From assembly GCA_015059285.1 (NCBI GenBank), contig SVAS01000002.1, positions 128,572 through 192,571 of the forward strand: a stretch of 64,000 nucleotides of DNA, read 5' to 3'. The position numbers were made by a program, and so were the translations under genes. The first letter of the stretch is position 1. Each line of letters begins with the position of its first letter. The notes under the pieces were generated by a model. It did no database searches. It saw only the letters and a program-made list of their open reading frames with translations, and was not told the DNA's origin. Below, piece by piece: positions 1 through 64,000 of the stretch. Source of the stretch: Bacillota bacterium (lineage in GTDB: Bacteria; Bacillota_I; Bacilli_A; RF39; UBA660).

Positions 1-1
1 T

Positions 2-193
2 CCAAATTACGTTGAAACAAAAGTAACTTGTGCATGTGGTAATACTTTTACTGTTAGATCTAATAAAGAACAGTTACATGTAGAAGTTTGTGACAAATGT
101 CATCCTTTCTATACAGGAACTCAAGGTAAAGCAACTAAAGCAGGTCGTGTAGAAAAATTCAACCGTAAATATGGTTTAACAACAGAAAAATAG
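2..193 (+). CDS. rpmE: 50S ribosomal protein L31 (5' end outside window)
   Basis: This is the 3' part of the L31 gene; the reading frame is open from base 2 to a TAG stop. The visible 63 residues begin [16 protein letters not shown] and contain the CxC...CxxC zinc-ribbon set (CAC, then CDKC), so it is the zinc-binding form of L31. The ending, [13 protein letters not shown], is typical of the family. L31 sits at the base of the central protuberance of the large ribosomal subunit. Only the start codon and first few residues are missing. A strong hairpin terminator follows at once, so the next gene is transcribed separately. Confidence 0.95.
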
Positions 194-204
194 CATTAAA
201 ACGT

Positions 205-235
205 AAACAGAACTTAAGTTCTGTTTTTATTTTTG
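205..235 (+). terminator. Rho-independent terminator after rpmE
   Basis: AAACAGAACTT (205-215) is followed directly by its exact complement AAGTTCTGTTT (216-226) and then a T-rich tract. Confidence 0.85.
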
Positions 236-246
236 CTTAATTGTAG

Positions 247-252
247 TATAAT
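247..252 (+). promoter_or_regulatory. -10 box (TATAAT) of the alr-rpiB operon
   Basis: A perfect TATAAT lies 15 bases before the alr start, downstream of the rpmE terminator. I see no good -35 box at 16-18 bases, so the promoter is inferred from the -10 and its position only. Confidence 0.4.
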
Positions 253-267
253 TATAGTGGTGATAAT

Positions 268-1407
268 ATGTATAGAAATACATATGTAGAAGTAAATATT
301 GATAATTTAAAATACAATGTTAATAAATTAATAAAAGAATATAGTGATTATAAATATTATTTTGGTGTAGTTAAAGCTAATTGTTATGGTCATAGTGATA
401 AAATAGTAAAATATTTGGTTGAAAGTGGTATTAACTATTTAGCTGTTTCTTCTTTAGAAGAAGCTTTAAGAATTAGAAAAATGAAAATTAAAACACCAAT
501 TCTTTGTTTAGAACCAATATCACTAGAACATATAGAAGAATGTGTTAAAGAAAGTATTACTATAACTATTCATGATTTTAGTTATTTTGAAAATTTAATA
601 AAAAAGCAATATTTAAATAAATTAAAAGTACATATTAAAATAGATAGTGGTATGGGAAGATTAGGTTTTAAAAACTCTAATGAAGTTTACGAAATAGTTG
701 AAAAAATCAGAAAAAGGGATGATATTTGTTTAGAAGGAATATATACGCATTTTGCGGATAATAAAAAAATTGATAAACAAATAAATAAATTTTTAGAAGT
801 AACTTCATTAATAAACTTAAAAGAAATACCCATTGTTCACTTAGGTAAAAGTGGTACTTTGTTAAACTTTAAAAAAATACCTTTCGCAAATGGAATTAGA
901 TTTGGATTAATTATGTATGGGTATAATCCAAATAACGAATATAAACATACAATAATTTCTAAATTATTAAAAAAAGACTTTAATAAACCTTTTGAATATA
1001 AAAGTGCATTTAAACTTTATAGCGAAATAGTGCAAATAAAAAAACTTAAAAAAGGTGAAAAAGTAGGATATAATGGTAATTATAAGGCTAAAGAAGATAT
1101 TGTTATAGGAATAGTCCCAATTGGTTATTCAGATGGATATATGCGTACTAATAAAAATAGTTATGTAGTTATTAATAATAAAAGATATCAAGTAATTGGC
1201 GATGTTAGTATGGGAATGATTGCTGTTAAATTAGATAATGGCGTTAAAATTTATGATAAAGTAACTTTGATAGGAGAAAGAATTTCAATTTTTGAAGTCG
1301 CATATCATAATCATACAATTATTTATGAGATAATGTGTTTAATAAATAACAATGTTCCAAGAATATTAGTTGAAAAAGGTAAAATAGTAGATATAGTAGA
1401 AGGGTGA
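268..1407 (+). CDS. alr: Alanine racemase
   Basis: PLP-dependent racemase that makes D-alanine for peptidoglycan, acting in the cytoplasm. The PLP lysine motif VVKANCYGH places the Schiff-base Lys at residue 36; IDSGMGRLGF lies in the TIM barrel; the second catalytic residue, a Tyr in KVGYNGNY, is near residue 268 in the C-terminal beta domain. IVPIGYSDGY and GDVSMGM are also typical Alr motifs. The length of 379 residues is normal. The start is preceded by GGTGATAAT, the ribosome-binding pattern used by many genes in this window. rpiB follows after four bases, so the two are probably one operon. Confidence 0.95.
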   Translation: MYRNTYVEVNIDNLKYNVNKLIKEYSDYKYYFGVVKANCYGHSDKIVKYLVESGINYLAVSSLEEALRIRKMKIKTPILCLEPISLEHIEECVKESITITIHDFSYFENLIKKQYLNKLKVHIKIDSGMGRLGFKNSNEVYEIVEKIRKRDDICLEGIYTHFADNKKIDKQINKFLEVTSLINLKEIPIVHLGKSGTLLNFKKIPFANGIRFGLIMYGYNPNNEYKHTIISKLLKKDFNKPFEYKSAFKLYSEIVQIKKLKKGEKVGYNGNYKAKEDIVIGIVPIGYSDGYMRTNKNSYVVINNKRYQVIGDVSMGMIAVKLDNGVKIYDKVTLIGERISIFEVAYHNHTIIYEIMCLINNNVPRILVEKGKIVDIVEG

Positions 1408-1411
1408 TATT

Positions 1412-1846
1412 ATGAAAATAGGAATAGCCGCAGATCATCATGGCATAAAAGTAAAAGAAAACATAAAAAAATATTTAGAAAAAAAAGGTTATGAAGTAAT
1501 TGATTATGGAACCAATACTAGTGATAGCGTTGATTACCCTGAATATGCTTTTAAAGTGGCTAAATTATTAAAAAAAGAAGAAATAGAATTAGGAATATTA
1601 ATTTGTGGTACAGGAATAGGTATGTCTATTGCTGCTAATAAAATTAAAGGGGTTAGATGTGCATTAGTTCATAATTATAAAGAAGCAAAACTCGCAAAAG
1701 AACATAATCACGCTAATTGTTTAGCTATAAGTGCAAGTTTAAGTATGTTTAAAATAAAAGATATTTTAGATACTTTTATAAAAACTAAATTTTCTAAATT
1801 AGAAAGACATCAACGTAGAGTTGATATGTTAAATAATAATAAATGA
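1412..1846 (+). CDS. rpiB: Ribose-5-phosphate isomerase B (RpiB/LacAB family)
   Basis: Interconverts ribose-5-phosphate and ribulose-5-phosphate in the pentose phosphate pathway. The 144-residue protein opens with the phosphate-binding KIGIAADHHG and carries the catalytic-cysteine motif ICGTGIGMSIAANK near residue 65, followed by GVRCALVHN and HNHANCLAIS, all diagnostic of RpiB. It could act on a related aldose phosphate (the LacAB branch), but a single gene without lac neighbours favours RpiB. The ribosome-binding site GGGTGATATT overlaps the alr stop. The stop codon overlaps the next start (ATGA). Confidence 0.92.
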   Translation: MKIGIAADHHGIKVKENIKKYLEKKGYEVIDYGTNTSDSVDYPEYAFKVAKLLKKEEIELGILICGTGIGMSIAANKIKGVRCALVHNYKEAKLAKEHNHANCLAISASLSMFKIKDILDTFIKTKFSKLERHQRRVDMLNNNK

Positions 1847-2040
1847 GTTTGAAATCTATTTTATACTTGTTTTCTGTACCTGTAGTTTTATTCGCACTAG
1901 ATAGTATAAATATAAATTCTATATTTAAAAAAAATAAAATATTACAAGCAAGATTATTTTATTTAATTATTACGCTAGGGCTTTCTTATTTATTAGTTAA
2001 TTTTTTCTATGACTTTTTCTTAAATACAAGAATTATTTAA
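1843..2040 (+). CDS. DUF1146 (YwzB-like) small membrane protein
   Basis: A 65-residue protein with two hydrophobic segments separated by a basic linker. The linker and second segment (SIFKKNKILQARLFYLI, then GLSYLLVNFFYDF) match the DUF1146 pattern of Firmicutes. In B. subtilis the family member ywzB lies near spoIID and murAA, so its place just before spoIID supports the assignment. Its function is not established. It overlaps rpiB by four bases and a terminator follows directly. Confidence 0.75.
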   Translation: MSLKSILYLFSVPVVLFALDSININSIFKKNKILQARLFYLIITLGLSYLLVNFFYDFFLNTRII

Positions 2041-2065
2041 AACCAAGAAAATTCTTGGTTTTTTT
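2041..2065 (+). terminator. Terminator after the alr-rpiB-DUF1146 operon
   Basis: AACCAAGAA (2041-2049) pairs with TTCTTGGTT (2052-2060) and is followed by seven T. Confidence 0.85.
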
Positions 2066-2144
2066 GACAGTATTTTTAAGTATTAATAATTATAATAATT
2101 AAGAATGTGAATAATATTAATAAGAAGGTGATATTATCAAAAAA

Positions 2145-3047
2145 ATGTTTTTTGTAACTTTTATAATAATTATTATTCCTTGTTTAATTGTTAATATTTT
2201 TATAAGAGATGATGAAATTAAATTTATATATCATAAAAATATGCTTATTAGAGTAAAAAGAAGTAATGGTAATATAGATGAAGTTCCATTTGAACAATAT
2301 ATAGTAGGAGTATTAGCTGGTGAAATGCCTATTGATTTTGATATTGAAGCATTAAAAGCACAAGCAGTCGCATCCCGTAGTTATGTTATGAAACAAATGG
2401 CATATAATAAAAATAATGATTACGATGTAGTAGATACTTTAGAAAATCAAGTTTATTTAGATAATTCTTATTTAAAAGAAGCTTGGAAAGAAACGTATAT
2501 AGAAAATATAAATAAATTAAAAACAGCAGTTTTAGAAACAGAAGGAGAATATTTAGAATATAATGGTGATGTTGTAGAAGCTTTTTTCTTTTCAACTTCA
2601 TCTGGAAAAACAGAAAATAGTGAAGATGTTTTTGATAAAAAGATTGCTTATTTAAGAAGTGTTAATTCTAATTGGGATGAAGCGGTATCTCCTGTTTATA
2701 ATACTAGAAATTATTATACTTTAACAGATTTTTGTAATAAATTAAGTATTATGTGTTCTAATAAAATAAAGTTAAATGTATTAAAGACAACTAGTACTGG
2801 TAGTGTTAAACAAATAAAGATAAATGATAAAACTTTTTCTGGAGAACAAGTAAGAAGTTTACTTAATTTACGTTCTACTTTTTTTAGTATTTCTCAAAAT
2901 GGTTCAAATATAACTATTAGTACTAAAGGTTATGGACATGGTGTTGGAATGAGTCAATATGGTGCTTTAGGAATGGCTTTAAATGGATATAAATATGATG
3001 AAATATTAAAACATTATTATCAAGATGTAGAAATTAAAAAAATTTAA
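2145..3047 (+). CDS. spoIID: SpoIID: stage II sporulation peptidoglycan lytic transglycosylase
   Basis: SpoIID cuts glycan strands during engulfment of the forespore, working in the space between mother cell and forespore. An N-terminal membrane anchor is followed by the SpoIID domain with VPFEQYIVGVLAGEMP, the ALKAQAVASRSY motif containing the catalytic-type Glu/Gln region, STSSGKTE, and the C-terminal GYGHGVGMSQYGALGMA. At about 300 residues it is slightly short but complete. The start is uncertain. The first ATG (2145) is 14 bases from the ribosome site AAGGTG, whereas an in-frame ATC at 2136 sits exactly where rpiB has its ATG in the identical context GGTGATATT. It opens the run spoIID-spoIIQ-spoIIID-mbl. 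Confidence 0.92.
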   Translation: MFFVTFIIIIIPCLIVNIFIRDDEIKFIYHKNMLIRVKRSNGNIDEVPFEQYIVGVLAGEMPIDFDIEALKAQAVASRSYVMKQMAYNKNNDYDVVDTLENQVYLDNSYLKEAWKETYIENINKLKTAVLETEGEYLEYNGDVVEAFFFSTSSGKTENSEDVFDKKIAYLRSVNSNWDEAVSPVYNTRNYYTLTDFCNKLSIMCSNKIKLNVLKTTSTGSVKQIKINDKTFSGEQVRSLLNLRSTFFSISQNGSNITISTKGYGHGVGMSQYGALGMALNGYKYDEILKHYYQDVEIKKI

Positions 3048-3100
3048 AAAACAAGTATATTTTTTCTTTTTTTGCTAACAACTAAAATAGAGGTGAGAAA

Positions 3101-3733
3101 ATGAAAAAATATAGATTAAAAAAACCAATGGTAATTGGTATTTATGGTTTAGCGCTTGTTGCATTTTTAGGTACGATGTTTGTGGTTGAAAAGTCTTTTT
3201 TTGAAAGTGAGTTAGAGGAACCAGATTACGATTATGTATCTCAAACTATTTTTGATAAAGATGTTCCAGTAGTAAACACTACTCCAACAATTATAAGACC
3301 TTATACAGATACTGAAGTAAAAATTGTTAAAGATTTTTATGACTATCAAGCCGATGAAGAAAAACAAAAAAATTCAATTATTTATTATGAATCTACTTAT
3401 TTACAAAATAGTGGAGTTTCATATGGTGGTAAAGAAGAAGGTTTTGAAGTAGTTTCAATTTTAGATGGTACTGTTATTGATGTGAAAGAAGATAATACTT
3501 TAGGTAAAATCGTAGAAGTAAGACATGCTAATGACGTTGTTAGTGTTTATCAAAGTTTAAGCGAAGTAAATGTAAAAAAAGATGATGAAATAAAACAAGG
3601 AACTGTAATTGGCAAAAGTGGAACTTCTAATATTTCTAAAGATTTAAATAATCATTTACATTTTGAACTTATCATTAAAGGACAAATTGTTAACCCAGAA
3701 AATTACTATGATAAAAAAGTAGATGAGTTGTAA
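3101..3733 (+). CDS. spoIIQ: SpoIIQ-like M23/LytM domain protein
   Basis: SpoIIQ is made in the forespore, binds SpoIIIAH across the septum and holds the engulfing membrane. This 210-residue protein has one N-terminal membrane segment (about residues 11-29) and a C-terminal LytM fold with GTVIGKSG and the last zinc-site motif HLHFEL. The first zinc histidine of active M23 enzymes is not present: the equivalent stretch reads GVSYGGKEE with Ser. The same kind of loss is known in B. subtilis SpoIIQ, so a structural rather than enzymatic role is likely. Its place between spoIID and spoIIID is the Bacillus arrangement and is the main reason for naming it. Confidence 0.85.
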   Translation: MKKYRLKKPMVIGIYGLALVAFLGTMFVVEKSFFESELEEPDYDYVSQTIFDKDVPVVNTTPTIIRPYTDTEVKIVKDFYDYQADEEKQKNSIIYYESTYLQNSGVSYGGKEEGFEVVSILDGTVIDVKEDNTLGKIVEVRHANDVVSVYQSLSEVNVKKDDEIKQGTVIGKSGTSNISKDLNNHLHFELIIKGQIVNPENYYDKKVDEL

Positions 3734-3798
3734 AAACAAGTCACTTTTTTTAGGTATAAACTAATATTAAATTTATATAATTTATTAAGGGGTGTTAT

Positions 3799-4053
3799 AT
3801 GAATTCTAATATAGTTAAAAGGGTTTTAGAAGAGGCTAACTATATAATAAAAACAGAAAAAACGATTAGAGAATTAGCATCTATTTTTAATGTATCAAAA
3901 AGTACTGTTCATAAAGATTTGCATGAACGACTTTTAGAAATAGATAAAAATAAATATATAGAGGTTGATAATATATTAAAATATCATATAGATATTAGAC
4001 ATATAAGAGGTGGAGAATCTACTAAAAATAAATATTTAAGGCATAATAATTAA
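3799..4053 (+). CDS. spoIIID: SpoIIID: mother-cell sporulation transcription regulator
   Basis: Small HTH DNA-binding protein that adjusts the SigE and SigK regulons in the mother cell. The 84 residues match the family closely: IRELASIFNVSKSTVHKDL is the recognition helix-turn-helix, and the basic C-terminal part includes YHIDIRHIRGGESTKNKY. Length and domain are complete. It has its own ribosome site (AAGGGGTG) and precedes the MreB-family gene by 19 bases, as spoIIID precedes mbl in B. subtilis. SpoIIID is only useful in a spore former, so this gene is a strong sign that the lineage sporulates or did so recently. Confidence 0.93.
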   Translation: MNSNIVKRVLEEANYIIKTEKTIRELASIFNVSKSTVHKDLHERLLEIDKNKYIEVDNILKYHIDIRHIRGGESTKNKYLRHNN

Positions 4054-4072
4054 TATGAAATGAGGTGAAGTA

Positions 4073-5062
4073 ATGTTTGCAAAAGATATAGGAATAGATT
4101 TGGGGACAGCTAATGTTTTAATATATGTTAAAGGACAAGGAATAATTTTAAATGAACCAAGTGTAGTTGCTATAGATTCAGAAACTAGAAGACCTTTAGC
4201 GGTTGGTACTGAAGCAAGAGAAATGTTAGGGAAAACACCAGGGAAAGTCAAAGCAATAAGACCTTTAAAAGATGGAGTAATTGCTGATTTTGAAATAACA
4301 GAAATCATGTTAGATAGTTTTATTAAAAAGATAAATGGTAAGAATTTGTTTACAAGACCTAGAATTTTAATTTGTTGTCCTTCTAATATTACGCAAGTTG
4401 AAAAAAATGCAATTAAAGAAGCAGCTGAAAGAACTGGAGCAAAAAAAGTATATTTAGAAGAAGAGCCAAAAGTAGCAGCTGTTGGAGCAGGACTTGATAT
4501 TGCTAAACCAAGTGGTAATATGGTTATAGATATTGGTGGTGGTACTACTGATGTAGCAATTTTATCATTGGGTGGCATTGTTACAAGTGCTTCTATTAAA
4601 GTTGCTGGAAATACCTTTGATAGCGACATTATGAAATTTATCAAAGATAAATATAAATTACTTATAGGAGACAGAACAGCAGAAGATATAAAATTAAATA
4701 TTGGTACTGTTTATCCCGATGCTAAAGGCGAAAAAATGGAAGTTAGAGGTAGAGATATGGTTACAGGTCTTCCTCATACAATAACGATTTCTTCTAAAGA
4801 AATAGAAGAAGCATTAAGAGAAAGTGCGTATACTATTGTTAGAACAGTTAAAACAGTATTAGAACAAACCCCACCAGAATTATCTGCTGATATTATTGAT
4901 CAAGGAATAGTATTAACTGGTGGTGGAGCTTTAATGGAAGGTATAGATAAACTTTTAGAAAAAGAACTAAAAGTACCAATTTATATTGCAGAAAGTCCCC
5001 TTACTTGTGTAGCTGAAGGAACAGGCATAATGTTAGATAATATTAATTTGATAGATAATTAA
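4073..5062 (+). CDS. mbl: MreB-family actin homologue (Mbl by context)
   Basis: Bacterial actin that forms membrane-associated filaments guiding elongation of the cell wall. The actin-fold nucleotide motifs are all present: IGIDLGTANVLIY (phosphate 1), VIDIGGGTTDVAIL (phosphate 2) and VLTGGGALMEGI (adenosine). NEPSVVAID and LEEEPKVAAVGAG are family hallmarks. The 329-residue length is normal. Sequence alone does not separate MreB, Mbl and MreBH; position directly after spoIIID favours Mbl. No mreC or mreD follows. Confidence 0.9.
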   Translation: MFAKDIGIDLGTANVLIYVKGQGIILNEPSVVAIDSETRRPLAVGTEAREMLGKTPGKVKAIRPLKDGVIADFEITEIMLDSFIKKINGKNLFTRPRILICCPSNITQVEKNAIKEAAERTGAKKVYLEEEPKVAAVGAGLDIAKPSGNMVIDIGGGTTDVAILSLGGIVTSASIKVAGNTFDSDIMKFIKDKYKLLIGDRTAEDIKLNIGTVYPDAKGEKMEVRGRDMVTGLPHTITISSKEIEEALRESAYTIVRTVKTVLEQTPPELSADIIDQGIVLTGGGALMEGIDKLLEKELKVPIYIAESPLTCVAEGTGIMLDNINLIDN

Positions 5063-5075
5063 TTGTTAAAATAAT

Positions 5076-5105
5076 ACTAGTAATAAACAAATTACTAGTT
5101 TTTTT
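5076..5105 (+). terminator. Terminator after mbl
   Basis: ACTAGTAAT (5076-5084) pairs with ATTACTAGT (5091-5099) and is followed by a run of seven T. Confidence 0.85.
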
Positions 5106-5181
5106 ATGTCAAAAGATATTATTGACTTATATTACGATAAATAATAAAATTATAAAAGATATTTATATTGGTGGTGATAAT

Positions 5182-6420
5182 ATGAGTAATATAGTAACTA
5201 TTGAAAGATTGGATCATCAAGGCAGAGGTATAGGTAAACTTAATGATAAACTAATATTTGTTGAAAATGCTTTGATAGGTGAAATTGTAGATGTTCAAAT
5301 AGTTTTAGAAAAAAAGAAATTTTATGAAGGAACAGTTATTTCTTTTATCAAAAAATCAGATAATAGAATAGAAAGTAAATGTCCTTTCTTTAATGAATGT
5401 GGTGGTTGTGATTTATTACATATGTCTTATAAAAAGCAATTAGAATTTAAACAAAATAAAGTTTTAGAAATATTAACCAAATATAGTAAGATTGAAAATA
5501 TAGAAAACAAAATAAAAGATATTATTTCTAGTGATAATATCTTTGGATACCGAAATAAAGTTACTTTTCAAGTAAAAGATAAAATAGGTTTTTATAAAAG
5601 AAAAAGTTATGATTTAATTCCAATTAATAATTGTTTATTAATTACTGATACAATGAATAATATTTTAAAAAAAATACGCGACAATTTTGATTTGAGTAAT
5701 TTTGAAAAAGTAATTATTAAAGATATGAATGAATGTCAATTGATGTTGACTATCTATTTACGAAATGAAGTAGAATGTAATAAAATTATTGAAAATTTTA
5801 AAGATGATGTTAAAAGTTTGGTAATTTATGTAGAAAATAAGCTATATAAAATAATAAAAGAAAGTAATATAATTGCAAAACTAGGTGATTTTAGTTTTTT
5901 AGTGTCTTCTGAAGCATTTTTTCAAGTTAATTTAGAACAAACTGTAAAGTTATATAATAAAGTTTTAGAATATAGCTGCTTAAATCAAGACGATTTAGTT
6001 TTAGATTTATATTGTGGTACTGGAACAATTGGTATTTATTTAAGTAAGTTTTGTAAAAAAGTTTTAGGTGTAGAAATTAATTCTGAGGCCATAAAAAATG
6101 CGAACGAAAATAAAAAAATAAATAATATTGATAATATAGAATTTATGGTAGGAGATACAAAAGAGATTATTAAAAAAGTTAATTTTAAACCAAATGTAAT
6201 TGTTGTTGATCCTCCAAGAAGTGGTTTAAGTAATGATGTTATTTTAGATATTATGAAAATATCTCCAAAGCGTTTAATTTATGTATCTTGTGACCCTATG
6301 ACTTTAGCAAGAGACCTTTCAATATTAAAAGCATCTTATGAGGTAGTAGAAATAACTCCTATTGATATGTTTCCGAATACTAGTCATATTGAAAACGTAG
6401 TTTGTTTAAAATTAAAATAA
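5182..6420 (+). CDS. 23S rRNA (uracil-5)-methyltransferase, RumA/RlmD-RlmCD family
   Basis: SAM-dependent enzyme that methylates uridine C5 in 23S rRNA. The 412-residue protein has an N-terminal TRAM RNA-binding domain (IERLDHQGRGIGKL), the four-cysteine iron-sulphur set seen in CPFFNECGGCDLLHM, and a Rossmann methyltransferase domain with DLYCGTGTIGIYL, VDPPRSGL and the catalytic cysteine loop YVSCDPMTLARDL. The start at 5182 was chosen because GGTGGTGATAAT precedes it; upstream in-frame codons lack a ribosome site. Firmicute RlmCD modifies two uridines, while RlmD modifies one; which applies here cannot be told from sequence. Confidence 0.9.
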   Translation: MSNIVTIERLDHQGRGIGKLNDKLIFVENALIGEIVDVQIVLEKKKFYEGTVISFIKKSDNRIESKCPFFNECGGCDLLHMSYKKQLEFKQNKVLEILTKYSKIENIENKIKDIISSDNIFGYRNKVTFQVKDKIGFYKRKSYDLIPINNCLLITDTMNNILKKIRDNFDLSNFEKVIIKDMNECQLMLTIYLRNEVECNKIIENFKDDVKSLVIYVENKLYKIIKESNIIAKLGDFSFLVSSEAFFQVNLEQTVKLYNKVLEYSCLNQDDLVLDLYCGTGTIGIYLSKFCKKVLGVEINSEAIKNANENKKINNIDNIEFMVGDTKEIIKKVNFKPNVIVVDPPRSGLSNDVILDIMKISPKRLIYVSCDPMTLARDLSILKASYEVVEITPIDMFPNTSHIENVVCLKLK

Positions 6421-6421
6421 A

Positions 6422-6446
6422 AAAATGGTTATTTATTAACCATTTT
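6422..6446. terminator. Bidirectional terminator between convergent genes
   Basis: AAAATGGTTA (6422-6431) pairs with TAACCATTTT (6437-6446). The A-rich and T-rich flanks allow use in both directions. It overlaps the last codons of the deacetylase on the minus strand. Confidence 0.75.
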
Positions 6447-7358
6447 ACTTTCATAGAATAAAGGCAATAAGACATAATTATTGTCTTTTAAATATTTTAT
6501 AGCATCTGGTAAGATAGATAATGTAATATAACTATAGTCATGAAATAATACAACCTCTACTTTATCACCAATTGTGTTTTTAAAATTGTTCATAGCATCA
6601 TAGGTATTAGAAACAGTTGCCCCATCACCATTTAAACTTGTCCAATCTACCCAGCCATAACCATTTTGTTTAAGTTTATTCACAATATCATTTTTTAAAC
6701 CTTTAGCTTGAGCACTTCCACCTGGAAATCTTACTATGTTAGTAGTAAATCCAGTTCTATCTTTTATTAATTGTTCTTGTTTTTTAACATCGTTTATAAA
6801 AGCATCTGAACTATTATAAATTCCATTATGTATATGGTGTGTATAAGTGTGATTAGCTAGAGTATGACCAAGATTATAAATTTTTTTATACATATCACCA
6901 CAATACATGCTTCTATTATCGTAACAATAGTCTTTATCATAACCAATTGTAAAGAAGGTTGCTCTAACATCATTTTCTTCTAATACTTTTAAGAAGGAAT
7001 GTGTTAAATAATAAGGACCATCATCAAATGTTAAATAAGCTATTTTATAATTAACTTCACCACTTAAAACTTTATTTTCAAATTCTTTCAAAGTTTTATA
7101 ATATTCTTGTTTTGCTTCATTAATTTTAGTATCAATATTTTTATATAATGTGATTAATTCGTTAGTATTATTAATTTCATTATTGAGTTTATCTAATTTT
7201 TCTTCATTTTTTTCTAATTTGTTCTTTAATTCATTGCTGTTTTTAATTGCATCATTACTTAACTTTATAAAGTAAACATTCGTAATAATTAAACTTATTA
7301 TAATAGTAGTAAATAAAATAATTATTAAGACATTTTTTGTTTTATTTCGTTTATCCAT
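6429..7358 (-). CDS. Membrane-anchored polysaccharide deacetylase (CE4/NodB)
   Basis: A 309-residue protein with a membrane anchor (about residues 9-31), a coiled-coil stalk (about 35-95) and a CE4 deacetylase domain. The domain has all expected motifs: TFDDGP at 110-115 with catalytic Asp and metal Asp, HTYTHH with the two metal His, RFPGGS with the conserved Arg, DWTSLNGD, and LFHD with the final His. Enzymes of this family remove acetyl groups from peptidoglycan GlcNAc or MurNAc, or from surface glycans; the substrate cannot be read from the sequence. The start overlaps the preceding coiled-coil gene by 34 bases, suggesting translational coupling. Confidence 0.9.
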   Translation of the reverse strand: MDKRNKTKNVLIIILFTTIIISLIITNVYFIKLSNDAIKNSNELKNKLEKNEEKLDKLNNEINNTNELITLYKNIDTKINEAKQEYYKTLKEFENKVLSGEVNYKIAYLTFDDGPYYLTHSFLKVLEENDVRATFFTIGYDKDYCYDNRSMYCGDMYKKIYNLGHTLANHTYTHHIHNGIYNSSDAFINDVKKQEQLIKDRTGFTTNIVRFPGGSAQAKGLKNDIVNKLKQNGYGWVDWTSLNGDGATVSNTYDAMNNFKNTIGDKVEVVLFHDYSYITLSILPDAIKYLKDNNYVLLPLFYESKMVNK

Positions 7359-7600
7359 TTATTCCACATCTCATAAGTATTTATTTTTTCTTTACTACTA
7401 TTTTTTAACTTTTCTAGTTCTTGTTCTTGATTTTTTTTATTTTCATTATTTTTGTCAAAATCTTTTTCTATTTGTTTAATTTCTTTTAATAGATTATTAT
7501 TACTTTCTTTTATTTGTTTGTAATTATTAATGTTATAGCTTAAAAAAATAATTAAAGAAATTAAAGATATACCCAATAAAATAGATACAACTTTCCTCAT
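7325..7600 (-). CDS. Small membrane-anchored coiled-coil protein
   Basis: 91 residues: one hydrophobic segment (about 5-23) followed by a Lys/Glu/Asn-rich coiled coil. No enzyme motif is visible and I do not recognise the family. The anchor-plus-coil layout matches the N-terminal stalk of the deacetylase whose gene it overlaps, so the two proteins may pair through their coils at the cell surface. That partnership is inference. A good promoter lies just upstream on the minus strand, making this a two-gene operon. Confidence 0.65.
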   Translation of the reverse strand: MRKVVSILLGISLISLIIFLSYNINNYKQIKESNNNLLKEIKQIEKDFDKNNENKKNQEQELEKLKNSSKEKINTYEMWNKWINEIKQKMS

Positions 7601-7617
7601 ACATCTCCACCACTTTA

Positions 7618-7645
7618 ATTATAGCAAATAATTAAAATATTTCAA
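7618..7645 (-). promoter_or_regulatory. Promoter of the coiled-coil/deacetylase operon
   Basis: On the minus strand, TTGAAA (complement of 7640-7645), a 16-base spacer and TATAAT (complement of 7618-7623), with TG one base before the -10 (extended -10). Confidence 0.65.
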
Positions 7646-7656
7646 ATAATTATCTA

Positions 7657-7684
7657 TTTACAATCTTAAATTTAATGTTATAAT
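7657..7684 (+). promoter_or_regulatory. Promoter of the DUF5011-SGNH/DUF4358 operon
   Basis: TTTACA (7657-7662), a 16-base spacer and a perfect TATAAT (7679-7684), 24 bases before the chosen start. Confidence 0.65.
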
Positions 7685-7708
7685 TATTTATAGACTATGG
7701 TGATATGT

Positions 7709-8911
7709 ATGAAGAAAAAACTAAGAGTTAAAAGAATTATTTTTTGTATAAGTATATTATTGGTTATATTTTTATTAATATCACCTTTTATATTTATAAG
7801 GATAAATTTGATTGGCGATAAAAAAATTACGCTTAATTATGGCGAAAAGTATAGCGAACCAGGATATAAAGCAAGTGTTTTTAATAAAAATATTTCTAAA
7901 GATATTAAAGTAAAAGATAATATTGAAAAAGAAGAGGGAAGTTACGAAATTGTTTATTCTTATAAGTTTCTTTTTTATAAAATAAAAAGAGTACGTAAGA
8001 TAGAGGTTAAAGATGTTGAAAGTCCTAAAATAGAATTAGAAAAAGGCGAAGATTATGAAACAACTGTTAATGAAAAATTTTTAGAACCAGGATATAAAGC
8101 TACGGATAATAAAGATGGTGATTTAACAGCTAGTGTAAAAGTAACAGGAGAAGTTGATATTAAAACATTAGGTGAATACAAATTAAATTATGAAGTAAAA
8201 GATGGTAGTGGTAATAAAACGAAAGTTACAAGAGTTGTAAAAGTAGTTAAAAAGAAACCCTCACAAATGAGTATTCAAGAATATACTTTAGATGGATGGT
8301 ATTCTGAAACTAAATTAAAAGAAACAAAAAATTATGGTAATGAATATTTTGATAGTATTACTATGGTAGGAGATTCTAATACTATGAATATGTATTTGAA
8401 TGGTTATTTAAGTGGTTTAAGAGCGTGGGCAATACCTTGCTTGCACGCATCTACTATGCATCATTGGAATATTAATTTATATGGGTTGGGGCTTCAAATG
8501 CCACTTATAAAAGCTACTGAAAAATATAAACCTGAAAAGATGATTTTAAATCTAGGGGTTTTTGGGACTACATGGATTAAACAAGATGAGTTTATTACAA
8601 AATCAAATGAAATTATAGAAAAAATAAAAAAGGCTAGTCCAGAAACTAAATTAGTGTTGATTTCTATATATCCAATCACCCAATATGGAACAAATGAAAA
8701 TAATTTTAGTCAAGACACTATTAATAAATATAATTTTATGATTTTAGAAATTGCTAATAAACATGGTTTAAAATATTTAGATGTTCAAGAAGTGTTAAAA
8801 GATAGTAGTGGTTATGGTAATCCAAATTATTATGTAGGAGATGGTTTTCATTTAACTACATATGGACATAGTATTGTAAAAGAATATATTAAAACACATG
8901 CAATAGATTAG
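7709..8911 (+). CDS. Cell-surface SGNH/GDSL-type hydrolase with two DUF5011 Ig-like domains
   Basis: A 400-residue surface protein: membrane anchor (about residues 10-32), two immunoglobulin-like DUF5011 repeats (the second with FLEPGYKATDNKDGDLT), then an SGNH hydrolase-like domain. The hydrolase part shows the Ser block MVGDSNTMNMYLNG, a Gly/Asn block LNLGVFG and the C-terminal DGFHLTTYGH with the catalytic Asp-x-x-His. SGNH enzymes often remove acyl groups from cell-wall polymers or glycans; the substrate here is unknown. The start was set at 7709, seven bases from GGTGAT, rather than the in-frame ATG at 7697. A paralogue with the same layout lies at 24484-25707. The lipoprotein gene follows after 11 bases. 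Confidence 0.82.
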   Translation: MKKKLRVKRIIFCISILLVIFLLISPFIFIRINLIGDKKITLNYGEKYSEPGYKASVFNKNISKDIKVKDNIEKEEGSYEIVYSYKFLFYKIKRVRKIEVKDVESPKIELEKGEDYETTVNEKFLEPGYKATDNKDGDLTASVKVTGEVDIKTLGEYKLNYEVKDGSGNKTKVTRVVKVVKKKPSQMSIQEYTLDGWYSETKLKETKNYGNEYFDSITMVGDSNTMNMYLNGYLSGLRAWAIPCLHASTMHHWNINLYGLGLQMPLIKATEKYKPEKMILNLGVFGTTWIKQDEFITKSNEIIEKIKKASPETKLVLISIYPITQYGTNENNFSQDTINKYNFMILEIANKHGLKYLDVQEVLKDSSGYGNPNYYVGDGFHLTTYGHSIVKEYIKTHAID

Positions 8912-8922
8912 GAGGAAATTTT

Positions 8923-9351
8923 ATGAAAAGAGTTTTAATAGTTTTAATAAGTTTATTTATGATTACAGGTTGTGGAGGAAGTGATATTCAAGAACTTGAT
9001 ATTGCTAAAGCTTCAAATACAATTGAAGAAAGTTTAAAAGATATGGAAGTTGTAAGTGAGGAGAGTTTAAAAGATATATATGCGGTAGATACATCATTAT
9101 TTACGTCTTTCGTTATTAAACAAAATATGGAAGGAGAAATGTATGCTATTATTTTAACTAGTAATAAAACAATGTCTAAAGAAAATATGGAAGCATACTT
9201 CAATAAAGTAAGAGATTATAATGTAGCTTACTCTCCAGAACAAGTAAAATTAATTGATAATCGTTTAGAAAAAGAAATTGGTAATTATTTAATTTATATT
9301 GTATCTGAAGATAGTGATAAAATATATCAAGATATTATAGATAATATGTAA
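8923..9351 (+). CDS. DUF4358-like lipoprotein
   Basis: 142-residue lipoprotein. The signal peptide ends in the lipobox MITGCGG with Cys at about residue 17. The mature part has the DUF4358 layout: an acidic helix, a segment around YAVDTSLFTSFVIKQ, AIILTSNKTMSKENMEAYF, and the tail IGNYLIYIVSEDSDKI. No catalytic residues are evident and the family has no known role. It is cotranscribed with the upstream SGNH hydrolase (11 bases apart, ribosome site TAGGAGGAA). A terminator follows. Confidence 0.72.
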   Translation: MKRVLIVLISLFMITGCGGSDIQELDIAKASNTIEESLKDMEVVSEESLKDIYAVDTSLFTSFVIKQNMEGEMYAIILTSNKTMSKENMEAYFNKVRDYNVAYSPEQVKLIDNRLEKEIGNYLIYIVSEDSDKIYQDIIDNM

Positions 9352-9369
9352 GATAAAATTGTAAATAAG

Positions 9370-9395
9370 AAGATAGACTTTTCTATCTTTTTTTC
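9370..9395 (+). terminator. Terminator after the DUF4358 gene
   Basis: AAGATAGA (9370-9377), a four-base loop, TCTATCTT (9382-9389), then a T run. Confidence 0.85.
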
Positions 9396-9451
9396 TTAAA
9401 TTAAAGTAGAATAATTTGTAGTTATTTGTTATAATTAGAGTAGTGATATAT

Positions 9452-11131
9452 ATGAGTAAAAAAAAGATTGTATGGATTTTTATAATTATTATTAGTGTTG
9501 TGATTTTAGGGGTTGGTGCTTTTTTTGCGACCAATTATATTTTAGAAGAACAAAAAAAGAAGAATGAAAAAACAACTGATGCTTATTTAGGTTCTTTAGA
9601 AAAAACTATTCAAGTTTATGATGAAGAATTTAAAGAAGTAGATAAAATTGTTAGAGGGGAAAAAGTTCTTTTATATGAAAGAGAAGTTAAACCTGAAGAA
9701 AGTGAAAAGGTTTATCGTAAAATAAAATATAAAGATAAAATTTATTTAGTAAATCCAGAAGATTTGGTTAATACTTATGAAGAAACTGTTAAAGAAAAAG
9801 AAGTTTATGTTAGAACTAGTTTAACTACTTATAAAAGTTTTGATAGTGTTGATATTTCTGGATACGTAAAAAAAGGAACTAAATTAGAAGTTACTGGTTT
9901 TGATAAAATAAATGAAGATGGTTCTGTTAATATGTATAAAGTAAAAGAAGGGGATACAGAAGCATATGTATATTCTAAATATGTTGTTGATAATTTAGAA
10001 AGTGCAAATGCTGTTTATAACGAAAATGGCACATATGATTATCATAAAGATAGAGCTTATTCTTTTGAATTATATGGTGGTTATGCTAAGAATTTAGATT
10101 ATTATCCATATGAAAAAGTAGAGTTTGAAAATAATCCTTTAATGGCAGAAACTAAAACATATTATTTAGTAGGGACTTATTATGTATTAGCTGAAATTGA
10201 TAAATATATAGAACTTGCTAAAACTGCTGGAGCTAATGCCTTTGTAGTTGATATAAAAGATGGTGCTTTAGCATATGCTTCTGAAGTTTCAAAAGAGTAT
10301 ACAATGAGTAGTTTTAATTCAGCTATGAATACAGTTGATTTTTATGGTAGTGCTATAAAAAAATTAAAAGATGCAGGTTTTTATGTTATTGGAAGAATTG
10401 TTTTGTTTAATGATTCTAAATATGCAGCTGATAATCCTGCTGACTGTATCAAAACTAGTTATGGAACAAATACTAGTTGGGTAAGTGCTTATAGTAGAAG
10501 AGCTTGGGAATATAATGTAAAACTAGCAAAAGAAGCTATAGAACTATTTGACTTTAATGAAATTCAATTTGATTATGTTAGATTTCCAGAGGCATCTTAT
10601 AATTGGTCTAGATATAATTATGATTTTAATAATAAATATTCTGAAGAAAAAGCCCAAGCAATTCAAACATTTTTATATTATGCTACTGATGAACTTCATA
10701 AACTAGAAACTTATATTTCAGTAGATGTATTTGGGGAATGTTCTGATACATATGTTACGGCTTATGGTCAGTACTGGCCAGCTATTTCTAATATTGTTGA
10801 CGTTATAAGTGCTATGCCTTATACAGATCATTTTGATAGAAATAATAGTGTTTATTGGACAAACCCATATCAAACTGTTAAAAATTGGGCAACATCTGCA
10901 GCAAATAGACAAAAAGAAATTCCAACTCCAGCTAAAGTTAGAACTTGGATTACAGCATATGATACACCATACTGGAATGTAACTACTATTTATGGTGCAG
11001 ATGAGATAGCAGCGCAAATTCAAGGTTTAGTAGATGCCGGTTTAGGCTCAGGCTTTATTACTTGGAATGGTGTTTCAAGTTATTACAAATATCAAGCGAT
11101 TGCTCCTGCTTTTAGTAGAACTTATAATTAG
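9452..11131 (+). CDS. Putative surface glycoside hydrolase (DUF4015/COG1306)
   Basis: A 559-residue exported protein: one membrane segment (about 6-28), an N-terminal region of about 170 residues with SH3-like beta character (KEVYVRTSLTTYKSF, GDTEAYVYSKYVV), then a TIM-barrel-like domain of the DUF4015 family. Family signatures are AGANAFVVDIKDG, YVIGRIVLFND, NEIQFDYVRFPE with acidic residues at the predicted active site, and ISVDVFGE. The family is a presumed glycosidase acting on surface or wall polysaccharide; the substrate is not known. The start at 9452 is preceded only by a weak site (AGTGAT). The next gene begins five bases after the stop. Confidence 0.83.
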   Translation: MSKKKIVWIFIIIISVVILGVGAFFATNYILEEQKKKNEKTTDAYLGSLEKTIQVYDEEFKEVDKIVRGEKVLLYEREVKPEESEKVYRKIKYKDKIYLVNPEDLVNTYEETVKEKEVYVRTSLTTYKSFDSVDISGYVKKGTKLEVTGFDKINEDGSVNMYKVKEGDTEAYVYSKYVVDNLESANAVYNENGTYDYHKDRAYSFELYGGYAKNLDYYPYEKVEFENNPLMAETKTYYLVGTYYVLAEIDKYIELAKTAGANAFVVDIKDGALAYASEVSKEYTMSSFNSAMNTVDFYGSAIKKLKDAGFYVIGRIVLFNDSKYAADNPADCIKTSYGTNTSWVSAYSRRAWEYNVKLAKEAIELFDFNEIQFDYVRFPEASYNWSRYNYDFNNKYSEEKAQAIQTFLYYATDELHKLETYISVDVFGECSDTYVTAYGQYWPAISNIVDVISAMPYTDHFDRNNSVYWTNPYQTVKNWATSAANRQKEIPTPAKVRTWITAYDTPYWNVTTIYGADEIAAQIQGLVDAGLGSGFITWNGVSSYYKYQAIAPAFSRTYN

Positions 11132-11136
11132 ATATT

Positions 11137-11604
11137 ATGGAAAAAATAGTAAAAAAATTAAGAGATTTAAATAAAACGATTGCTACAATGGAATCTTGTA
11201 CAGGTGGGGCAGTTGTAAATGCTATTACTAATATTGAAGGAGCGAGTGAAGTAGTTAAATATAGTGCTGTTACTTATTCTAATGAATTTAAAATAAAAAT
11301 GGGAGTTTCTAAAAATTCAATAGATAAATATAGTGTCTATAGTATTGAAGTTGCAAAAGAAATGAGTAAACAAATTAGTTTATATGCTACTTCTAATTAT
11401 GGATTAGGTATTACAGGTAAATTAAATAGAGTAGATAAAAATAATTTATATGGTTTAGATAATAGAGTATTTATTAGTCTTTATGATAAAGATAATGATG
11501 CATATTATACGAGTACTGTTGATGTTAACAAAAATACTCGAGAAGGAAATAAAAATTTAGTTATAGAAGTTATAAAAAACATATTAATATCGTCTATTAA
11601 ATGA
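11137..11604 (+). CDS. CinA C-terminal-type nicotinamide-nucleotide amidohydrolase (PncC-like)
   Basis: 155 residues corresponding to the CinA C-terminal domain alone, the part that deamidates nicotinamide mononucleotide in NAD salvage. Seen: the motif ATMESCTGG with the catalytic Ser/Cys region near residues 18-26, VVKYSAVTYSNEFKIKMGV and GLGITGKLNR. The N-terminal competence-damage (COG1058) domain is absent, as in stand-alone PncC enzymes. No clear ribosome site precedes the ATG, so it is probably translated by coupling to the DUF4015 gene five bases upstream. Confidence 0.82.
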   Translation: MEKIVKKLRDLNKTIATMESCTGGAVVNAITNIEGASEVVKYSAVTYSNEFKIKMGVSKNSIDKYSVYSIEVAKEMSKQISLYATSNYGLGITGKLNRVDKNNLYGLDNRVFISLYDKDNDAYYTSTVDVNKNTREGNKNLVIEVIKNILISSIK

Positions 11605-11614
11605 CGATATTTTT
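11586..11614 (+). terminator. Terminator overlapping the end of the CinA-like gene
   Basis: AATATCGTC (11586-11594) pairs with GACGATATT (11603-11611), followed by T. Confidence 0.7.
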
Positions 11615-11683
11615 AAATACCTTTAAAAAACTTTTCTTTTAAATTAAAATTTGATATAATCTTTATGATAGGAGGCTAAGCTA

Positions 11684-12307
11684 ATGAAAAATAAACCAGG
11701 ATTTAAAGTAAGTATGGGAAGTGAAACATTTTTATATTTAATAATAGGTATAATTGTTTTTGCATTTATCTTTTTTATGCCATCAATATATAAATTTGTA
11801 TCAGATATAAGAACAGGTAATTTATTTAAAAATGATGAACCACAAGAAACTTTACCACCACCAGAAAATAAAGAAGAACAAGAAGAAGGTAAGGTAGAAG
11901 AATTAGATGGGGAAAAAACTTTAGTTTGTTCATTAACAGATTCAAAACCAGAAGGTAATTTAGAAGAGGTAAATACATTTTATTTTACATCTAATAAATT
12001 AAGCAGTTTTAAAGAAACAAAAACTTATGATGCTATTACTGATGAATATATTAATTATGTTTATTCTGAACAAGCTAGATTTAAAAATATGAATTCTTTA
12101 TATAAAGACATTGATGGTTTTAGTTATACTGCAAGTTTAGAAAGCAGAATGTTAAAAGTAACATTTGCATATGACTTGACTAAACTAAATACTGGAAGTT
12201 TAAAAAATGAAGATGAAACATTGACTATTAATTTTTATGTAAGTAAAGATCAAAAATTAGAAGAAGTAAAGAAAATCTATACAGATATGGGTTACTTGTG
12301 TAAATAG
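11684..12307 (+). CDS. Single-pass membrane protein with an extracytoplasmic domain, unknown
   Basis: 207 residues. One membrane segment (about 16-40), a Pro/Glu-rich spacer (about 56-75) and a soluble C-terminal domain that has a Cys near its start (TLVCSLTD) and a Cys as the next-to-last residue, possibly a disulphide. The C-terminal part, with a mixed alpha-beta pattern, faintly recalls DUF1307 (YehR-like) lipoproteins, but I would not assign it. It is the first of three genes spaced 8-9 bases apart, with ribosome site AGGAGG. Confidence 0.6.
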   Translation: MKNKPGFKVSMGSETFLYLIIGIIVFAFIFFMPSIYKFVSDIRTGNLFKNDEPQETLPPPENKEEQEEGKVEELDGEKTLVCSLTDSKPEGNLEEVNTFYFTSNKLSSFKETKTYDAITDEYINYVYSEQARFKNMNSLYKDIDGFSYTASLESRMLKVTFAYDLTKLNTGSLKNEDETLTINFYVSKDQKLEEVKKIYTDMGYLCK

Positions 12308-12315
12308 GAGTTTTT

Positions 12316-12801
12316 ATGAATAATAAAGATGAAGAATTAATAAATGGAATTATTGATGTTCCTAATCAAAATAATAGTCAAAATACTTTAGAATACAATT
12401 TTAATTTTGAAAGCCAAGTAAATCAAACCCCAGTAAATCCAGTTCCTAATAATAATGCTTTAGAAATAGAACAAAGATATGATAGTTCAAACTTGTCATC
12501 TGAATTTGTTCAAAACACTACTGCAGAAATGGTTTTAGAGCAAGAAAAAGTCTCAACGAATGAAGATATATTAAATAACTTAAATAAGGATACTAACAAT
12601 CTTGTTAATCCTAATTTAATAGTTAATCCTTCAATACAAAAGGTAACAGAACAACCAGAAGTATTAAATATAGAAGAACCAAAAGTAAATTATGAAGAGA
12701 TAACAGAAAAGAAAAATTATATGTTTATATTTATTATTTTTGCAATTATAGTTTTATTTATTATCTTTTTACCTCAAATCGCTTCTTTGATAGGTTTTTA
12801 G
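12316..12801 (+). CDS. Asn/Glu-rich tail-anchored membrane protein, unknown
   Basis: 161 residues. The first ~130 are polar and low in complexity, rich in Asn, Gln and Glu and probably disordered; the last ~25 form one hydrophobic segment ending at IASLIGF, so the protein looks tail-anchored with its bulk in the cytoplasm. No domain is recognised. It sits between two other unknown membrane genes in the same operon. Confidence 0.55.
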   Translation: MNNKDEELINGIIDVPNQNNSQNTLEYNFNFESQVNQTPVNPVPNNNALEIEQRYDSSNLSSEFVQNTTAEMVLEQEKVSTNEDILNNLNKDTNNLVNPNLIVNPSIQKVTEQPEVLNIEEPKVNYEEITEKKNYMFIFIIFAIIVLFIIFLPQIASLIGF

Positions 12802-12810
12802 AGAGCTGTT

Positions 12811-13506
12811 ATGAAGATATTGAAACATATTTTAAAATTTATTTTATTGTTAATTTTATGTGTATTATTAGTTTTAACACAAATTTTTGTAATCTTGTTT
12901 GCGTTAAATTTAGCACATCAACTTATATTAAATGATAAATCTTATATGCTTTTAACAAACAATTCTATGTACAAATACATCGTAGTGTTTGTTATTATAT
13001 CTACTTTCTTATGTCTTATATATTTTAATAAAAAGGGTTGGGTTAAATTAAATGATGATTTAATATACTTAGGTAAATTTATTTATAACCGATATTTTAT
13101 ATTTATATTTGGTTTTGTTTCTTTAATAGTGTTTATTTTAACTTCCTTTAATTTTGATGTAATATATAAAGATAAGATAGTATCTTATTCAATTTTAAAT
13201 GTAAGTGGTAAAACTTATCAATATGAAGATATAAAAGAAGTTAATGTAAAAATAAAAAAACATTTTAATGGTTCGTTAAGCGCTAATTATATTTTAATTT
13301 TTGATAATCATCAAATAGAAGTATTAAGTTCTATAATTAATGTTAAAGATGAAAAGGATAGTTACGATCATAGTCTTTTTATAGATGAAAAAATTAAAAC
13401 TTTAAATATTAAAAAGGATATAAATGCTAAATATCTAGATGAATACACAAGTTCTTTAGATAAAGTGTATGCTGATAAAATAACTAAATTATTTGAAAAA
13501 AACTGA
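12811..13506 (+). CDS. Membrane protein with C-terminal soluble domain, unknown
   Basis: 231 residues. Three hydrophobic segments (about 6-40, 50-66 and 92-112) are followed by a ~115-residue soluble domain with beta-strand pattern (VSYSILNVSGKTYQYEDIKEVNVKI). The layout recalls PH-like membrane proteins, but no diagnostic motif is seen. It is last in a three-gene operon and ends in a terminator shared with the convergent RNHCP gene. Confidence 0.55.
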   Translation: MKILKHILKFILLLILCVLLVLTQIFVILFALNLAHQLILNDKSYMLLTNNSMYKYIVVFVIISTFLCLIYFNKKGWVKLNDDLIYLGKFIYNRYFIFIFGFVSLIVFILTSFNFDVIYKDKIVSYSILNVSGKTYQYEDIKEVNVKIKKHFNGSLSANYILIFDNHQIEVLSSIINVKDEKDSYDHSLFIDEKIKTLNIKKDINAKYLDEYTSSLDKVYADKITKLFEKN

Positions 13507-13527
13507 TTTTAAATCAGTTTTCTTTTT
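13500..13527. terminator. Bidirectional terminator
   Basis: AAACTGATTT (13500-13509) pairs with AAATCAGTTT (13511-13520) between two convergent genes; T-rich on one side, A-rich on the other. Confidence 0.75.
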
Positions 13528-13822
13528 GTATGGATAACTCAATAATTAAATTCATATTATCATCATTAGCGATAATGTTTTTATGTAACTCGTTACATTT
13601 TGTACATTTATAAATAATTTTATAAGTGTTTTTAAACTTTTCAATACTAATAGGTTTTAACAATCCTAGACAGCTATTCAAACGATCTCCTGGATTAATG
13701 TCTACATGTTTAGAATATAAACAATAAGGACAATGATCTCTAGCTGTATATTTTAATGTATCCACTTCTTTCCCACAATTTTCACAAATAAACACTTCGT
13801 CACGCATTGTAAACTTTTTCAT
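13514..13822 (-). CDS. RNHCP domain protein (zinc ribbon)
   Basis: 102 residues with two CxxC pairs typical of the RNHCP family: ICENCGKEV, the name-giving block ARDHCPYCLYSKHVD (D replaces N), PGDRLNSCLG and IYKCTKCNELH. The cysteines probably bind zinc. The biochemical role is unknown, though the family is widespread and often linked with translation-related functions. It is transcribed alone on the minus strand, with a GGTGATTG ribosome site, and divergent from scpA. Confidence 0.83.
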   Translation of the reverse strand: MKKFTMRDEVFICENCGKEVDTLKYTARDHCPYCLYSKHVDINPGDRLNSCLGLLKPISIEKFKNTYKIIYKCTKCNELHKNIIANDDNMNLIIELSIQKEN

Positions 13823-13892
13823 ACAATCACCTTTTTAAATTATACCATAAATAAGGATTATATGATATAATAATACTACTTGGAGTGGTATT

Positions 13893-14609
13893 ATGGAATA
13901 TAAGATTATGTGTCCAGAATTTGAAGGACCTTTGGATTTACTTCTGCACTTAATTAAAGAGACAAATATAGATATTTGTGATATAAGTATTGAAGTTATA
14001 ACAAAACAATATTTAGATTATATAAATAAAATGGAAGAGTTAAATTTGAACGTTGCTAGCGAATATTTAGTAATGGCTGCGGAATTACTAGAAATAAAAT
14101 CTTTATCACTACTTCCTAAAAAAGAAGTTGAAAATCCTGATGAATATGAAGAAGATCCAAAAGATGAATTAATCCGTAGATTGTTAGAATATGAAAAATA
14201 TAAAAATATCACTACAGCTTTAAAGGAATGTGAAAACAAAAGAAGTGAAATATATACTAAAGATCCAAGTGATTTAGATGAATTTTTAGTTAAAAATAAT
14301 GAAGTAGAAGAAACTTTTAGTTTAACAGATTTACTTGATGCTTTTTCTAAACTATTAGAAAGAAAAGAATTAGATAAACCACTTAATACTAAAATTACTA
14401 ATAAGGAATATAGTGTTAATGAAAGAAGTAATGAAATTAGAACAATTTTAAAAAGTAGAAAAAAAGTGGAATTTACGGAATTATTTGAAACATATACTAA
14501 AGATTATTTAGTTGTTACATTTTTATCAATTTTAGATTTAGCAAAAAAACAAGAATTAATAATTAATCAAGATAATAATTTTAACAAGATTTATTTAGAA
14601 GCAAAGTAG
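13893..14609 (+). CDS. scpA: Segregation and condensation protein A
   Basis: ScpA is the kleisin subunit that bridges SMC heads and, with ScpB, forms bacterial condensin. The 238-residue protein begins with the classic FEGPLDLLLHLIKE motif, followed by DICDISIEVITKQYLDYI, the SMC-neck-binding region, and ends in a winged-helix domain (KVEFTELFETYTKDYLVVTFLSILDL). Length and motifs are complete. scpB follows after seven bases, as usual. Confidence 0.95.
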   Translation: MEYKIMCPEFEGPLDLLLHLIKETNIDICDISIEVITKQYLDYINKMEELNLNVASEYLVMAAELLEIKSLSLLPKKEVENPDEYEEDPKDELIRRLLEYEKYKNITTALKECENKRSEIYTKDPSDLDEFLVKNNEVEETFSLTDLLDAFSKLLERKELDKPLNTKITNKEYSVNERSNEIRTILKSRKKVEFTELFETYTKDYLVVTFLSILDLAKKQELIINQDNNFNKIYLEAK

Positions 14610-14616
14610 GTGGATT

Positions 14617-15183
14617 ATGAATTTACAAGGAGTATTGGAAGGTCTTTTATTCGTTGTTGGTAATGAGGGGATTTCTTTAGAGCAATTAACTGAAATTTTA
14701 GGAATAGATAAAAAAGAATTAGAAATCCTATTAACTAATTTAAATTTAGAATATGAAAATGATAATAGAGGTTTAAAAATAGAAACTTTAGGTAATAAGT
14801 ATAAGTTAGTAACAAAAAAAGAACATAAAGAATATTATGAAAAATTAGTATCTGTTGAAAAAAGTGAAAATTTAAGTCAAGCGGCACTTGAAACTTTAGC
14901 TGTAATAGCGTATAATGAACCTGTAACTCGTTTGTATGTAGATGAAATTAGAGGTGTTGATAGTTCTCATATGATTAGAAAATTACTATATCGTAATTTA
15001 GTAAAAGAATTAGGAAGATCTGATTTACCTGGTAGACCAATATTATATGGTGTTACAGATGAGTTTTTAGATTATTTAGGACTATCTTCTAAAGAGGAAT
15101 TACCTAAATTAGAAAATATAGAAATAAATAGTCAAGAGTACGATAATTTAGATTTATATGAATCTAAATATAAAGAGATGTAG
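14617..15183 (+). CDS. scpB: Segregation and condensation protein B
   Basis: ScpB dimerises and binds the middle of ScpA in the SMC-ScpAB complex. The 188-residue protein has two winged-helix domains; the signatures EGLLFVVGNEGIS, LSQAALETLAVIAYNEPVTR and LGRSDLPGRPILYGVTDEFLDYLGL are all present. It is cotranscribed with scpA. In B. subtilis rluB often follows; here two tRNA genes come next. Confidence 0.95.
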   Translation: MNLQGVLEGLLFVVGNEGISLEQLTEILGIDKKELEILLTNLNLEYENDNRGLKIETLGNKYKLVTKKEHKEYYEKLVSVEKSENLSQAALETLAVIAYNEPVTRLYVDEIRGVDSSHMIRKLLYRNLVKELGRSDLPGRPILYGVTDEFLDYLGLSSKEELPKLENIEINSQEYDNLDLYESKYKEM

Positions 15184-15203
15184 TATACAAGTATACTATA
15201 TAT

Positions 15204-15288
15204 GCCGGTATGATGGAATTGGTAGTCATGCTTGACTCAAAATCAAGTGGGTTATCCCGTGTCGGTTCGAGTCCGACTACCGGTACCA
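15204..15288 (+). tRNA. tRNA-Leu (anticodon CAA)
   Basis: An 85-base class II tRNA with encoded CCA at 15286-15288. The acceptor arm GCCGGTA pairs with TACCGGT (first pair G-U). The anticodon stem CTTGA/TCAAG encloses loop CTCAAAA, giving anticodon CAA for UUG codons. The long variable arm and GGTTCGAGTCC T arm fit tRNA-Leu. Confidence 0.95.
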
Positions 15289-15327
15289 ATAGTTTTTAAC
15301 AAACATTATAAAATTTAAATAAAATAC

Positions 15328-15356
15328 TTGTCAAAAAGAAATTTTACTGATAAAAT
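15328..15356 (+). promoter_or_regulatory. Promoter of tRNA-His
   Basis: TTGTCA (15328-15333), a 17-base spacer and TAAAAT (15351-15356), about 17 bases before the tRNA-His gene. Confidence 0.65.
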
Positions 15357-15372
15357 AATGTTTGTGTTACTT

Positions 15373-15449
15373 GGCGAGTATGGTGAAGTGGTTAACACGG
15401 CGGATTGTGGTTCCGTTATGCAAGGGTTCGATCCCCTTTACTCGCCCCA
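15373..15449 (+). tRNA. tRNA-His (anticodon GTG)
   Basis: 77 bases including the extra 5' G (15373), which pairs with discriminator C as is specific for tRNA-His, and encoded CCA (15447-15449). Acceptor GCGAGTA pairs with TACTCGC. The anticodon loop TTGTGGT gives GTG. Confidence 0.95.
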
Positions 15450-15488
15450 ATTTGTTAAAAAGTCGTATTACACGACTTCAACGTAAAT

Positions 15489-15517
15489 CGATTCAGAATA
15501 TTTGAATCGTTTTTTTA
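15489..15517 (+). terminator. Terminator after tRNA-His
   Basis: CGATTCA (15489-15495) pairs with TGAATCG (15503-15509), then a T run. A second hairpin, AAGTCGT/ACGACTT (15460-15478), lies just before it. Confidence 0.75.
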
Positions 15518-15569
15518 TTGTTTGTGTTAAAATATAGGTTAAATTTATATAAGTTAGGTGGTTGATATA

Positions 15570-15902
15570 TTGAGATTGATAATGATGCTTTTTTTTATTG
15601 GTTATGCTGGGTTTAAGTCTGATGGAATTAATGGTCTTTTTACGAATTTTAAAAACTTGGGATATACGATGTGGGGGGTGTTAAGAATGCTTAATGTAGT
15701 GAGTATAAATATAAGTGGTGATGGTATTTTAACAAACTTCTTTTTACATTATATTGTTTATGTTCTTGTTGGATTAGTATTTGAATTAGTTAATATGAAA
15801 AAAGGTTGTTTTGGCAAGTTATTTGGAAAAGCTGCTTATTGGATAATCGGTATACCAGTATCATTTGTTTTAAACTATTTTAGTTCCTTGCTTTTTATCT
15901 AA
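15570..15902 (+). CDS. Small multi-pass membrane protein, unknown
   Basis: 110 residues with probably three membrane segments (about 1-15, 50-73 and 83-108) and a central NISGDGI loop. TTG at 15570 is taken as the start because AGGTGG ends eight bases upstream; GTG at 15558 is in frame but overlaps the ribosome site. No family is recognised. It stands alone after the tRNA genes. Confidence 0.55.
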   Translation: MRLIMMLFFIGYAGFKSDGINGLFTNFKNLGYTMWGVLRMLNVVSINISGDGILTNFFLHYIVYVLVGLVFELVNMKKGCFGKLFGKAAYWIIGIPVSFVLNYFSSLLFI

Positions 15903-16006
15903 ATTATTATAAATTATGCTTACAATTTTCTTAAAACAGGATCAAGATGCATCCGATGAAACAATTAATTATAAATAACTCTAGTAATCGTCCATTATGA
16001 GTATTA

Positions 16007-16035
16007 GTGAAGCTGAAATTCAGTTTCACTTTTTT
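16007..16035 (+). terminator. Terminator before the FAD/Rieske gene
   Basis: GTGAAGCTGA and TCAGTTTCAC form a stem with one G-U pair (16007-16029), followed by six T. Confidence 0.75.
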
Positions 16036-16078
16036 GTATAAAAGTTTTGTATTGTTCCCATAATTAGATGGTGATAAT

Positions 16079-17548
16079 ATGAAAAATAGATCTATTTGGA
16101 AAGATCAAATAAAATTAGAAAGAACAAAAAATATTTTAACAGATAAAACAAGTACAGATATTTTAATTATTGGTTGTGGAATAAGTGGGTTATCCACAGG
16201 ATTAGAACTTTTGAAACAAGGTAAAAAATTTATTATGGTGGAAAAGAAACAAGTTGGAATGGGGATAACTGCGAATTCCACAGGAAAACTCACCTTCGCG
16301 CAAGGTTTAGTTTATGATAAGATTATAAAAAACTATGATTATATGACAGCTTTGAAATATTATAAATCACAAAAAGAGGCTATGAAGTTAGTAAATGATA
16401 ATATTAATGAATATCATATTGATTGTGATTATGAAAAAGTATCATCTTATATATTTACAGATAATATAAAAGATATCAAAAAGATAGAAAAGGAAGAAAA
16501 GTTTTATAATAGAGCTAGAGTAAAATATCATAAAATATATTCTCTTCCTAATAATTATCCTTTAAAATACGGTCTTGAATTTGAAGATACAGCTCTTTTT
16601 AATCCTTTAAAATATGTTTGTGGTTTAAAAAAAATAATTGAAAAAAGTGATAACAAGATATTTGAAAATACAACAGTTCATAGTATTAAAAAATTAGGTC
16701 GTAAGTATAAGGTTATAACTGATAGAGGCGTAATATACGCTAAAAAGGTAGTAGTAGCAACTCATTATCCGTTTTTTATTATCCCTAGTTTTATTCCATT
16801 TAAAACATATATAGAAAAATCATATGTTCTAGCATCCAAAATGAAGTGTTCTAAAATATCCGCAATTACATCTTGTAAGCCAACTATTTCTATGAGAAAT
16901 TATAAAGATGATTATTTTATTTTTGCATCTAATTCTCATAGTACAAGTACTCATTTAAATATAAAAAAACAATTTGATGAACTTTTACTGAAATATAATA
17001 ATCATTTTAATGATGAAATAGAGTATTTATGGTCTACACATGATGTTATGACAAATGATAATCTTCCGTATATAGGTAAAGTAAAAAATGAACAAATATA
17101 TATTGCGACAGGATTTAATAAATGGGGTATGACTAATGGAGTTTTAAGTGGAAAAATTATTTCAGATTTAATATCAAACATATATAATCCTTATGCTTCT
17201 ATATTTTCTTTAAATAGAAAATTTAGTTTGATGCGTATTTTAAATTCAATTAAAAATAATAGTAAAACTTTTGCGACGTTAATTTTTACTAAAATTATTA
17301 AAAATCATAAGTTTTATGATAGAGTAGAGGTTGTGAATATTGATGGCGAAAGTGTAGGGATTTATTACTATAACGGTAAAGAATACCGGGTTAAAAATAC
17401 TTGTCCACATATGAAATGCTCATTAATTTTTAATGAGGTTGAAAAGACTTGGGATTGTCCTTGTCATGGGTCTAGATTTGATATTAAAGGTAATGTTATT
17501 AGTGGTCCCAGCACTTATAGTATAAAAATTGATAAGAAAAAAAACTAA
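16079..17548 (+). CDS. FAD-dependent (DAO-family) oxidoreductase fused to a Rieske [2Fe-2S] domain
   Basis: 489 residues. The N-terminal dinucleotide-binding motif DILIIGCGISGLSTGLELL and the following ANSTGKLT are typical of DAO-type FAD oxidases. YIATGFNKWGMTNG near residue 350 is the second FAD contact. The last ~70 residues are a Rieske domain with CPHMKC and CPCHGSRFD, giving the two Cys and two His that bind the 2Fe-2S cluster. Such fusions occur in Firmicutes; the substrate is not known, though amines or amino acids are usual for the family. The gene is monocistronic, with GGTGATAAT before the start. Confidence 0.85.
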   Translation: MKNRSIWKDQIKLERTKNILTDKTSTDILIIGCGISGLSTGLELLKQGKKFIMVEKKQVGMGITANSTGKLTFAQGLVYDKIIKNYDYMTALKYYKSQKEAMKLVNDNINEYHIDCDYEKVSSYIFTDNIKDIKKIEKEEKFYNRARVKYHKIYSLPNNYPLKYGLEFEDTALFNPLKYVCGLKKIIEKSDNKIFENTTVHSIKKLGRKYKVITDRGVIYAKKVVVATHYPFFIIPSFIPFKTYIEKSYVLASKMKCSKISAITSCKPTISMRNYKDDYFIFASNSHSTSTHLNIKKQFDELLLKYNNHFNDEIEYLWSTHDVMTNDNLPYIGKVKNEQIYIATGFNKWGMTNGVLSGKIISDLISNIYNPYASIFSLNRKFSLMRILNSIKNNSKTFATLIFTKIIKNHKFYDRVEVVNIDGESVGIYYYNGKEYRVKNTCPHMKCSLIFNEVEKTWDCPCHGSRFDIKGNVISGPSTYSIKIDKKKN

Positions 17549-17643
17549 TTTTACATCTTTTTACATAATTTTAATTATCTTGCTGAAAAATTACTTTTGT
17601 GCTATAATATTTAAAGGACGAAAAAATGGTAGAAGGTGTAAAT

Positions 17644-17982
17644 ATGGGTAAAGATAAAGCTTTAGCTATCAAATTAATTAAAAAAAAGATAAATAATGAT
17701 ACATATTTATCATATGATGAAATATCAGAAATCACAGGCTATCATTCAAAATATTTATTTCAATTAAAAAAAGAAATAATGGATGGTAGTATTAGTTTAG
17801 AACATGGTAATAAAAATAAAAAGCCTGTTAATGCTATAAGTGAAGATGAAAAAAAGAAGATAAAAGAACTTTATAATCGTTCTAGTGTAAGTATTAGAAA
17901 ATTTTGTAAGTTTTATAGTAAACGTAGTTACTCATGTATTTATAATATAATTCATGAAGATGATGAAAAAAGTAATAGTTAA
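17644..17982 (+). CDS. HTH protein resembling the N-terminus of an ISNCY-type transposase
   Basis: 112 residues holding one helix-turn-helix (LSYDEISEITGYHSKYLFQL), a basic linker rich in Lys and Asn, and a second helical region (SEDEKKKIKELYNRSSVSIRKFCKFY). This resembles the DNA-binding N-terminus of ISNCY/integrase-core transposases, but no DDE catalytic domain follows: the frame stops and the next gene is on the other strand. No terminal repeats are seen. It is either a transposase relic or an adopted regulator. Start 17644 fits the GAAGGTGTAAAT site better than ATG 17626. Confidence 0.55.
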   Translation: MGKDKALAIKLIKKKINNDTYLSYDEISEITGYHSKYLFQLKKEIMDGSISLEHGNKNKKPVNAISEDEKKKIKELYNRSSVSIRKFCKFYSKRSYSCIYNIIHEDDEKSNS

Positions 17983-17991
17983 TATTCCTTA

Positions 17992-18408
17992 TTAGTAATT
18001 TTTAAATATGAATTTCTCCATATTCTTTAAAGTTTGATAATCAATAAAATGTTCTATTTTTTCTACTTGTTCTAACGAGTAGTTTTTTTTATTTAAAAAT
18101 TTAAAAAATTTAACTAAAATATTATGTCTCCATAGTAGATATTTGCCAACACTTTCACCTTCTTCGGTTAAAGTAATTAACCCATATTTTTCAAAATTAA
18201 CTAGATGATATTCTTTTAATTTATTAATCATTTTAGATGCAGAAGACGGTTTAACATTTAATTTTTGGGCAATTTCTTTTATGTGTATTTTATCTTTATT
18301 TTTATTTCGATAAATCATTTCTAAGTAGTCTTCCATACTTTCAGTTATAAGTACTTTATTTTTAATTTTATAACCATTTAAAGTATAAAAGTTACTTTTT
18401 CTGTTCAT
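17992..18408 (-). CDS. DtxR/MntR-family metal-dependent regulator
   Basis: 138 residues: a winged helix (HIKEIAQKLNVKPSSASKMI recognition region) and a dimerisation domain without the SH3-like third domain, as in MntR. The MntR metal ligands can be placed: Asp27 and Glu30 in ESMEDYLEMI, a His in WRHNIL, and Glu...Glu-His in VEKIEHFI. It therefore probably binds Mn2+ or Fe2+ and then DNA. It is divergent from feoAB, with a palindromic site between them, so it most likely controls ferrous iron uptake and its own synthesis. Confidence 0.82.
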   Translation of the reverse strand: MNRKSNFYTLNGYKIKNKVLITESMEDYLEMIYRNKNKDKIHIKEIAQKLNVKPSSASKMINKLKEYHLVNFEKYGLITLTEEGESVGKYLLWRHNILVKFFKFLNKKNYSLEQVEKIEHFIDYQTLKNMEKFIFKNY

Positions 18409-18451
18409 ATGTAATAACCTCTTTCTATTTTTTTCATATATTATTTTAGAG

Positions 18452-18478
18452 TTAGTTAAGGGAAACTTTTATAACTAA
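18452..18478. promoter_or_regulatory. Candidate DtxR/MntR-type operator between the regulator and feoA
   Basis: TTAGTTA (18452-18458) and its exact complement TAACTAA (18472-18478) are separated by 13 bases in the divergent intergenic region. TTAG-type half sites are typical of DtxR-family operators. Binding here could control both directions. The assignment rests on position and symmetry. Confidence 0.5.
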
Positions 18479-18502
18479 TATTATGAAAGGAAGAATTTTG
18501 AT

Positions 18503-18739
18503 ATGAATGAGAAATACTTAAGTGATGCTTCTTTAGGCAGTTGCTATATTATAAAAAAAATTAATGTAGATGGTTCTATTAAAAGAAGACTTTTAGATAT
18601 AGGGATGATTGAAGGGACGAAAGTAGAAAATGTTTTAGTAAGTCCTTTTGGAGATCCTATGGCTTTTTTAATTAGAGGGGCTGTGATTGCTCTTAGAAAT
18701 GAAGTTACAAGTAAAATAGTTGTGGAGGCTTTAGCATGA
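18503..18739 (+). CDS. feoA: FeoA, ferrous iron transport accessory protein
   Basis: 78-residue SH3-like protein that supports FeoB. The family pattern is clear: GSCYIIKKIN, RRLLDIGMIEGTKVE, SPFGDPMAFLIRGAVIALRNE. It overlaps feoB by four bases (ATGA), so the two are cotranslated. Confidence 0.92.
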   Translation: MNEKYLSDASLGSCYIIKKINVDGSIKRRLLDIGMIEGTKVENVLVSPFGDPMAFLIRGAVIALRNEVTSKIVVEALA

Positions 18740-20820
18740 AAAAAAATTGGTTATCTAAGACAGTTGCTTTAGCTGGAAATCCTAATGTTGGGAAATCAAC
18801 TGTTTTTAATACGTTAACTGGACTTCATCAGCACACTGGTAATTGGCCAGGCAAAACAGTTAGTAATGCTAGTGGTAATTTTATATATAATAATATTGAA
18901 TATACTATTTTTGATTTGCCGGGAACATACTCTTTGATATCGCATTCAAAAGAAGAGGAAGTAGCTAGAGATTTTATTTGTTTTGAAAATCCAGATGTTA
19001 CAATTGTTGTGTGTGATGCTGTTTGTTTAGAAAGAAATCTTAATTTAGTTTTACAAACAATTGAAATAACTGATAATGTAGTTGTATGTGTCAATTTGAT
19101 GGATGAAGCTAAAAAGAAAAAAATAGAAGTTGATTTAGTGAAATTGGAAAAACTACTAGGTGTACCAGTAATAGGTGCAGCAGCTAGAAATAAAGTTGGA
19201 ATAGAAAAACTTTTAGAACAAGTTGACAATTTAGTAACAAAGAAAAAACGTGTATCTCCACTTAAAATAAAATATTCAGACAAAATAGAAGAGGCTATTA
19301 ATAAAGTAGAAAGTGTTTTAAAAGAAGTAAACATACCTTTTAATAAAAGGTGGTTATCTTTAAAATTAATTGATGATGAAAAAGACTTAATTATTACTTT
19401 AAATAAATATTTGGGTAAAAATATTATGAATTTTAAAGGGGTATTTAAAGCTATAAGTGAAGCTAGGAAAATTTTAATGGAAGATAATATTAAAGTTGAT
19501 AAACTTAAAGATAGTGTTGTTTCTACAATTATATCTCTTTCAGAACATATTTCTAAAGAAGTAGTTACGTTTAAAAAGAAAGATTATAATAAAAGGGATA
19601 AAAAGATTGATAAATTTTTAACTAATAAATGGACTGGAATACCAGTTATGCTTTTACTTTTGATGGGTATTTTATGGATTACGATTGTTGGAGCCAATTA
19701 TCCTTCTAACTTCTTATTTGATTTACTTTTTAAATTAGAAGTCTACTTTATTGATTTTTTTAATTTTCTTAAATTTCCTACTATAGTAAGTGAAATTTTA
19801 GTATATGGTGTTTACCGAGTTTTAGCTTGGGTAGTAGCAGTTATGCTTCCGCCAATGGCTATATTTTTCCCCCTATTTACAATACTAGAAGATATTGGGT
19901 ATCTGCCTAGAATAGCCTTTAATTTAGATAAGTGTTTTAAAAAATGTTCAGCGTGTGGGAAACAAGCATTAACTATGTGTATGGGATTTGGATGTAATGC
20001 AGTAGGAGTAACTGGAGCTAGAATTATTGATTCGCCTAGAGAAAGGCTTATTGCTATTTTAACTAATGTATTTGTTCCTTGTAATGGAAGGTTTCCTACT
20101 ATAATTTCTATTATTACGATGTTTTTTGTAGGATTTGGAGTTGGCTTTGGGAATAGTTTACTTAGTAGTCTTATATTAACGTTAGTTATTTTAATTGGTA
20201 TATCTATGACTTTTTTAATATCAAAAATATTATCTAAAACAATATTGAAAGGATTTCCTTCTTCCTTTACTCTAGAACTTCCTCCATATAGAAGACCTCA
20301 AATAGGGAAAGTTATTATACGCTCAATTTTTGATAGAACTTTATTTGTTTTAGGTAGAGCAATTTCTGTTGCGGCTCCAGCTGGTTTAGTAATTTGGTTG
20401 ATGGCTAATATAGATATTCAAAATATATCTTTATTAAAACATTGTTCTAATTTTTTGGATCCTTTTGGGAACTTAATAGGATTAGATGGCGTTATATTAA
20501 TGGCTTTTATTTTAGGGTTTCCAGCTAATGAAATAGTGGTTCCTATTATGATTATGGGATATATGGCAACTAGTAATTTAACAGAGTTTAACAATTTAAT
20601 AGAACTCAAAACTCTACTTATAAATAATGGATGGACTTGGGTAACTGCTATATGTTTTATCTTGTTTTCACTTATTCATTTCCCTTGTTCAACGACTATT
20701 CTTACAATAAAAAAAGAAACAGGTAGTTCTAAGTGGACTATATTTTCCTTTTTATTACCAACTATTATAGGAATAATTATGTGTTGTTTAGTAAATTGTT
20801 TGTTAAGTTTATTTTTATAA
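18736..20820 (+). CDS. feoB: FeoB, ferrous iron transporter with GTPase domain
   Basis: 694-residue inner-membrane Fe2+ importer. The cytoplasmic G domain has G1 GNPNVGKST (14-22), G3 DLPGTYSL and G4 NLMDEA; a helical guanine-dissociation-inhibitor region (to about residue 290) precedes the membrane part. The two gate motifs are seen: LPPMAIFFPLFTILEDIGYLPR followed by CGKQ..GFGCNAVGV, and later GFPANEIVVP. A basic cytoplasmic segment carries KKCSACGKQ. It is somewhat shorter than E. coli FeoB, mainly at the C-terminus, and no feoC follows. It is likely repressed by the divergent DtxR/MntR-family protein when metal is plentiful. Confidence 0.95.
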   Translation: MKKNWLSKTVALAGNPNVGKSTVFNTLTGLHQHTGNWPGKTVSNASGNFIYNNIEYTIFDLPGTYSLISHSKEEEVARDFICFENPDVTIVVCDAVCLERNLNLVLQTIEITDNVVVCVNLMDEAKKKKIEVDLVKLEKLLGVPVIGAAARNKVGIEKLLEQVDNLVTKKKRVSPLKIKYSDKIEEAINKVESVLKEVNIPFNKRWLSLKLIDDEKDLIITLNKYLGKNIMNFKGVFKAISEARKILMEDNIKVDKLKDSVVSTIISLSEHISKEVVTFKKKDYNKRDKKIDKFLTNKWTGIPVMLLLLMGILWITIVGANYPSNFLFDLLFKLEVYFIDFFNFLKFPTIVSEILVYGVYRVLAWVVAVMLPPMAIFFPLFTILEDIGYLPRIAFNLDKCFKKCSACGKQALTMCMGFGCNAVGVTGARIIDSPRERLIAILTNVFVPCNGRFPTIISIITMFFVGFGVGFGNSLLSSLILTLVILIGISMTFLISKILSKTILKGFPSSFTLELPPYRRPQIGKVIIRSIFDRTLFVLGRAISVAAPAGLVIWLMANIDIQNISLLKHCSNFLDPFGNLIGLDGVILMAFILGFPANEIVVPIMIMGYMATSNLTEFNNLIELKTLLINNGWTWVTAICFILFSLIHFPCSTTILTIKKETGSSKWTIFSFLLPTIIGIIMCCLVNCLLSLFL

Positions 20821-20846
20821 TTGTGATTAATTTCACAATTTTTTTG
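20819..20846 (+). terminator. Terminator after feoB
   Basis: AATTGTGA (20819-20826), a six-base loop, TCACAATT (20833-20840), then a T run. Confidence 0.85.
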
Positions 20847-20908
20847 TCGATATAAATAAATTCTAAAATCATAATAACATATATATATTTTAGTGTAGGA
20901 GGGTACTT

Positions 20909-23512
20909 ATGAACTATAGCAAAGATGGACTAAGTGATTTAGAAGTAGAGAAAAGTCGTAAAAAAAATGGAAGCAATGTAATTACTTCTACTAAGAAGAA
21001 TAGTTTTTTTAGTTTGTTAATAGAGTCTTTAGGGGATCCTATTATTCGTATATTATTAATAGCTTTAGCAATTAAAACTATTTTTTTAATTAAGAATTTT
21101 GATTGGTATGAAACAATTGGGATTGTTATAGCTATATTTTTAGCATCTTTCATTTCTTCAATTTCAGAATATGGAAGTAATAAAGCATTTGAAAAGTTGC
21201 AGGAAGAATCTTCTAAAATTAAAAGTAGAGTAAAAAGAAATGGTAAAATAATAGAAATTAGTTGTGATGATATAGTAGTTGGAGATATTGTAAAACTAGA
21301 AACAGGGGATAAGATACCCGCGGATGGTTATATTGTAGAAGGAGATGTTACAGTTGATGAATCTTCTATTAATGGTGAAGCTAAAGAAAAATATAAGGAA
21401 GCTGTAAATGGACAAGTAACAGAAAAAAATATGGTGTTTAGAGGAACTGTTGTTTATAGCAAAAGTGCTTTGATGTTAGTTACTAAGGTAGGAGATAACA
21501 CATTTTATGGGGATTTAGCTCGTGAAATACAAGAAAAACCTAGTGAAAGTCCTTTAAAATTAAGACTTAGAAAACTAGCTAGCATCATTAGCAAAATAGG
21601 TTATTTTGGGGCTTTTTTAGTAAGTTTTTCTTATCTTTTTTCGGTAGTTGTTATAAATAATAATTTTAACTTAGATTTAATACTAAATACTTTAACTAAC
21701 TTTCCTTTAATGTTTGGTCATATTTTATATGCTTTAACTTTATCAGTAACAATTATTGTAGTAGCTGTTCCAGAAGGTCTTCCGATGATGATAACACTTG
21801 TTTTATCTTCAAATATGAAAAGAATGTTAAAGGATAATGTTTTAGTTAGAAAACTTGTGGGGATAGAAACTGCTGGTAGTTTAAATATTTTATTTACTGA
21901 TAAAACAGGTACACTTACTAAAGGTAAATTAGAAGTAATAGGTTATGTTAATTCAGATTTAAAAAGATATTGTAGTGAAGAAGAAATAAAAAAAACTAAG
22001 CTATATGATTTGGTTTCTAAATCTTTTGCTTGGAATAATGCAAGTAGTTATGATATTGCTTCAAATAAAGCAATTGGTGGTAATATAACTGATAGAGCTT
22101 TAAGAAATTTTATGAAAACTTATAATGAAATCCCTAAAAAAATTCGTGAAATTCCTTTTGATAGTAAACTTAAATATTCTCTTGTTAGTGTAGATAAAAC
22201 AAATTATATAAAAGGCGCTCCTGAAGTAATATTAAAAAACTGTAATAAATGTTATGATACTTTAGGTAAAGTAAAGAGTTTTAATTTTAAAACCAACATT
22301 TATAAATATATAGAAGAAAAAACTAAAGAGGGGATTAGAGTAATAGCTTTGGCAACTTCAAATTATTATAAGGAATTAGATCCTATGAAAAATTTAGTAT
22401 TTTTGGGGCTTGTTTTAATAAAAGATGAAGTTAGAAAAGAAGCTGTTGAAGGAATTAAACTTGTAAGTGATGCTGGCATTCAAACTGTTATGATTACAGG
22501 GGATAATAAAGATACTGCCTTGTCTATTGGTAAAGAAGTAGGATTAATTAAATGTTCTAATGATTTGGTTTTGACAAGTGATGAATTAAAATTAATGAAC
22601 GATGAGAGTGTAAAAAAAATAATTCCTAATTTAAAAATAGTTGCTAGAAGTCTTCCAAATGATAAAAGTAGATTAGTACGTCTTAGTCAAGAATTAGATT
22701 TAGTAGTAGGAATGACAGGTGATGGGGTAAATGATGCTCCGGCTTTGAAAAAAGCTGACGTTGGATTTGCTATGGGAAGTGGTACTGAAGTATCAAAAGA
22801 AGCTAGTGATATTGTTATTTTAGATGACAATTTTTTATCTATTTCCAAAGCTATTTTATTTGGACGAACTATATTTAAAAGTATTAGAAAATTTATTATA
22901 GTCCAACTTACTATTAATTTTTGTGCTATAGCGCTTTCAATAATTGGACCATTTATTGGAATTGATACACCGATTACTGTTATTCAAATGTTATGGTTAA
23001 ATATGGTAATGGATACTTTAGCAGGTCTAGCATTTGCATATGAACCTCCACTTTTAGAATATATGAAAGAAAAACCTAAAAAAAAGGATGAATCAATTAT
23101 TAATAAATACATGTTTGGTCATATTTGTGTTATTGGGTTATATTCTGCTTTAATTTGTATTTTGTTTTTAAAACTACCTTTTGTTCATAATTTTTTTAAT
23201 AATGAAGGAGAGTTTTTAACAGCCTTTTTTGGCTTATTTATTTTTATTGATATTTTCAATAGTTTTTGCGCGAGAACTCATAGGTTAAATCTACTAGCTA
23301 ATATAACAAAAAATAAAGTGTTTTTAGGAATTATGTTGTTTATTGTTATTGTACAAATAATTCTTATTTATTTTGGTGGGACACTATTTAGAACTACAGG
23401 ACTAACATTTATGGAATTTCAGATAATGATTTTAATTGCAGCTTCTATTATACCAATTGATTTTATTAGAAAAATTTATTTAAGGAGTAAAAAAGATTAT
23501 AGTGGTGTATAG
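20909..23512 (+). CDS. Calcium-transporting P-type ATPase (P2 type)
   Basis: 867-residue ion pump. The phosphorylation motif DKTGTLTKG is near residue 331, the actuator-domain motif reads SSINGEAKE where TGES is usual (Ala for Ser/Thr variant), and MTGDGVNDAPALKKADVGFAMG forms the hinge. The fourth membrane segment has VVAVPEGLPM, the calcium-site motif of P2A/P2B ATPases, and the second half has NMVMDTLAGLAFAYEP. The family exports Ca2+ using ATP. A PMCA-like (P2B) assignment fits best. It is transcribed alone with ribosome site AGGAGGG. Confidence 0.87.
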   Translation: MNYSKDGLSDLEVEKSRKKNGSNVITSTKKNSFFSLLIESLGDPIIRILLIALAIKTIFLIKNFDWYETIGIVIAIFLASFISSISEYGSNKAFEKLQEESSKIKSRVKRNGKIIEISCDDIVVGDIVKLETGDKIPADGYIVEGDVTVDESSINGEAKEKYKEAVNGQVTEKNMVFRGTVVYSKSALMLVTKVGDNTFYGDLAREIQEKPSESPLKLRLRKLASIISKIGYFGAFLVSFSYLFSVVVINNNFNLDLILNTLTNFPLMFGHILYALTLSVTIIVVAVPEGLPMMITLVLSSNMKRMLKDNVLVRKLVGIETAGSLNILFTDKTGTLTKGKLEVIGYVNSDLKRYCSEEEIKKTKLYDLVSKSFAWNNASSYDIASNKAIGGNITDRALRNFMKTYNEIPKKIREIPFDSKLKYSLVSVDKTNYIKGAPEVILKNCNKCYDTLGKVKSFNFKTNIYKYIEEKTKEGIRVIALATSNYYKELDPMKNLVFLGLVLIKDEVRKEAVEGIKLVSDAGIQTVMITGDNKDTALSIGKEVGLIKCSNDLVLTSDELKLMNDESVKKIIPNLKIVARSLPNDKSRLVRLSQELDLVVGMTGDGVNDAPALKKADVGFAMGSGTEVSKEASDIVILDDNFLSISKAILFGRTIFKSIRKFIIVQLTINFCAIALSIIGPFIGIDTPITVIQMLWLNMVMDTLAGLAFAYEPPLLEYMKEKPKKKDESIINKYMFGHICVIGLYSALICILFLKLPFVHNFFNNEGEFLTAFFGLFIFIDIFNSFCARTHRLNLLANITKNKVFLGIMLFIVIVQIILIYFGGTLFRTTGLTFMEFQIMILIAASIIPIDFIRKIYLRSKKDYSGV

Positions 23513-23564
23513 CTTGTACTCATAAAAGAAATATTTTTTCATAGTCTTAATTAGGAGGCTTATT

Positions 23565-24395
23565 ATGAAAGAAAAATTAATACTTATTTTAAAAGGTATA
23601 ATTATTGGTGCTGGAAAGATAATACCTGGGGTTTCTGGTGGAATGCTTGCGATAACTTTAAATGTTTATGATAGAGCTATTAAATCAATAAGTAATTTTT
23701 TTAAAAATGTTAAAGAAAATTTTACATTTTTATTTACACTTGGTATTGGAATATTGCTTTCTATTTTATCTGTTAGTAAATTAATTGAATATACTTTAGA
23801 TAACTATTATCTTCCGACAATGTTACTTTTTATAGGAATGATTATTGGTGGTATTCCTTCAATAGTTAATGAAGCAAAGCAAGAAAAAAGCTTAAAAAAC
23901 ATTATTATTATGCTTATACCTTTTATTCTTATATTCATACTGTCAATAACTAGTAATATTTTTAATATGGGTAGTGTAAAAGGAGTTAAAGTTATACCTA
24001 TGATATTAATTGGAATAGTGGATGCAATTACAATGATTATTCCAGGGATAAGTGGTACAGCAATTTTAATGATGCTTGGATATTATGATATCATAATAAG
24101 TTCATTTAGTTCTTTTACCAATTTATCATTACTTTCTTATAATTTAAGTATTATAATTCCTTTTGGAATAGGAATGATTATTGGTGTTATAACTCTTTCA
24201 AAAATAATTAACTATTTATTAAATAAATATAGAATTAGTTGTTTATATGCAATTATAGGTTTTTCAATTTCTTCCATTTTATTGTTGCTAATAGAAACTT
24301 TAAAAAACAATTATTATATAGGTGAAGTTTTAATATCTTTAGTATTACTAGTTGTAGGTTATTTTATTAGTAGTAGACTAGATAAAGTTGGTTAA
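23565..24395 (+). CDS. popT: DUF368 family membrane protein, probable polyprenyl-phosphate translocase (PopT)
   Basis: 276 residues, about eight membrane segments. The family signature occurs twice as an internal repeat: GAGKIIPGVSGGMLAITLNVYD near the start and ITMIIPGISGTAILMMLGYYD near residue 160. DUF368 proteins have been shown to recycle undecaprenyl phosphate across the membrane for wall and glycan synthesis, and the name PopT was given to them; that function is taken from the family. It is monocistronic, with ribosome site TAGGAGG. Confidence 0.8.
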   Translation: MKEKLILILKGIIIGAGKIIPGVSGGMLAITLNVYDRAIKSISNFFKNVKENFTFLFTLGIGILLSILSVSKLIEYTLDNYYLPTMLLFIGMIIGGIPSIVNEAKQEKSLKNIIIMLIPFILIFILSITSNIFNMGSVKGVKVIPMILIGIVDAITMIIPGISGTAILMMLGYYDIIISSFSSFTNLSLLSYNLSIIIPFGIGMIIGVITLSKIINYLLNKYRISCLYAIIGFSISSILLLLIETLKNNYYIGEVLISLVLLVVGYFISSRLDKVG

Positions 24396-24409
24396 TAACA
24401 TTTTAAAAT

Positions 24410-24436
24410 ACTTAAGTATATCTTAGGTGTTTTTTT
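24410..24436 (+). terminator. Terminator after the DUF368 gene
   Basis: ACTTAAG (24410-24416) pairs with CTTAGGT (24422-24428, one G-U), then seven T. Confidence 0.6.
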
Positions 24437-24483
24437 ATTGAAAGTTCTTTCAATCAGGTATATAATAATAATGGAGGTACACA

Positions 24484-25707
24484 ATGAAAAAGAAGAAAAA
24501 AGGAAAGTTAAAAATAAAAAATATATTAATATTAGTTTTAAGTTTATTACTGATAGTTTTTTTTATAGTCAAATTATGTTCTAGAAAAGCGTTTGAAGTA
24601 GAAATGAAGACAACTACAATGAATGTGGGAGATGTTTATGAGGATAATTTTAAAGCTACTTTTAAAGGTGAAGATGTTACTAAAAAAGTAAAAGTTACTA
24701 ATAATATTTTTAGTGAAAAAATAGGAAAATATCAAGTTACTTTTACATATAAGACTGGTAAAAAGAAATATAAAGTTATTAAAGAGATAGAAATAAAAGA
24801 CAAAGAAAAACCAGTTATAACATTATCTAAAGGGGATGAAGTTACAATTTTGCTTGATAATGAATATAAAGAACCAGGATATAAAGCTATGGATAATTAT
24901 GATGGCGAATTAACTAAAAAGGTAAGTGTTAGTGGTAAGGTAGACACTTCTAAAGAAGGGACTTATGAACTTAAATATACTGTTACTGATAGTAGTAAAA
25001 ATAAAGCTACTGCTATTAGAAAAGTAATTGTGACTAAAGAATCACCTCTAGATAAAAGTGTTAAAGATTTTAAACTAGAAGGAATTTTCACTAATGTATT
25101 ACTTGCTGAGACTGAAGATAAAGGTAGTGCGTATTCAGATGAGTTTATTTTTGCTGGAGATTCTACAGCTTTATATTATGTAATTAATAAACAAATAACA
25201 GGTAAGAGATTATGGCATAAAGAAGGAATTGATCCTGAAACAGCTTTAACAAATTCAATTTATATAAATCATATTGAAACAAATAAAACTTTTATAGAAA
25301 ATTTTAAAGAGCATAAACCTAAAAAAGTTGTTATGACATTAGGTACAAATAGTGCGGCTTATATGGAACCTTCATATTTTATTAAAAATTACAAAAAATT
25401 AATTAAGGGAATAAAAGAAGTTAGCCCTGACACTTTAATTATTGTTCAGTCAATACCACCAGTAGATATTTCATATGATAAAAAAAGTAGTGGAATTAAT
25501 AATGATAAAATTAATAAATTAAATTACTATATTTTAGAAATGTGTAATGAATTAAATGTTCCATTTTTAAATTCTGCGGAAGCTTTGAAAAATGAAAATG
25601 GTACTTTGAAATCTGGTTATGCTATTAAAGATGGCATTCATTTATCTAAAAGTGGTAATGAGATTATAATGAAATATTTAGAAAATCATGCTTATGAAGA
25701 AGACTAA
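24484..25707 (+). CDS. Second cell-surface SGNH-type hydrolase with DUF5011 Ig-like domains
   Basis: 407 residues, a paralogue of the 7709-8911 protein with the same order: membrane anchor (about 13-31), two DUF5011-like domains (second with YKEPGYKAMDNYDGELT) and an SGNH-like hydrolase domain. Hydrolase motifs are FAGDSTALYYV (Ser block), MTLGTNSAAY (Gly/Asn block) and KDGIHLSKSGNEI (Asp-x-x-His). Sequence between the motifs has diverged considerably, so this is an old duplication and the substrates may differ. The gene is transcribed alone with its own terminator. Confidence 0.8.
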   Translation: MKKKKKGKLKIKNILILVLSLLLIVFFIVKLCSRKAFEVEMKTTTMNVGDVYEDNFKATFKGEDVTKKVKVTNNIFSEKIGKYQVTFTYKTGKKKYKVIKEIEIKDKEKPVITLSKGDEVTILLDNEYKEPGYKAMDNYDGELTKKVSVSGKVDTSKEGTYELKYTVTDSSKNKATAIRKVIVTKESPLDKSVKDFKLEGIFTNVLLAETEDKGSAYSDEFIFAGDSTALYYVINKQITGKRLWHKEGIDPETALTNSIYINHIETNKTFIENFKEHKPKKVVMTLGTNSAAYMEPSYFIKNYKKLIKGIKEVSPDTLIIVQSIPPVDISYDKKSSGINNDKINKLNYYILEMCNELNVPFLNSAEALKNENGTLKSGYAIKDGIHLSKSGNEIIMKYLENHAYEED

Positions 25708-25723
25708 AATTTAGTCTTTTTAT
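25700..25723 (+). terminator. Terminator overlapping the end of the second SGNH gene
   Basis: AAGACTAAA (25700-25708) pairs with TTTAGTCTT (25710-25718), then T-rich. Confidence 0.75.
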
Positions 25724-25771
25724 TTTGTAAAAATTACCACTATCAATCATATAATATAATGAGGTGACTAT

Positions 25772-26092
25772 ATGGAACGAAAATTACCAAAGGTGTTTGC
25801 TAATAATCTAAACGAGGTAAATAACAATAATAGTGTTTTTTATTCGGCGGATAGTAGTGATAGAAATATAGAGAATATAAAACCCGAAAAAGAATTGTTT
25901 GGTAAAACAGTTGAGCAAAAAATTAATGAGATTTTTAATTCACCATATTACATTTATAAAGCAGATGTTGAAATTACTTTAGAAAATGATGTGGTAACTA
26001 AAAAGATAATAGGTAAAAATAGAATTAATTTAATTACAATGGATAATGAATTAATACCGATTAAATTAATAAAAGATATTAAATATAAATAA
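25772..26092 (+). CDS. Small soluble protein, unknown
   Basis: 106 residues, no signal peptide or membrane segment. The first half is Asn- and Ser-rich and probably disordered; the second half (KTVEQKINEIFNSPYYIYKADVEI onward) alternates in a beta-strand pattern. GAGGTG precedes the ATG and a strong terminator follows, which supports a real gene. No family is recognised. Confidence 0.6.
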   Translation: MERKLPKVFANNLNEVNNNNSVFYSADSSDRNIENIKPEKELFGKTVEQKINEIFNSPYYIYKADVEITLENDVVTKKIIGKNRINLITMDNELIPIKLIKDIKYK

Positions 26093-26095
26093 TAA

Positions 26096-26130
26096 AAAAG
26101 ATTTTTAGAAAACATCTAAAAATCTTTTAT
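26096..26130 (+). terminator. Strong terminator before cls
   Basis: A 14-base-pair stem, AAAAGATTTTTAGA (26096-26109) with TCTAAAAATCTTTT (26115-26128), with a T-rich 3' arm. Confidence 0.85.
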
Positions 26131-26181
26131 TTGTTTTTATATAGTTTGCGGAGTATAATAAGTATATGAGGATGTGAATGG

Positions 26182-27717
26182 ATGAAGAAAATATTAAAGG
26201 TATTACTTCATAGGGTAGTATTAGTGGCAGTTTTATTGGCAATACAAATTTTGTCTTTAATTATTATGATAGTAAGATTTAATAATTATTTTGTTTATTT
26301 TTATGCTTGCTGTGCTTTGTTAAGTTTTCTTGTGTTTTTGCATATTATTAATAATAAAAGTAATCCTAGTTATAAGATTGCTTGGTTAGTTCCTATCTTA
26401 GCATTTCCAATTTTTGGTGGATTATTTTATGTTTTATTTGGAAGAAATAAACTAAGTAATCATTCTAAAAAAAAGATGGCTGCTATAAGTGCTAAAATGC
26501 AATTAATTGACTTTGAAAATGAAGAAATAATAGAAATTTTAAAAAAAGAAGATGTAGTGGCAGCTAAACAAGCAAATTATATTCAAAAATTATCTCATGC
26601 GCCAATTTATAAAAATACATATACAGAGTATTATTCTGTTGGTGAAGAAATGTTTTTAAGACTAAAAGAAGAACTTATGAAAGCTAAACATTATATATTT
26701 TTAGAATACTTTATAATTGAAGAAGGTGTTATGTGGAATAGTATTTTGGATATACTTATTCAAAAAGTAAAAGAGGGTGTTGATGTTCGTTTAATTTATG
26801 ATGATATGGGATGTATTATGACTCTTCCCTATAAATACTTTGAAAAGTTAGAAAGTTTTGGGATTAAAACCTGTGTTTTCAATCCTTTCATTCCGGTCTT
26901 ATCATCAAAAATTAATAATCGTGATCATAGAAAAATTGTGGTTATTGATGGTCATACTGGCTTTACTGGTGGTATAAATTTGGCTGATGAATACATAAAT
27001 ATCTATCCTAAATACGGTCATTGGAAAGATAGTGCCATTTTACTAAAAGGAGAAGCTGTTTGGAATTTGACAATTATGTTTTTATCTATGTGGGATTATA
27101 TTCGTGGTGTAAAAGAAAATTATGAAGATTACCGCCCAGATACTTATATGCCGAAAAAAATTAAATCTAAAGGGTATGTTTTGCCATATAATGATACACC
27201 GTTAGATGATGAAACAGTTGGTGAAAATATATATTTAAATATGATTACAAATGCAAATAAATATATTTATATAACAACACCTTATTTAATTATTGATAAT
27301 GAAATGATTACAGCTCTTACTTTAGCTGCCAAATCAGGAGTAGAAGTTAAGATTATAACACCTGGAGTTGCTGATAAAAAGGTTGTGAATGAACTTACAA
27401 AATCATATTATGAGGTATTAATTGAAAATGGTGTAAAAATATATGAATATATTCCTGGTTTTGTTCATGCTAAAAATTTTGTAATAGATGATAAGTATGC
27501 AACTGTAGGAACAATTAATTTAGATTATCGTAGTCTATACTTACATTTTGAATGTGGCGTGTGGATGTATGATACAGATACTATTGTTAATATTGAACAA
27601 GATTTTGAAGAAATGTTAAAATTGTGTAGAGAGATAACTTTAAAGGACTGTAAAAAAATCACTAGTAAACGTAAATTTTTTAGAGCCATTTTAAAGCTAT
27701 TTGCACCACTTATGTAG
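26182..27717 (+). CDS. cls: Cardiolipin synthase (phospholipase D family)
   Basis: Joins two phosphatidylglycerols into cardiolipin at the membrane. 511 residues: two N-terminal membrane segments, then two PLD domains. Both HKD motifs are intact: NRDHRKIVVIDGHTGFTGG near residue 247 and VHAKNFVIDDKYATVGTINLD near residue 428. WLVPILAFPIFGGLFYVLFG is the typical linker of bacterial Cls. Length is normal. It is monocistronic, with its own promoter region after a strong terminator. Confidence 0.93.
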   Translation: MKKILKVLLHRVVLVAVLLAIQILSLIIMIVRFNNYFVYFYACCALLSFLVFLHIINNKSNPSYKIAWLVPILAFPIFGGLFYVLFGRNKLSNHSKKKMAAISAKMQLIDFENEEIIEILKKEDVVAAKQANYIQKLSHAPIYKNTYTEYYSVGEEMFLRLKEELMKAKHYIFLEYFIIEEGVMWNSILDILIQKVKEGVDVRLIYDDMGCIMTLPYKYFEKLESFGIKTCVFNPFIPVLSSKINNRDHRKIVVIDGHTGFTGGINLADEYINIYPKYGHWKDSAILLKGEAVWNLTIMFLSMWDYIRGVKENYEDYRPDTYMPKKIKSKGYVLPYNDTPLDDETVGENIYLNMITNANKYIYITTPYLIIDNEMITALTLAAKSGVEVKIITPGVADKKVVNELTKSYYEVLIENGVKIYEYIPGFVHAKNFVIDDKYATVGTINLDYRSLYLHFECGVWMYDTDTIVNIEQDFEEMLKLCREITLKDCKKITSKRKFFRAILKLFAPLM

Positions 27718-27718
27718 A

Positions 27719-27752
27719 GATTATTCCAAAAAAAAAGGAATAATCCTTTTTT
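27719..27752. terminator. Bidirectional terminator between cls and the CotZ-like gene
   Basis: GATTATTCC (27719-27727), an A-rich loop, GGAATAATC (27737-27745) and T run, between convergent genes. Confidence 0.8.
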
Positions 27753-28191
27753 ATATGCATTCTACAAAAGTATCTTGTAAGCATCTTAATGTACAAACGC
27801 AATTTAAATTCATTGTAAAGAAAGAATTAGTTGCTACATAAGGAATAACTGCTACTTCTGTAGTGTCAGGATTTGGAGCAAGTACTCTAAATGTAGCGCA
27901 ACAACCATCTATTTTTTCAATTCTAAATACACTTGAACAAGTTACACCATCGTCACCGCAAGTGCCATCAGTTTTAGTAGTTGGCATAGTCCATGGTGTA
28001 CCATTACCACAACAAGTATATAACATAATAGGTCTAGTATTACAATTTATAGAAGTTGTTCCGCATCCTAAAAACCCACGATCACAAGTATCTAAGCAAG
28101 CTTCATTGCAAGTAGCGTTTTGTTGTAAGACGCAAATAACAGTTAAGATTTCAGATATGCATCTGCAATCGGTATTTTCGTTATTACACAT
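27751..28191 (-). CDS. Spore coat/exosporium protein of the CotY/CotZ family
   Basis: 146-residue Cys-rich protein (about 20 Cys). The CotZ-family hallmarks are IMLYTCCGNGTPW, VFRIEKIDGCCATFRVL and the C-terminal MNLNCVCTLRCLQDTF. These proteins assemble into disulphide-linked layers of the outer spore coat. The start at 28191 is chosen because GGGGTGG lies five bases away; a GTG at 28200 overlaps that site. Upstream is a SigK-like promoter match. With spoIID, spoIIQ and spoIIID, this argues for a spore-forming host. Confidence 0.85.
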   Translation of the reverse strand: MCNNENTDCRCISEILTVICVLQQNATCNEACLDTCDRGFLGCGTTSINCNTRPIMLYTCCGNGTPWTMPTTKTDGTCGDDGVTCSSVFRIEKIDGCCATFRVLAPNPDTTEVAVIPYVATNSFFTMNLNCVCTLRCLQDTFVECI

Positions 28192-28200
28192 ATAATCCAC

Positions 28201-28511
28201 CCCTTCATTTATTTTCTAATATAGCATATTCAACCAAGATAAATAGGTGTGAATAAATAACCTAGGTAAAGTTTATTTATTTAATTTTACTATATTAGTA
28301 GTTAACAATAATTAACTATTAAATTATATGCAATACTGTAAAAATAGATTAATCTATATTTGATATAGTAAATACTGTGCTTTAGTTTAAAGTGCAAAAG
28401 TAATATATTTGAAAAATATATATATTTTTTGCTATTTTACACTTTTTTATGTAAAGATAATACGTTATAACACATTTTTTTATTACACATATATTATAAT
28501 GAGGTGATGAT
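28201..28511. other. 311-base divergent intergenic region between the CotZ-like and LysM genes
   Basis: No gene is seen. The left end holds the CotZ gene's ribosome site and a SigK-like promoter on the minus strand. The right end holds the LysM gene's GAGGTGA site. A CATATATTA at 28488-28496, preceded by AAC sixteen bases upstream, also matches a SigK-type promoter but would leave almost no leader before the LysM start. The middle is extremely AT-rich with no strong hairpin. Confidence 0.6.
28222..28249 (-). promoter_or_regulatory. SigK-like promoter of the CotZ-type gene
   Basis: On the minus strand, CAC (complement of 28247-28249), a 16-base spacer and AATATGCTA (complement of 28222-28230), one mismatch from the SigK -10 pattern CATAnnnTA. 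No SigA promoter is evident. SigK control would suit a coat gene. Confidence 0.35.
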
Positions 28512-28976
28512 GTGTTTGAAATATATCGTATAATGCCAGGTGATTCTTTAGAAAAAATATCGGTTAACTTAGGCATTAATGTAGATGAATTACGAAGGAT
28601 AAATGGTATAATTGGTGATCCAATTTTAATACCAGGGACTAATTTAATTATTCCAAATAGAAGTAATGATACATATATTAAATATGTGGTAAAAAGAGGA
28701 GATACTATTTATGATATAGCTAGAAGAAATAATATAGATAAACGTATTTTACTACTTATAAATGGACTAAATGAAAATGATTATATATATCCAGAACAAG
28801 AAATTTTAATTCCTAGTGAAAATGTTAGTTTATATGTTACAGAAGATGGTGATTCTTTAAATAGTATTAGTGAAAATTTAGGAATTACTATTACTGATAT
28901 GTTAAGAATGAATGATACTTTATTTTTAAGTCCCGATCAAATTGTTGTTTATAGAATGAATAATTCTAATTTATAA
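28512..28976 (+). CDS. Three-LysM-domain protein, possible spore coat/cortex component
   Basis: 154 residues composed almost wholly of three LysM peptidoglycan-binding domains: YRIMPGDSLEKISVNLGI, YVVKRGDTIYDIARRNNI, and a degenerate third, VTEDGDSLNSISENLGI. There is no signal peptide, as in SafA/SpoVID-type coat proteins, which are made in the mother cell and bind the cortex. The start is GTG with GAGGTGA upstream. The divergent coat gene next door supports a spore role, but this is inference. Confidence 0.75.
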   Translation: MFEIYRIMPGDSLEKISVNLGINVDELRRINGIIGDPILIPGTNLIIPNRSNDTYIKYVVKRGDTIYDIARRNNIDKRILLLINGLNENDYIYPEQEILIPSENVSLYVTEDGDSLNSISENLGITITDMLRMNDTLFLSPDQIVVYRMNNSNL

Positions 28977-28985
28977 TAATTTTAC

Positions 28986-29018
28986 AAATAAACGTGTATT
29001 AGCATGTTTATTTTTTTA
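28986..29018 (+). terminator. Terminator after the LysM gene
   Basis: AAATAAACGTG (28986-28996) pairs with CATGTTTATTT (29003-29013, one G-T), then a T run. Confidence 0.8.
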
Positions 29019-29079
29019 TAAACGTCTTTTATTTTTAAAAAATATATTATATAATAAATATAGTTGAGGTGTATAAAAC

Positions 29080-29511
29080 ATGAAAAAATTACTAATTATA
29101 TTTGTAGGGATAATAACAATTTTTACTGTTGGATGTGGTAAAGGTAAAATAACTGAAATAACATTTGAAGAATATAATGAAATGGTAAATAATAAAGAAA
29201 GTTTTATTTTGTTTATTGGTTCTCATAATTGTAATCATTGTGCGCAATTTAAAATGACTTTAGAAGATGTTGTAAATGATTATAATGTGGAATTTAAATA
29301 TATAGATGTTGCTAATTTAACAGAAGAACAACATCAAAAGTTATCTGATGATATTATTTTTACAGGGACCCCAACTACTGTTTTTTTACAAAAAGGAGTA
29401 GACAATTCTTGTGGATTATTTAGTTGTGATGAGGATAAAAGGGTTGATGGTGCTCTTAGTTATGATAAGGTTATAAGTGTTTTAAAAAATTATGGTTATA
29501 TAAAGGGGTAA
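29080..29511 (+). CDS. Thioredoxin-like lipoprotein with CxxC
   Basis: 143 residues. A lipobox (FTVGCGKG) with Cys at about residue 19 anchors the protein outside the membrane. The rest is thioredoxin-like: FILFIGSHNCNHCAQFKMTL holds the active-site CNHC, FKYIDVAN is the next strand, and FTGTPTTVFLQKG supplies the conserved cis-Pro. A second pair of Cys (NSCGLFSCDED) is unusual and may form an extra disulphide. It probably reduces or isomerises disulphides of surface proteins. The Clp-type gene begins three bases after its stop. Confidence 0.8.
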   Translation: MKKLLIIFVGIITIFTVGCGKGKITEITFEEYNEMVNNKESFILFIGSHNCNHCAQFKMTLEDVVNDYNVEFKYIDVANLTEEQHQKLSDDIIFTGTPTTVFLQKGVDNSCGLFSCDEDKRVDGALSYDKVISVLKNYGYIKG

Positions 29512-29514
29512 TTT

Positions 29515-30507
29515 ATGGAAAAAGAAATAGAAATTATAGATTTTGAAGATAATAATGAAGATTTATATGTGTTAAATACTTATGGAGAAGATCTAACTGC
29601 TAAAACATATATTACTAATCCAGCTATAGCACGCGAAAGTGAGATTAAGCAAACAATGATAGTTTTATTAACTCCAGAAAAATCAGCACTTTTAATAGGT
29701 AATGCAGGTATTGGTAAAACAGCCATTGTAGAAGGAATAGCTTATTTAATTCAGAAAAATCAAGTGCCAGATGCTTTAAAAGGTTATAGAATTATTAAAA
29801 TTAATTCTACTTCTTTAACTGGTAAAATAACTAGAAATGGTAAAGAAGAATTAGTGATATCTTTATTAGTTCAAGAATTAAAGCAAGTTTCAAAAACAAT
29901 TTTATTCATAGATGAAGTTCATACTTTAATAGGTGGAAAAGAAGATGGACCGATGGATTTGGCTAATATTTTGAAGCCTGCTTTAGATCGTGGAGATATT
30001 AAAGCTATAGGAGCAACTACTACCGAAGAGTATAATTCATATGTAGTAAGAGACCGTGCTTTTTTAAGGCGTTTTGATAAAATTGAAATTGTTGAACCAA
30101 CTCAGGACACAACTGTAAAAATACTTATGGGATCTTTACCTAAAATTGAAAAACAAACAGGCATTAAATTTAAATATAATGAATATGTTAGTGAAAAATT
30201 AGTTCGTTCTATAGTAGAAGCAACCTCTGAATTTAAAAGAGTTTATGGACTTGCAGCAATGTATCCAGATGTTTCTTTTTCAATTTTAACTCAAGCTTTT
30301 TCTAATGCATTATTTCAAAATAAAAAAGAAGTAGATGTTTTAGATGTTTATATGGCTATCAAGATGAGTAAACGAATTTATCCAGACAGTATTGTTAAAG
30401 AATTAGATACATTTAGAGAAAAACATGCGGATATTGCTAAAGAAGATGGCATTGTTTTTCCTATTGTAACAATTGATGAAGTTAAAGATGCTTATGAAAG
30501 TTTTTGA
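29515..30507 (+). CDS. Single-ring Clp-type AAA+ protein (D1 domain only)
   Basis: 330 residues that align with the first AAA+ module of ClpA/ClpB/ClpC: LNTYGEDLTAKTYITNPAIA, Walker A GNAGIGKTAIVEGIA, Walker B TILFIDEVHTLIGG, sensor region IKAIGATTTEEYNSY and arginine finger RDRAFLRRFDKIEI. The Clp N-domain, middle domain, second AAA+ ring and IGF-type ClpP loop are all missing, and nothing downstream encodes them. The C-terminal ~90 residues follow the usual D1 helical lid. It may be a one-ring unfoldase or assembly ATPase. It is cotranscribed with the thioredoxin-like lipoprotein and ends in a terminator 185 bases before the F1-like cluster. Confidence 0.8.
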   Translation: MEKEIEIIDFEDNNEDLYVLNTYGEDLTAKTYITNPAIARESEIKQTMIVLLTPEKSALLIGNAGIGKTAIVEGIAYLIQKNQVPDALKGYRIIKINSTSLTGKITRNGKEELVISLLVQELKQVSKTILFIDEVHTLIGGKEDGPMDLANILKPALDRGDIKAIGATTTEEYNSYVVRDRAFLRRFDKIEIVEPTQDTTVKILMGSLPKIEKQTGIKFKYNEYVSEKLVRSIVEATSEFKRVYGLAAMYPDVSFSILTQAFSNALFQNKKEVDVLDVYMAIKMSKRIYPDSIVKELDTFREKHADIAKEDGIVFPIVTIDEVKDAYESF

Positions 30508-30533
30508 TAATAGACTAAGTCTATTATTTTTTT
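30508..30533 (+). terminator. Terminator after the Clp-type gene
   Basis: TAATAGACT (30508-30516) pairs with AGTCTATTA (30518-30526), then a T run; it overlaps the end of the stop region. Confidence 0.75.
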
Positions 30534-30567
30534 ATTAAAATAGTTATTGATAAACCCTTATAAACTA

Positions 30568-30596
30568 TTGACTGAAAGTATTTTATGGTATAAAAT
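30568..30596 (+). promoter_or_regulatory. Promoter of the F1-like ATPase/surface-protein cluster
   Basis: TTGACT (30568-30573), a 17-base spacer and TAAAAT (30591-30596), the best SigA-like match in the region. It would give a leader of about 90 bases. I see no other convincing promoter or terminator before 52001, so all 11 genes may depend on it. Confidence 0.6.
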
Positions 30597-30624
30597 TATT
30601 ATATAGAATAAATTATGATGGAAG

Positions 30625-30651
30625 ATAGTAAACATAAGGCATGTTTACTAT
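30625..30651. promoter_or_regulatory. Perfect inverted repeat in the leader of the F1-like cluster
   Basis: ATAGTAAACAT (30625-30635) and its exact complement ATGTTTACTAT (30641-30651) flank AAGGC. No T run follows, so it is not a terminator. It lies just downstream of the predicted transcription start and could be a repressor operator or a leader RNA hairpin. Confidence 0.6.
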
Positions 30652-30692
30652 ATAAATAAAACCATATGTTATAAATTACCGGGAGGTTGCGT

Positions 30693-33600
30693 ATGAAAAA
30701 AAGTGTAGCTTTTATACTAGTGTCAGTTATTTTGATGATTGGTGCATCAATTTATTTTGCAATTGATATTAATAATAAAAAAATGAAAGAATTTGTTAAA
30801 GATGGTTATATTTTAACTACTGAAAATAGTGGTACTACCGATAAGTCTGTTAGATATTATTTTAATTCAGGTACCAAATATCAAGAAAAATATCAGGACA
30901 AAGTCTCTTTTTCTGACATAGACGGAGAAAAAGTATCATTAAATAATACATCATTTGTACACTATTTAGATGGTTCTATTTCTACTTTGAAAAAAGGAGT
31001 AGTTATGGACTTAGATTCTATTAATGGTAGTGTTGTTAAGTATTATAATATTTTTTCAAAATCTTTATTAGAAAAAAGAACAGATGCTTATTTCGTTAAT
31101 AATTTAGGAAAACAATTGAAATTTTCTAATTTTATTGCTAAAACTTCTGAGAATAAATATTTAATAGCCTCTGATAAAATTACCCTTTTCTTATCGGATA
31201 ATCAAGCAATCGATATTAAAGATTATGTTGAAATTAATTTTATTGAAGGAGAAATTATACGCCTAGAAAATCAAGAAGTTAGTTATCAAACTATTTCTTC
31301 TGAATCTTATATTCAATTAGCTAATGATGTTAAATTAGATTTAGGAACTGGAAACATTTATGTTAAAAATGAAAAGAAGGTTTCTTTAAATCAAATGATT
31401 ATTGATTCTGATGATAATATTCAAATTGAACCAGAAGAAGAAAATGAAGAAAATATAGAACAAGGCGGTAATGAAGGGTCTACTTTAGAAAATGGTAACT
31501 CTGGTCAAAATGGTGCTAACGGTGGTGTTACTGGTGGTACTATAGGAGATAACGAAGAAGTTGTAGATGAAAATGAAAATACAAAAATACCAGTATTTAG
31601 TGTAACAAAGTTAGATGTTACAGCAAACAAAATAGATGCTGATATTTCTATTACTGATGATGATTCATTATTAAATGGTCCAGTAACTTTAAAGGTTGTT
31701 GAAAATGGTACAGGGAAAACTGTGTATATGAAAGAGGACAATAATGGTGCTTTTGATATTAATGTCTTAATTGAAAATTTAACACCAGAAACAAATTATA
31801 CTCTAATTGCCAGTGCAACTTATACTAAAAATAATAATGACTATACTAAGGAATTTGTTTCTAAAGCTTTTAGAACAGAATCTTTAGGTATAGAATTAAA
31901 TAAAAATTATTATACAACTTCACAACTTTCTTATCTTGTTAAAATAGATGAATATTCTCAAATTAAATCAGCGACTTTAATACTATACGATGATGCTGGT
32001 AAAGATCTTGGAAAGCAATCTGTAGATGTTGATGCTGCTAAAACAGGACAAGTGATAACATTTGATGGTTTAAAATCAAACACAAGTTATAAAGTATCAT
32101 TAACAGAAATTGTTTATCATAACGCAAAATATTCAAATGGTTACGAACTAAACGTGAACGCTAAAACTTTAAAAGTTGAACCAAGTTTTGGTAGAACTAA
32201 TTTTAAAATAGATAAGAGAAATAGTTTGTTTACTTTAAATTATGATAAGGTTGTAGATACTGATAATGGAATTGTTAGTTATCGTTATGAAATTTATGAT
32301 GCTAGATTTATTAATGAAGATAATCCTCAAGCTATAAAAACTATTGAAAAAGAAAACAACACTTCTGTTGATATACTTGTTGATAATGTCAATATATTTA
32401 GAGGTGATCCTTATGTATTTAGAGTTGTGGTTGAATTTTATGATAATGAAAAATATGTAGAGTATGCATCACCTTTTAGTACTATTATGCAAATGGATGG
32501 AGAAGGTTTCCCTACTGTTAATTTTGAAGAAGAGTTGGTTACTTTTGAAAGAATAAAAGGAAAAGTAATTATTACTGATGATGATAATACAATTGATTTA
32601 AGTGGAGATAATAAAATTTTAGTAGTTTATCAAAATTCGTTGGGTCAATCAACTACTATTACTGCTAGTGGAAATGTAGTTGTTCCAATTGATGTTAATA
32701 ATTTAAGGGCAAATGAAACGTATACTATATCTGTATACGCCACTGTTGACTTGAATGATGGTAATGACAAAATTGATAATTGTTTTATTGGTAGTTCAAT
32801 TGTAAAAACTGAACCTACTCAACCTTTTGCTATTTCGTTAACTGCTGAAAATGAAGATGTAATGCAAGCTTTTACAGTAAAAGGGAAATTGGGAGCTAGT
32901 AGTGGCGTTGATAATGAATTAGAAGCTAGTACTTTAACTGGAATAACTTTCAATTTATATGAAGGTAAAGATACTACTCAAAAATTAATTCGTTCTATTA
33001 AAAAAGTTGATTTAAATGAAGAACCATATGAAAGTACTTTAAAAGAAACATATTATGATCAAGAATTTGAATTAAATCCTGCTTTCTTTGGTTTAGCGAA
33101 TGCTGATTTAGATAATGATTATTATACTATTGAAGTGACACGTGCTTATGATTATACAACGTATGAAAATGAAATCCCTATCGAACCAGAAAAAGATGCT
33201 GTAATTACGGTAAAAACAAATGGTACTATTCCAGATTTGCCACAAGATATAAATAGTGCATTGGTTGTTAATCGTATTTTAAATAAAAATGCAGGAACAC
33301 GCTATAATGCTGCTTTAGATCCGAATACGATTGTAGGATATGAAGTGCAAGCTGATTACAACAACGCTAAAAAATATGCTCAATATTTAAAATATTATGT
33401 ACATGATGCTGTGACTGGAGAAATTATTGAAAGTGCGACACAAGTTTATAATGTTGATGCAAGTGGAGAAATTGGAAAAGTTTATTTTTATTTAGGTAAT
33501 GGTACTGATTTCAATATTAAAGATACTGAATTGGTTCGAGGAAACAGATACTATTTTACTTATGAAGCATATTTAGATATGAATGGAGATTCATCAGTTG

Positions 33601-35912
33601 ATTTAAAATGGCCGACTGGTAGTACCGTTTTAAGTTCTCAACCTGTATCTCCAGAAAAACAGGCCCCTAAGTTTCAATTTTATTTAGCTAGTTCATCTGC
33701 AAGCTCTATGACATGGAAATATACTTATAGTGACATAGATAATGCTTTGATAAGTAAAAACTTATCTTATTCTATTAATGGTGTATCGCTTGGAGTAGTT
33801 GATATACATGAAACTAATACATTTGAAACTGTAACAATGCCTGGATTAAGTAAAGGCGATTTTGATATTTTTACTTCAGTAGCGCTTATTAAAACTTCAG
33901 GAAATATTTCCAATAAAATATTAGCGCAACAATATTTTGAAGGTTTATATCAAATGCCTCAATTAACTTTTAATACGCGTATTGATGTTAATAGACTTAC
34001 AATAAGTATTAATGATTATGAAAATTACTTAAGTTATATTAATCGTATTGCAGCGTTAAAAGTGACTTTTTCAAATGGTCAAAAACAAATTGTAAAAGAT
34101 AATTTAGTATTAGATGGTGATAGTGTTGTTATTGATTTGATTGATATAGCAGAATTTATTAATCAAGATGTTACTGTAAGTGTTGAAGCTTATTTTGATA
34201 CTGGAAAAGCAGGATTTGAACAAGACGACACAGCGTCAAATTTATATGCTCTTCAAAATACATTAATTGATGGTGTTGGTGGCGAGTATTATGTGATAAA
34301 TGCAAAAAACAATTTGGTTAAATATAATTATGCAACAGCATCAATTTTTACTAAAAATTTTACTGGTAATACTTTAACTATCAAAGATAAAATTAACAAT
34401 TATGAAAAGACATTAGATTTGAATGTCTTAGAAACTGGTGTTGAGTATAATTATGAAAATATCAGTTTAAAAAAGTTAGAAACACTACCATTGGGTGGAG
34501 ATGGAACACAAAATATTAATTTTGATATGATTATTGCTGGTGTAAGTTTATTGGATGAAAATGGTAAATTGAATATTGCTTCATCATTACAAGATGCGGA
34601 AGTTAAAATTAATTTATATGGAGCTGGAGCATCTGCTATTTTAAACAATAAAATATATTTAAAATTATTTGAGTTTGATGAGGATACAAACACAAGTAAA
34701 GAAGTTAGAACAGTGGAATTATCAACTACTGAATTAAATAAAACAATAACAATTTCAGATTTATTACCTAAAACAAATTATTATATAACTTTACATGCAG
34801 AAGTTTATAATGGTACTGGATATGAAATGGTTCAACTTTATGATATTGATACAAAAAGTGCAAATGAGCGATATAATTTTTCAACTCTTTATAGTGTAGG
34901 TATTAGTAATATTAATGTAGCTTATGATTATGAAAATGCTACATATAGTTCAAAAAATCTTGCTTTAACTTATAATTTAGAAGAGACAATAGGTTTTAAT
35001 CGTATTGAATATAATTTATATAAAATAGTTAAAGTTGATGGAGTTGAAACTAGGGAATTAGTTAATTTAGATATCACATCAGATAAAATTTTCAAAAAAA
35101 ACATGAAACATTTAATACCATGTAATCCGGGTGGTGCTATTGAATTTGGTTATGATTATGAAATAGAGCTTACTTCAATTGCGGAAGTTACTATAAATAA
35201 TCAAAAAGAAGATAGAGTTCTAGATGAAAAAATTACTTATCGTTTTACTTTGGATAGTTTGAGAAATCCATTTGTTGGTGTAAGTAGTAATTCTTCAGTT
35301 GAAGATGGTAATTATAAAATTGAATATAAAGTTAATATTTTTGATATGGATAAAGTAATTGTTGATGGCGTTTATAAAGTACGTATTTTTGATGAAGATA
35401 ATAATGATATTACACCAGATAAATATGCCAATAAAGAATATGATATTAAAGATTTAAATGCATCATTTGTTATTGAAAACTTAAAAGTTAATACCACTTA
35501 CAAATTACAAATTACTACTTATAATGATATGGATAATAGTGGAATAGATTTTATGAAATCACAAAAATCATTTGATGCATCGACAGTTAATGATTATGGA
35601 ATTGATATAGGTACTGTATATGCTTCTGCAAATTCTTTAAACCGTGCTAAAATTGATTTAACTTTCTATAACTCATATCGTTTGGATTGGATAGATGAAG
35701 TTAGATATTCAATTTATGGTCAAAATGGGTATTCAATAGATGGTAAAATGGATTTTACTCCTGTTCAAGTTAGTAGTAATCAAGGTTATTATTATACTTT
35801 CACCTTAGATAAGTCATTACCAACAACTGGAATTTACAATATTGAAATGCAATTTATTTATAATGGAATAATTATAAAACAAATATCTTTAGAACATAGT
35901 TATACAGATTAA
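30693..35912 (+). CDS. Giant surface protein 1 of the F1-like cluster (FN3-like repeats)
   Basis: 1739 residues. An N-terminal membrane anchor (about 4-24) is followed by a ~220-residue module with the stretch NKYLIASDKITLFLSD that resembles modules in the other three flanking proteins. A Glu/Asn/Gly-rich linker lies at about 246-296, then some 1,440 residues of tandem Ig/FN3-like domains, recognisable by recurring strands such as LTPETNYTLIASATY, LKSNTSYKVSLTEI, LRANETYTISVYAT and LKVNTTYKLQITTY. No catalytic motif, C-terminal membrane segment or sortase signal is seen, so the chain ends outside the cell. The start ATG at 30693 has GGGAGG six bases upstream. As first gene of the cluster it probably forms part of the machine's exterior. 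Function unknown. Confidence 0.75.
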   Translation: MKKSVAFILVSVILMIGASIYFAIDINNKKMKEFVKDGYILTTENSGTTDKSVRYYFNSGTKYQEKYQDKVSFSDIDGEKVSLNNTSFVHYLDGSISTLKKGVVMDLDSINGSVVKYYNIFSKSLLEKRTDAYFVNNLGKQLKFSNFIAKTSENKYLIASDKITLFLSDNQAIDIKDYVEINFIEGEIIRLENQEVSYQTISSESYIQLANDVKLDLGTGNIYVKNEKKVSLNQMIIDSDDNIQIEPEEENEENIEQGGNEGSTLENGNSGQNGANGGVTGGTIGDNEEVVDENENTKIPVFSVTKLDVTANKIDADISITDDDSLLNGPVTLKVVENGTGKTVYMKEDNNGAFDINVLIENLTPETNYTLIASATYTKNNNDYTKEFVSKAFRTESLGIELNKNYYTTSQLSYLVKIDEYSQIKSATLILYDDAGKDLGKQSVDVDAAKTGQVITFDGLKSNTSYKVSLTEIVYHNAKYSNGYELNVNAKTLKVEPSFGRTNFKIDKRNSLFTLNYDKVVDTDNGIVSYRYEIYDARFINEDNPQAIKTIEKENNTSVDILVDNVNIFRGDPYVFRVVVEFYDNEKYVEYASPFSTIMQMDGEGFPTVNFEEELVTFERIKGKVIITDDDNTIDLSGDNKILVVYQNSLGQSTTITASGNVVVPIDVNNLRANETYTISVYATVDLNDGNDKIDNCFIGSSIVKTEPTQPFAISLTAENEDVMQAFTVKGKLGASSGVDNELEASTLTGITFNLYEGKDTTQKLIRSIKKVDLNEEPYESTLKETYYDQEFELNPAFFGLANADLDNDYYTIEVTRAYDYTTYENEIPIEPEKDAVITVKTNGTIPDLPQDINSALVVNRILNKNAGTRYNAALDPNTIVGYEVQADYNNAKKYAQYLKYYVHDAVTGEIIESATQVYNVDASGEIGKVYFYLGNGTDFNIKDTELVRGNRYYFTYEAYLDMNGDSSVDLKWPTGSTVLSSQPVSPEKQAPKFQFYLASSSASSMTWKYTYSDIDNALISKNLSYSINGVSLGVVDIHETNTFETVTMPGLSKGDFDIFTSVALIKTSGNISNKILAQQYFEGLYQMPQLTFNTRIDVNRLTISINDYENYLSYINRIAALKVTFSNGQKQIVKDNLVLDGDSVVIDLIDIAEFINQDVTVSVEAYFDTGKAGFEQDDTASNLYALQNTLIDGVGGEYYVINAKNNLVKYNYATASIFTKNFTGNTLTIKDKINNYEKTLDLNVLETGVEYNYENISLKKLETLPLGGDGTQNINFDMIIAGVSLLDENGKLNIASSLQDAEVKINLYGAGASAILNNKIYLKLFEFDEDTNTSKEVRTVELSTTELNKTITISDLLPKTNYYITLHAEVYNGTGYEMVQLYDIDTKSANERYNFSTLYSVGISNINVAYDYENATYSSKNLALTYNLEETIGFNRIEYNLYKIVKVDGVETRELVNLDITSDKIFKKNMKHLIPCNPGGAIEFGYDYEIELTSIAEVTINNQKEDRVLDEKITYRFTLDSLRNPFVGVSSNSSVEDGNYKIEYKVNIFDMDKVIVDGVYKVRIFDEDNNDITPDKYANKEYDIKDLNASFVIENLKVNTTYKLQITTYNDMDNSGIDFMKSQKSFDASTVNDYGIDIGTVYASANSLNRAKIDLTFYNSYRLDWIDEVRYSIYGQNGYSIDGKMDFTPVQVSSNQGYYYTFTLDKSLPTTGIYNIEMQFIYNGIIIKQISLEHSYTD

Positions 35913-35926
35913 TAAGGAGGTGCTAT

Positions 35927-37321
35927 ATGAGAAAATTAGGTAAAAAGAATAAAATATCGTTTGTTATATTTACTTTTATAGTTATATTAGTAGTGGCGAT
36001 ATTTGTTTATGGAATAAACCGAGTGCTTTCTTATGAAAAAGAAGAATATGAGCTTACAACAGGTAGTGTGTTATATGATGAAGATAATAATTTTCTATCT
36101 TTAAATAGTGCTTCTTTTATGAGCCGTAATTGGAATGGCAAATATTATGTAACTTTAGAAGATGAAACTAGTTATAATTTAGGTGAGGAAACAGTTGTTT
36201 TTAATTCTAATGATTATCGTATGTATTTATATGGCACTTTTTACCAAGTTTTTGAAAATGGTAAAGTTGAAAAACACGTTGGTCAAACAGAGGTTGTAAG
36301 AAATACAGAAGCCAAAGTGTATAAACTTAAAGATCGTAAATATTTAATAGTAGCAAGTAAAATTGCAACTGAAGATTTGAGTGTTAATACGGCTAATTAT
36401 TTAATTATTGAGATTGATAAGATAGGTAATGCTTTACTTATGAATAATGAAATTAATATTAAGACAATAGTACCAACTGTTTTAAAAACTGATGATTTTA
36501 ATTTTGATATTGCCAATGAAAAATTAGTTTTTGGCAAGACTTATATTGATTTAAAGAAAATAAATGGAAGTACTAATGAATATGTAGAACCAGTAAAAAA
36601 ACCTACAACAAATAATAATAGTGGTGGTAGCACTGGTGGAACGGGAGGAACAGGTGGTGCCGGTGGCGCAGGAGGAACAGGCTCTATAATTTATGGAAAT
36701 ACTTCTAATTCTAATAAGATAGAATTAGTTAAAAAAGTTGGCCTTAACTCTATTGTTCCCTATTCTACGTATTTAGACGTTGATTATACTGTTATTGATT
36801 TAAACAATGAATATAATTCTGTTTATTTGCTTATTGATGATGGTGTTAATAAAAATAAGATAGAGTTAAACAAAGAAAGTAGTAATTATAAAGTTAGAAA
36901 TCTAAAACCAAACTATGAGTATAATGTAAGTTTAGGTTATACTTATACTGATAAAAGCGATGGATTTAATACAGAAATGGATGAAATTTCAGATGTTTTT
37001 AAAATTAAGACAGCTAAGTTAGAGCAAAAATTGGAAATAACAAAAATAAATAAGGCTAATAAACAAATTCATTTTAATTTAAAATTAGATGACAATTATA
37101 TGTTAGAAACGGTATCAATCGCTCTTTATTCAGATAGTATATTTATTCAAAGTATTAGTTTATCTCAAGATGATATAAGAATAGCAACAACTGATAGTGG
37201 TTTTAGTGCTTATATAACTTATGAAAATTTAGGTACTCAAAATATTTTAAAAGTAGAAAATGCTATATATAACGGTGAAAATGCAAACATTGATTTATCT
37301 ACCGTTTATGTAAATAGTTAG
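35927..37321 (+). CDS. Surface protein 2 of the F1-like cluster (membrane-proximal module plus FN3-like)
   Basis: 464 residues: membrane anchor (about 10-32), a beta-rich module (about 40-215, containing DRKYLIVASKIATEDL, close to NKYLIASDKITLF of protein 1), a Gly/Thr-rich flexible linker (about 221-255, repeated GGT/GGA), and two FN3-like domains (for example LKPNYEYNVSLGYTY). It is a short version of giant protein 1. Ribosome site TAAGGAGG; its stop codon overlaps the GGAGG of the c-like gene, implying tight coupling with the ATPase subunits. Function unknown. Confidence 0.72.
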   Translation: MRKLGKKNKISFVIFTFIVILVVAIFVYGINRVLSYEKEEYELTTGSVLYDEDNNFLSLNSASFMSRNWNGKYYVTLEDETSYNLGEETVVFNSNDYRMYLYGTFYQVFENGKVEKHVGQTEVVRNTEAKVYKLKDRKYLIVASKIATEDLSVNTANYLIIEIDKIGNALLMNNEINIKTIVPTVLKTDDFNFDIANEKLVFGKTYIDLKKINGSTNEYVEPVKKPTTNNNSGGSTGGTGGTGGAGGAGGTGSIIYGNTSNSNKIELVKKVGLNSIVPYSTYLDVDYTVIDLNNEYNSVYLLIDDGVNKNKIELNKESSNYKVRNLKPNYEYNVSLGYTYTDKSDGFNTEMDEISDVFKIKTAKLEQKLEITKINKANKQIHFNLKLDDNYMLETVSIALYSDSIFIQSISLSQDDIRIATTDSGFSAYITYENLGTQNILKVENAIYNGENANIDLSTVYVNS

Positions 37322-37576
<255 letters not shown>

Positions 37577-37577
37577 G

Positions 37578-38330
37578 ATGTTTATTATATTTATTGCCAT
37601 TTCTATTATTATTTTTGTTATGATAATAGTTATGACGACTATATTTAAAAGAACAGTCAAAGTTATAGACGAACAATCAAAAAATTATTTTGTTTGTAAA
37701 TTACAAGTATATGATGATTTAATTGAAAAAAAGCAAGCTGCTTTAGAAGAATTAAATCAAAAAATAGAAGAACTTGAAAAAAAAGAAATAGAAGTATCTG
37801 ATGAAGTAGAAGAAGTGGAAGAAGCTAAAAATGTTTTGGATGTAGTGATTCCTGATTATAGAGATGAAGATATATTTGAAACTTATAAAAAAATTGATGA
37901 AAAGTTTGATTTTGATAATGAAGAAATTGTTGTTAACTTCATTAAAGAACATAAAAAGAATATTAGCAAAAAATATTATGATTATTTAGTAGAAATAAAA
38001 AGTAAAATTACATTTGATATTACTTATGATCTTTTAACAAAATCAGAACAAGAACAATTAAATACTTTGATGGCTTTATTGGATGCTGATGAATATAAAA
38101 TTATAACAGAATATTTAAAAGATAAAGAAAGTTTTGATTTTAATAGTTTCAAAAATTATTTGAATGATTTAATTCAAGAAAACGATCCTTATATTTATAT
38201 TAAAGTATCTAAGAAAAATGAAAATTATAATCATTTAGATAAAAATATTAAAACTATTTATGATCCAAATATTTTTAAGGGGATAGTTATTATTTATCAA
38301 AATAAGTTATATGATTTTGGCTTGAATTAG
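37578..38330 (+). CDS. Fused b-delta-like stator subunit
   Basis: 250 residues. An N-terminal membrane segment (about 1-22) and a Lys/Glu-rich coiled coil (about 45-90) resemble subunit b. The C-terminal half resembles subunit delta: a helical region, ITFDITYDLLTKSEQEQL, and the ending YDPNIFKGIVIIYQNKLYD, which matches the delta signature D-P-x-x-x-x-G-hydrophobic near its C-terminus. Position between c and alpha is where b and delta genes normally stand. Fused b-delta chains are known in actinobacterial ATP synthases. It should connect the alpha3beta3 head to the membrane as a stator. The start overlaps nothing and sits one base after the c gene's stop. Confidence 0.65.
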   Translation: MFIIFIAISIIIFVMIIVMTTIFKRTVKVIDEQSKNYFVCKLQVYDDLIEKKQAALEELNQKIEELEKKEIEVSDEVEEVEEAKNVLDVVIPDYRDEDIFETYKKIDEKFDFDNEEIVVNFIKEHKKNISKKYYDYLVEIKSKITFDITYDLLTKSEQEQLNTLMALLDADEYKIITEYLKDKESFDFNSFKNYLNDLIQENDPYIYIKVSKKNENYNHLDKNIKTIYDPNIFKGIVIIYQNKLYDFGLN

Positions 38331-38344
38331 AAAGAGGTGCTAGT

Positions 38345-39670
38345 GTGAATAATTATATTGAAGATGCTGTGGATGAAAAATTAGAAAAAATTAAAAATCA
38401 AGATAATATTTACGAAGTTGGACAAGTTACTCGTGTTGGAGAATATATATTAGAAGTATCTGGTTTAGATAATGTGGCCTTTTTCGAAAAAGTCAATATT
38501 GCTAATAAAGCAGTTGGATATGTAAATAATATTTTGAAAAATTCAGTTATTGTTGCAGTATTAAAAGAAGAAGAGCCAATTAAAGTTGGTGATCAAGTTT
38601 TTTCTACTAACGAAGAATATAAATTTGATTTTTCAGTTAATTCTTTAGGAAGAATTATTGATATTTTTGGGGAAGATAAAATTAGTGGAAAAAAATTTGA
38701 AGATTTAATTAATTTGAAAATTGAAAATAAAAATACTCCTATTATGGATAGAACTAAAGTTGAAAGACCTTTACTTACGGGTATTGCAGGTATTGATTTA
38801 ATATATCCAATAGGTAAAGGGCAAAGACAACTGATTATTGGTGATAAAAAAACAGGTAAAACTCAAATTTGTTTAGACACTATTGTTAATCAAGCAGACC
38901 AAGGAGTTGTTTGTATATATGTAGCAATTGGCAAAACTAAAAAAGAAGTAAAAGAAATTTATTTTGAACTTTTAAAAAGAGGAGCTATGAAATATACTAT
39001 TATTTTAGCAACCTTTAACGATGAAAGACCTACAGTATTATCTCTTACTCCTTATGTCGGTTTATCAATTGCAGAAGCTTTCATGAAGCTTAATTATGAT
39101 GTTTTAGTTGTTTTAGATGATTTAAAAAGACATGCTGAAGCTTATCGTGAAATCAGTATTGTATCTGGCAAAAATCCTGGACGTGATGCATATCCTGCAG
39201 ATATTTTCTATACACATTCACGTTTATTAGAAAAAGGATGTCAACATAAATCAGGAGCATCTATTACGATTTTACCGGTTATGGAAACCAGTGGAGGAGA
39301 TATTACTGACTATATTTCTACTAACATCATTTCTATTACTGATGGGCAAATAGTTTTATCTGATAAAAACTACCAAAAAGGTATTAAACCAGCTATAGAT
39401 TATGGTCTTTCTGTATCACGTTTGGGTGGAGCTGTACAAGATAAAAGAATGAAACAGTTAGGAGCTAAAACTCGTCAAAAGCTTCTTAGTTATTTAGAAA
39501 CAAAAGATGTGTATGAACTTGCTAATACTGATGAAATGAGTAGTGAATTACAACAAAAAATGTTGGGTGGAAAAAGAATAGTGGATAGTTTAATTCAATA
39601 TAAATATAGTCCACTATCTGTTGAAGAAATTTTAGAAAAGTTTAATTTTGTTAATGAGGATAATGAATAA
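38345..39670 (+). CDS. F1 alpha-subunit homologue
   Basis: 441 residues, about 60 fewer than a usual AtpA, with losses at both ends. Nucleotide motifs are kept: Walker A GDKKTGKT (166-173), Walker B region DVLVVLDDLKRHAEAYREISI, GRDAYPADIFYTHSRLLE, and the arginine finger Arg359 in VSRLGGAVQ that completes the beta catalytic site. The head should therefore hydrolyse ATP. GTG start with GAGGTG upstream. It is divergent from housekeeping AtpA, and its neighbours place it in a specialised F1-like ATPase rather than the cell's ATP synthase. Confidence 0.9.
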   Translation: MNNYIEDAVDEKLEKIKNQDNIYEVGQVTRVGEYILEVSGLDNVAFFEKVNIANKAVGYVNNILKNSVIVAVLKEEEPIKVGDQVFSTNEEYKFDFSVNSLGRIIDIFGEDKISGKKFEDLINLKIENKNTPIMDRTKVERPLLTGIAGIDLIYPIGKGQRQLIIGDKKTGKTQICLDTIVNQADQGVVCIYVAIGKTKKEVKEIYFELLKRGAMKYTIILATFNDERPTVLSLTPYVGLSIAEAFMKLNYDVLVVLDDLKRHAEAYREISIVSGKNPGRDAYPADIFYTHSRLLEKGCQHKSGASITILPVMETSGGDITDYISTNIISITDGQIVLSDKNYQKGIKPAIDYGLSVSRLGGAVQDKRMKQLGAKTRQKLLSYLETKDVYELANTDEMSSELQQKMLGGKRIVDSLIQYKYSPLSVEEILEKFNFVNEDNE

Positions 39671-42038
<2,368 letters not shown>

Positions 42039-42039
<1 letters not shown>

Positions 42040-42590
42040 TGAAACAATTATTATACTATATTTTAAATTTCTTTGATTTTATATTAGTATTTACTCTAGT
42101 TGTCTTAATTATAGAAGTAGTCTTTGAAATATTGATAAAAAAATTTGAATTTAAGGAAGAAAAAATAGGTTTTTATGGAATATTTATGCAATTAGATACA
42201 AGAGGTGTAGTTGCTCTTTCTGCAGCTACTATAAAATATGTTTTTATTCTATGGAGTTTATTAAGTGGTAATGAAATTACTATTGCTCATTTTATCTTTT
42301 TGCTAATTATTTCATCTATATATAACTTAAGTTTATTAAATATGAAAGGCTTATTTTTAGATACAATTAATAGTGTAGTTATATATTTTTATTTTCTATG
42401 CTGTAATTTGCTTAATAATTATTTAATTGAAGTTAGATCAGAATGGTACATTGTATTAATATTGGTTTTATCAGTAATCTTTGTAGCTATTTATTCATCA
42501 TATTTTATTTTAAAAAATATTAATGATGTTGTAGGTAAAAATAAGTATGTAAGGAGAGTTAAAAATGAAACAGTTCTTAAAAAGCTCTAA
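42039..42590 (+). CDS. Polytopic membrane protein of the F1-like cluster, unknown
   Basis: 183 residues with about five membrane segments (roughly 5-30, 56-75, 80-98, 105-128 and 133-157) and a basic C-terminus (KYVRRVKNETVLKKL). It is the only multi-pass protein in the cluster apart from the c-like hairpin. Subunit a, which normally partners the c-ring, is missing; this protein could fill its place, but I find no a-subunit signature and no membrane-embedded Arg in a suitable helix. One Arg is in DTRGVV at the edge of helix 2. Coupled to epsilon through TAATG; overlaps the next gene by 26 bases. Confidence 0.7.
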
Positions 42591-43275
42591 ATTTAAAACA
42601 GGTTTGTCTTATTTGGCAATCATACTTTTAGAAATTATTATTGTTGTTTTATTAACATTTAAAGATAATTTAGATAAAGTTGAGTTCAAAGATTATAGTT
42701 TTTATCAATATTTATCAGGTAGGCGTTTTGATTATGAAGGAACTTTAAAATTATCAGTAGATGGTGATATTACTGAATTAAAGCTAAAAGATAAAAATAT
42801 TACACTTGATTCTACACCAATTTACTATAAAGATTATAAAAAAGTTTTATTTCCTAAAAATATGTCTGTTGTTTTTCCTTTGACTAGTGGAATTCAGTAT
42901 AAAGTAAATTATTTTTCAACTATTGAACAAACAGAAGAACTAATTATAACAGATAGAAGTTATAGTCGTGAAATTAATAATAGTTTTTTATATGACGGAG
43001 AAGATTTATATTTTTTCATAAACGAAACAACACTTATGATTGGTGAACAAGAATATAAATTAAAACCACTTTCTTATGTGGTTGCTAAATACAATAATAA
43101 AGTAGAAATATATGATTATGAATTAGATGAATATATTACTTTTGATGCTAAAGGTGTTAGTGTACAGGCTTTAGGTAATAGTTATAAAATAAATTTATTT
43201 AATGACTCTATAGAATATGGTCTAACATCAAAGTTATTAGTTAAAAAATTAGATTTTTTAAAAAATCTAGAATAG
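42565..43275 (+). CDS. Surface protein 3 of the F1-like cluster (membrane-proximal module only)
   Basis: 236 residues: a short cytoplasmic N-terminus, one membrane segment (about 13-32) and a ~200-residue exported beta-rich module comparable to the first module of proteins 1, 2 and 4 (here YDGEDLYFFINETTLMIGEQEYKLKPLSYVV). It has no linker or FN3-like repeats, so it looks like the minimal form of the family. Ribosome site AAGGAGAG lies inside the preceding gene. Giant protein 2 follows after 13 bases. Confidence 0.68.
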   Translation: MKQFLKSSKFKTGLSYLAIILLEIIIVVLLTFKDNLDKVEFKDYSFYQYLSGRRFDYEGTLKLSVDGDITELKLKDKNITLDSTPIYYKDYKKVLFPKNMSVVFPLTSGIQYKVNYFSTIEQTEELIITDRSYSREINNSFLYDGEDLYFFINETTLMIGEQEYKLKPLSYVVAKYNNKVEIYDYELDEYITFDAKGVSVQALGNSYKINLFNDSIEYGLTSKLLVKKLDFLKNLE

Positions 43276-43288
43276 AGGAGGTATAGGT

Positions 43289-46200
43289 ATGAAAAGGATA
43301 ATTGCTATTATATCAATTTTAGCTTTCCTAATTATTTACTCAATTGCATCTCAAGTAACTGAATTATCAGTTATTGAGTATGATGGTTATGCAGTTGAAA
43401 ATAATAATATTGTTCAGAACTTAATTAGCGAAAATATTACCATTAGCGAAGCTAGAATAAAGTCAGTTAAATTTTCTGCCTATGACACTGTATATAAACA
43501 ATATAATAATATTTATATTGGTGAAGAAGAAAAAATAAAAATAAATGAAACCATTCCACTTTACGTAAACAACAATTTGACAATTATAAATATGTCAGAT
43601 AATACAACTTTAATAGATGAAACATTTGAACATTATGAAGGTTATAATAATTTCTTATTATCAGAAGGAATTCTTTATAATCGTGGTGATAATGAAAGAG
43701 CAGACTATAATGATTATTACTTTTTAGTATTATCTAGTGGTATGCATGTTAATTCTCAAATTATAACTTTAAAAACATCTATTAGAGAAATTGAAATACC
43801 GCTTAATAGTATTATCAATTTTGAAGAAGATAAAGTTAAATACTATGTGTTAGAAAATGATACATTTGTTTATTATAGGGCAGATGATATTGATGATAAT
43901 ACAACAGTTAAAATTAAAGATAAAGAATATAATTATATTGATTTATTAAAGAATTTAAACATTTATGAGGAAGAACTTCCAGAAGCTTATGATCCTACTA
44001 TTGATAATTCGGAAAATTTAGAAGAAAATCAAGGTTCTGGTAATAATCAAGTAATATATCAAAAACCTACAGTAGAATGCGATACATTAGTTGGTAATGT
44101 TTATTCTGCCGCAACTAATTTACGTATATTAGATCCTGCTGGTAGAATAAAAAAGGCTGTAACTTTTGAAGTTTTAAAAGATGGCAACTTATTTTTGAGA
44201 AAATCTTTTATAAATTTTGGAACAATTGAAATTAATGGTTTAGAGCCAAATACTACTTATAAGGTAGTTGGATATTTCACTTATAGAAATGAACTTGGTA
44301 ATTTGGTAGAAAGTACTTTTTATGAAGAAAAATTAACTACAAAATCAAAAGATACTCTTCCTGAATATGAATTTAGATTTAATAATGGAAGTGTATATGC
44401 TAAAAAAATAGAAATAGCTAATTTTAAGATGATTAGTGAAATTAATTCTGAACTTATTAAAGGTACAAAAAGAATTGCAATTAAGATAGGTGATGATGAA
44501 TATAATCTTTCTAATAACGAAATGACATCTTTATTTAAAGGTGAAGAAATTTTATATGAAACGCCAGAAACATTAAAAAGTAATTCAAATATAGAATATG
44601 AAATTGTAGTTTATGATTTGTTTGGACAAGAATTAAAAATTTTAAATAATAAAGGTTTTACAAAAACATCTAAAATTCCACCAACTGCTTCTATTACCTC
44701 ATTAGAAAAGACTGTTAATAGTGTAGAAGTCGAAATTAAATTAAATAATGAAGATGAAGTTAATATTTCAAACTATAGATATATTATAGAAGAACCTTCT
44801 GGAGTTATTGTTGAACAAGGTAATATCGAAGAAGAAATTTTTAATTTAACTGGTCTTAGTCAAGATCAAAAATATTTAGTGTATGTATATGGAGACTATG
44901 ATCTTAACGATGGTAATGGTAGTATGAAAAATCAACTTATAGCTTCAGGGCCGGTTTATACAGAACCATTAAATAAATTGGGTTATATTAGAATGGATGT
45001 CCAAAATTCTGAAGTTTCGGAAGATAGTGTAACTTTAAAGATGAAAATAAATAAAGATACTACTCATAAAACTCTTGTTGATTTGCTTGAAAAAATGAAT
45101 ATAACTTTAACAAGTGAAAATGAAGAACTTTATTTTACTTTAACGGATGAACAAATAGAAAAGATAAAAAATGGTGAAGAAATTGAATTTGTTGCTAATA
45201 ATCTAACTAGTGCAACAGAATATAATATAGCTTTAACAAGTATTGTTAGACAAGGAACAAAAACTTATGCGATACAGACTTTGTCAGCAATTACTAGTTT
45301 TAAAACGTTAAAAAAAGAGGCTATTGTTCTGATAAAAAATGCTTTTACTACTGAAAATTTAATAGATTTTGATGTTAAAATAGAAGATATTGATGGTACT
45401 ATTGAATCTGATCGTGTTATTTTAGAAGTCAGAAATGCTAAAAATCAAATTCTCAATTCAATCTATTTAAATATTAACGATGATTATAAGCGTTTAACCT
45501 TTGATAAATTAGAACCATATCAAAAATATACCTTTGTTTATATTGCTGAAGAATATAATTTAGGAGAAAAGAACGCTACTTTTGAGCAAAATAAGGAATT
45601 ATATAAACATACTATTGTTACCGAAGAGGGTATTAGTGGTAATATAGGTTTAACGACTTTATTAAAAGAACAAGGCGGTAAAAATCTCTTTGATATTAAT
45701 AATTTACAAAATTGGAAGGGAAATGGTCAAAGCAGTGGTAGTAAGACTTATAGCTTTACTAATAATACTGTAATTTTAACCGGTAAAAATGGTTGGTATA
45801 ATTATTCTTATTATTTACCTGAGTACAAATCTAAACAAATTACAGTTTCATTTAAAGCAAGATATAGAAATAATGAAGATAATAATAAAGCAGCTGCATA
45901 TTTATCTAATAGTGATAGCAGCACGAAAACATATCAATTATCTAATCTTTCAAATGAATATAAAGAATATAGTTATACATTAACTTTAAATTCAAAAGGA
46001 TACATAGGATTTTTAATATATGAAACATCTGGTAAAGGATTAAGTACTACTATAGAGATTAAAGATTTACAAATAGAAGTAGGAAATAAAGCAACTTCAT
46101 ATGAAGAATTTAAAAAGACCGATACTTATTTGGGAAATACTTTAGTTAGTTTAAATGATAGTCGCGATGAAATTCCTACAGATGATTATTATGTGAAAGT

Positions 46201-49200
46201 TTATAAAGAAGATGTTTTAACTAATACATACAAGTATTCTATGGAAAATAATAATATTAATCATGAACATAGTTATACTTTTTTAGAAAATAGTAATTAC
46301 AGGCTTGATTTAGTTGTAAAAATAAAAGAAAGAGAATATGTGATTGCGACAACTGGTTTTACAACTGAAAAAGAAATCAGATCTATTAAGACAACTACTG
46401 ATTTTTTCAATATGCATAGTAATGGTAAATATGTTGTTTTAAATGATCTAGATTTCCGTAGTAAAAATCAATATTATGGAACTTTTTCTGGAGAAATAGA
46501 TTTTCAAGGACATACTGTATATGTGAATAAAACAGGACGTCCTGCATATTTAATTAATACAATTAATACAACAGGTGTTATTAAAAATTTAGATCTTAAA
46601 GTTTCATTAGATAACAAAACTGAAATTAGTAGTTTTTATGGTCTAGCTTATTATAATCATGGATTAGTAGAAAATATTATGGTCACATTAACTTCTTCTA
46701 CTGATGTTCCAAACACTAATGTAAGTTTAATTGTTCGTGATAATTATGGTTCAATTGAAAATTTTGTTGTAAATAGCGAAGCGGTTTTACATGGTATAAA
46801 AGAACTATCATATATGGCTGTTTATAATTATGGAACTATAAAGAATGGGTATTTATATGGTGAAGGAATAGATGCTAGCTATTCTAATCCAACAACAGGA
46901 AATAAAAGAGTAGGTGCTGTAGCAGGTTATACATCTCAATCTTCTATTATTGAAAATATTTACTCTTTAGTAGAAGTAAATGCAACTTTAGAAACAGCTT
47001 ATGATAAGCAAGTTGGTAACTTGGTTGGAGAAAATGCTAGAGGAATTATTAGAAATTCTTATTCAGTTGGAACTGGAACTGGTAGAGAAAAAACAAAAGA
47101 TCCAAATGTTGGTTTAGCCTCTACAATTAATGCTAATAATTTGTATTATGTTTCAGATGAAATTTATAATTCTAATTACAGCGTTAAAGTTTCTAAACTA
47201 GCACTACGTGACAGTCGTTTCCAAATAAATGTTATAAACAAAGATGAAAAATTTAATATTGAAGAAAATTTAGAAAAAGGGTATTATCCACAAATTATAT
47301 GGCCTGATTGTATGCCAATTCAAGCATCACAACCATTACCAGTTGTAACAGATGCAGATTTAGTTGATATTACCTCTTTAGAAGTGTTAGAAACAAATGG
47401 TGATACAGCTAAAGTGATATTCAATATTAACAATCCATCGGCTGAAAGAATAGCAAAGATAGATGTTAAAAATGTAACTACTAGAATAATTTCTCAAACA
47501 GATTCCAAGGGAAAAACCCAAGTGGTTGCTGAAATAACAAATCCGATAGAATGCGTTTCAAAATATTATGTTAAAAAAATTGTTTCGGTAGGTGAATTCA
47601 ATATTTCTACTGAAAGAACTTACCAAGATAACGAAAGAGTTTTATTATTTGATTTATATCGTCGTATTTATACAATTGATGATTTTATTTCAATAAAACA
47701 AAATCCAAAAGAAAATTATATTTTAGAAAGTGACTTAGATTTTAGTGGTAGGTCTGATTATTTAATTTCTTCTTTTTCTGGAAAGTTAAATGGAAACAAT
47801 CATACAATAAGTAATATTGCAATAAACAGTGGTAATGGTCTAATTACAACTTTATCTGGTACTATTATGAATTTACATGTGGATAATTATCTCAAAAAAA
47901 GTAATACTACATATGGTGGATTAGTATACCAAGCTAATGCTAATTCTGTTATTGATAATGTTCATATGACTAATGTAGATGTCAAGGCAACTAAAAGATT
48001 AGGGGCTTTAGTTGGTTATGGTAATGGTGTTATGATTAGGAATTCATCTGTTAGCGGATTTACTCATGTTACCGAAAGCGATACAGTAGAAGACCTTTAT
48101 GTAGGAGCACTTGCTGGTTACTTAGAAAATTCCTATGTTGAAAATAGTTATGCACAAGATATTAAAATTGATGTTTCAAAAGCTAGAACTACTTATGGAG
48201 TAGGAGGTTTAGTTGGTAGATTAGCTAGTGGAACTATTAAAAATGTATATGCTATCGGTTCTATTAATACTAGCTCATCACATACAGGTGGAATAGTTGG
48301 ATATAATGCAGGACGTATTTCAAATGTTTATTCCAATGTGGAAATCACTAGTGCACTAGATTATATTGGTGGAATAGTAGGAAGAACAGACAATTCTTAC
48401 ATATCAAATACTTTAGTACTTGGAAATATATATAGTTCATATATAACATCTTACTTACATCGTACAGCTGGTAATTCATCTGTAAATAGAGTAAATTATG
48501 TTTGGGATAAACAACTAATTAATGGTTTTGAAACAGAAAATTTAACTGGCGAATATTTTATTTCTATTAATGATTTAATGAATGCTACTATTTTTGAAAA
48601 CACAATAGGTTTAGGGGAATATTTTGACTATTCTAATGTAGATCAAGGTTATTTACCAAAATTAAAAGGAACTGATGAACAACTTTTACCAAATCAAAAA
48701 AATAACATTTTAAAAGAAGATGTGAGTTTAAAAATTAAAGAAATAGTTGTTAATAAAAGAGTAGATAATGCTACCGTTAATCTTACTATTCATAATCCAA
48801 GTGGTGTTATAATCAAATCCGTTGAATTTGACTACTTAGATGTAACGAATGTTAATAAAAATGGTAACATAGATGGTGAAACAATTTACGAAGTTGAAGT
48901 AAAACCAAATCGCTATTATGATACTTATAAAGTTAGTAAAATTATATATGAAGAAAATGGTATAGAAAAAACTATCAATAAATCAAATCGTATAAAGATG
49001 CAATTTTATAAAGAAATTAAGGGGTTTGATGATTGGCAAAAAATCCCTTCAGATACAGCCGAAAATTATCGTTTGACAGGAGATGTTGATTTTAAAGATA
49101 AAGTTAATATCAATACTAATGTTAGTATTGGTCGTTTAGAAGGAGTAGATGAAGGATATACGTTAAGAAACCTTGATTTAAAGGTAAATGGTTCTAATCA

Positions 49201-52015
49201 ATCTTTAATAAGTGAACTAACAGTAAGTTTAAAGAATGTTAATTTTGATAATATTAAAATTATAAATAGCACCACTTCTGCGGTTAACTATAATAATATA
49301 ATTAGACTTAGTTATGCAGATATTGATGATGTAAGTTTTTCAAACATTACTTTAGAAGCAAAAACAATGGGGTATGTAGGCATCATTGGTAATCAACGTG
49401 GTTACAACGTTAAAAATATAACTTTGGATAATATTTTTGTTACTGGTAAAGATTTTTCTAGCGGATTAATTTCTAGATTATACAATATTAGTACTAATAT
49501 AAGAAACATTAAAATTAATAAGAATAATATTGATGATAACGCAGTTAATATTACTGGAGCAAATTATGTGGGTGCTGTTATTGGACATAAAGATTATTCA
49601 GGAACTACTCATATATATGAAGTCGATGCTACAAATGTTCATGTAACTGGTTCTTCTTATGTAGGAGGATTATTTGGTTATGGCGGAGGTATTGATATAA
49701 GCATTTTTGATTCTACAGTAACAGGAACAGGTAATTATGTAGGTGGTATTGGAGGCAATTCTTATACTTATACTTCATCAAATAATATAGCTAATAATGT
49801 GACTGTTACAGGAAAAGGCCAATATATCGGTGGTCTTTATGGTAGTTCTTATGTTGTAAATGATTCTTTTGTTATAGATTCTGATGTCAAATCTAACACA
49901 ACTAATCAAGAGACTAGTGTTTATATAGGAGGAGTTATTGGTACAAGCGGTTATACATTTAATCGTGTAGGGGTTATTCGTTCTAACATCATTAGTAACG
50001 GTAATTATGCCGGAGGAATAATAGGAAGAAATAGCGGAGTGGTTACAGATTGTTATGTAACAGATACAACTATTTCTGCGCCTAACTATGCCGGTGGAAT
50101 TTCAGGATATACAAATTCTGGTTCTGTAGTAGATAGTTATGTTAATGCTCGGATAACAGTTACAAATTTAGGTGCTGGAGGAATTTCTGGTTATGTTTAT
50201 AATACAGGTACAACAAACTCTATTCAAGTTTCTAAAATAGTAAGATCTAATGTATTTAATTCTACAATCACTGCATATACAAATGCTGGAGGCCTAATTG
50301 GATATGCCACAGCAGATTTATATAAAAATATAGCAGAAAATATATATCATTTTCGTAATGATTTTGTAGTGGCAGATATTTATACTACTAACCCAAATGG
50401 AAATGCTACAATGGCGGTTGGTAACAACATTCAATATACACAAAGTGTTAATAATTTAAAAGTTTATAATAATTCTACTATTAATAATATTGCTATTGTT
50501 GAGATAGAAGTCAATGGCTTAAAAGAAAATAATTTAGTTACGGCAGCAGATTTAGCGCTTAAATCAACGTATACAAATTTAAATTTTGATACAAAAAATT
50601 GGAACTTTAGTAAATTAGAGTTAGGTTATTACCCATTTGTTAGAAATGGAAGTTCTGTAGATGTACCAAATCAAATAGAAATACCATTACCAGTTGCCAC
50701 TTTTGCTAGACGACTTCTTTCTATGACCCATGATTTACCAACTTTTGAAGTTTATGCTTCAGATATTGATAAAATTAATATTGAATTTAATAAAGTTGAT
50801 TCAAATTCTACTTTCATATATAAAAGTAATAATACTACATCAGATGAAATTAGTATTAATAATAGAACTTATACTTTAACATATGACTATGAACATCCTA
50901 TTGAAATAACTATTACAAATGGTATTAATACTTCTAAAAAGACAATAAAAGTAGAAGATGTTAGAAGAAAAGTTTCTACGTATAAAAATAATTACTACTA
51001 TATTAAAAACAATATTTTAAATTCTAATATAGATCTTTTAGATAACAAATTTATTCATGTATTTGAAAAATATGGTTTAGATGAATTTGGTAATATTTAT
51101 GATTTAGAAACTAGTCAAGTACTCAGAGTAGTTGAGCCAATTCAAATTATAGAAGCAAAACCGTTATACGAATTTAATTATAATGATTATAAAATCAAAA
51201 CATTTAATAATTATTCGGTTATAATGGGTGAAGAAGAAGTAACTAATGATCTTGTGTTGTTAGTTAAAAATAATAATTTATTTACTATAGATGGTAATTT
51301 AAATTCTATTCATTTAAATACTATAGTTGATTGTCATAACGATAAAGAAATTCAAACAATTCTTGATACGGATGGAAGCCTTTATAATTTACAAGATAAG
51401 ATAAAAGTTCCAGATAATTTTAAAAACACAGATATTAAAGCTGTTTCTAATAATGTTAATAGTACTAACAATATAGTTTTAATTGAATACAATAATGGAA
51501 GTGTTATTGGTTTTAATTATTTAACAGGTGAGGTTGTTTTTGAGGATAAAGCTGAGACTGATGTTTCATTATTCTCATACTTGAGGTCTAATTTTAGTTT
51601 ATTTAGAGGATTAAATCAAAATGATGAAGTTTATAATTCTTATCAAGAAAGTTTAGATTTAGAACAAAAATTAATTGAAAAACCTATAGAAACATTAATT
51701 AATAATATAACTAATAATGGAAATACCAATAAAACTTATACAACTAAATATGATGCTATACAAAATAGACATTTGGTGTATAAAGAGGAAGATGTATTAA
51801 CTAAGAATCAAGATGAAATTAAATCCCAAACAACTATTATAGATAGTAACGCTAAATTGATTGATTTCTATTTTGGTTCTGTAAAAAGCGATAAATATTT
51901 AAATAAGGGTAATAACTTAAAAATATTTATTGTAATTGGAATAGGAATTATTATTAGTTTAATTTTGTGGGTAGTAAATATTAAATTTATTCAACCAAGA
52001 AGAAAAGAAAGCTAA
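43289..52015 (+). CDS. Giant surface protein 2 of the F1-like cluster (FN3-like, jelly-roll-like, GLUG/M26-type repeats)
   Basis: 2908 residues, by far the largest protein here. Order: membrane anchor or signal (about 2-20); the common module (to about 235); acidic linker; FN3-like domains (about 265-780); a jelly-roll, CBM-like domain (about 794-941, ending LQIEVGNKATSYEEF); then three blocks resembling the N-terminal, GLUG-containing region of M26 (IgA1/Zmp) proteins, starting near 1031, 1452 and 1905, each opened by a motif like NYILESDLDFSG and followed by GGLVG/GGIVG repeats. The C-terminal ~450 residues are unrecognised. A membrane segment (about 2880-2901) and basic tail PRRKES end the chain. 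No HExxH zinc-protease motif is present. Probably a surface-binding protein worked by the ATPase. Confidence 0.75.
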   Translation: MKRIIAIISILAFLIIYSIASQVTELSVIEYDGYAVENNNIVQNLISENITISEARIKSVKFSAYDTVYKQYNNIYIGEEEKIKINETIPLYVNNNLTIINMSDNTTLIDETFEHYEGYNNFLLSEGILYNRGDNERADYNDYYFLVLSSGMHVNSQIITLKTSIREIEIPLNSIINFEEDKVKYYVLENDTFVYYRADDIDDNTTVKIKDKEYNYIDLLKNLNIYEEELPEAYDPTIDNSENLEENQGSGNNQVIYQKPTVECDTLVGNVYSAATNLRILDPAGRIKKAVTFEVLKDGNLFLRKSFINFGTIEINGLEPNTTYKVVGYFTYRNELGNLVESTFYEEKLTTKSKDTLPEYEFRFNNGSVYAKKIEIANFKMISEINSELIKGTKRIAIKIGDDEYNLSNNEMTSLFKGEEILYETPETLKSNSNIEYEIVVYDLFGQELKILNNKGFTKTSKIPPTASITSLEKTVNSVEVEIKLNNEDEVNISNYRYIIEEPSGVIVEQGNIEEEIFNLTGLSQDQKYLVYVYGDYDLNDGNGSMKNQLIASGPVYTEPLNKLGYIRMDVQNSEVSEDSVTLKMKINKDTTHKTLVDLLEKMNITLTSENEELYFTLTDEQIEKIKNGEEIEFVANNLTSATEYNIALTSIVRQGTKTYAIQTLSAITSFKTLKKEAIVLIKNAFTTENLIDFDVKIEDIDGTIESDRVILEVRNAKNQILNSIYLNINDDYKRLTFDKLEPYQKYTFVYIAEEYNLGEKNATFEQNKELYKHTIVTEEGISGNIGLTTLLKEQGGKNLFDINNLQNWKGNGQSSGSKTYSFTNNTVILTGKNGWYNYSYYLPEYKSKQITVSFKARYRNNEDNNKAAAYLSNSDSSTKTYQLSNLSNEYKEYSYTLTLNSKGYIGFLIYETSGKGLSTTIEIKDLQIEVGNKATSYEEFKKTDTYLGNTLVSLNDSRDEIPTDDYYVKVYKEDVLTNTYKYSMENNNINHEHSYTFLENSNYRLDLVVKIKEREYVIATTGFTTEKEIRSIKTTTDFFNMHSNGKYVVLNDLDFRSKNQYYGTFSGEIDFQGHTVYVNKTGRPAYLINTINTTGVIKNLDLKVSLDNKTEISSFYGLAYYNHGLVENIMVTLTSSTDVPNTNVSLIVRDNYGSIENFVVNSEAVLHGIKELSYMAVYNYGTIKNGYLYGEGIDASYSNPTTGNKRVGAVAGYTSQSSIIENIYSLVEVNATLETAYDKQVGNLVGENARGIIRNSYSVGTGTGREKTKDPNVGLASTINANNLYYVSDEIYNSNYSVKVSKLALRDSRFQINVINKDEKFNIEENLEKGYYPQIIWPDCMPIQASQPLPVVTDADLVDITSLEVLETNGDTAKVIFNINNPSAERIAKIDVKNVTTRIISQTDSKGKTQVVAEITNPIECVSKYYVKKIVSVGEFNISTERTYQDNERVLLFDLYRRIYTIDDFISIKQNPKENYILESDLDFSGRSDYLISSFSGKLNGNNHTISNIAINSGNGLITTLSGTIMNLHVDNYLKKSNTTYGGLVYQANANSVIDNVHMTNVDVKATKRLGALVGYGNGVMIRNSSVSGFTHVTESDTVEDLYVGALAGYLENSYVENSYAQDIKIDVSKARTTYGVGGLVGRLASGTIKNVYAIGSINTSSSHTGGIVGYNAGRISNVYSNVEITSALDYIGGIVGRTDNSYISNTLVLGNIYSSYITSYLHRTAGNSSVNRVNYVWDKQLINGFETENLTGEYFISINDLMNATIFENTIGLGEYFDYSNVDQGYLPKLKGTDEQLLPNQKNNILKEDVSLKIKEIVVNKRVDNATVNLTIHNPSGVIIKSVEFDYLDVTNVNKNGNIDGETIYEVEVKPNRYYDTYKVSKIIYEENGIEKTINKSNRIKMQFYKEIKGFDDWQKIPSDTAENYRLTGDVDFKDKVNINTNVSIGRLEGVDEGYTLRNLDLKVNGSNQSLISELTVSLKNVNFDNIKIINSTTSAVNYNNIIRLSYADIDDVSFSNITLEAKTMGYVGIIGNQRGYNVKNITLDNIFVTGKDFSSGLISRLYNISTNIRNIKINKNNIDDNAVNITGANYVGAVIGHKDYSGTTHIYEVDATNVHVTGSSYVGGLFGYGGGIDISIFDSTVTGTGNYVGGIGGNSYTYTSSNNIANNVTVTGKGQYIGGLYGSSYVVNDSFVIDSDVKSNTTNQETSVYIGGVIGTSGYTFNRVGVIRSNIISNGNYAGGIIGRNSGVVTDCYVTDTTISAPNYAGGISGYTNSGSVVDSYVNARITVTNLGAGGISGYVYNTGTTNSIQVSKIVRSNVFNSTITAYTNAGGLIGYATADLYKNIAENIYHFRNDFVVADIYTTNPNGNATMAVGNNIQYTQSVNNLKVYNNSTINNIAIVEIEVNGLKENNLVTAADLALKSTYTNLNFDTKNWNFSKLELGYYPFVRNGSSVDVPNQIEIPLPVATFARRLLSMTHDLPTFEVYASDIDKINIEFNKVDSNSTFIYKSNNTTSDEISINNRTYTLTYDYEHPIEITITNGINTSKKTIKVEDVRRKVSTYKNNYYYIKNNILNSNIDLLDNKFIHVFEKYGLDEFGNIYDLETSQVLRVVEPIQIIEAKPLYEFNYNDYKIKTFNNYSVIMGEEEVTNDLVLLVKNNNLFTIDGNLNSIHLNTIVDCHNDKEIQTILDTDGSLYNLQDKIKVPDNFKNTDIKAVSNNVNSTNNIVLIEYNNGSVIGFNYLTGEVVFEDKAETDVSLFSYLRSNFSLFRGLNQNDEVYNSYQESLDLEQKLIEKPIETLINNITNNGNTNKTYTTKYDAIQNRHLVYKEEDVLTKNQDEIKSQTTIIDSNAKLIDFYFGSVKSDKYLNKGNNLKIFIVIGIGIIISLILWVVNIKFIQPRRKES

Positions 52016-52031
52016 TTTCTTTTCTTTTTTT
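52001..52031 (+). terminator. Terminator closing the F1-like cluster
   Basis: AGAAAAGAAA (52001-52010) pairs with TTTCTTTTCT (52016-52025), then a T run. It is the first convincing terminator since 30533. Confidence 0.8.
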
Positions 52032-52128
52032 TGTATAATTTACAAAAAGCATCATAAAATTTAATAGCTAATAATTGCTTAATAATATTAATTATGTTAA
52101 AATGTATATAGAATGGTATGGTGATAAA

Positions 52129-52638
52129 ATGCAAGAAAGAAAAATTCCTTTAAAAAATTATTTTATATTATTATTAATATCATTGGGTACTATTTTTTTA
52201 GTTTTTTATTTAGCATCTTGGTTTAATACATCTAAAGAATACTATAAAAACAATTCTATTTTATCAGAATTTTTACCAGAGTTAAAAAGTGAAGAATTAA
52301 GCAGTTATTTGATTGATAATCCAGAAATAGTAATTTATTATGCATCTGCTAAAGACGAGTCTATTAAGACTTTTGAAAAAGATTTTAAAAAAATGATTGA
52401 AAATTACGAAATAAAAGATGATCTTGTATATATTGACGCAAGTAAAGAAGAGAATGTTAATTTTGTTTTAGAACTTAATAAATTTTCAGATAAAAAAAGA
52501 GATGATATCGTTATTCCTAATTTAATTTATATTAAAGAAGGGAAAGTAAATAAAGTTTTACATACAAGTGCAGCTAAAATGAATAAACGTGATGTTAGAA
52601 ATTTTTTAATTAAGTGTGGAGTTATAACAAATGATTAA
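52129..52638 (+). CDS. Membrane-anchored thioredoxin-fold protein without active-site cysteines
   Basis: 169 residues: membrane anchor (about 10-30), then a thioredoxin-like domain. The strand IVIYYASAKDESIKTFEKDF stands where thioredoxins have the CxxC helix, but no Cys is there; LVYIDASKEEN and VIPNLIYIKEGKVN give the next strands with the cis-Pro equivalent. A redox role is unlikely; the fold may bind partners. The start at 52129 is set by TGGTGAT; upstream in-frame codons lack a site. Overlaps trmL by eight bases. Confidence 0.68.
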   Translation: MQERKIPLKNYFILLLISLGTIFLVFYLASWFNTSKEYYKNNSILSEFLPELKSEELSSYLIDNPEIVIYYASAKDESIKTFEKDFKKMIENYEIKDDLVYIDASKEENVNFVLELNKFSDKKRDDIVIPNLIYIKEGKVNKVLHTSAAKMNKRDVRNFLIKCGVITND

Positions 52639-53137
52639 TATAGTTTTATTTGAACCTGAGATACCACAAAATACTGGAAATATCATGAGAACTTGTGCTG
52701 GAACAGGTGCTAAGTTGCATTTAATTAAGCCCCTTGGATTTAATTTAGATGAAAAAAGTATTAAAAGAAGTGGTGCCAATTATATTGAACATTGCGATTA
52801 TGAACTTTATGAAAATATTGAGGATTTTTTTAATAAAAATGAGGGTACATATTATTTTTTAACTAGATATGGAACCAAACCACACACTTTTTTTGATTAT
52901 AGTGATAAAGAAGAAAATATATATTTAATATTTGGTAAAGAAAGTACAGGTATTCCAAAAGAAATATTGAAACCTCATCTAGATAATTGTATGCGTATAC
53001 CAATAAATACTAATATTAGGGCTCTTAATTTATCTAACTCTGTAGCAATTATGTTATATGAAGTTTTAAGACAACAAGATTATCCTAATTTACTATATTA
53101 TGATGAGTTTAAAGGAAAAAATTATTTGAGTGATTAA
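52631..53137 (+). CDS. trmL: tRNA (cytidine/uridine-34 2'-O)-methyltransferase TrmL
   Basis: 168-residue SPOUT-class enzyme that 2'-O-methylates the wobble base of tRNA-Leu species. Motifs: LFEPEIPQNTGNIMRTCAGTG at the N-terminus, and the knotted SAM site FGKESTGIPKEIL, MRIPI and RALNLSNSVAIMLYE. Length is standard. It is cotranslated with the preceding gene. The window also carries one of the likely target tRNAs, tRNA-Leu(CAA). Confidence 0.93.
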   Translation: MINIVLFEPEIPQNTGNIMRTCAGTGAKLHLIKPLGFNLDEKSIKRSGANYIEHCDYELYENIEDFFNKNEGTYYFLTRYGTKPHTFFDYSDKEENIYLIFGKESTGIPKEILKPHLDNCMRIPINTNIRALNLSNSVAIMLYEVLRQQDYPNLLYYDEFKGKNYLSD

Positions 53138-53197
53138 AAAAGGTTGCTAAATTATGATTTTAGTGTTAATATTATTATAAGAATAAGGAGGAGTTTT

Positions 53198-53803
53198 ATG
53201 GAATTTTTTGTAGAAAACTGGATCTGGTTTTTAGTAGCTGGTGTTGTAATTTTAATGACGTTAATCGGTTATATTGCAGAAAAAACAGATTTTGGACGTA
53301 AAGATATTCCTAAAAAAGAAAAGGTAAAAAAAGTAAAAGAAGAAGTTATAGAAAATGATGAACTTGAAGAAGTTCAAGTTAAACCAGAAGTTCAAATCTC
53401 TTTAGCTACAGATTCTATTTTAGAAGATAGCGATGTATCTTTTGAAGAAAAAATAGAAGAACCTTCAGTAGATGATTATAAAATAGAAGAAGTTCCAGAA
53501 GAATTAAAAGTGCCTTTTGGTGATGTATCTTTTGAAGAAAAAATAGAAGGTACTTCTGAAGATATGGATACACAATTTGAAGGTTTGACATTTGATGAGC
53601 CAATTGAGAGTATGACAGATGTTTTAGAAGAAAATAATAATTCAGAATCATTTGTATCAGAAGTTGTAAGTGAAGAGCCAGTAGAAGAATTAAGTTTTGA
53701 GAAAGTTTCAGAACCAGAAATTGAATTACCAGATTTAGATTCTATTGTATCTGAAGAAGTTTCTGATGATGATGACGATGATGATGATGTTTGGAAATTT
53801 TAA
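53198..53803 (+). CDS. Single-pass membrane protein with long acidic tail, unknown
   Basis: 201 residues: one membrane segment (about 7-28), a short basic stretch (KKEKVKKVKEE), then about 140 strongly acidic, probably disordered residues ending in a run of eight Asp before VWKF. The segment DVSFEEKIE occurs twice, 30 residues apart. Charge placement suggests the tail is in the cytoplasm. Acidic tails of this kind often recruit partners in division or wall synthesis, but there is no direct evidence here. Start at 53198 follows AAGGAGGAG. Confidence 0.62.
   Translation: MEFFVENWIWFLVAGVVILMTLIGYIAEKTDFGRKDIPKKEKVKKVKEEVIENDELEEVQVKPEVQISLATDSILEDSDVSFEEKIEEPSVDDYKIEEVPEELKVPFGDVSFEEKIEGTSEDMDTQFEGLTFDEPIESMTDVLEENNNSESFVSEVVSEEPVEELSFEKVSEPEIELPDLDSIVSEEVSDDDDDDDDVWKF
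53432..53549 (+). repeat. Internal direct repeat in the acidic membrane protein gene
   Basis: An identical 28-base unit occurs at 53432-53459 and 53522-53549, exactly 90 bases apart (both encode DVSFEEKIE). Being in frame and identical at the DNA level, it looks like a recent duplication and could vary in copy number. Confidence 0.75.
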
Positions 53804-53826
53804 GCCCATTTTAATGGGTTTTTTAC
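53802..53826 (+). terminator. Terminator after the acidic membrane protein gene
   Basis: AAGCCCATT (53802-53810) pairs with AATGGGTTT (53813-53821, one G-U), then T. Confidence 0.75.
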
Positions 53827-53915
53827 TGCTTAAAAAATTTTAGAAAATAAAATTCAAAAAAGTTATATATTTATGGTATAATTTATTATAGAAGATTTAG
53901 TAAGGACGTGAGGAA

Positions 53916-54746
53916 ATGACCTTTGATGGAATAATAGATTTATTTAGAAAACTAGTAGACGTATTATTAGTTTGGATGGTTTTGTATTATATTTTAAAAA
54001 GTTTAAGAAAAAACGTAAAAATGGTATTACTATTTAAAGGGATACTGTTTATATTAGCCCTTAAATTGGTTGGCTATTTCTTTAATTTAGTTACAATTAA
54101 TTTCTTAATTGACTATGTTATTGAATGGGGGCCTTTAGCGCTAATAATTATATTTCAACCAGAAATACGTAATGTGCTAGAGCAACTTGGTCGTAGTCAA
54201 TTACTCGGGCGACATAAAGTTTTAACTGTTGATGAACGTGAAAAAGTTGTTTATGAAATTGTAAATGCTGTAGAGTATTTAAAAAGAATGCGTATTGGAG
54301 CTTTAATTGTTTTAGAGCGCGATAATAGTTTAAATGATTATATTGAAAAATCAAAGAAAATTTATGGAGATATTTCCAGCGATTTATTAATTTCTATTTT
54401 CTTCCCTAACAATCCACTTCACGATGGTGGTGTTATCATTCAAGGAGATAAAATAACAAGTGCTGGTGCTGTATTTCCAACGAGTGATAATTTAAGAATT
54501 AGTAAACGTCTTGGAACAAGACATAGAGCTGCTCTAGGTATTTCAGAAGAAACAGATTGTATATCTTTAATTGTTTCAGAAGAAACAGGACGTTTATCAA
54601 TTGCTATTGATGGTGAATTAAATTATAATCTAACGTTAGATGAATTCAAATTAATGATATTAGAAGAGTTACGTCCTAAGAAGGAAGTAATTGTTGAAGA
54701 AGATGAGGAGGAAGTGACTGAAGATGAAAGTATTGAAAGCAATTAG
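53916..54746 (+). CDS. cdaA: Diadenylate cyclase CdaA
   Basis: Makes cyclic di-AMP from two ATP; this second messenger controls potassium and osmotic balance and wall integrity in Firmicutes. 276 residues: three N-terminal membrane segments and a DAC domain with FQPEIRNVLEQLGR, the catalytic NPLHDGGVII (with DGG in place of DGA), and TRHRAALGISE. The C-terminus is acidic. cdaR overlaps by 23 bases, as in other Firmicutes, but the usual third gene glmM does not follow. Confidence 0.93.
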   Translation: MTFDGIIDLFRKLVDVLLVWMVLYYILKSLRKNVKMVLLFKGILFILALKLVGYFFNLVTINFLIDYVIEWGPLALIIIFQPEIRNVLEQLGRSQLLGRHKVLTVDEREKVVYEIVNAVEYLKRMRIGALIVLERDNSLNDYIEKSKKIYGDISSDLLISIFFPNNPLHDGGVIIQGDKITSAGAVFPTSDNLRISKRLGTRHRAALGISEETDCISLIVSEETGRLSIAIDGELNYNLTLDEFKLMILEELRPKKEVIVEEDEEEVTEDESIESN

Positions 54747-56076
54747 AAACTTTTTCCGAAATTTGTGGAAAATTATTGATCGCAAAATAATTGTTCCAGT
54801 AACTAAATTAGTATTAAAAATCACAAGTAATTTTAATACTTCTGGCAAAAAATTTGAAAATTGGTTATCAAAAAGTAATACACTATTATTTGTATCTCTT
54901 TTCTTAGCAGTTTCGGTATTTATTGTTATTGATAGGAAAATTATTACTTTTTCAAAAAGTTCAGCGGAAGTTCTTCGTTCTCAACCAGTAACTGCTATAT
55001 ATAATGAGGAAGCTTATGTAGTTGTTGGACTTCCAGAAACAGTGGATATTACTTTGATTGGTGATAAAACAGATTTATTTATAGCTAAACAATCACCTTC
55101 TTATGATATTCGCATTGATTTAACTGGTTTAAAACCGGGACAACATAAAGTAAATATTAAATATAATCAAGCTACTACCAACCTAGAATATATGGTTAAT
55201 CCTTCAGTAGCAACTGTAACAATTTATGATAAAGTTTCTGAAACAAGAAGTTTATCAGTAGATGTTTTAAATCAAGATAAATTAGATTCTAAATTAGTGA
55301 TAGACGATGTAAAAATTGATAGTGATAAGGTTATTATTAAAGGAGCTGAACACCAATTAAAACAAGTAGCAACTGTAAAAGCTTTAGTTGATATTAACAA
55401 TTTAGTAAATCCAGAAGTTGGAACAACAACGCTTAAAGATATTCCTCTTCGTGCTTATGACGAAAAAGGTAATGTAGTGGATGTTGAAATTGTACCAACA
55501 ACAATAAGTGCCGATATTGTGATTTCTTCTCCAAGCAAAGAAATTCCAATTAAAGTTATTCCTAAGGGAGATGTTGCTTTTGGTAAGGCTATTAGTACAA
55601 TAGATATAAGCTCTAATAAAGTAACTGTTTATGGTTCACAAGCTGTTTTGGATGAACTTAATTATTTACCACTTGAGATAGATGTTAGTGGATTGAAAAC
55701 AAATAGTCAAACAAAAATGGATTTAGTTAAGCCTGTTGGAATTAAATCTATGTCTATCAATAATGTAACAGTTTCAATCTCATTAGATACTGTTACTGAA
55801 AAAGATATTGAACATGTTAAAGTTATTTCTCGTAATTTAGGTGATGGTTACAGTGTTTCTGCTGTTTCAGCAAGTGATGGTGCAGTAACAGTCAACTTAA
55901 AAGGTGTATCATCAGTACTTAAAGATATTACTGCCGATGATATCGTAGCCTATGTTGATTTGAAAGGATTAAAAGAAGGGACACATGAAGTTGATGTAGT
56001 AATTGAAACAACAGATAATAGAGTACAGTATTTATCTAAAACCAAAAAAGTTAATGTAAGAATTGTGAAAAAATAA
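54724..56076 (+). CDS. cdaR: CdaR, YbbR-domain regulator of CdaA
   Basis: 450 residues: one membrane segment (about 55-73) after a cytoplasmic basic stretch, then four YbbR-like repeats outside the cell (marked by VVGLPETVDITLIGD, LKPGQHKVNIKYN, IPIKVIPKGDVAFG, GLKEGTHEVDVVIE). CdaR binds CdaA at the membrane and modulates its activity. Length and repeat number are typical. Operon end marked by a terminator. Confidence 0.9.
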   Translation: MKVLKAIRNFFRNLWKIIDRKIIVPVTKLVLKITSNFNTSGKKFENWLSKSNTLLFVSLFLAVSVFIVIDRKIITFSKSSAEVLRSQPVTAIYNEEAYVVVGLPETVDITLIGDKTDLFIAKQSPSYDIRIDLTGLKPGQHKVNIKYNQATTNLEYMVNPSVATVTIYDKVSETRSLSVDVLNQDKLDSKLVIDDVKIDSDKVIIKGAEHQLKQVATVKALVDINNLVNPEVGTTTLKDIPLRAYDEKGNVVDVEIVPTTISADIVISSPSKEIPIKVIPKGDVAFGKAISTIDISSNKVTVYGSQAVLDELNYLPLEIDVSGLKTNSQTKMDLVKPVGIKSMSINNVTVSISLDTVTEKDIEHVKVISRNLGDGYSVSAVSASDGAVTVNLKGVSSVLKDITADDIVAYVDLKGLKEGTHEVDVVIETTDNRVQYLSKTKKVNVRIVKK

Positions 56077-56084
56077 TTTATAAA

Positions 56085-56111
56085 AACAGCCGGAATTATC
56101 CGACTGTTTTT
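56085..56111. terminator. Terminator after cdaR (shared with the convergent DUF378 gene)
   Basis: AACAG-C-CGGA (56085-56094) pairs with TCCG-A-CTGTT (56099-56108) with one internal mismatch, then T. Confidence 0.7.
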
Positions 56112-56308
56112 TAGTGTTCAATATGATTGAATAAAATACCAATATTAATTAAACCTGTTATACCAACTAAAGTATAGACAATTCTTGATAACATACTAGC
56201 TTCACCAAATAAAAAAGCTACTAAGTCAAAATCAAGAAGTCCAATTAAACCCCAGTTAACAGCTCCAATTATTGTTACCACTAAAGCTATCTTTTGAAGT
56301 GTTTCCAT
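56111..56308 (-). CDS. DUF378 small membrane protein (YuzA-like)
   Basis: 65 residues with two membrane segments; the first has the family signature IIGAVNWGLIGLLDFDLV, the second is YTLVGITGLINIGILF. The role of the family is unknown. Start at 56308 (METLQKIAL) follows AAAGGAG; longer in-frame forms to 56368 lack a ribosome site. Confidence 0.8.
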   Translation of the reverse strand: METLQKIALVVTIIGAVNWGLIGLLDFDLVAFLFGEASMLSRIVYTLVGITGLINIGILFNHIEH

Positions 56309-56426
56309 ATTTTTTGCTCCTTTCATATTCTCTTTACTATTTTTAACCAAAAATAAAATATTATTCATTCATATTTTATTTATTTTATCCATATAATTAA
56401 ATGAATAAAAAAGAGGAGTGAAAAAA

Positions 56427-56765
56427 ATGAAAAAGTATTTATTATGTATTGCTGCTATAATTAGTGTTTTTATGGTTGGATGTGGTAAAAAAGGTGAAAA
56501 TGACATTTTAAAGCAAATAACAAAAAAAATAGAAAATTCAAAATCTTATCATTTAACTGGAACATTAGAAATGATTAATAATGAAAATAGTTATTTGTAT
56601 GATGTTGATGTAGCATATCAAAAAGAAGATAAATTTCGTGTTAGTTTGAAAAATCAAACTAATAGTCATGAACAAATAATTTTAAAAAATGATGAAGGTG
56701 TATATGTCTTAACACACAAAGGTATAACTTTTTTTGAAGATGTGGAGCAAAGCATTTCAATATAA
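56427..56765 (+). pseudogene. N-terminal part of a LolA/GerS-like lipoprotein gene split by the 5.2-kb element
   Basis: 112 codons. A signal peptide with lipobox VFMVGCGKK, then ITKKIENSKSYHLTGTLEMI and VAYQKEDKFRVSLKNQ, the opening strands of LolA-like domains. After ...EGVYVLT (codon 96) the reading frame runs into element DNA and adds 16 unrelated residues before a stop. The continuation VYVLTPSLNKSFKFQSEW is found in frame at 61907-62638, on the other side of the element. Joining the two at the shared GT gives one protein of about 332 residues. In the present arrangement a truncated lipoprotein would be made. Confidence 0.85.
56697..56723 (+). other. attL: left junction of the serine-recombinase element
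   Basis: Host half GGTGTATATG (56697-56706) meets element half at the central GT (56706-56707); the element side has CAAAGGT (56717-56723). TATGTCTTAACAC (56703-56715) recurs with one change at attR (61916-61928). Confidence 0.75.
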
Positions 56766-56767
56766 GG

Positions 56768-56801
56768 GTTTCTATAAATACGTAATATAGAAACTTTTTT
56801 T
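56768..56801 (+). terminator. Terminator just inside the left end of the element
   Basis: GTTTCTATA (56768-56776) pairs with TATAGAAAC (56786-56794), then seven T. It ends transcripts coming from the disrupted lipoprotein gene. Confidence 0.75.
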
Positions 56802-57043
56802 AATTTTTTAAAGTTTGTTTGCAACTTTGCATATTGCACTATATAATAGATGTCTTTTTTTATGCTTGTTAGTATTTATTATGTACAAAAATGGCATATT
56901 TAAAAGTATGTATAAATAATAGTATTTTCAAGTGTATTAGGGTATTTTACAACTTTGCTTTTCTTATACGGGTAAAGGTATTTAGAGCAAGTCAAAAAAG
57001 TCAGTTGTCTTATAAAAATTTAGGACATAAAAAAAGAGTGATT

Positions 57044-57280
57044 TTATTCTTCAATAAAAAATTCACTCATAGGTACATTTAATTTTTTAGAAATAACATA
57101 AATGAACTCTAAACTAAAAGTTTGATAACTATTATTTTCTATATTTGATATAGTACCACTATCATAGCCAATAAGTTCTGCTAGTTGAACTTGAGTAAGT
57201 CCTTTTTCTTTTCTAATTCTTCGAATGTTTTTGCCAACTATAACATAGATGTATTTGTTGTCATTCTTCTTTATCTCCAT
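57044..57280 (-). CDS. XRE-family HTH regulator of the element
   Basis: 78 residues, essentially one Cro/CI-type helix-turn-helix: IRRIRKEKGLTQVQLAELIG, YDSGTISNIENN as the recognition helix, and a C-terminal helix. It is the first element gene from the left end, on the minus strand, and divergent from the small membrane gene. It probably represses element genes. Ribosome site AGGTGATGTT. Confidence 0.82.
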   Translation of the reverse strand: MEIKKNDNKYIYVIVGKNIRRIRKEKGLTQVQLAELIGYDSGTISNIENNSYQTFSLEFIYVISKKLNVPMSEFFIEE

Positions 57281-57385
57281 AACATCACCTAGTTTAATTT
57301 TAATATTACATTTATTAGATGTACTGCATTTAATATATGTAGTTTAGGCTTTTATATGCTAAAATAGAGATGTAGGAGGTGAAAA

Positions 57386-57604
57386 ATGCTAAAGATTATT
57401 TTTCAAGTATTGGCTATTGTAGGAGTTATTATTATATCTATTCTTGCATTTACTTTACCTAGTGACCCATATGAAATAATACCTGCAATGAGTGTGATGA
57501 GTTTTGATAAGCCATTGTGGGCTTGTTATATGTTTGGTGGCTCATTTCTATATTTATTAGTGTTATTAGGTATATATGATATAGTAAATAAAAAAATAGC
57601 ATAA
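57386..57604 (+). CDS. Small two-pass membrane protein of the element
   Basis: 72 residues with two hydrophobic segments (about 3-24 and 46-64) separated by a loop with SDPYEIIPAMSVMSFDKPLW. A strong site (GTAGGAGGTG) precedes the ATG. No family recognised. It lies between two XRE genes pointing the other way. Confidence 0.6.
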   Translation: MLKIIFQVLAIVGVIIISILAFTLPSDPYEIIPAMSVMSFDKPLWACYMFGGSFLYLLVLLGIYDIVNKKIA

Positions 57605-57615
57605 CGGCAATTATA

Positions 57616-57873
57616 CTATTTTGTATTGTCGATGTCATCAAATAGTTGTCTAATATCAATATTTAAAACATCGGCTATTCTTCCTATAACTACTAATGTA
57701 AAATACTTGTTAGGGTTTGCACTTTCTATTTGTGATATGTAGTGCATACTTACTTCTATTTTATCGGCTAGTTCTTGTTGTGTAAGATTAGCCGATTTTC
57801 TATATTTTTTAATGTTTTTTCTAACAATATCATAATAATAGTAGTCATCGTGGAATGAAGTTTTATTCTCCAT
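57616..57873 (-). CDS. Second XRE-family HTH regulator of the element
   Basis: 85 residues with an XRE domain: IKKYRKSANLTQQELADKI and VSMHYISQIESAN as the recognition helix, followed by IADVLNIDIRQLFDD. It differs clearly from the 57044-57280 regulator, so the element carries two distinct repressors. Divergent from the zinc-ribbon membrane gene. Site AGGTGG five bases from the ATG. Confidence 0.82.
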   Translation of the reverse strand: MENKTSFHDDYYYYDIVRKNIKKYRKSANLTQQELADKIEVSMHYISQIESANPNKYFTLVVIGRIADVLNIDIRQLFDDIDNTK

Positions 57874-57965
57874 CTAAACCACCTAATATTATTTTATACA
57901 ACTATCAGTTAGAATTATATGCACCAGTAGTTCGAATTTGTGTTATAATAGTATTAGGAGGTAGT

Positions 57966-58439
57966 ATGAAACAAAATATATGTAAAAATTGTGGTACAAA
58001 ATATTCTAACATTCTATTAAAATGTCCAAAATGTAAATGTCATTTAGTAAAAAACAAAGTATTATTGCCTTTAATAATAGGAGCATTAATTTTCTCGTTA
58101 TTTCTTTTTTTGAATAATAGTGATATATCTAATATAGCGAAAGCACTAATATATTTAACTTGTTCAATATTAGGGGTAGGAATTATTGTTTTACTAATGA
58201 AAGTAATTGATAATTATTATTCTTTTTATTCTACTTTAATTATGGTTTTATTAATAATCATTTCTTCAATATTTTTTATATATTATTTAACTAAACCTAG
58301 TGATTATGAAATAAAAAAAGAAAACGAACAAAATGAAATTGAAAGACAACAACGAGAGGCTTGTAGAAATAAATCTAATACTTATTATAAATGTAGTTGG
58401 AGTTTTATAGAAAATGATTGTGTATGTAAACAAAGATAA
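57966..58439 (+). CDS. Zinc-ribbon membrane protein of the element
   Basis: 157 residues: an N-terminal zinc ribbon (ICKNCGTKY and LKCPKCKCH), three or four membrane segments (about 28-108), and a charged tail with four more Cys (REACRNKSNTYYKCSW, DCVCKQR), possibly outside. Start at 57966 follows TAGGAGG. Function unknown; such proteins are common as accessory genes on integrative elements. A terminator follows. Confidence 0.65.
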   Translation: MKQNICKNCGTKYSNILLKCPKCKCHLVKNKVLLPLIIGALIFSLFLFLNNSDISNIAKALIYLTCSILGVGIIVLLMKVIDNYYSFYSTLIMVLLIIISSIFFIYYLTKPSDYEIKKENEQNEIERQQREACRNKSNTYYKCSWSFIENDCVCKQR

Positions 58440-58464
58440 AAGTACTTTGATAAGTGCTTTTTTT
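58439..58464 (+). terminator. Terminator after the zinc-ribbon membrane gene
   Basis: AAAGTACTT (58439-58447) pairs with AAGTGCTTT (58452-58460, one G-U), then T. Confidence 0.7.
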
Positions 58465-58499
58465 GTTTTGTCTAAACTTTTTTTGTAATTTTACTCAAA

Positions 58500-58700
58500 T
58501 AAGAAAAGTCGTATGTTATATTGTAGGTGCTTAAGCAAGAAATTTAAATATTTATGAACTTTTTTTGTGAAAAGTCCTAAATATGAAAAACATATGTTAT
58601 ATTGAGTGTGCTTGCAAGGAATTTTCAAATTTTTAAAGAAATTTTGCAAAAATTCTACTATATGAAAAACACGTGATATAGTGTTTATGTCGACAAAGAA
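58500..58700. repeat. Three iteron-like ~80-bp repeats upstream of the RepA-like gene
   Basis: The core TATGTTATATTG occurs at 58512 and 58593, with a diverged third copy (GTGATATAGTG, from 58673), giving a period of 80-81 bases. Copies share a preceding GAAAA and, in the first two, a following TGCTT..CAAG..AAT. The tail of a further unit (CTTTTTTTGTAA) precedes copy 1. Copy 2 centres on the palindrome AACATATGTT. Tandem repeats directly before a replication-type ATPase suggest an origin; operators for the element's XRE proteins are the alternative. Confidence 0.65.
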
Positions 58701-58701
58701 A

Positions 58702-58731
58702 AGGACTAGTCCTAAATTAATTTTTAGGAGG
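58702..58731 (+). promoter_or_regulatory. Overlapping hairpins at the ribosome site of the RepA-like gene
   Basis: AGGACTAGTCCT (58702-58713) is self-complementary. CCTAAA (58711-58716) can instead pair with TTTAGG (58723-58728), which runs into the GGAGG ribosome site. Both use CCT at 58711-58713, so they exclude each other and could switch translation. Confidence 0.4.
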
Positions 58732-58736
58732 AATGT

Positions 58737-59771
58737 ATGAAAGAAGAATTAAAAAAAGATTATATTAGATATGCAGATGTAGAAACAAAAGAAATAGAAT
58801 GGTTATGGTTTCCATATCTACCAAAAGGAATGGTGTCTATTGTGCAAGGTGACCCTAAAAGTGGTAAGACCTTTATGTTAATAGATATTATTTCTAGAAT
58901 AACTAGAGGTGATTATATGCCTTTTAGTGAAGAAATGTTTGAGATGGGTAACGTTGTTTTATTAAATAGTGATGACCCTATCGAATATTCATTAAAAAAA
59001 CGTTTAGAACTTCAAAATGCAGATACTGAAAAAGTTTTTACAATAGATGAAAATACAAAAAAATTGTATTTCAAAGACTTATCTCGATTAGAAAAACTAA
59101 TTGAAGAACAAAAACCATTATTAATTGTTATTGACCCTATACAAGCATATATGGGTGATGGTGATAGTAATTCTATGGTACAAGTTAGAAATGCACTAGC
59201 ACCACTAAAAAGAATAGCAGAACAATACAATGTTTCCATTGTTTTAGTACAACATCTAAAAAAAGGCAATGAAACAAAGGCTATATATAAAGGTGCAGGC
59301 TCCATTGATTTTGTGGGGTTTGCAAGGTCAATGATGATGGTCATTAAAGACATTGAAAATGATGAGAGGCTTTTCTTACATAGTACTAGCAATGTAGCAA
59401 AAGAGGGACATTGTTTAAGTTATAGAATAACTAATGATGGTTTAGTATGGTTAGAAGATAAAGGAGAAGTTAATGTAAATGAGATGGCTAATCAAGATAG
59501 TAATACTAAATTTGAAAATGCCAAGAATTTTATATTAGGGTGTATTGCAAGTAAAGGCAATATTTCTGCAACTGAACTTCAACAATTATGTAATATTGGT
59601 GGCTTTAGTGAACGTACCTTTAATGGTGCTAGAAGTTACCTAAACAAAAATAATAAAATTCATTCAATTAAAAAGAATGGCAGAACATATTGGAGTTTAA
59701 GTAGTCCGCTAGATGACAATGTGCAAAGTTGCAATGTAGAAAGTGAGGTGTTAGAAGATGACAAAATATAA
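58737..59771 (+). CDS. RepA-like AAA ATPase (RecA-fold helicase-type) of the element
   Basis: 344 residues. A RecA-like AAA domain with Walker A GDPKSGKT (38-45), SDDP in the next strand, Walker B LLIVIDPIQAYMG and LVQHLKKG resembles the RepA hexameric helicase/AAA_25 group found on plasmids and integrative elements. The C-terminal ~90 residues form a winged-helix-like region (NISATELQQLCNIGGFSERTF). It probably unwinds or helps start replication of the excised element. Ribosome site TAGGAGG. It overlaps the next gene by 14 bases, and the iteron-like repeats lie just upstream. Confidence 0.8.
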   Translation: MKEELKKDYIRYADVETKEIEWLWFPYLPKGMVSIVQGDPKSGKTFMLIDIISRITRGDYMPFSEEMFEMGNVVLLNSDDPIEYSLKKRLELQNADTEKVFTIDENTKKLYFKDLSRLEKLIEEQKPLLIVIDPIQAYMGDGDSNSMVQVRNALAPLKRIAEQYNVSIVLVQHLKKGNETKAIYKGAGSIDFVGFARSMMMVIKDIENDERLFLHSTSNVAKEGHCLSYRITNDGLVWLEDKGEVNVNEMANQDSNTKFENAKNFILGCIASKGNISATELQQLCNIGGFSERTFNGARSYLNKNNKIHSIKKNGRTYWSLSSPLDDNVQSCNVESEVLEDDKI

Positions 59772-60102
59772 TGAGAATATAAGTAGCCAATACCCTATAA
59801 TAACTCTAATAAGAATGTTAACAATATTTGATTATAGAAGTGGTTTTATAAGAAATTGGACAGGTGACAAAGAAAAACTAACTATTCATCAAATAGGGCA
59901 TATTATGGGGTTGAATGGTAGAGAGATGAACCAAGTTATTGATGTGTTGGAGCCAATGGGTTTGATTAGTGAATATAAAACCAAGAAGAAAAGATATTTA
60001 ATAGTTGAAGACATAATTATTAATGCAATTGTAGAGGGTAAAGAAATTAAAATGGTGTTATTAAATATCGACAAAAGTATTAATCAAGAATTCAATATGT
60101 AA
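59758..60102 (+). CDS. Winged-helix DNA-binding protein of the element
   Basis: 114 residues, mostly helical, with a winged-helix pattern: LTIHQIGHIMGLNGREMNQVI, IDVLEPMGLISEYKTKKKRYLIVED. It overlaps the RepA-like gene, so the two are translated together and may act together, for instance with this protein recognising the repeats. No exact family is recognised. Confidence 0.65.
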   Translation: MTKYNENISSQYPIITLIRMLTIFDYRSGFIRNWTGDKEKLTIHQIGHIMGLNGREMNQVIDVLEPMGLISEYKTKKKRYLIVEDIIINAIVEGKEIKMVLLNIDKSINQEFNM

Positions 60103-60130
60103 TTCATATGTTTTAGTGGGTGACTGTTAT

Positions 60131-60235
60131 ATGAAAGTGACAAGTTATTTTGATGAAAAGGGCAAATCATTTCAAGAAATTATAGAACAATTTCTAGTCC
60201 TTTATTACAATGAAACCCTAGTAAAACAAGGCTAA
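60131..60235 (+). CDS. 34-residue conserved-type small protein before the recombinase
   Basis: Encodes MKVTSYFDEKGKSFQEIIEQ followed by 14 more residues. GGGTGA lies upstream at suitable spacing. Short proteins of this general type occur in front of the recombinase in Firmicute integrative elements, so I take it as a real gene; its function is unknown. Confidence 0.55.
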   Translation: MKVTSYFDEKGKSFQEIIEQFLVLYYNETLVKQG

Positions 60236-60295
60236 AAATGGTATAATATAAGTGTATTGAAATGGTTTTGCTACCACTAAAAAAGGAGGTAATTT

Positions 60296-61885
60296 ATGGT
60301 AGGTAGTGAAACATACAAAGTAGGTATTTATTTAAGATTATCTCGTGAAGATGAATTAAAAGGTGAAAGTGGTAGTATTTCTAATCAAAGGGACATCATA
60401 CACAAATATATAAGAGATAACAACTTATTATATATAGATGAGTATGTAGATGATGGTGTTAGTGGCACTCAATTTGATAGAGTTGGTTGGAATAAACTAA
60501 TTGAAGATATTGAGGCTAAACGTATTAATATGGTAATTACTAAAGACTTATCAAGGTTTGGAAGAAACGAGGGACAACAATTAAGATATTTAGATTATTT
60601 CTATGAAAATGGAATAAGATATGTTGCCATACTTGATAATGTTGATACATTTGATGAGTATAATACATCTAATGAAATGATACCTATACAATGTTTCTTT
60701 AATGAAAAGCACGTAAGAGATACATCTAAAAAGATGAAAGCAAGTGTATATAATAAAAGAAGTCAAGGTAATTTCCTAGGCAAAACTGCTCCATTTGGTT
60801 ATAAGAAAGACCCTAATAATAAATATAAGTTAATTATTGATGAAGAGGCTTCACAAGTTGTTAAAAGAATATTTGATTTATTTGTTAGTGGCAAAGGCAT
60901 TTGTGAAATATCTAGAATTCTAACTGATGAAAAAGTCCCTATACCTAGTGAGTATAAAGGACTTAACGTTGGTATGAAGTCAACGGCTTATGGTATATGG
61001 AATAATAGAACAATAAGTGATATGTTGACTTTACCTACATATGTTGGTGATTTAACACAAGGTAGGTCAAAGAAACCTAGTTATAAATCAAAAAGAAGAA
61101 TAAGACCTAAAAAAGAAGAATGGATAATTTGTGAGGGCAAATGTCCTGCCATTATTGATAAAGAAACATTTAATCTAGCACAAGACATATATAATAGGAA
61201 TAAAAATCAAGGTAAGAACACACAAGATATATTATTAAAAGGGTTTGTATATTGTAAAGAGTGTGGGCATACAATAGGTTTTAGACTTCAAAAAGTTAAT
61301 ACTAAAAAGAAAGGTGAAGTCACAAGATGTTATGGTAATTGTAATTATTGGGCTAAACATAAAAAATATGGTGTATGTACTCCACACAATACTAAATACT
61401 ATGAATTAGAAGATTTAGTTTTAAGTGAAATAAAGAAAATGTGTAGAAAGTATTTAAAGGCTAATGATTTAAAGAATGTACTAGCCAATAGTGATAAAAC
61501 TAAAAAGATATTAAACGAATTAGAAATAAGATTAAAAAAGTTAGTGGCAGAGGTTGAATTTAGTAGTAAGAAAAAAGAAGACTTATACAATGATAAGTTA
61601 GAGGGCATTATTGATTTAGAAATGTATAAAAGAATGTGTAATAGAATAACGGAAGAAACTCTCACTAAACAAAACGAGATAGCAGAAATAAAAACTAAAA
61701 TATATAATATAAAGAATAATATAACTGATAATAACAAGAAATATGATAGTGTTATAAAAGAATATTTATCTATGAAAAAGCCTAGTGTACAACTATTATC
61801 TAGTATTATAGATAAGATAGTCATAGATGAAAATAAAAATGTAGATATATATTATAAGTTTAAACCATTTGAAAATGGTTATTAA
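60296..61885 (+). CDS. Large serine recombinase (integrase/excisionase of the element)
   Basis: 529 residues. The N-terminal resolvase domain has YLRLSREDE with nucleophile Ser16, VDDGVSGTQFDR and TKDLSRFGRN. The recombinase domain follows (TAPFGYKKDP, GKGICEISRIL), then a zinc-ribbon region (YCKECGH, RCYGNCNYW) and a coiled coil (about 400-490). It cuts and rejoins DNA at a central dinucleotide, here GT by att comparison. It resembles the TnpX/TndX group. Ribosome site AAAGGAGGT; it ends 22 bases before the host gene's second part, typical for an integrase beside its att site. Confidence 0.93.
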   Translation: MVGSETYKVGIYLRLSREDELKGESGSISNQRDIIHKYIRDNNLLYIDEYVDDGVSGTQFDRVGWNKLIEDIEAKRINMVITKDLSRFGRNEGQQLRYLDYFYENGIRYVAILDNVDTFDEYNTSNEMIPIQCFFNEKHVRDTSKKMKASVYNKRSQGNFLGKTAPFGYKKDPNNKYKLIIDEEASQVVKRIFDLFVSGKGICEISRILTDEKVPIPSEYKGLNVGMKSTAYGIWNNRTISDMLTLPTYVGDLTQGRSKKPSYKSKRRIRPKKEEWIICEGKCPAIIDKETFNLAQDIYNRNKNQGKNTQDILLKGFVYCKECGHTIGFRLQKVNTKKKGEVTRCYGNCNYWAKHKKYGVCTPHNTKYYELEDLVLSEIKKMCRKYLKANDLKNVLANSDKTKKILNELEIRLKKLVAEVEFSSKKKEDLYNDKLEGIIDLEMYKRMCNRITEETLTKQNEIAEIKTKIYNIKNNITDNNKKYDSVIKEYLSMKKPSVQLLSSIIDKIVIDENKNVDIYYKFKPFENGY

Positions 61886-61902
61886 AAATAGAAAAAAATT
61901 AA

Positions 61903-61929
61903 ACCTTTGATAGTTTATGTTTTAACACC
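61903..61929 (+). other. attR: right junction of the serine-recombinase element
   Basis: Element arm ACCTTTG (61903-61909), central GT (61919-61920) and host half TTTAACACC (61921-61929). ACCTTTG is the complement of CAAAGGT at attL, as expected for the two arms of attP. Host halves GGTGT and ACACC likewise form an inverted repeat. Confidence 0.75.
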
Positions 61930-62638
61930 GTCATTAAATAAAAGTTTTAAATTTCAAAGTGAATGGCCATATAATAATTCACAGAGTTATTTATTACAAT
62001 CTATATTAAAAGATATAACAGATGATGATGAAAGAAAATTTGAAGAAACTAATGATGGTTATATTTATACAACAAACGTTAATTATTCTAATAATCCTGA
62101 TTTAATATCACAAGAAATATTTTTCGACAAAAATTTAAATATTAAAAAAGTAGAAGTAATGGATAAAAATGAACAAACACAAATTAAAATGGAATTTAAT
62201 GACATTGATTTAAAAGCAACTTATGCTGATAATTATTTTGATTTAAAAGAAAATGTTAATGTATCAAGCGCTGAAGAAACAGAAACACCTGTTAGTAAAA
62301 TAGAAGATATTATTTATCCTATGTATATTCCCAAAAACACTTCGTTAACTAGTCAAGATACAGTTTCTACAACTAATGGGGAGAGAGTTATTTTAACTTT
62401 TAGTGGTGACAAACCATTTATGTTAGTACAAGAAACAATTGCAAAAACGGATGATATAGTAACTATCCCAGTAGATGGAGAACCTATTTTATTTGCAGAT
62501 ACAATTGGCGCTAAAACCGATGGTTCTATAACTTGGTTGAGTAATGGTTTAGAATATTATTTAGTGTCAGATATTTTAACTGAAACAGAGTTAGTTAGTG
62601 TTGCAAAGTCAATAAGTGCTTTACCTGTAGTTAAATAA
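61907..62638 (+). pseudogene. C-terminal part of the split lipoprotein gene (LolA/DUF4367-like)
   Basis: About 240 codons open from the junction. After VYVLT it continues PSLNKSFKFQSEWPYNNSQ, which completes the LolA-like domain begun at 56427, then a second domain like DUF4367: YPMYIPKNTSLTSQ, RVILTFSGDKPFMLVQETI, ITWLSNGLEYYLVSD and a closing helix. There is no ribosome site or signal peptide at this end, so it is silent unless the element leaves. The region is free of stops or frameshifts, indicating recent or reversible interruption. Confidence 0.85.
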
Positions 62639-62661
62639 ACAAGATTTTTCTTGTTTTTTTA
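62638..62661 (+). terminator. Terminator after the split lipoprotein gene
   Basis: AACAAGA (62638-62644) pairs with TCTTGTT (62649-62655), then a T run. Confidence 0.75.
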
Positions 62662-62688
62662 TTGAAAAATATAAATTTATGATATAAT
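62662..62688 (+). promoter_or_regulatory. Promoter of the Lys-rich membrane protein gene
   Basis: TTGAAA (62662-62667), a 15-base spacer (short) and TATAAT (62683-62688). Confidence 0.5.
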
Positions 62689-62706
62689 ACTTAATGGGTG
62701 ATATAA

Positions 62707-63366
62707 ATGGAAGCAAAAAATGCTAAAAAAAGTAATAGTAAAAAACAAACAACAAATAAAAAAACGCAAGTTAAAAAAGTTGTAAGTGAAGAACCAAAGA
62801 AAAATTCAAAAAAAGAAGTTAAGGTAATTACAAAAAAAACAGAACCAAAAACAACTAAGACTGTAGTTAAAGAAAAAATAAATGATGGTCGTGTAACTAG
62901 TAATGAGGTTACAAACTTAATTAAAATAATTTTAGCAGTAACAGTAATTTTCTTGATATTTTATGGTATAACTACATTAGTAACAAAAAACAAGAAAACT
63001 GAACAATTAAATACTGGTGATGTAGTTATTCAATATGATGAAATATTACTTGGTAATTTATTAGAACAACCAAAATCAGAATATTATGTATTGGTAACAG
63101 AAGAAGATGATCAATATAAAGATACTTATTCTACTTATTTGAATACATATAAGACAAAAGAAAATGCTATTAGAGTATATAGTGCTAATTTAGATAGTGG
63201 TTTCAATAGTGCTTATTTATCAGAAACTAGTAATACAAATATTAATGATATTAAAGATTTAAAATTATCTACTTCAACACTATTAAAAGTAAGTGGCAAA
63301 AAAGTAGTGTCTGCTTATGAAGGTAATTTTAAAATTATAGAACATTTAAAAACTTTAATAAAATAA
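62707..63366 (+). CDS. Membrane protein with Lys-rich cytoplasmic N-terminus and thioredoxin-like outer domain
   Basis: 219 residues. The first ~60 are very basic and repetitive (KKSNSKKQTTNKKTQ), then a membrane segment (about 75-97), then a ~120-residue outer domain with thioredoxin-like strand order (YYVLVTEEDDQYKDTYSTYL, AIRVYSANLDSG, STLLKVSGKKVVSAYEG) but no cysteines. It resembles the fold of the 52129-52638 protein. The basic tail may bind nucleic acid or acidic lipids. Start follows GGGTGATATAA. Confidence 0.6.
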   Translation: MEAKNAKKSNSKKQTTNKKTQVKKVVSEEPKKNSKKEVKVITKKTEPKTTKTVVKEKINDGRVTSNEVTNLIKIILAVTVIFLIFYGITTLVTKNKKTEQLNTGDVVIQYDEILLGNLLEQPKSEYYVLVTEEDDQYKDTYSTYLNTYKTKENAIRVYSANLDSGFNSAYLSETSNTNINDIKDLKLSTSTLLKVSGKKVVSAYEGNFKIIEHLKTLIK

Positions 63367-63388
63367 TCGCTTTGGCGATTTTTTTTGT
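63365..63388 (+). terminator. Terminator after the Lys-rich membrane protein gene
   Basis: AATCGC (63365-63370), loop TTTG, GCGATT (63375-63380), then eight T. Confidence 0.8.
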
Positions 63389-63471
63389 CAATAAGTGTAC
63401 ATCTTATATATATAAGGAAAAATAGATAGAATAAAATTTTAAAATATGGTATATTATTAAAAGGTGATAAT

Positions 63472-64000
63472 ATGGAAAATAGTAAGCAAAAAAAGACACC
63501 TACATTTAAAACAGCAGAGGTAGTAACTTTAGTTATTATAACTTGTATAGTTAGTTTGATAATGGGAATTATAATAAGCAAACCCGATAAGACTAAAGAT
63601 TATAAGTTAGTAGCTGCAGATGAAGAAATACAAGAGTTTATAGAACAATATAATTATATTATAGATAATTATTATGGAGAAGTGAATAAAAAAGAACTAT
63701 TAAAAGCAGCATTAGAAGGGATGATTAATGCTCTTGGGGATCCATATTCTAGTTATCTTGATGAAACAACATCTTCAAATTTTAATACTACTTTAAATGG
63801 TAGCTATGAAGGTATTGGTGTAGAGATTGTTAATGATTCTAATAATAATATTATTGTTGCTAAAGTTTTTGAAAACACTCCAGCTAGTAAAGCAGGGATT
63901 AAATCATTAGACGTTATCATTGGTATTAATGATAAAGATATTAATGGGATGACAACTACAGAATTTATTGAATATGTAAAAAAAATTACTTCTTCCACTT
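63472..64000 (+). CDS. S41-family carboxyl-terminal processing peptidase, 5' part (CtpA-like)
   Basis: The frame runs open off the window end; 176 residues are visible. An N-terminal membrane segment (about 16-37) precedes the S41 N-terminal helical region (YNYIIDNYYGEVNKKELLKA, MINALGDPYSSYLD) and the PDZ domain (YEGIGVEIV, KVFENTPASKAGIKSLDVI). The Ser-Lys catalytic part lies beyond 64000. These exported proteases trim surface proteins and, in spore formers, can act in signalling (SpoIVB/CtpB type). Start follows AAGGTGATAAT. Confidence 0.88.
   Translation, partial: MENSKQKKTPTFKTAEVVTLVIITCIVSLIMGIIISKPDKTKDYKLVAADEEIQEFIEQYNYIIDNYYGEVNKKELLKAALEGMINALGDPYSSYLDETTSSNFNTTLNGSYEGIGVEIVNDSNNNIIVAKVFENTPASKAGIKSLDVIIGINDKDINGMTTTEFIEYVKKITSST

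Follow-up and report, generated by a model that had tools for sequence, protein, structure and literature searches.

The window, a stretch of 64,000 nucleotides from the genome of an uncultured gut bacterium of the Bacillota, harbours a lipoprotein gene which is interrupted inside codon V94 by an inserted element (Table 1). Rejoining of the two halves gives a single frame of 332 aa (MKKYLL...EGVYV/LTPSLNKSF...PVVK), which aligns end to end with the uninterrupted single genes of other genera (63% down to ~42% identity). In the integrated state, the frame of the 5' half extends into the element up to a stop at 56763-56765 (112 aa counted from the ATG at 56427). The positions of the halves and their common codon phase, as given in the original prediction, were both confirmed on the sequence, as was the product of ~332 residues expected after joining at the shared GT. 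Similarly, the predicted element length of 5213 bp was borne out by the two GT copies (56706-56707 in attL and 61919-61920 in attR), neither half was found to be decayed, and the intact gene, for which a search in relatives had been suggested, was recovered there as ~280 uninterrupted single-gene orthologues.

Table 1. Features of the interrupted lipoprotein locus and of its inserted element (positions within the window).
Feature	Position	Strand	Basis
Sigma-E-like promoter of lipoprotein gene, ATATTTTATTTATTTTATCCATATAAT	56371..56397	+	Motif conserved upstream of orthologues
Lipoprotein gene, 5' part, codons 1 to 94 (partial) to crossover GT	56427..56707	+	tblastn and alignment with intact orthologues
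attL: attB left half GGTGTATAT-GT + attP right half CTTAACACACAAAGGTATAAC	56690..56735	+	Alignment with attB and attL of other genomes
Inserted element, 5213 bp	56708..61920		Crossover assignment by attB/attL/attR comparison
HTH_3 Cro/CI-type regulator	57044..57280	-	Pfam HTH_3 1.6e-14
Second HTH_3 Cro/CI-type regulator	57616..57873	-	Pfam HTH_3 1.1e-10
Putative membrane protein, Zn-ribbon-like N-terminus, cargo	57966..58439	+	ORF; nothing above Pfam cut-off
AAA_25 RepA/DnaB-like ATPase	58737..59771	+	Pfam AAA_25 1.5e-27; PHROG primase/helicase matches
Small ORF beside ATPase, possibly winged-helix	59758..60102	+	ORF only, without family match
34-aa protein, candidate recombination directionality factor	60131..60235	+	Conserved position upstream of recombinase
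Large serine recombinase, 529 aa, intact	60296..61885	+	Pfam Resolvase 1.3e-20, Recombinase 1.1e-23, Zn-ribbon 1.3e-6; PHROG integrase 2.2e-93
attR: attP left half AAACCTTTGATAGTTTAT-GT + attB right half TTTAACACCGTC	61890..61940	+	Alignment with other genomes
Lipoprotein gene, 3' part, open up to own stop	61921..62638	+	Alignment with intact orthologues

The conserved attB, as read from intact relatives, is GGTGTTTAT-GT-TTTAACACC, and attL and attR each combine one half of this short attB with one half of attP around the common GT, which is the arrangement of a large serine integrase. The recombinase itself (with catalytic, Recombinase and Zn-ribbon domains) belongs to the same class, and across the junctions read the crossover is identical and the attB, attL and attR sites are coherent. 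That a serine recombinase inserted the element in an exact and restorable manner, as originally proposed, is supported by the att-site comparison as well as by the intact recombinase. Among the ORFs of the window element, PHROG identified no phage structural or lysis genes, which separates it from prophages, and relatives of the recombinase in phage and plasmid collections did not exceed ~35% identity among the matches listed. Since the insertion lies inside the coding region of a putative sporulation gene with both halves in phase and undecayed, the element appears to be gene-intervening; most likely, it is a mobile, non-prophage, cargo-carrying element of the skin/gin type.

Across 326 genomes of the same family (roughly 36 genera), the lipoprotein gene is uninterrupted in ~280 and interrupted in ~48, and the GT within codon V94 is the insertion point in all cases. 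Insert size varies between 3.4 and 18.8 kb and the cargo differs. Recombinases sharing 69% identity or more with the main lineage (P0002) are confined to interrupted genomes (17/17). The split at V94 is evidently not due to chance, as ~48 genomes, that of the window included, are cut at the same codon with matching attB, attL and attR sequences.

Judging from its sequence and structural model, the lipoprotein is a predicted LolA/RseB-fold protein with distant homology to GerS. It combines a LolA-type fold with an invariant lipobox cysteine (C20), the model (pLDDT 85) has RseB and LolA as its top structural matches, and the top PDB sequence match is GerS of the GerS-CwlD complex (5.7e-9). The match to the NCBIfam GerS model (NF041286; 7.1e-8) attains 45 bits against a curated cut-off of 175, placing the protein outside that family. 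From the LolA/DUF4367-like label initially assigned, the former part was retained by recovery of the LolA/RseB fold, whereas DUF4367 was absent from the Pfam results. The parallel drawn to GerS-type lipoproteins held up, the protein being GerS-like and the host genome harbouring Spo0A, SpoIVA, sigE-like, sigK-like and CwlD-like genes. Furthermore, outside the family, Spo0A is present in 8/8 carriers of the lipoprotein gene versus 0/15 non-carriers; some relatives with a full Spo0A are without the gene, and the lipoprotein is therefore not indispensable for all. A strict sigma-E-like motif was detected upstream of 30 of 65 orthologues, compared with 1 of 37 ORFs used as controls and 2% of shuffled sequences, and spoIVA is preceded by the same promoter type in the window genome and its relatives. 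Taken together, these observations indirectly support a role of the lipoprotein gene as a putative sporulation gene. The phyletic tie to sporulation, the spoIVA-like promoter and the many same-codon insertions by several recombinase lineages are additions to the original prediction.

Almost every V94-locus element has a 34-51-aa homologue immediately ahead of its recombinase, and the 34-aa ORF of the window, for which neither Pfam nor NCBIfam returned a match, is the best candidate for the directionality factor. When scored with a matrix built from the lipoprotein promoters, 9 of 18 such ORFs exceed the control 95th percentile, with sigma-E-like boxes 22-24 nt ahead of the start codon; the box of the window is weak (2.8 versus a control 95th percentile of 7.7). 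This box lies near a start-codon inverted repeat. As a similar CATA box, within an inverted repeat at the start codon, was also seen in elements inserted into other genes, which served as controls, the assignment of a sigma-E promoter was downgraded to suggestive. Directly before the recombinase, a sigma-E promoter was in general not found; an extended -10 box (TGGTATAAT) precedes it, so that the recombinase need not be sporulation-specific.

The favoured reading, held with somewhat better than even confidence, is that of a skin/gin-type element in a sporulation lipoprotein gene, an element that the mother cell excises in the course of sporulation. The element, with its large serine recombinase, has integrated at the conserved attB of the GerS/LolA/RseB-type gene, which is split and silent in this state. 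In the sporulating mother cell, the recombinase and a small directionality factor (the 34-aa ORF being the best candidate) would excise the element and rejoin codon V94 exactly, and the lipoprotein would be made once the sigma-E-type promoter fires, with the forespore retaining the element. Excision is reasonably probably programmed, and we infer its timing and cell type as well as the identity of the directionality factor.

Both states of the site, empty and occupied, are present in one metagenome bin and are nearly identical from the GT on; the two could represent two strains. The excised circle was encountered neither in 386 genomes of the family, searched with the attP consensus and 3 mismatches allowed, nor as an exact attP match in viral contigs; the search pattern represented the main lineage, from which the window's own attP has diverged. 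For the 3' half, dN/dS is mostly 0.04-0.22 in pairs with a split member and 0.025-0.12 in intact pairs; since synonymous sites are near saturation, these ratios do not separate recent insertion from regular restoration, and the undecayed halves with near-intact dN/dS are compatible with both. Another apparent empty/occupied pair (G145) was rejected, as its contigs differ at ~8/50 bases and are probably not from one species. Contig breaks near many junctions were also discarded as evidence of excision, being located inside the element ends and fitting sharing among several strains or species.

The site might instead be an insertion hotspot only, wherein a conserved attB lies in a vegetatively dispensable gene that is inactivated by recent insertions which turn over, with excision being rare and unrelated to sporulation. 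This explanation, which is considered rather unlikely, draws on the mobility of the elements: recombinases 95-98% identical are found in different genera, indicating movement between them, attP arms are identical across genera, and sister species carry different recombinase lineages at V94. The small divergence between an occupied and an empty genome (G171 and G002; dN 0, dS 0.115) implies at least one recent event, some sister elements sit in a probably vegetative ABC-transporter gene, and the lack of an attP circle in the searched genomes and viral contigs points in the same direction. Nevertheless, a mere hotspot accounts poorly for the ~40 interrupted genes examined, the halves of which are without decay and show dN/dS much as intact genes, for the frequency with which sister elements occupy BclA-like and SpoVD-like genes, and for the sigma-E-like boxes of the candidate directionality factors. 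Programmed excision, the preferred reading, can be extended to a clade of compact mobile cargo islands specialised on spore genes as harmless landing sites (the GerS-like lipoprotein, BclA-like collagen proteins, a SpoVD-like PBP and perhaps a spore amidase, the second interrupted gene of the window genome being an amidase), with a sigma-E-responsive directionality factor and excision only in the doomed mother cell; this extension is tentative and given slightly less than an even chance.

A domesticated, vertically inherited control element rather than a mobile one, as has reportedly already been proposed for skin, would explain one site in many genera, but is very improbable: the elements differ in recombinase lineage, in cargo and in size (3.4-18.8 kb), sister species have empty sites, element ends are more similar between species than the host gene, and discordance of element and host trees is already indicated. 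It is even harder to credit that the halves act as separate short proteins; both frames are open, yet the break falls within the LolA-like beta-sheet domain, the 3' half starts in attP DNA without a clear ribosome-binding site, and in ~280 relatives the gene is undivided. The data are mostly metagenome bins, but an assembly artefact uniting unrelated DNA is already refuted by the ~48 genomes with the same structure and exact att sites, in 14 of which a single contig contains the insert.

Reassembly of genes during spore development has been described mostly for single Bacillus and Clostridium strains and mostly for prophages, whereas here, as judged by sequence, the arrangement is recurrent and still mobile in an uncultured gut lineage with small genomes and predicted sporulation, in which it spans dozens of genera. 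It offers a new target gene, natural empty/occupied pairs and a testable account of spore-gene choice by mobile elements (growth without cost and release in a cell that is dying anyway), while work on serine integrases can draw on the ~48 matched att sets as a practical resource. If the extension to a clade of islands specialised on spore genes is true, spore formation in this lineage would routinely reassemble at least one split gene.

Among the known systems, SCC is located at the 3' end of rlmH, which is still functional. The window element likewise forms a compact island that carries cargo, a replication-type ATPase and a recombinase of distant Ccr similarity, but it cuts mid-gene in another target, and its recombinase scores 96 bits with the CcrA/B/C NCBIfam models (cut-off 900), which sets it apart from SCC. 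The lipoprotein resembles GerS of C. difficile (PMC8496864) in its LolA-like fold, lipobox and the CwlD-like amidase encoded in the same genome, and differs from it by an extra C-terminal RseB-like domain; GerS proper has been described as restricted to Peptostreptococcaceae (PMC8496864).

The skin element of C. difficile (in sigK; recombinase CD1231, directionality factor CD1234; PMC5025042) has in common with the window element a large serine recombinase, a split mother-cell sporulation gene (putative here) and halves that exact rejoining restores to one gene. Both also have a small directionality protein (a candidate here) and a recombinase probably expressed from a sigma-A-type promoter; in skin, the recombinase depends on sigma-A, and the 72-aa CD1234 on sigma-E/SpoIIID (PMC5025042). 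In contrast to skin, the window element targets a GerS/RseB-like lipoprotein, is very small (5.2 kb) and without recognised phage genes, has an excision that is predicted, and has a small ORF which, unlike CD1234, matches no described family. The gin element in gerE of Bacillus cereus is similarly non-prophage and gene-intervening, with variable cargo and a sporulation gene as target; it has three recombinases, 28.6 kb and a 9-bp shared core (PMC5595907), whereas V94-locus elements measure 3.4-18.8 kb and have a single recombinase, with GT as the core. The SP-beta/spsM, vfbin/spoVFB and yin/yabG elements (PMC4191935, PMC10747680) also combine a serine recombinase with a sporulation-gene target, but these are prophages or prophage-like and occur in one or few species (PMC4191935, PMC10747680), whereas here dozens of genera in an uncultured lineage have insertions in a single target gene.

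The split geometry of the lipoprotein gene, as set out in the original prediction, was borne out, with both reading frames lying at the positions it gave and 5213 bp separating the two crossover GTs. Rejoining yields a gene of 332 codons, while the occupied gene is predicted to be unable to make its product because the left frame meets a stop within the element and the right half has no clear start and ribosome-binding site. The empty site (attB), as it stands in uninterrupted genes, is a near-palindrome (GGTGTTTAT-GT-TTTAACACC) and spans codons G91-P97; attL comprises attB-left followed by ...TATAACACACAAAAGTACACAACTTT, and attR comprises ...AAAACTTTTGTGTGTTATA, GT and attB-right. The reconstructed attP (ACTTTTGTGTGTTATA-GT-TATAACACACAAAAGT) is likewise near-palindromic, the window's own halves being AAACCTTTGATAGTTTAT and CTTAACACACAAAGGTATAAC. 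At the sequence level, this pattern is characteristic of a large serine integrase that crosses over at a GT dinucleotide, and it is virtually certain that insertion is site-specific and precisely reversible.

The orthologue search covered 60 relatives first, followed by 386 genomes of the same family. The gene was present in 326 of the 386, most of which carry the anticipated intact form as a single unbroken frame about 330-345 aa long. Interruption at the same place occurs in about 48/326 genomes (roughly 36 genera), with 5' pieces stopping near residue 96-101 and 3' pieces beginning at 91-92; both halves were recovered in about 40 of these about 48 split genes, the remainder being represented by one half ending at the junction. 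Single-contig inserts (14 genomes) range from about 3.4 kb (genome G071) to 18.8 kb (G089).

The window element harbours a pair of HTH regulators, a small membrane protein and an AAA_25 RepA/DnaB-like ATPase that is followed by a small ORF. It also carries a 34-aa ORF and a 529-aa recombinase; no phage structural genes were found in it. Cargo at the same site differs widely between elements and, judged from ORFs, includes an ABC transporter, metabolic genes and surface proteins. Members of the main recombinase lineage at this site are about 65-98% identical, the window groups with G182 and G102 in a second lineage (72-79%), and G390 and G396 have further ones. Recombinases at least 69% identical to the main-lineage protein P0002 all belong to interrupted genomes (17/17). 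Nearly identical recombinases reside in elements of different genera, so the elements move horizontally. Upstream of the window's AAA ATPase, motifs of the GTGCTTAAGCAAG/GTGCTTGCAAGG type occur several times along with ATATGAAAAACA..GTTATATTG repeats, and perhaps form an origin or operator; in sister elements, TTGCTTAAGCAA is seen again ahead of the small ORF.

Features of the split genes, the window element and related elements
Feature	Location	Locus	Remark
Lipoprotein start ATG	window 56427
Left crossover GT	window 56706-56707
Right crossover GT	window 61919-61920
Repeated motifs	window 58516-58685		upstream of AAA ATPase
Split Amidase_3-LysM gene	G000:C1:20277-20600 (-) + 10658-11593 (-)	L129, L128	cut SNHINAGGG/GGDGAEV
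CwlD-like gene	22734-23408		near split amidase
SleB-like hydrolase	10156-10620		near split amidase
Broken Bro/DinD-like gene	G000:C1:23500-23932		remnant
Bro/DinD-like gene		L059, L068, L069, L070, L072, L073	separates recombinase from attR in most main-lineage elements
Sister elements in collagen-like (BclA-type) genes	G252, G070, G123, G247, G404	L191, L192, L193, L194, L196 (respectively)	similar small ORF precedes recombinase
Serine recombinase beside SpoVD-like C-terminal PASTA fragment	G282:C49	L201
Related recombinases cutting NMT1/SsuA-like ABC substrate-binding gene	G215, G269	L198, L199 (respectively)
Serine recombinase lying between two similar, complete acetyltransferase gene copies	G169:C102	L195

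The host protein has an invariant Cys20 and is a lipoprotein. Its proposed GerS-type, LolA-like nature holds in part: the structure model from intact orthologues (pLDDT 85) resembles RseB/MucB and LolA, and C. difficile GerS was the single significant match of a PDB search with the lipoprotein profile (5.7e-9), but its scores against the GerS family lie far under the equivalog cut-off, so that the protein is a relative of GerS and not GerS itself. The host genome carries Spo0A, SpoIVA, sigE-like, sigK-like and CwlD-like amidase genes, the latter three scoring slightly under their curated cut-offs. Among 23 genomes from other families of the class, Spo0A occurs in 8/8 with the lipoprotein vs 0/15 without it, to be read as a strong pattern and not as a probability, as related genomes are not independent. 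Within the same family, Spo0A is absent, short or weakly matched in many of the genomes devoid of the gene, and full in some. Furthermore, a conserved upstream box (ATATTT-N14-CATATAAT) is found as a strict motif in 30/65 orthologues vs 1/37 control ORFs, and a matrix trained on the lipoprotein promoters places 7/9 spoIVA upstream regions over the control 95th percentile. Together, the GerS/RseB relationship, sporulation gene set, Spo0A co-occurrence and shared promoter box make a sigma-E-type sporulation gene likely, and that it is a sporulation gene at all is highly probable. The lineage, as we infer it, is probably RF39-like, and RF39 is predicted to sporulate (PMC10868615).

Nearly all elements carry, immediately ahead of the recombinase, a 34-51-aa ORF (...F.E.G.(T/S)(F/L)(Q/N)E(I/L)I...), a candidate directionality factor with which the integrase would restore the lipoprotein gene exactly. 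With the lipoprotein-promoter matrix, 9/18 upstream regions of this ORF exceed the control 95th percentile. The site lies 22-24 nt ahead of the start codon; the elements are related by descent, and the nine are therefore not independent. The window's own box is weak, with an inverted repeat at the start codon, and a related box occurs in some sister elements outside the lipoprotein gene. Repeated half-sites (CTTATG-TCGG-CATAAG-...-CTTATG) upstream of the small ORF in L192, L193, L198 and L199 (partly L191 and L194) overlap its ribosome-binding site and start codon, and are candidates for an operator or switching RNA hairpin. In metagenome bin G209, an intact-attB contig and an attR contig match from GT on over about 173 bases with one or two differences, a near-identity that, on the evidence of these contigs, places one species in both states within one sample. 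The pair would thereby show precise exchange in nature, which could have taken place either inside a cell undergoing sporulation or between strains. An empty site, sought along with the excised circle, is on record beside an occupied one, while no attP circle was found using the main-lineage attP pattern in the 386 family genomes and viral contigs. On balance, programmed mother-cell excision is mildly favoured.

Sister recombinases (about 45-50% identical) lie within collagen-like genes of five or six genomes, one of which gives a sub-threshold match to the BclA C-terminal domain; others stand beside the SpoVD-like C-terminus and in the ABC substrate-binding gene. The G282 fragment is apparently an interrupted penicillin-binding-protein gene, and the NMT1/SsuA-like target is probably vegetative. 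A second gene of the window's genome, lying outside the window, is likewise interrupted. It encodes an Amidase_3-LysM protein (...SNHINAGGG / GGDGAEVIYALRNN...), and its insert of about 8.7 kb carries a further serine recombinase together with a DUF262-like protein and a probable methyltransferase.

This kind of system is already known from skin, gin, yin and SP-beta; relative to the literature searched, the novelty lies in which gene is targeted, in the host lineage, in the recurrence and in the small, non-prophage form of the element. In the C. difficile skin, a sigma-A promoter drives constitutive expression of the recombinase, and excision is confined to the mother cell by CD1234, which depends on sigma-E/SpoIIID and whose start site lies 14 nt ahead of its ORF (PMC5025042). 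The present element has a similar layout.
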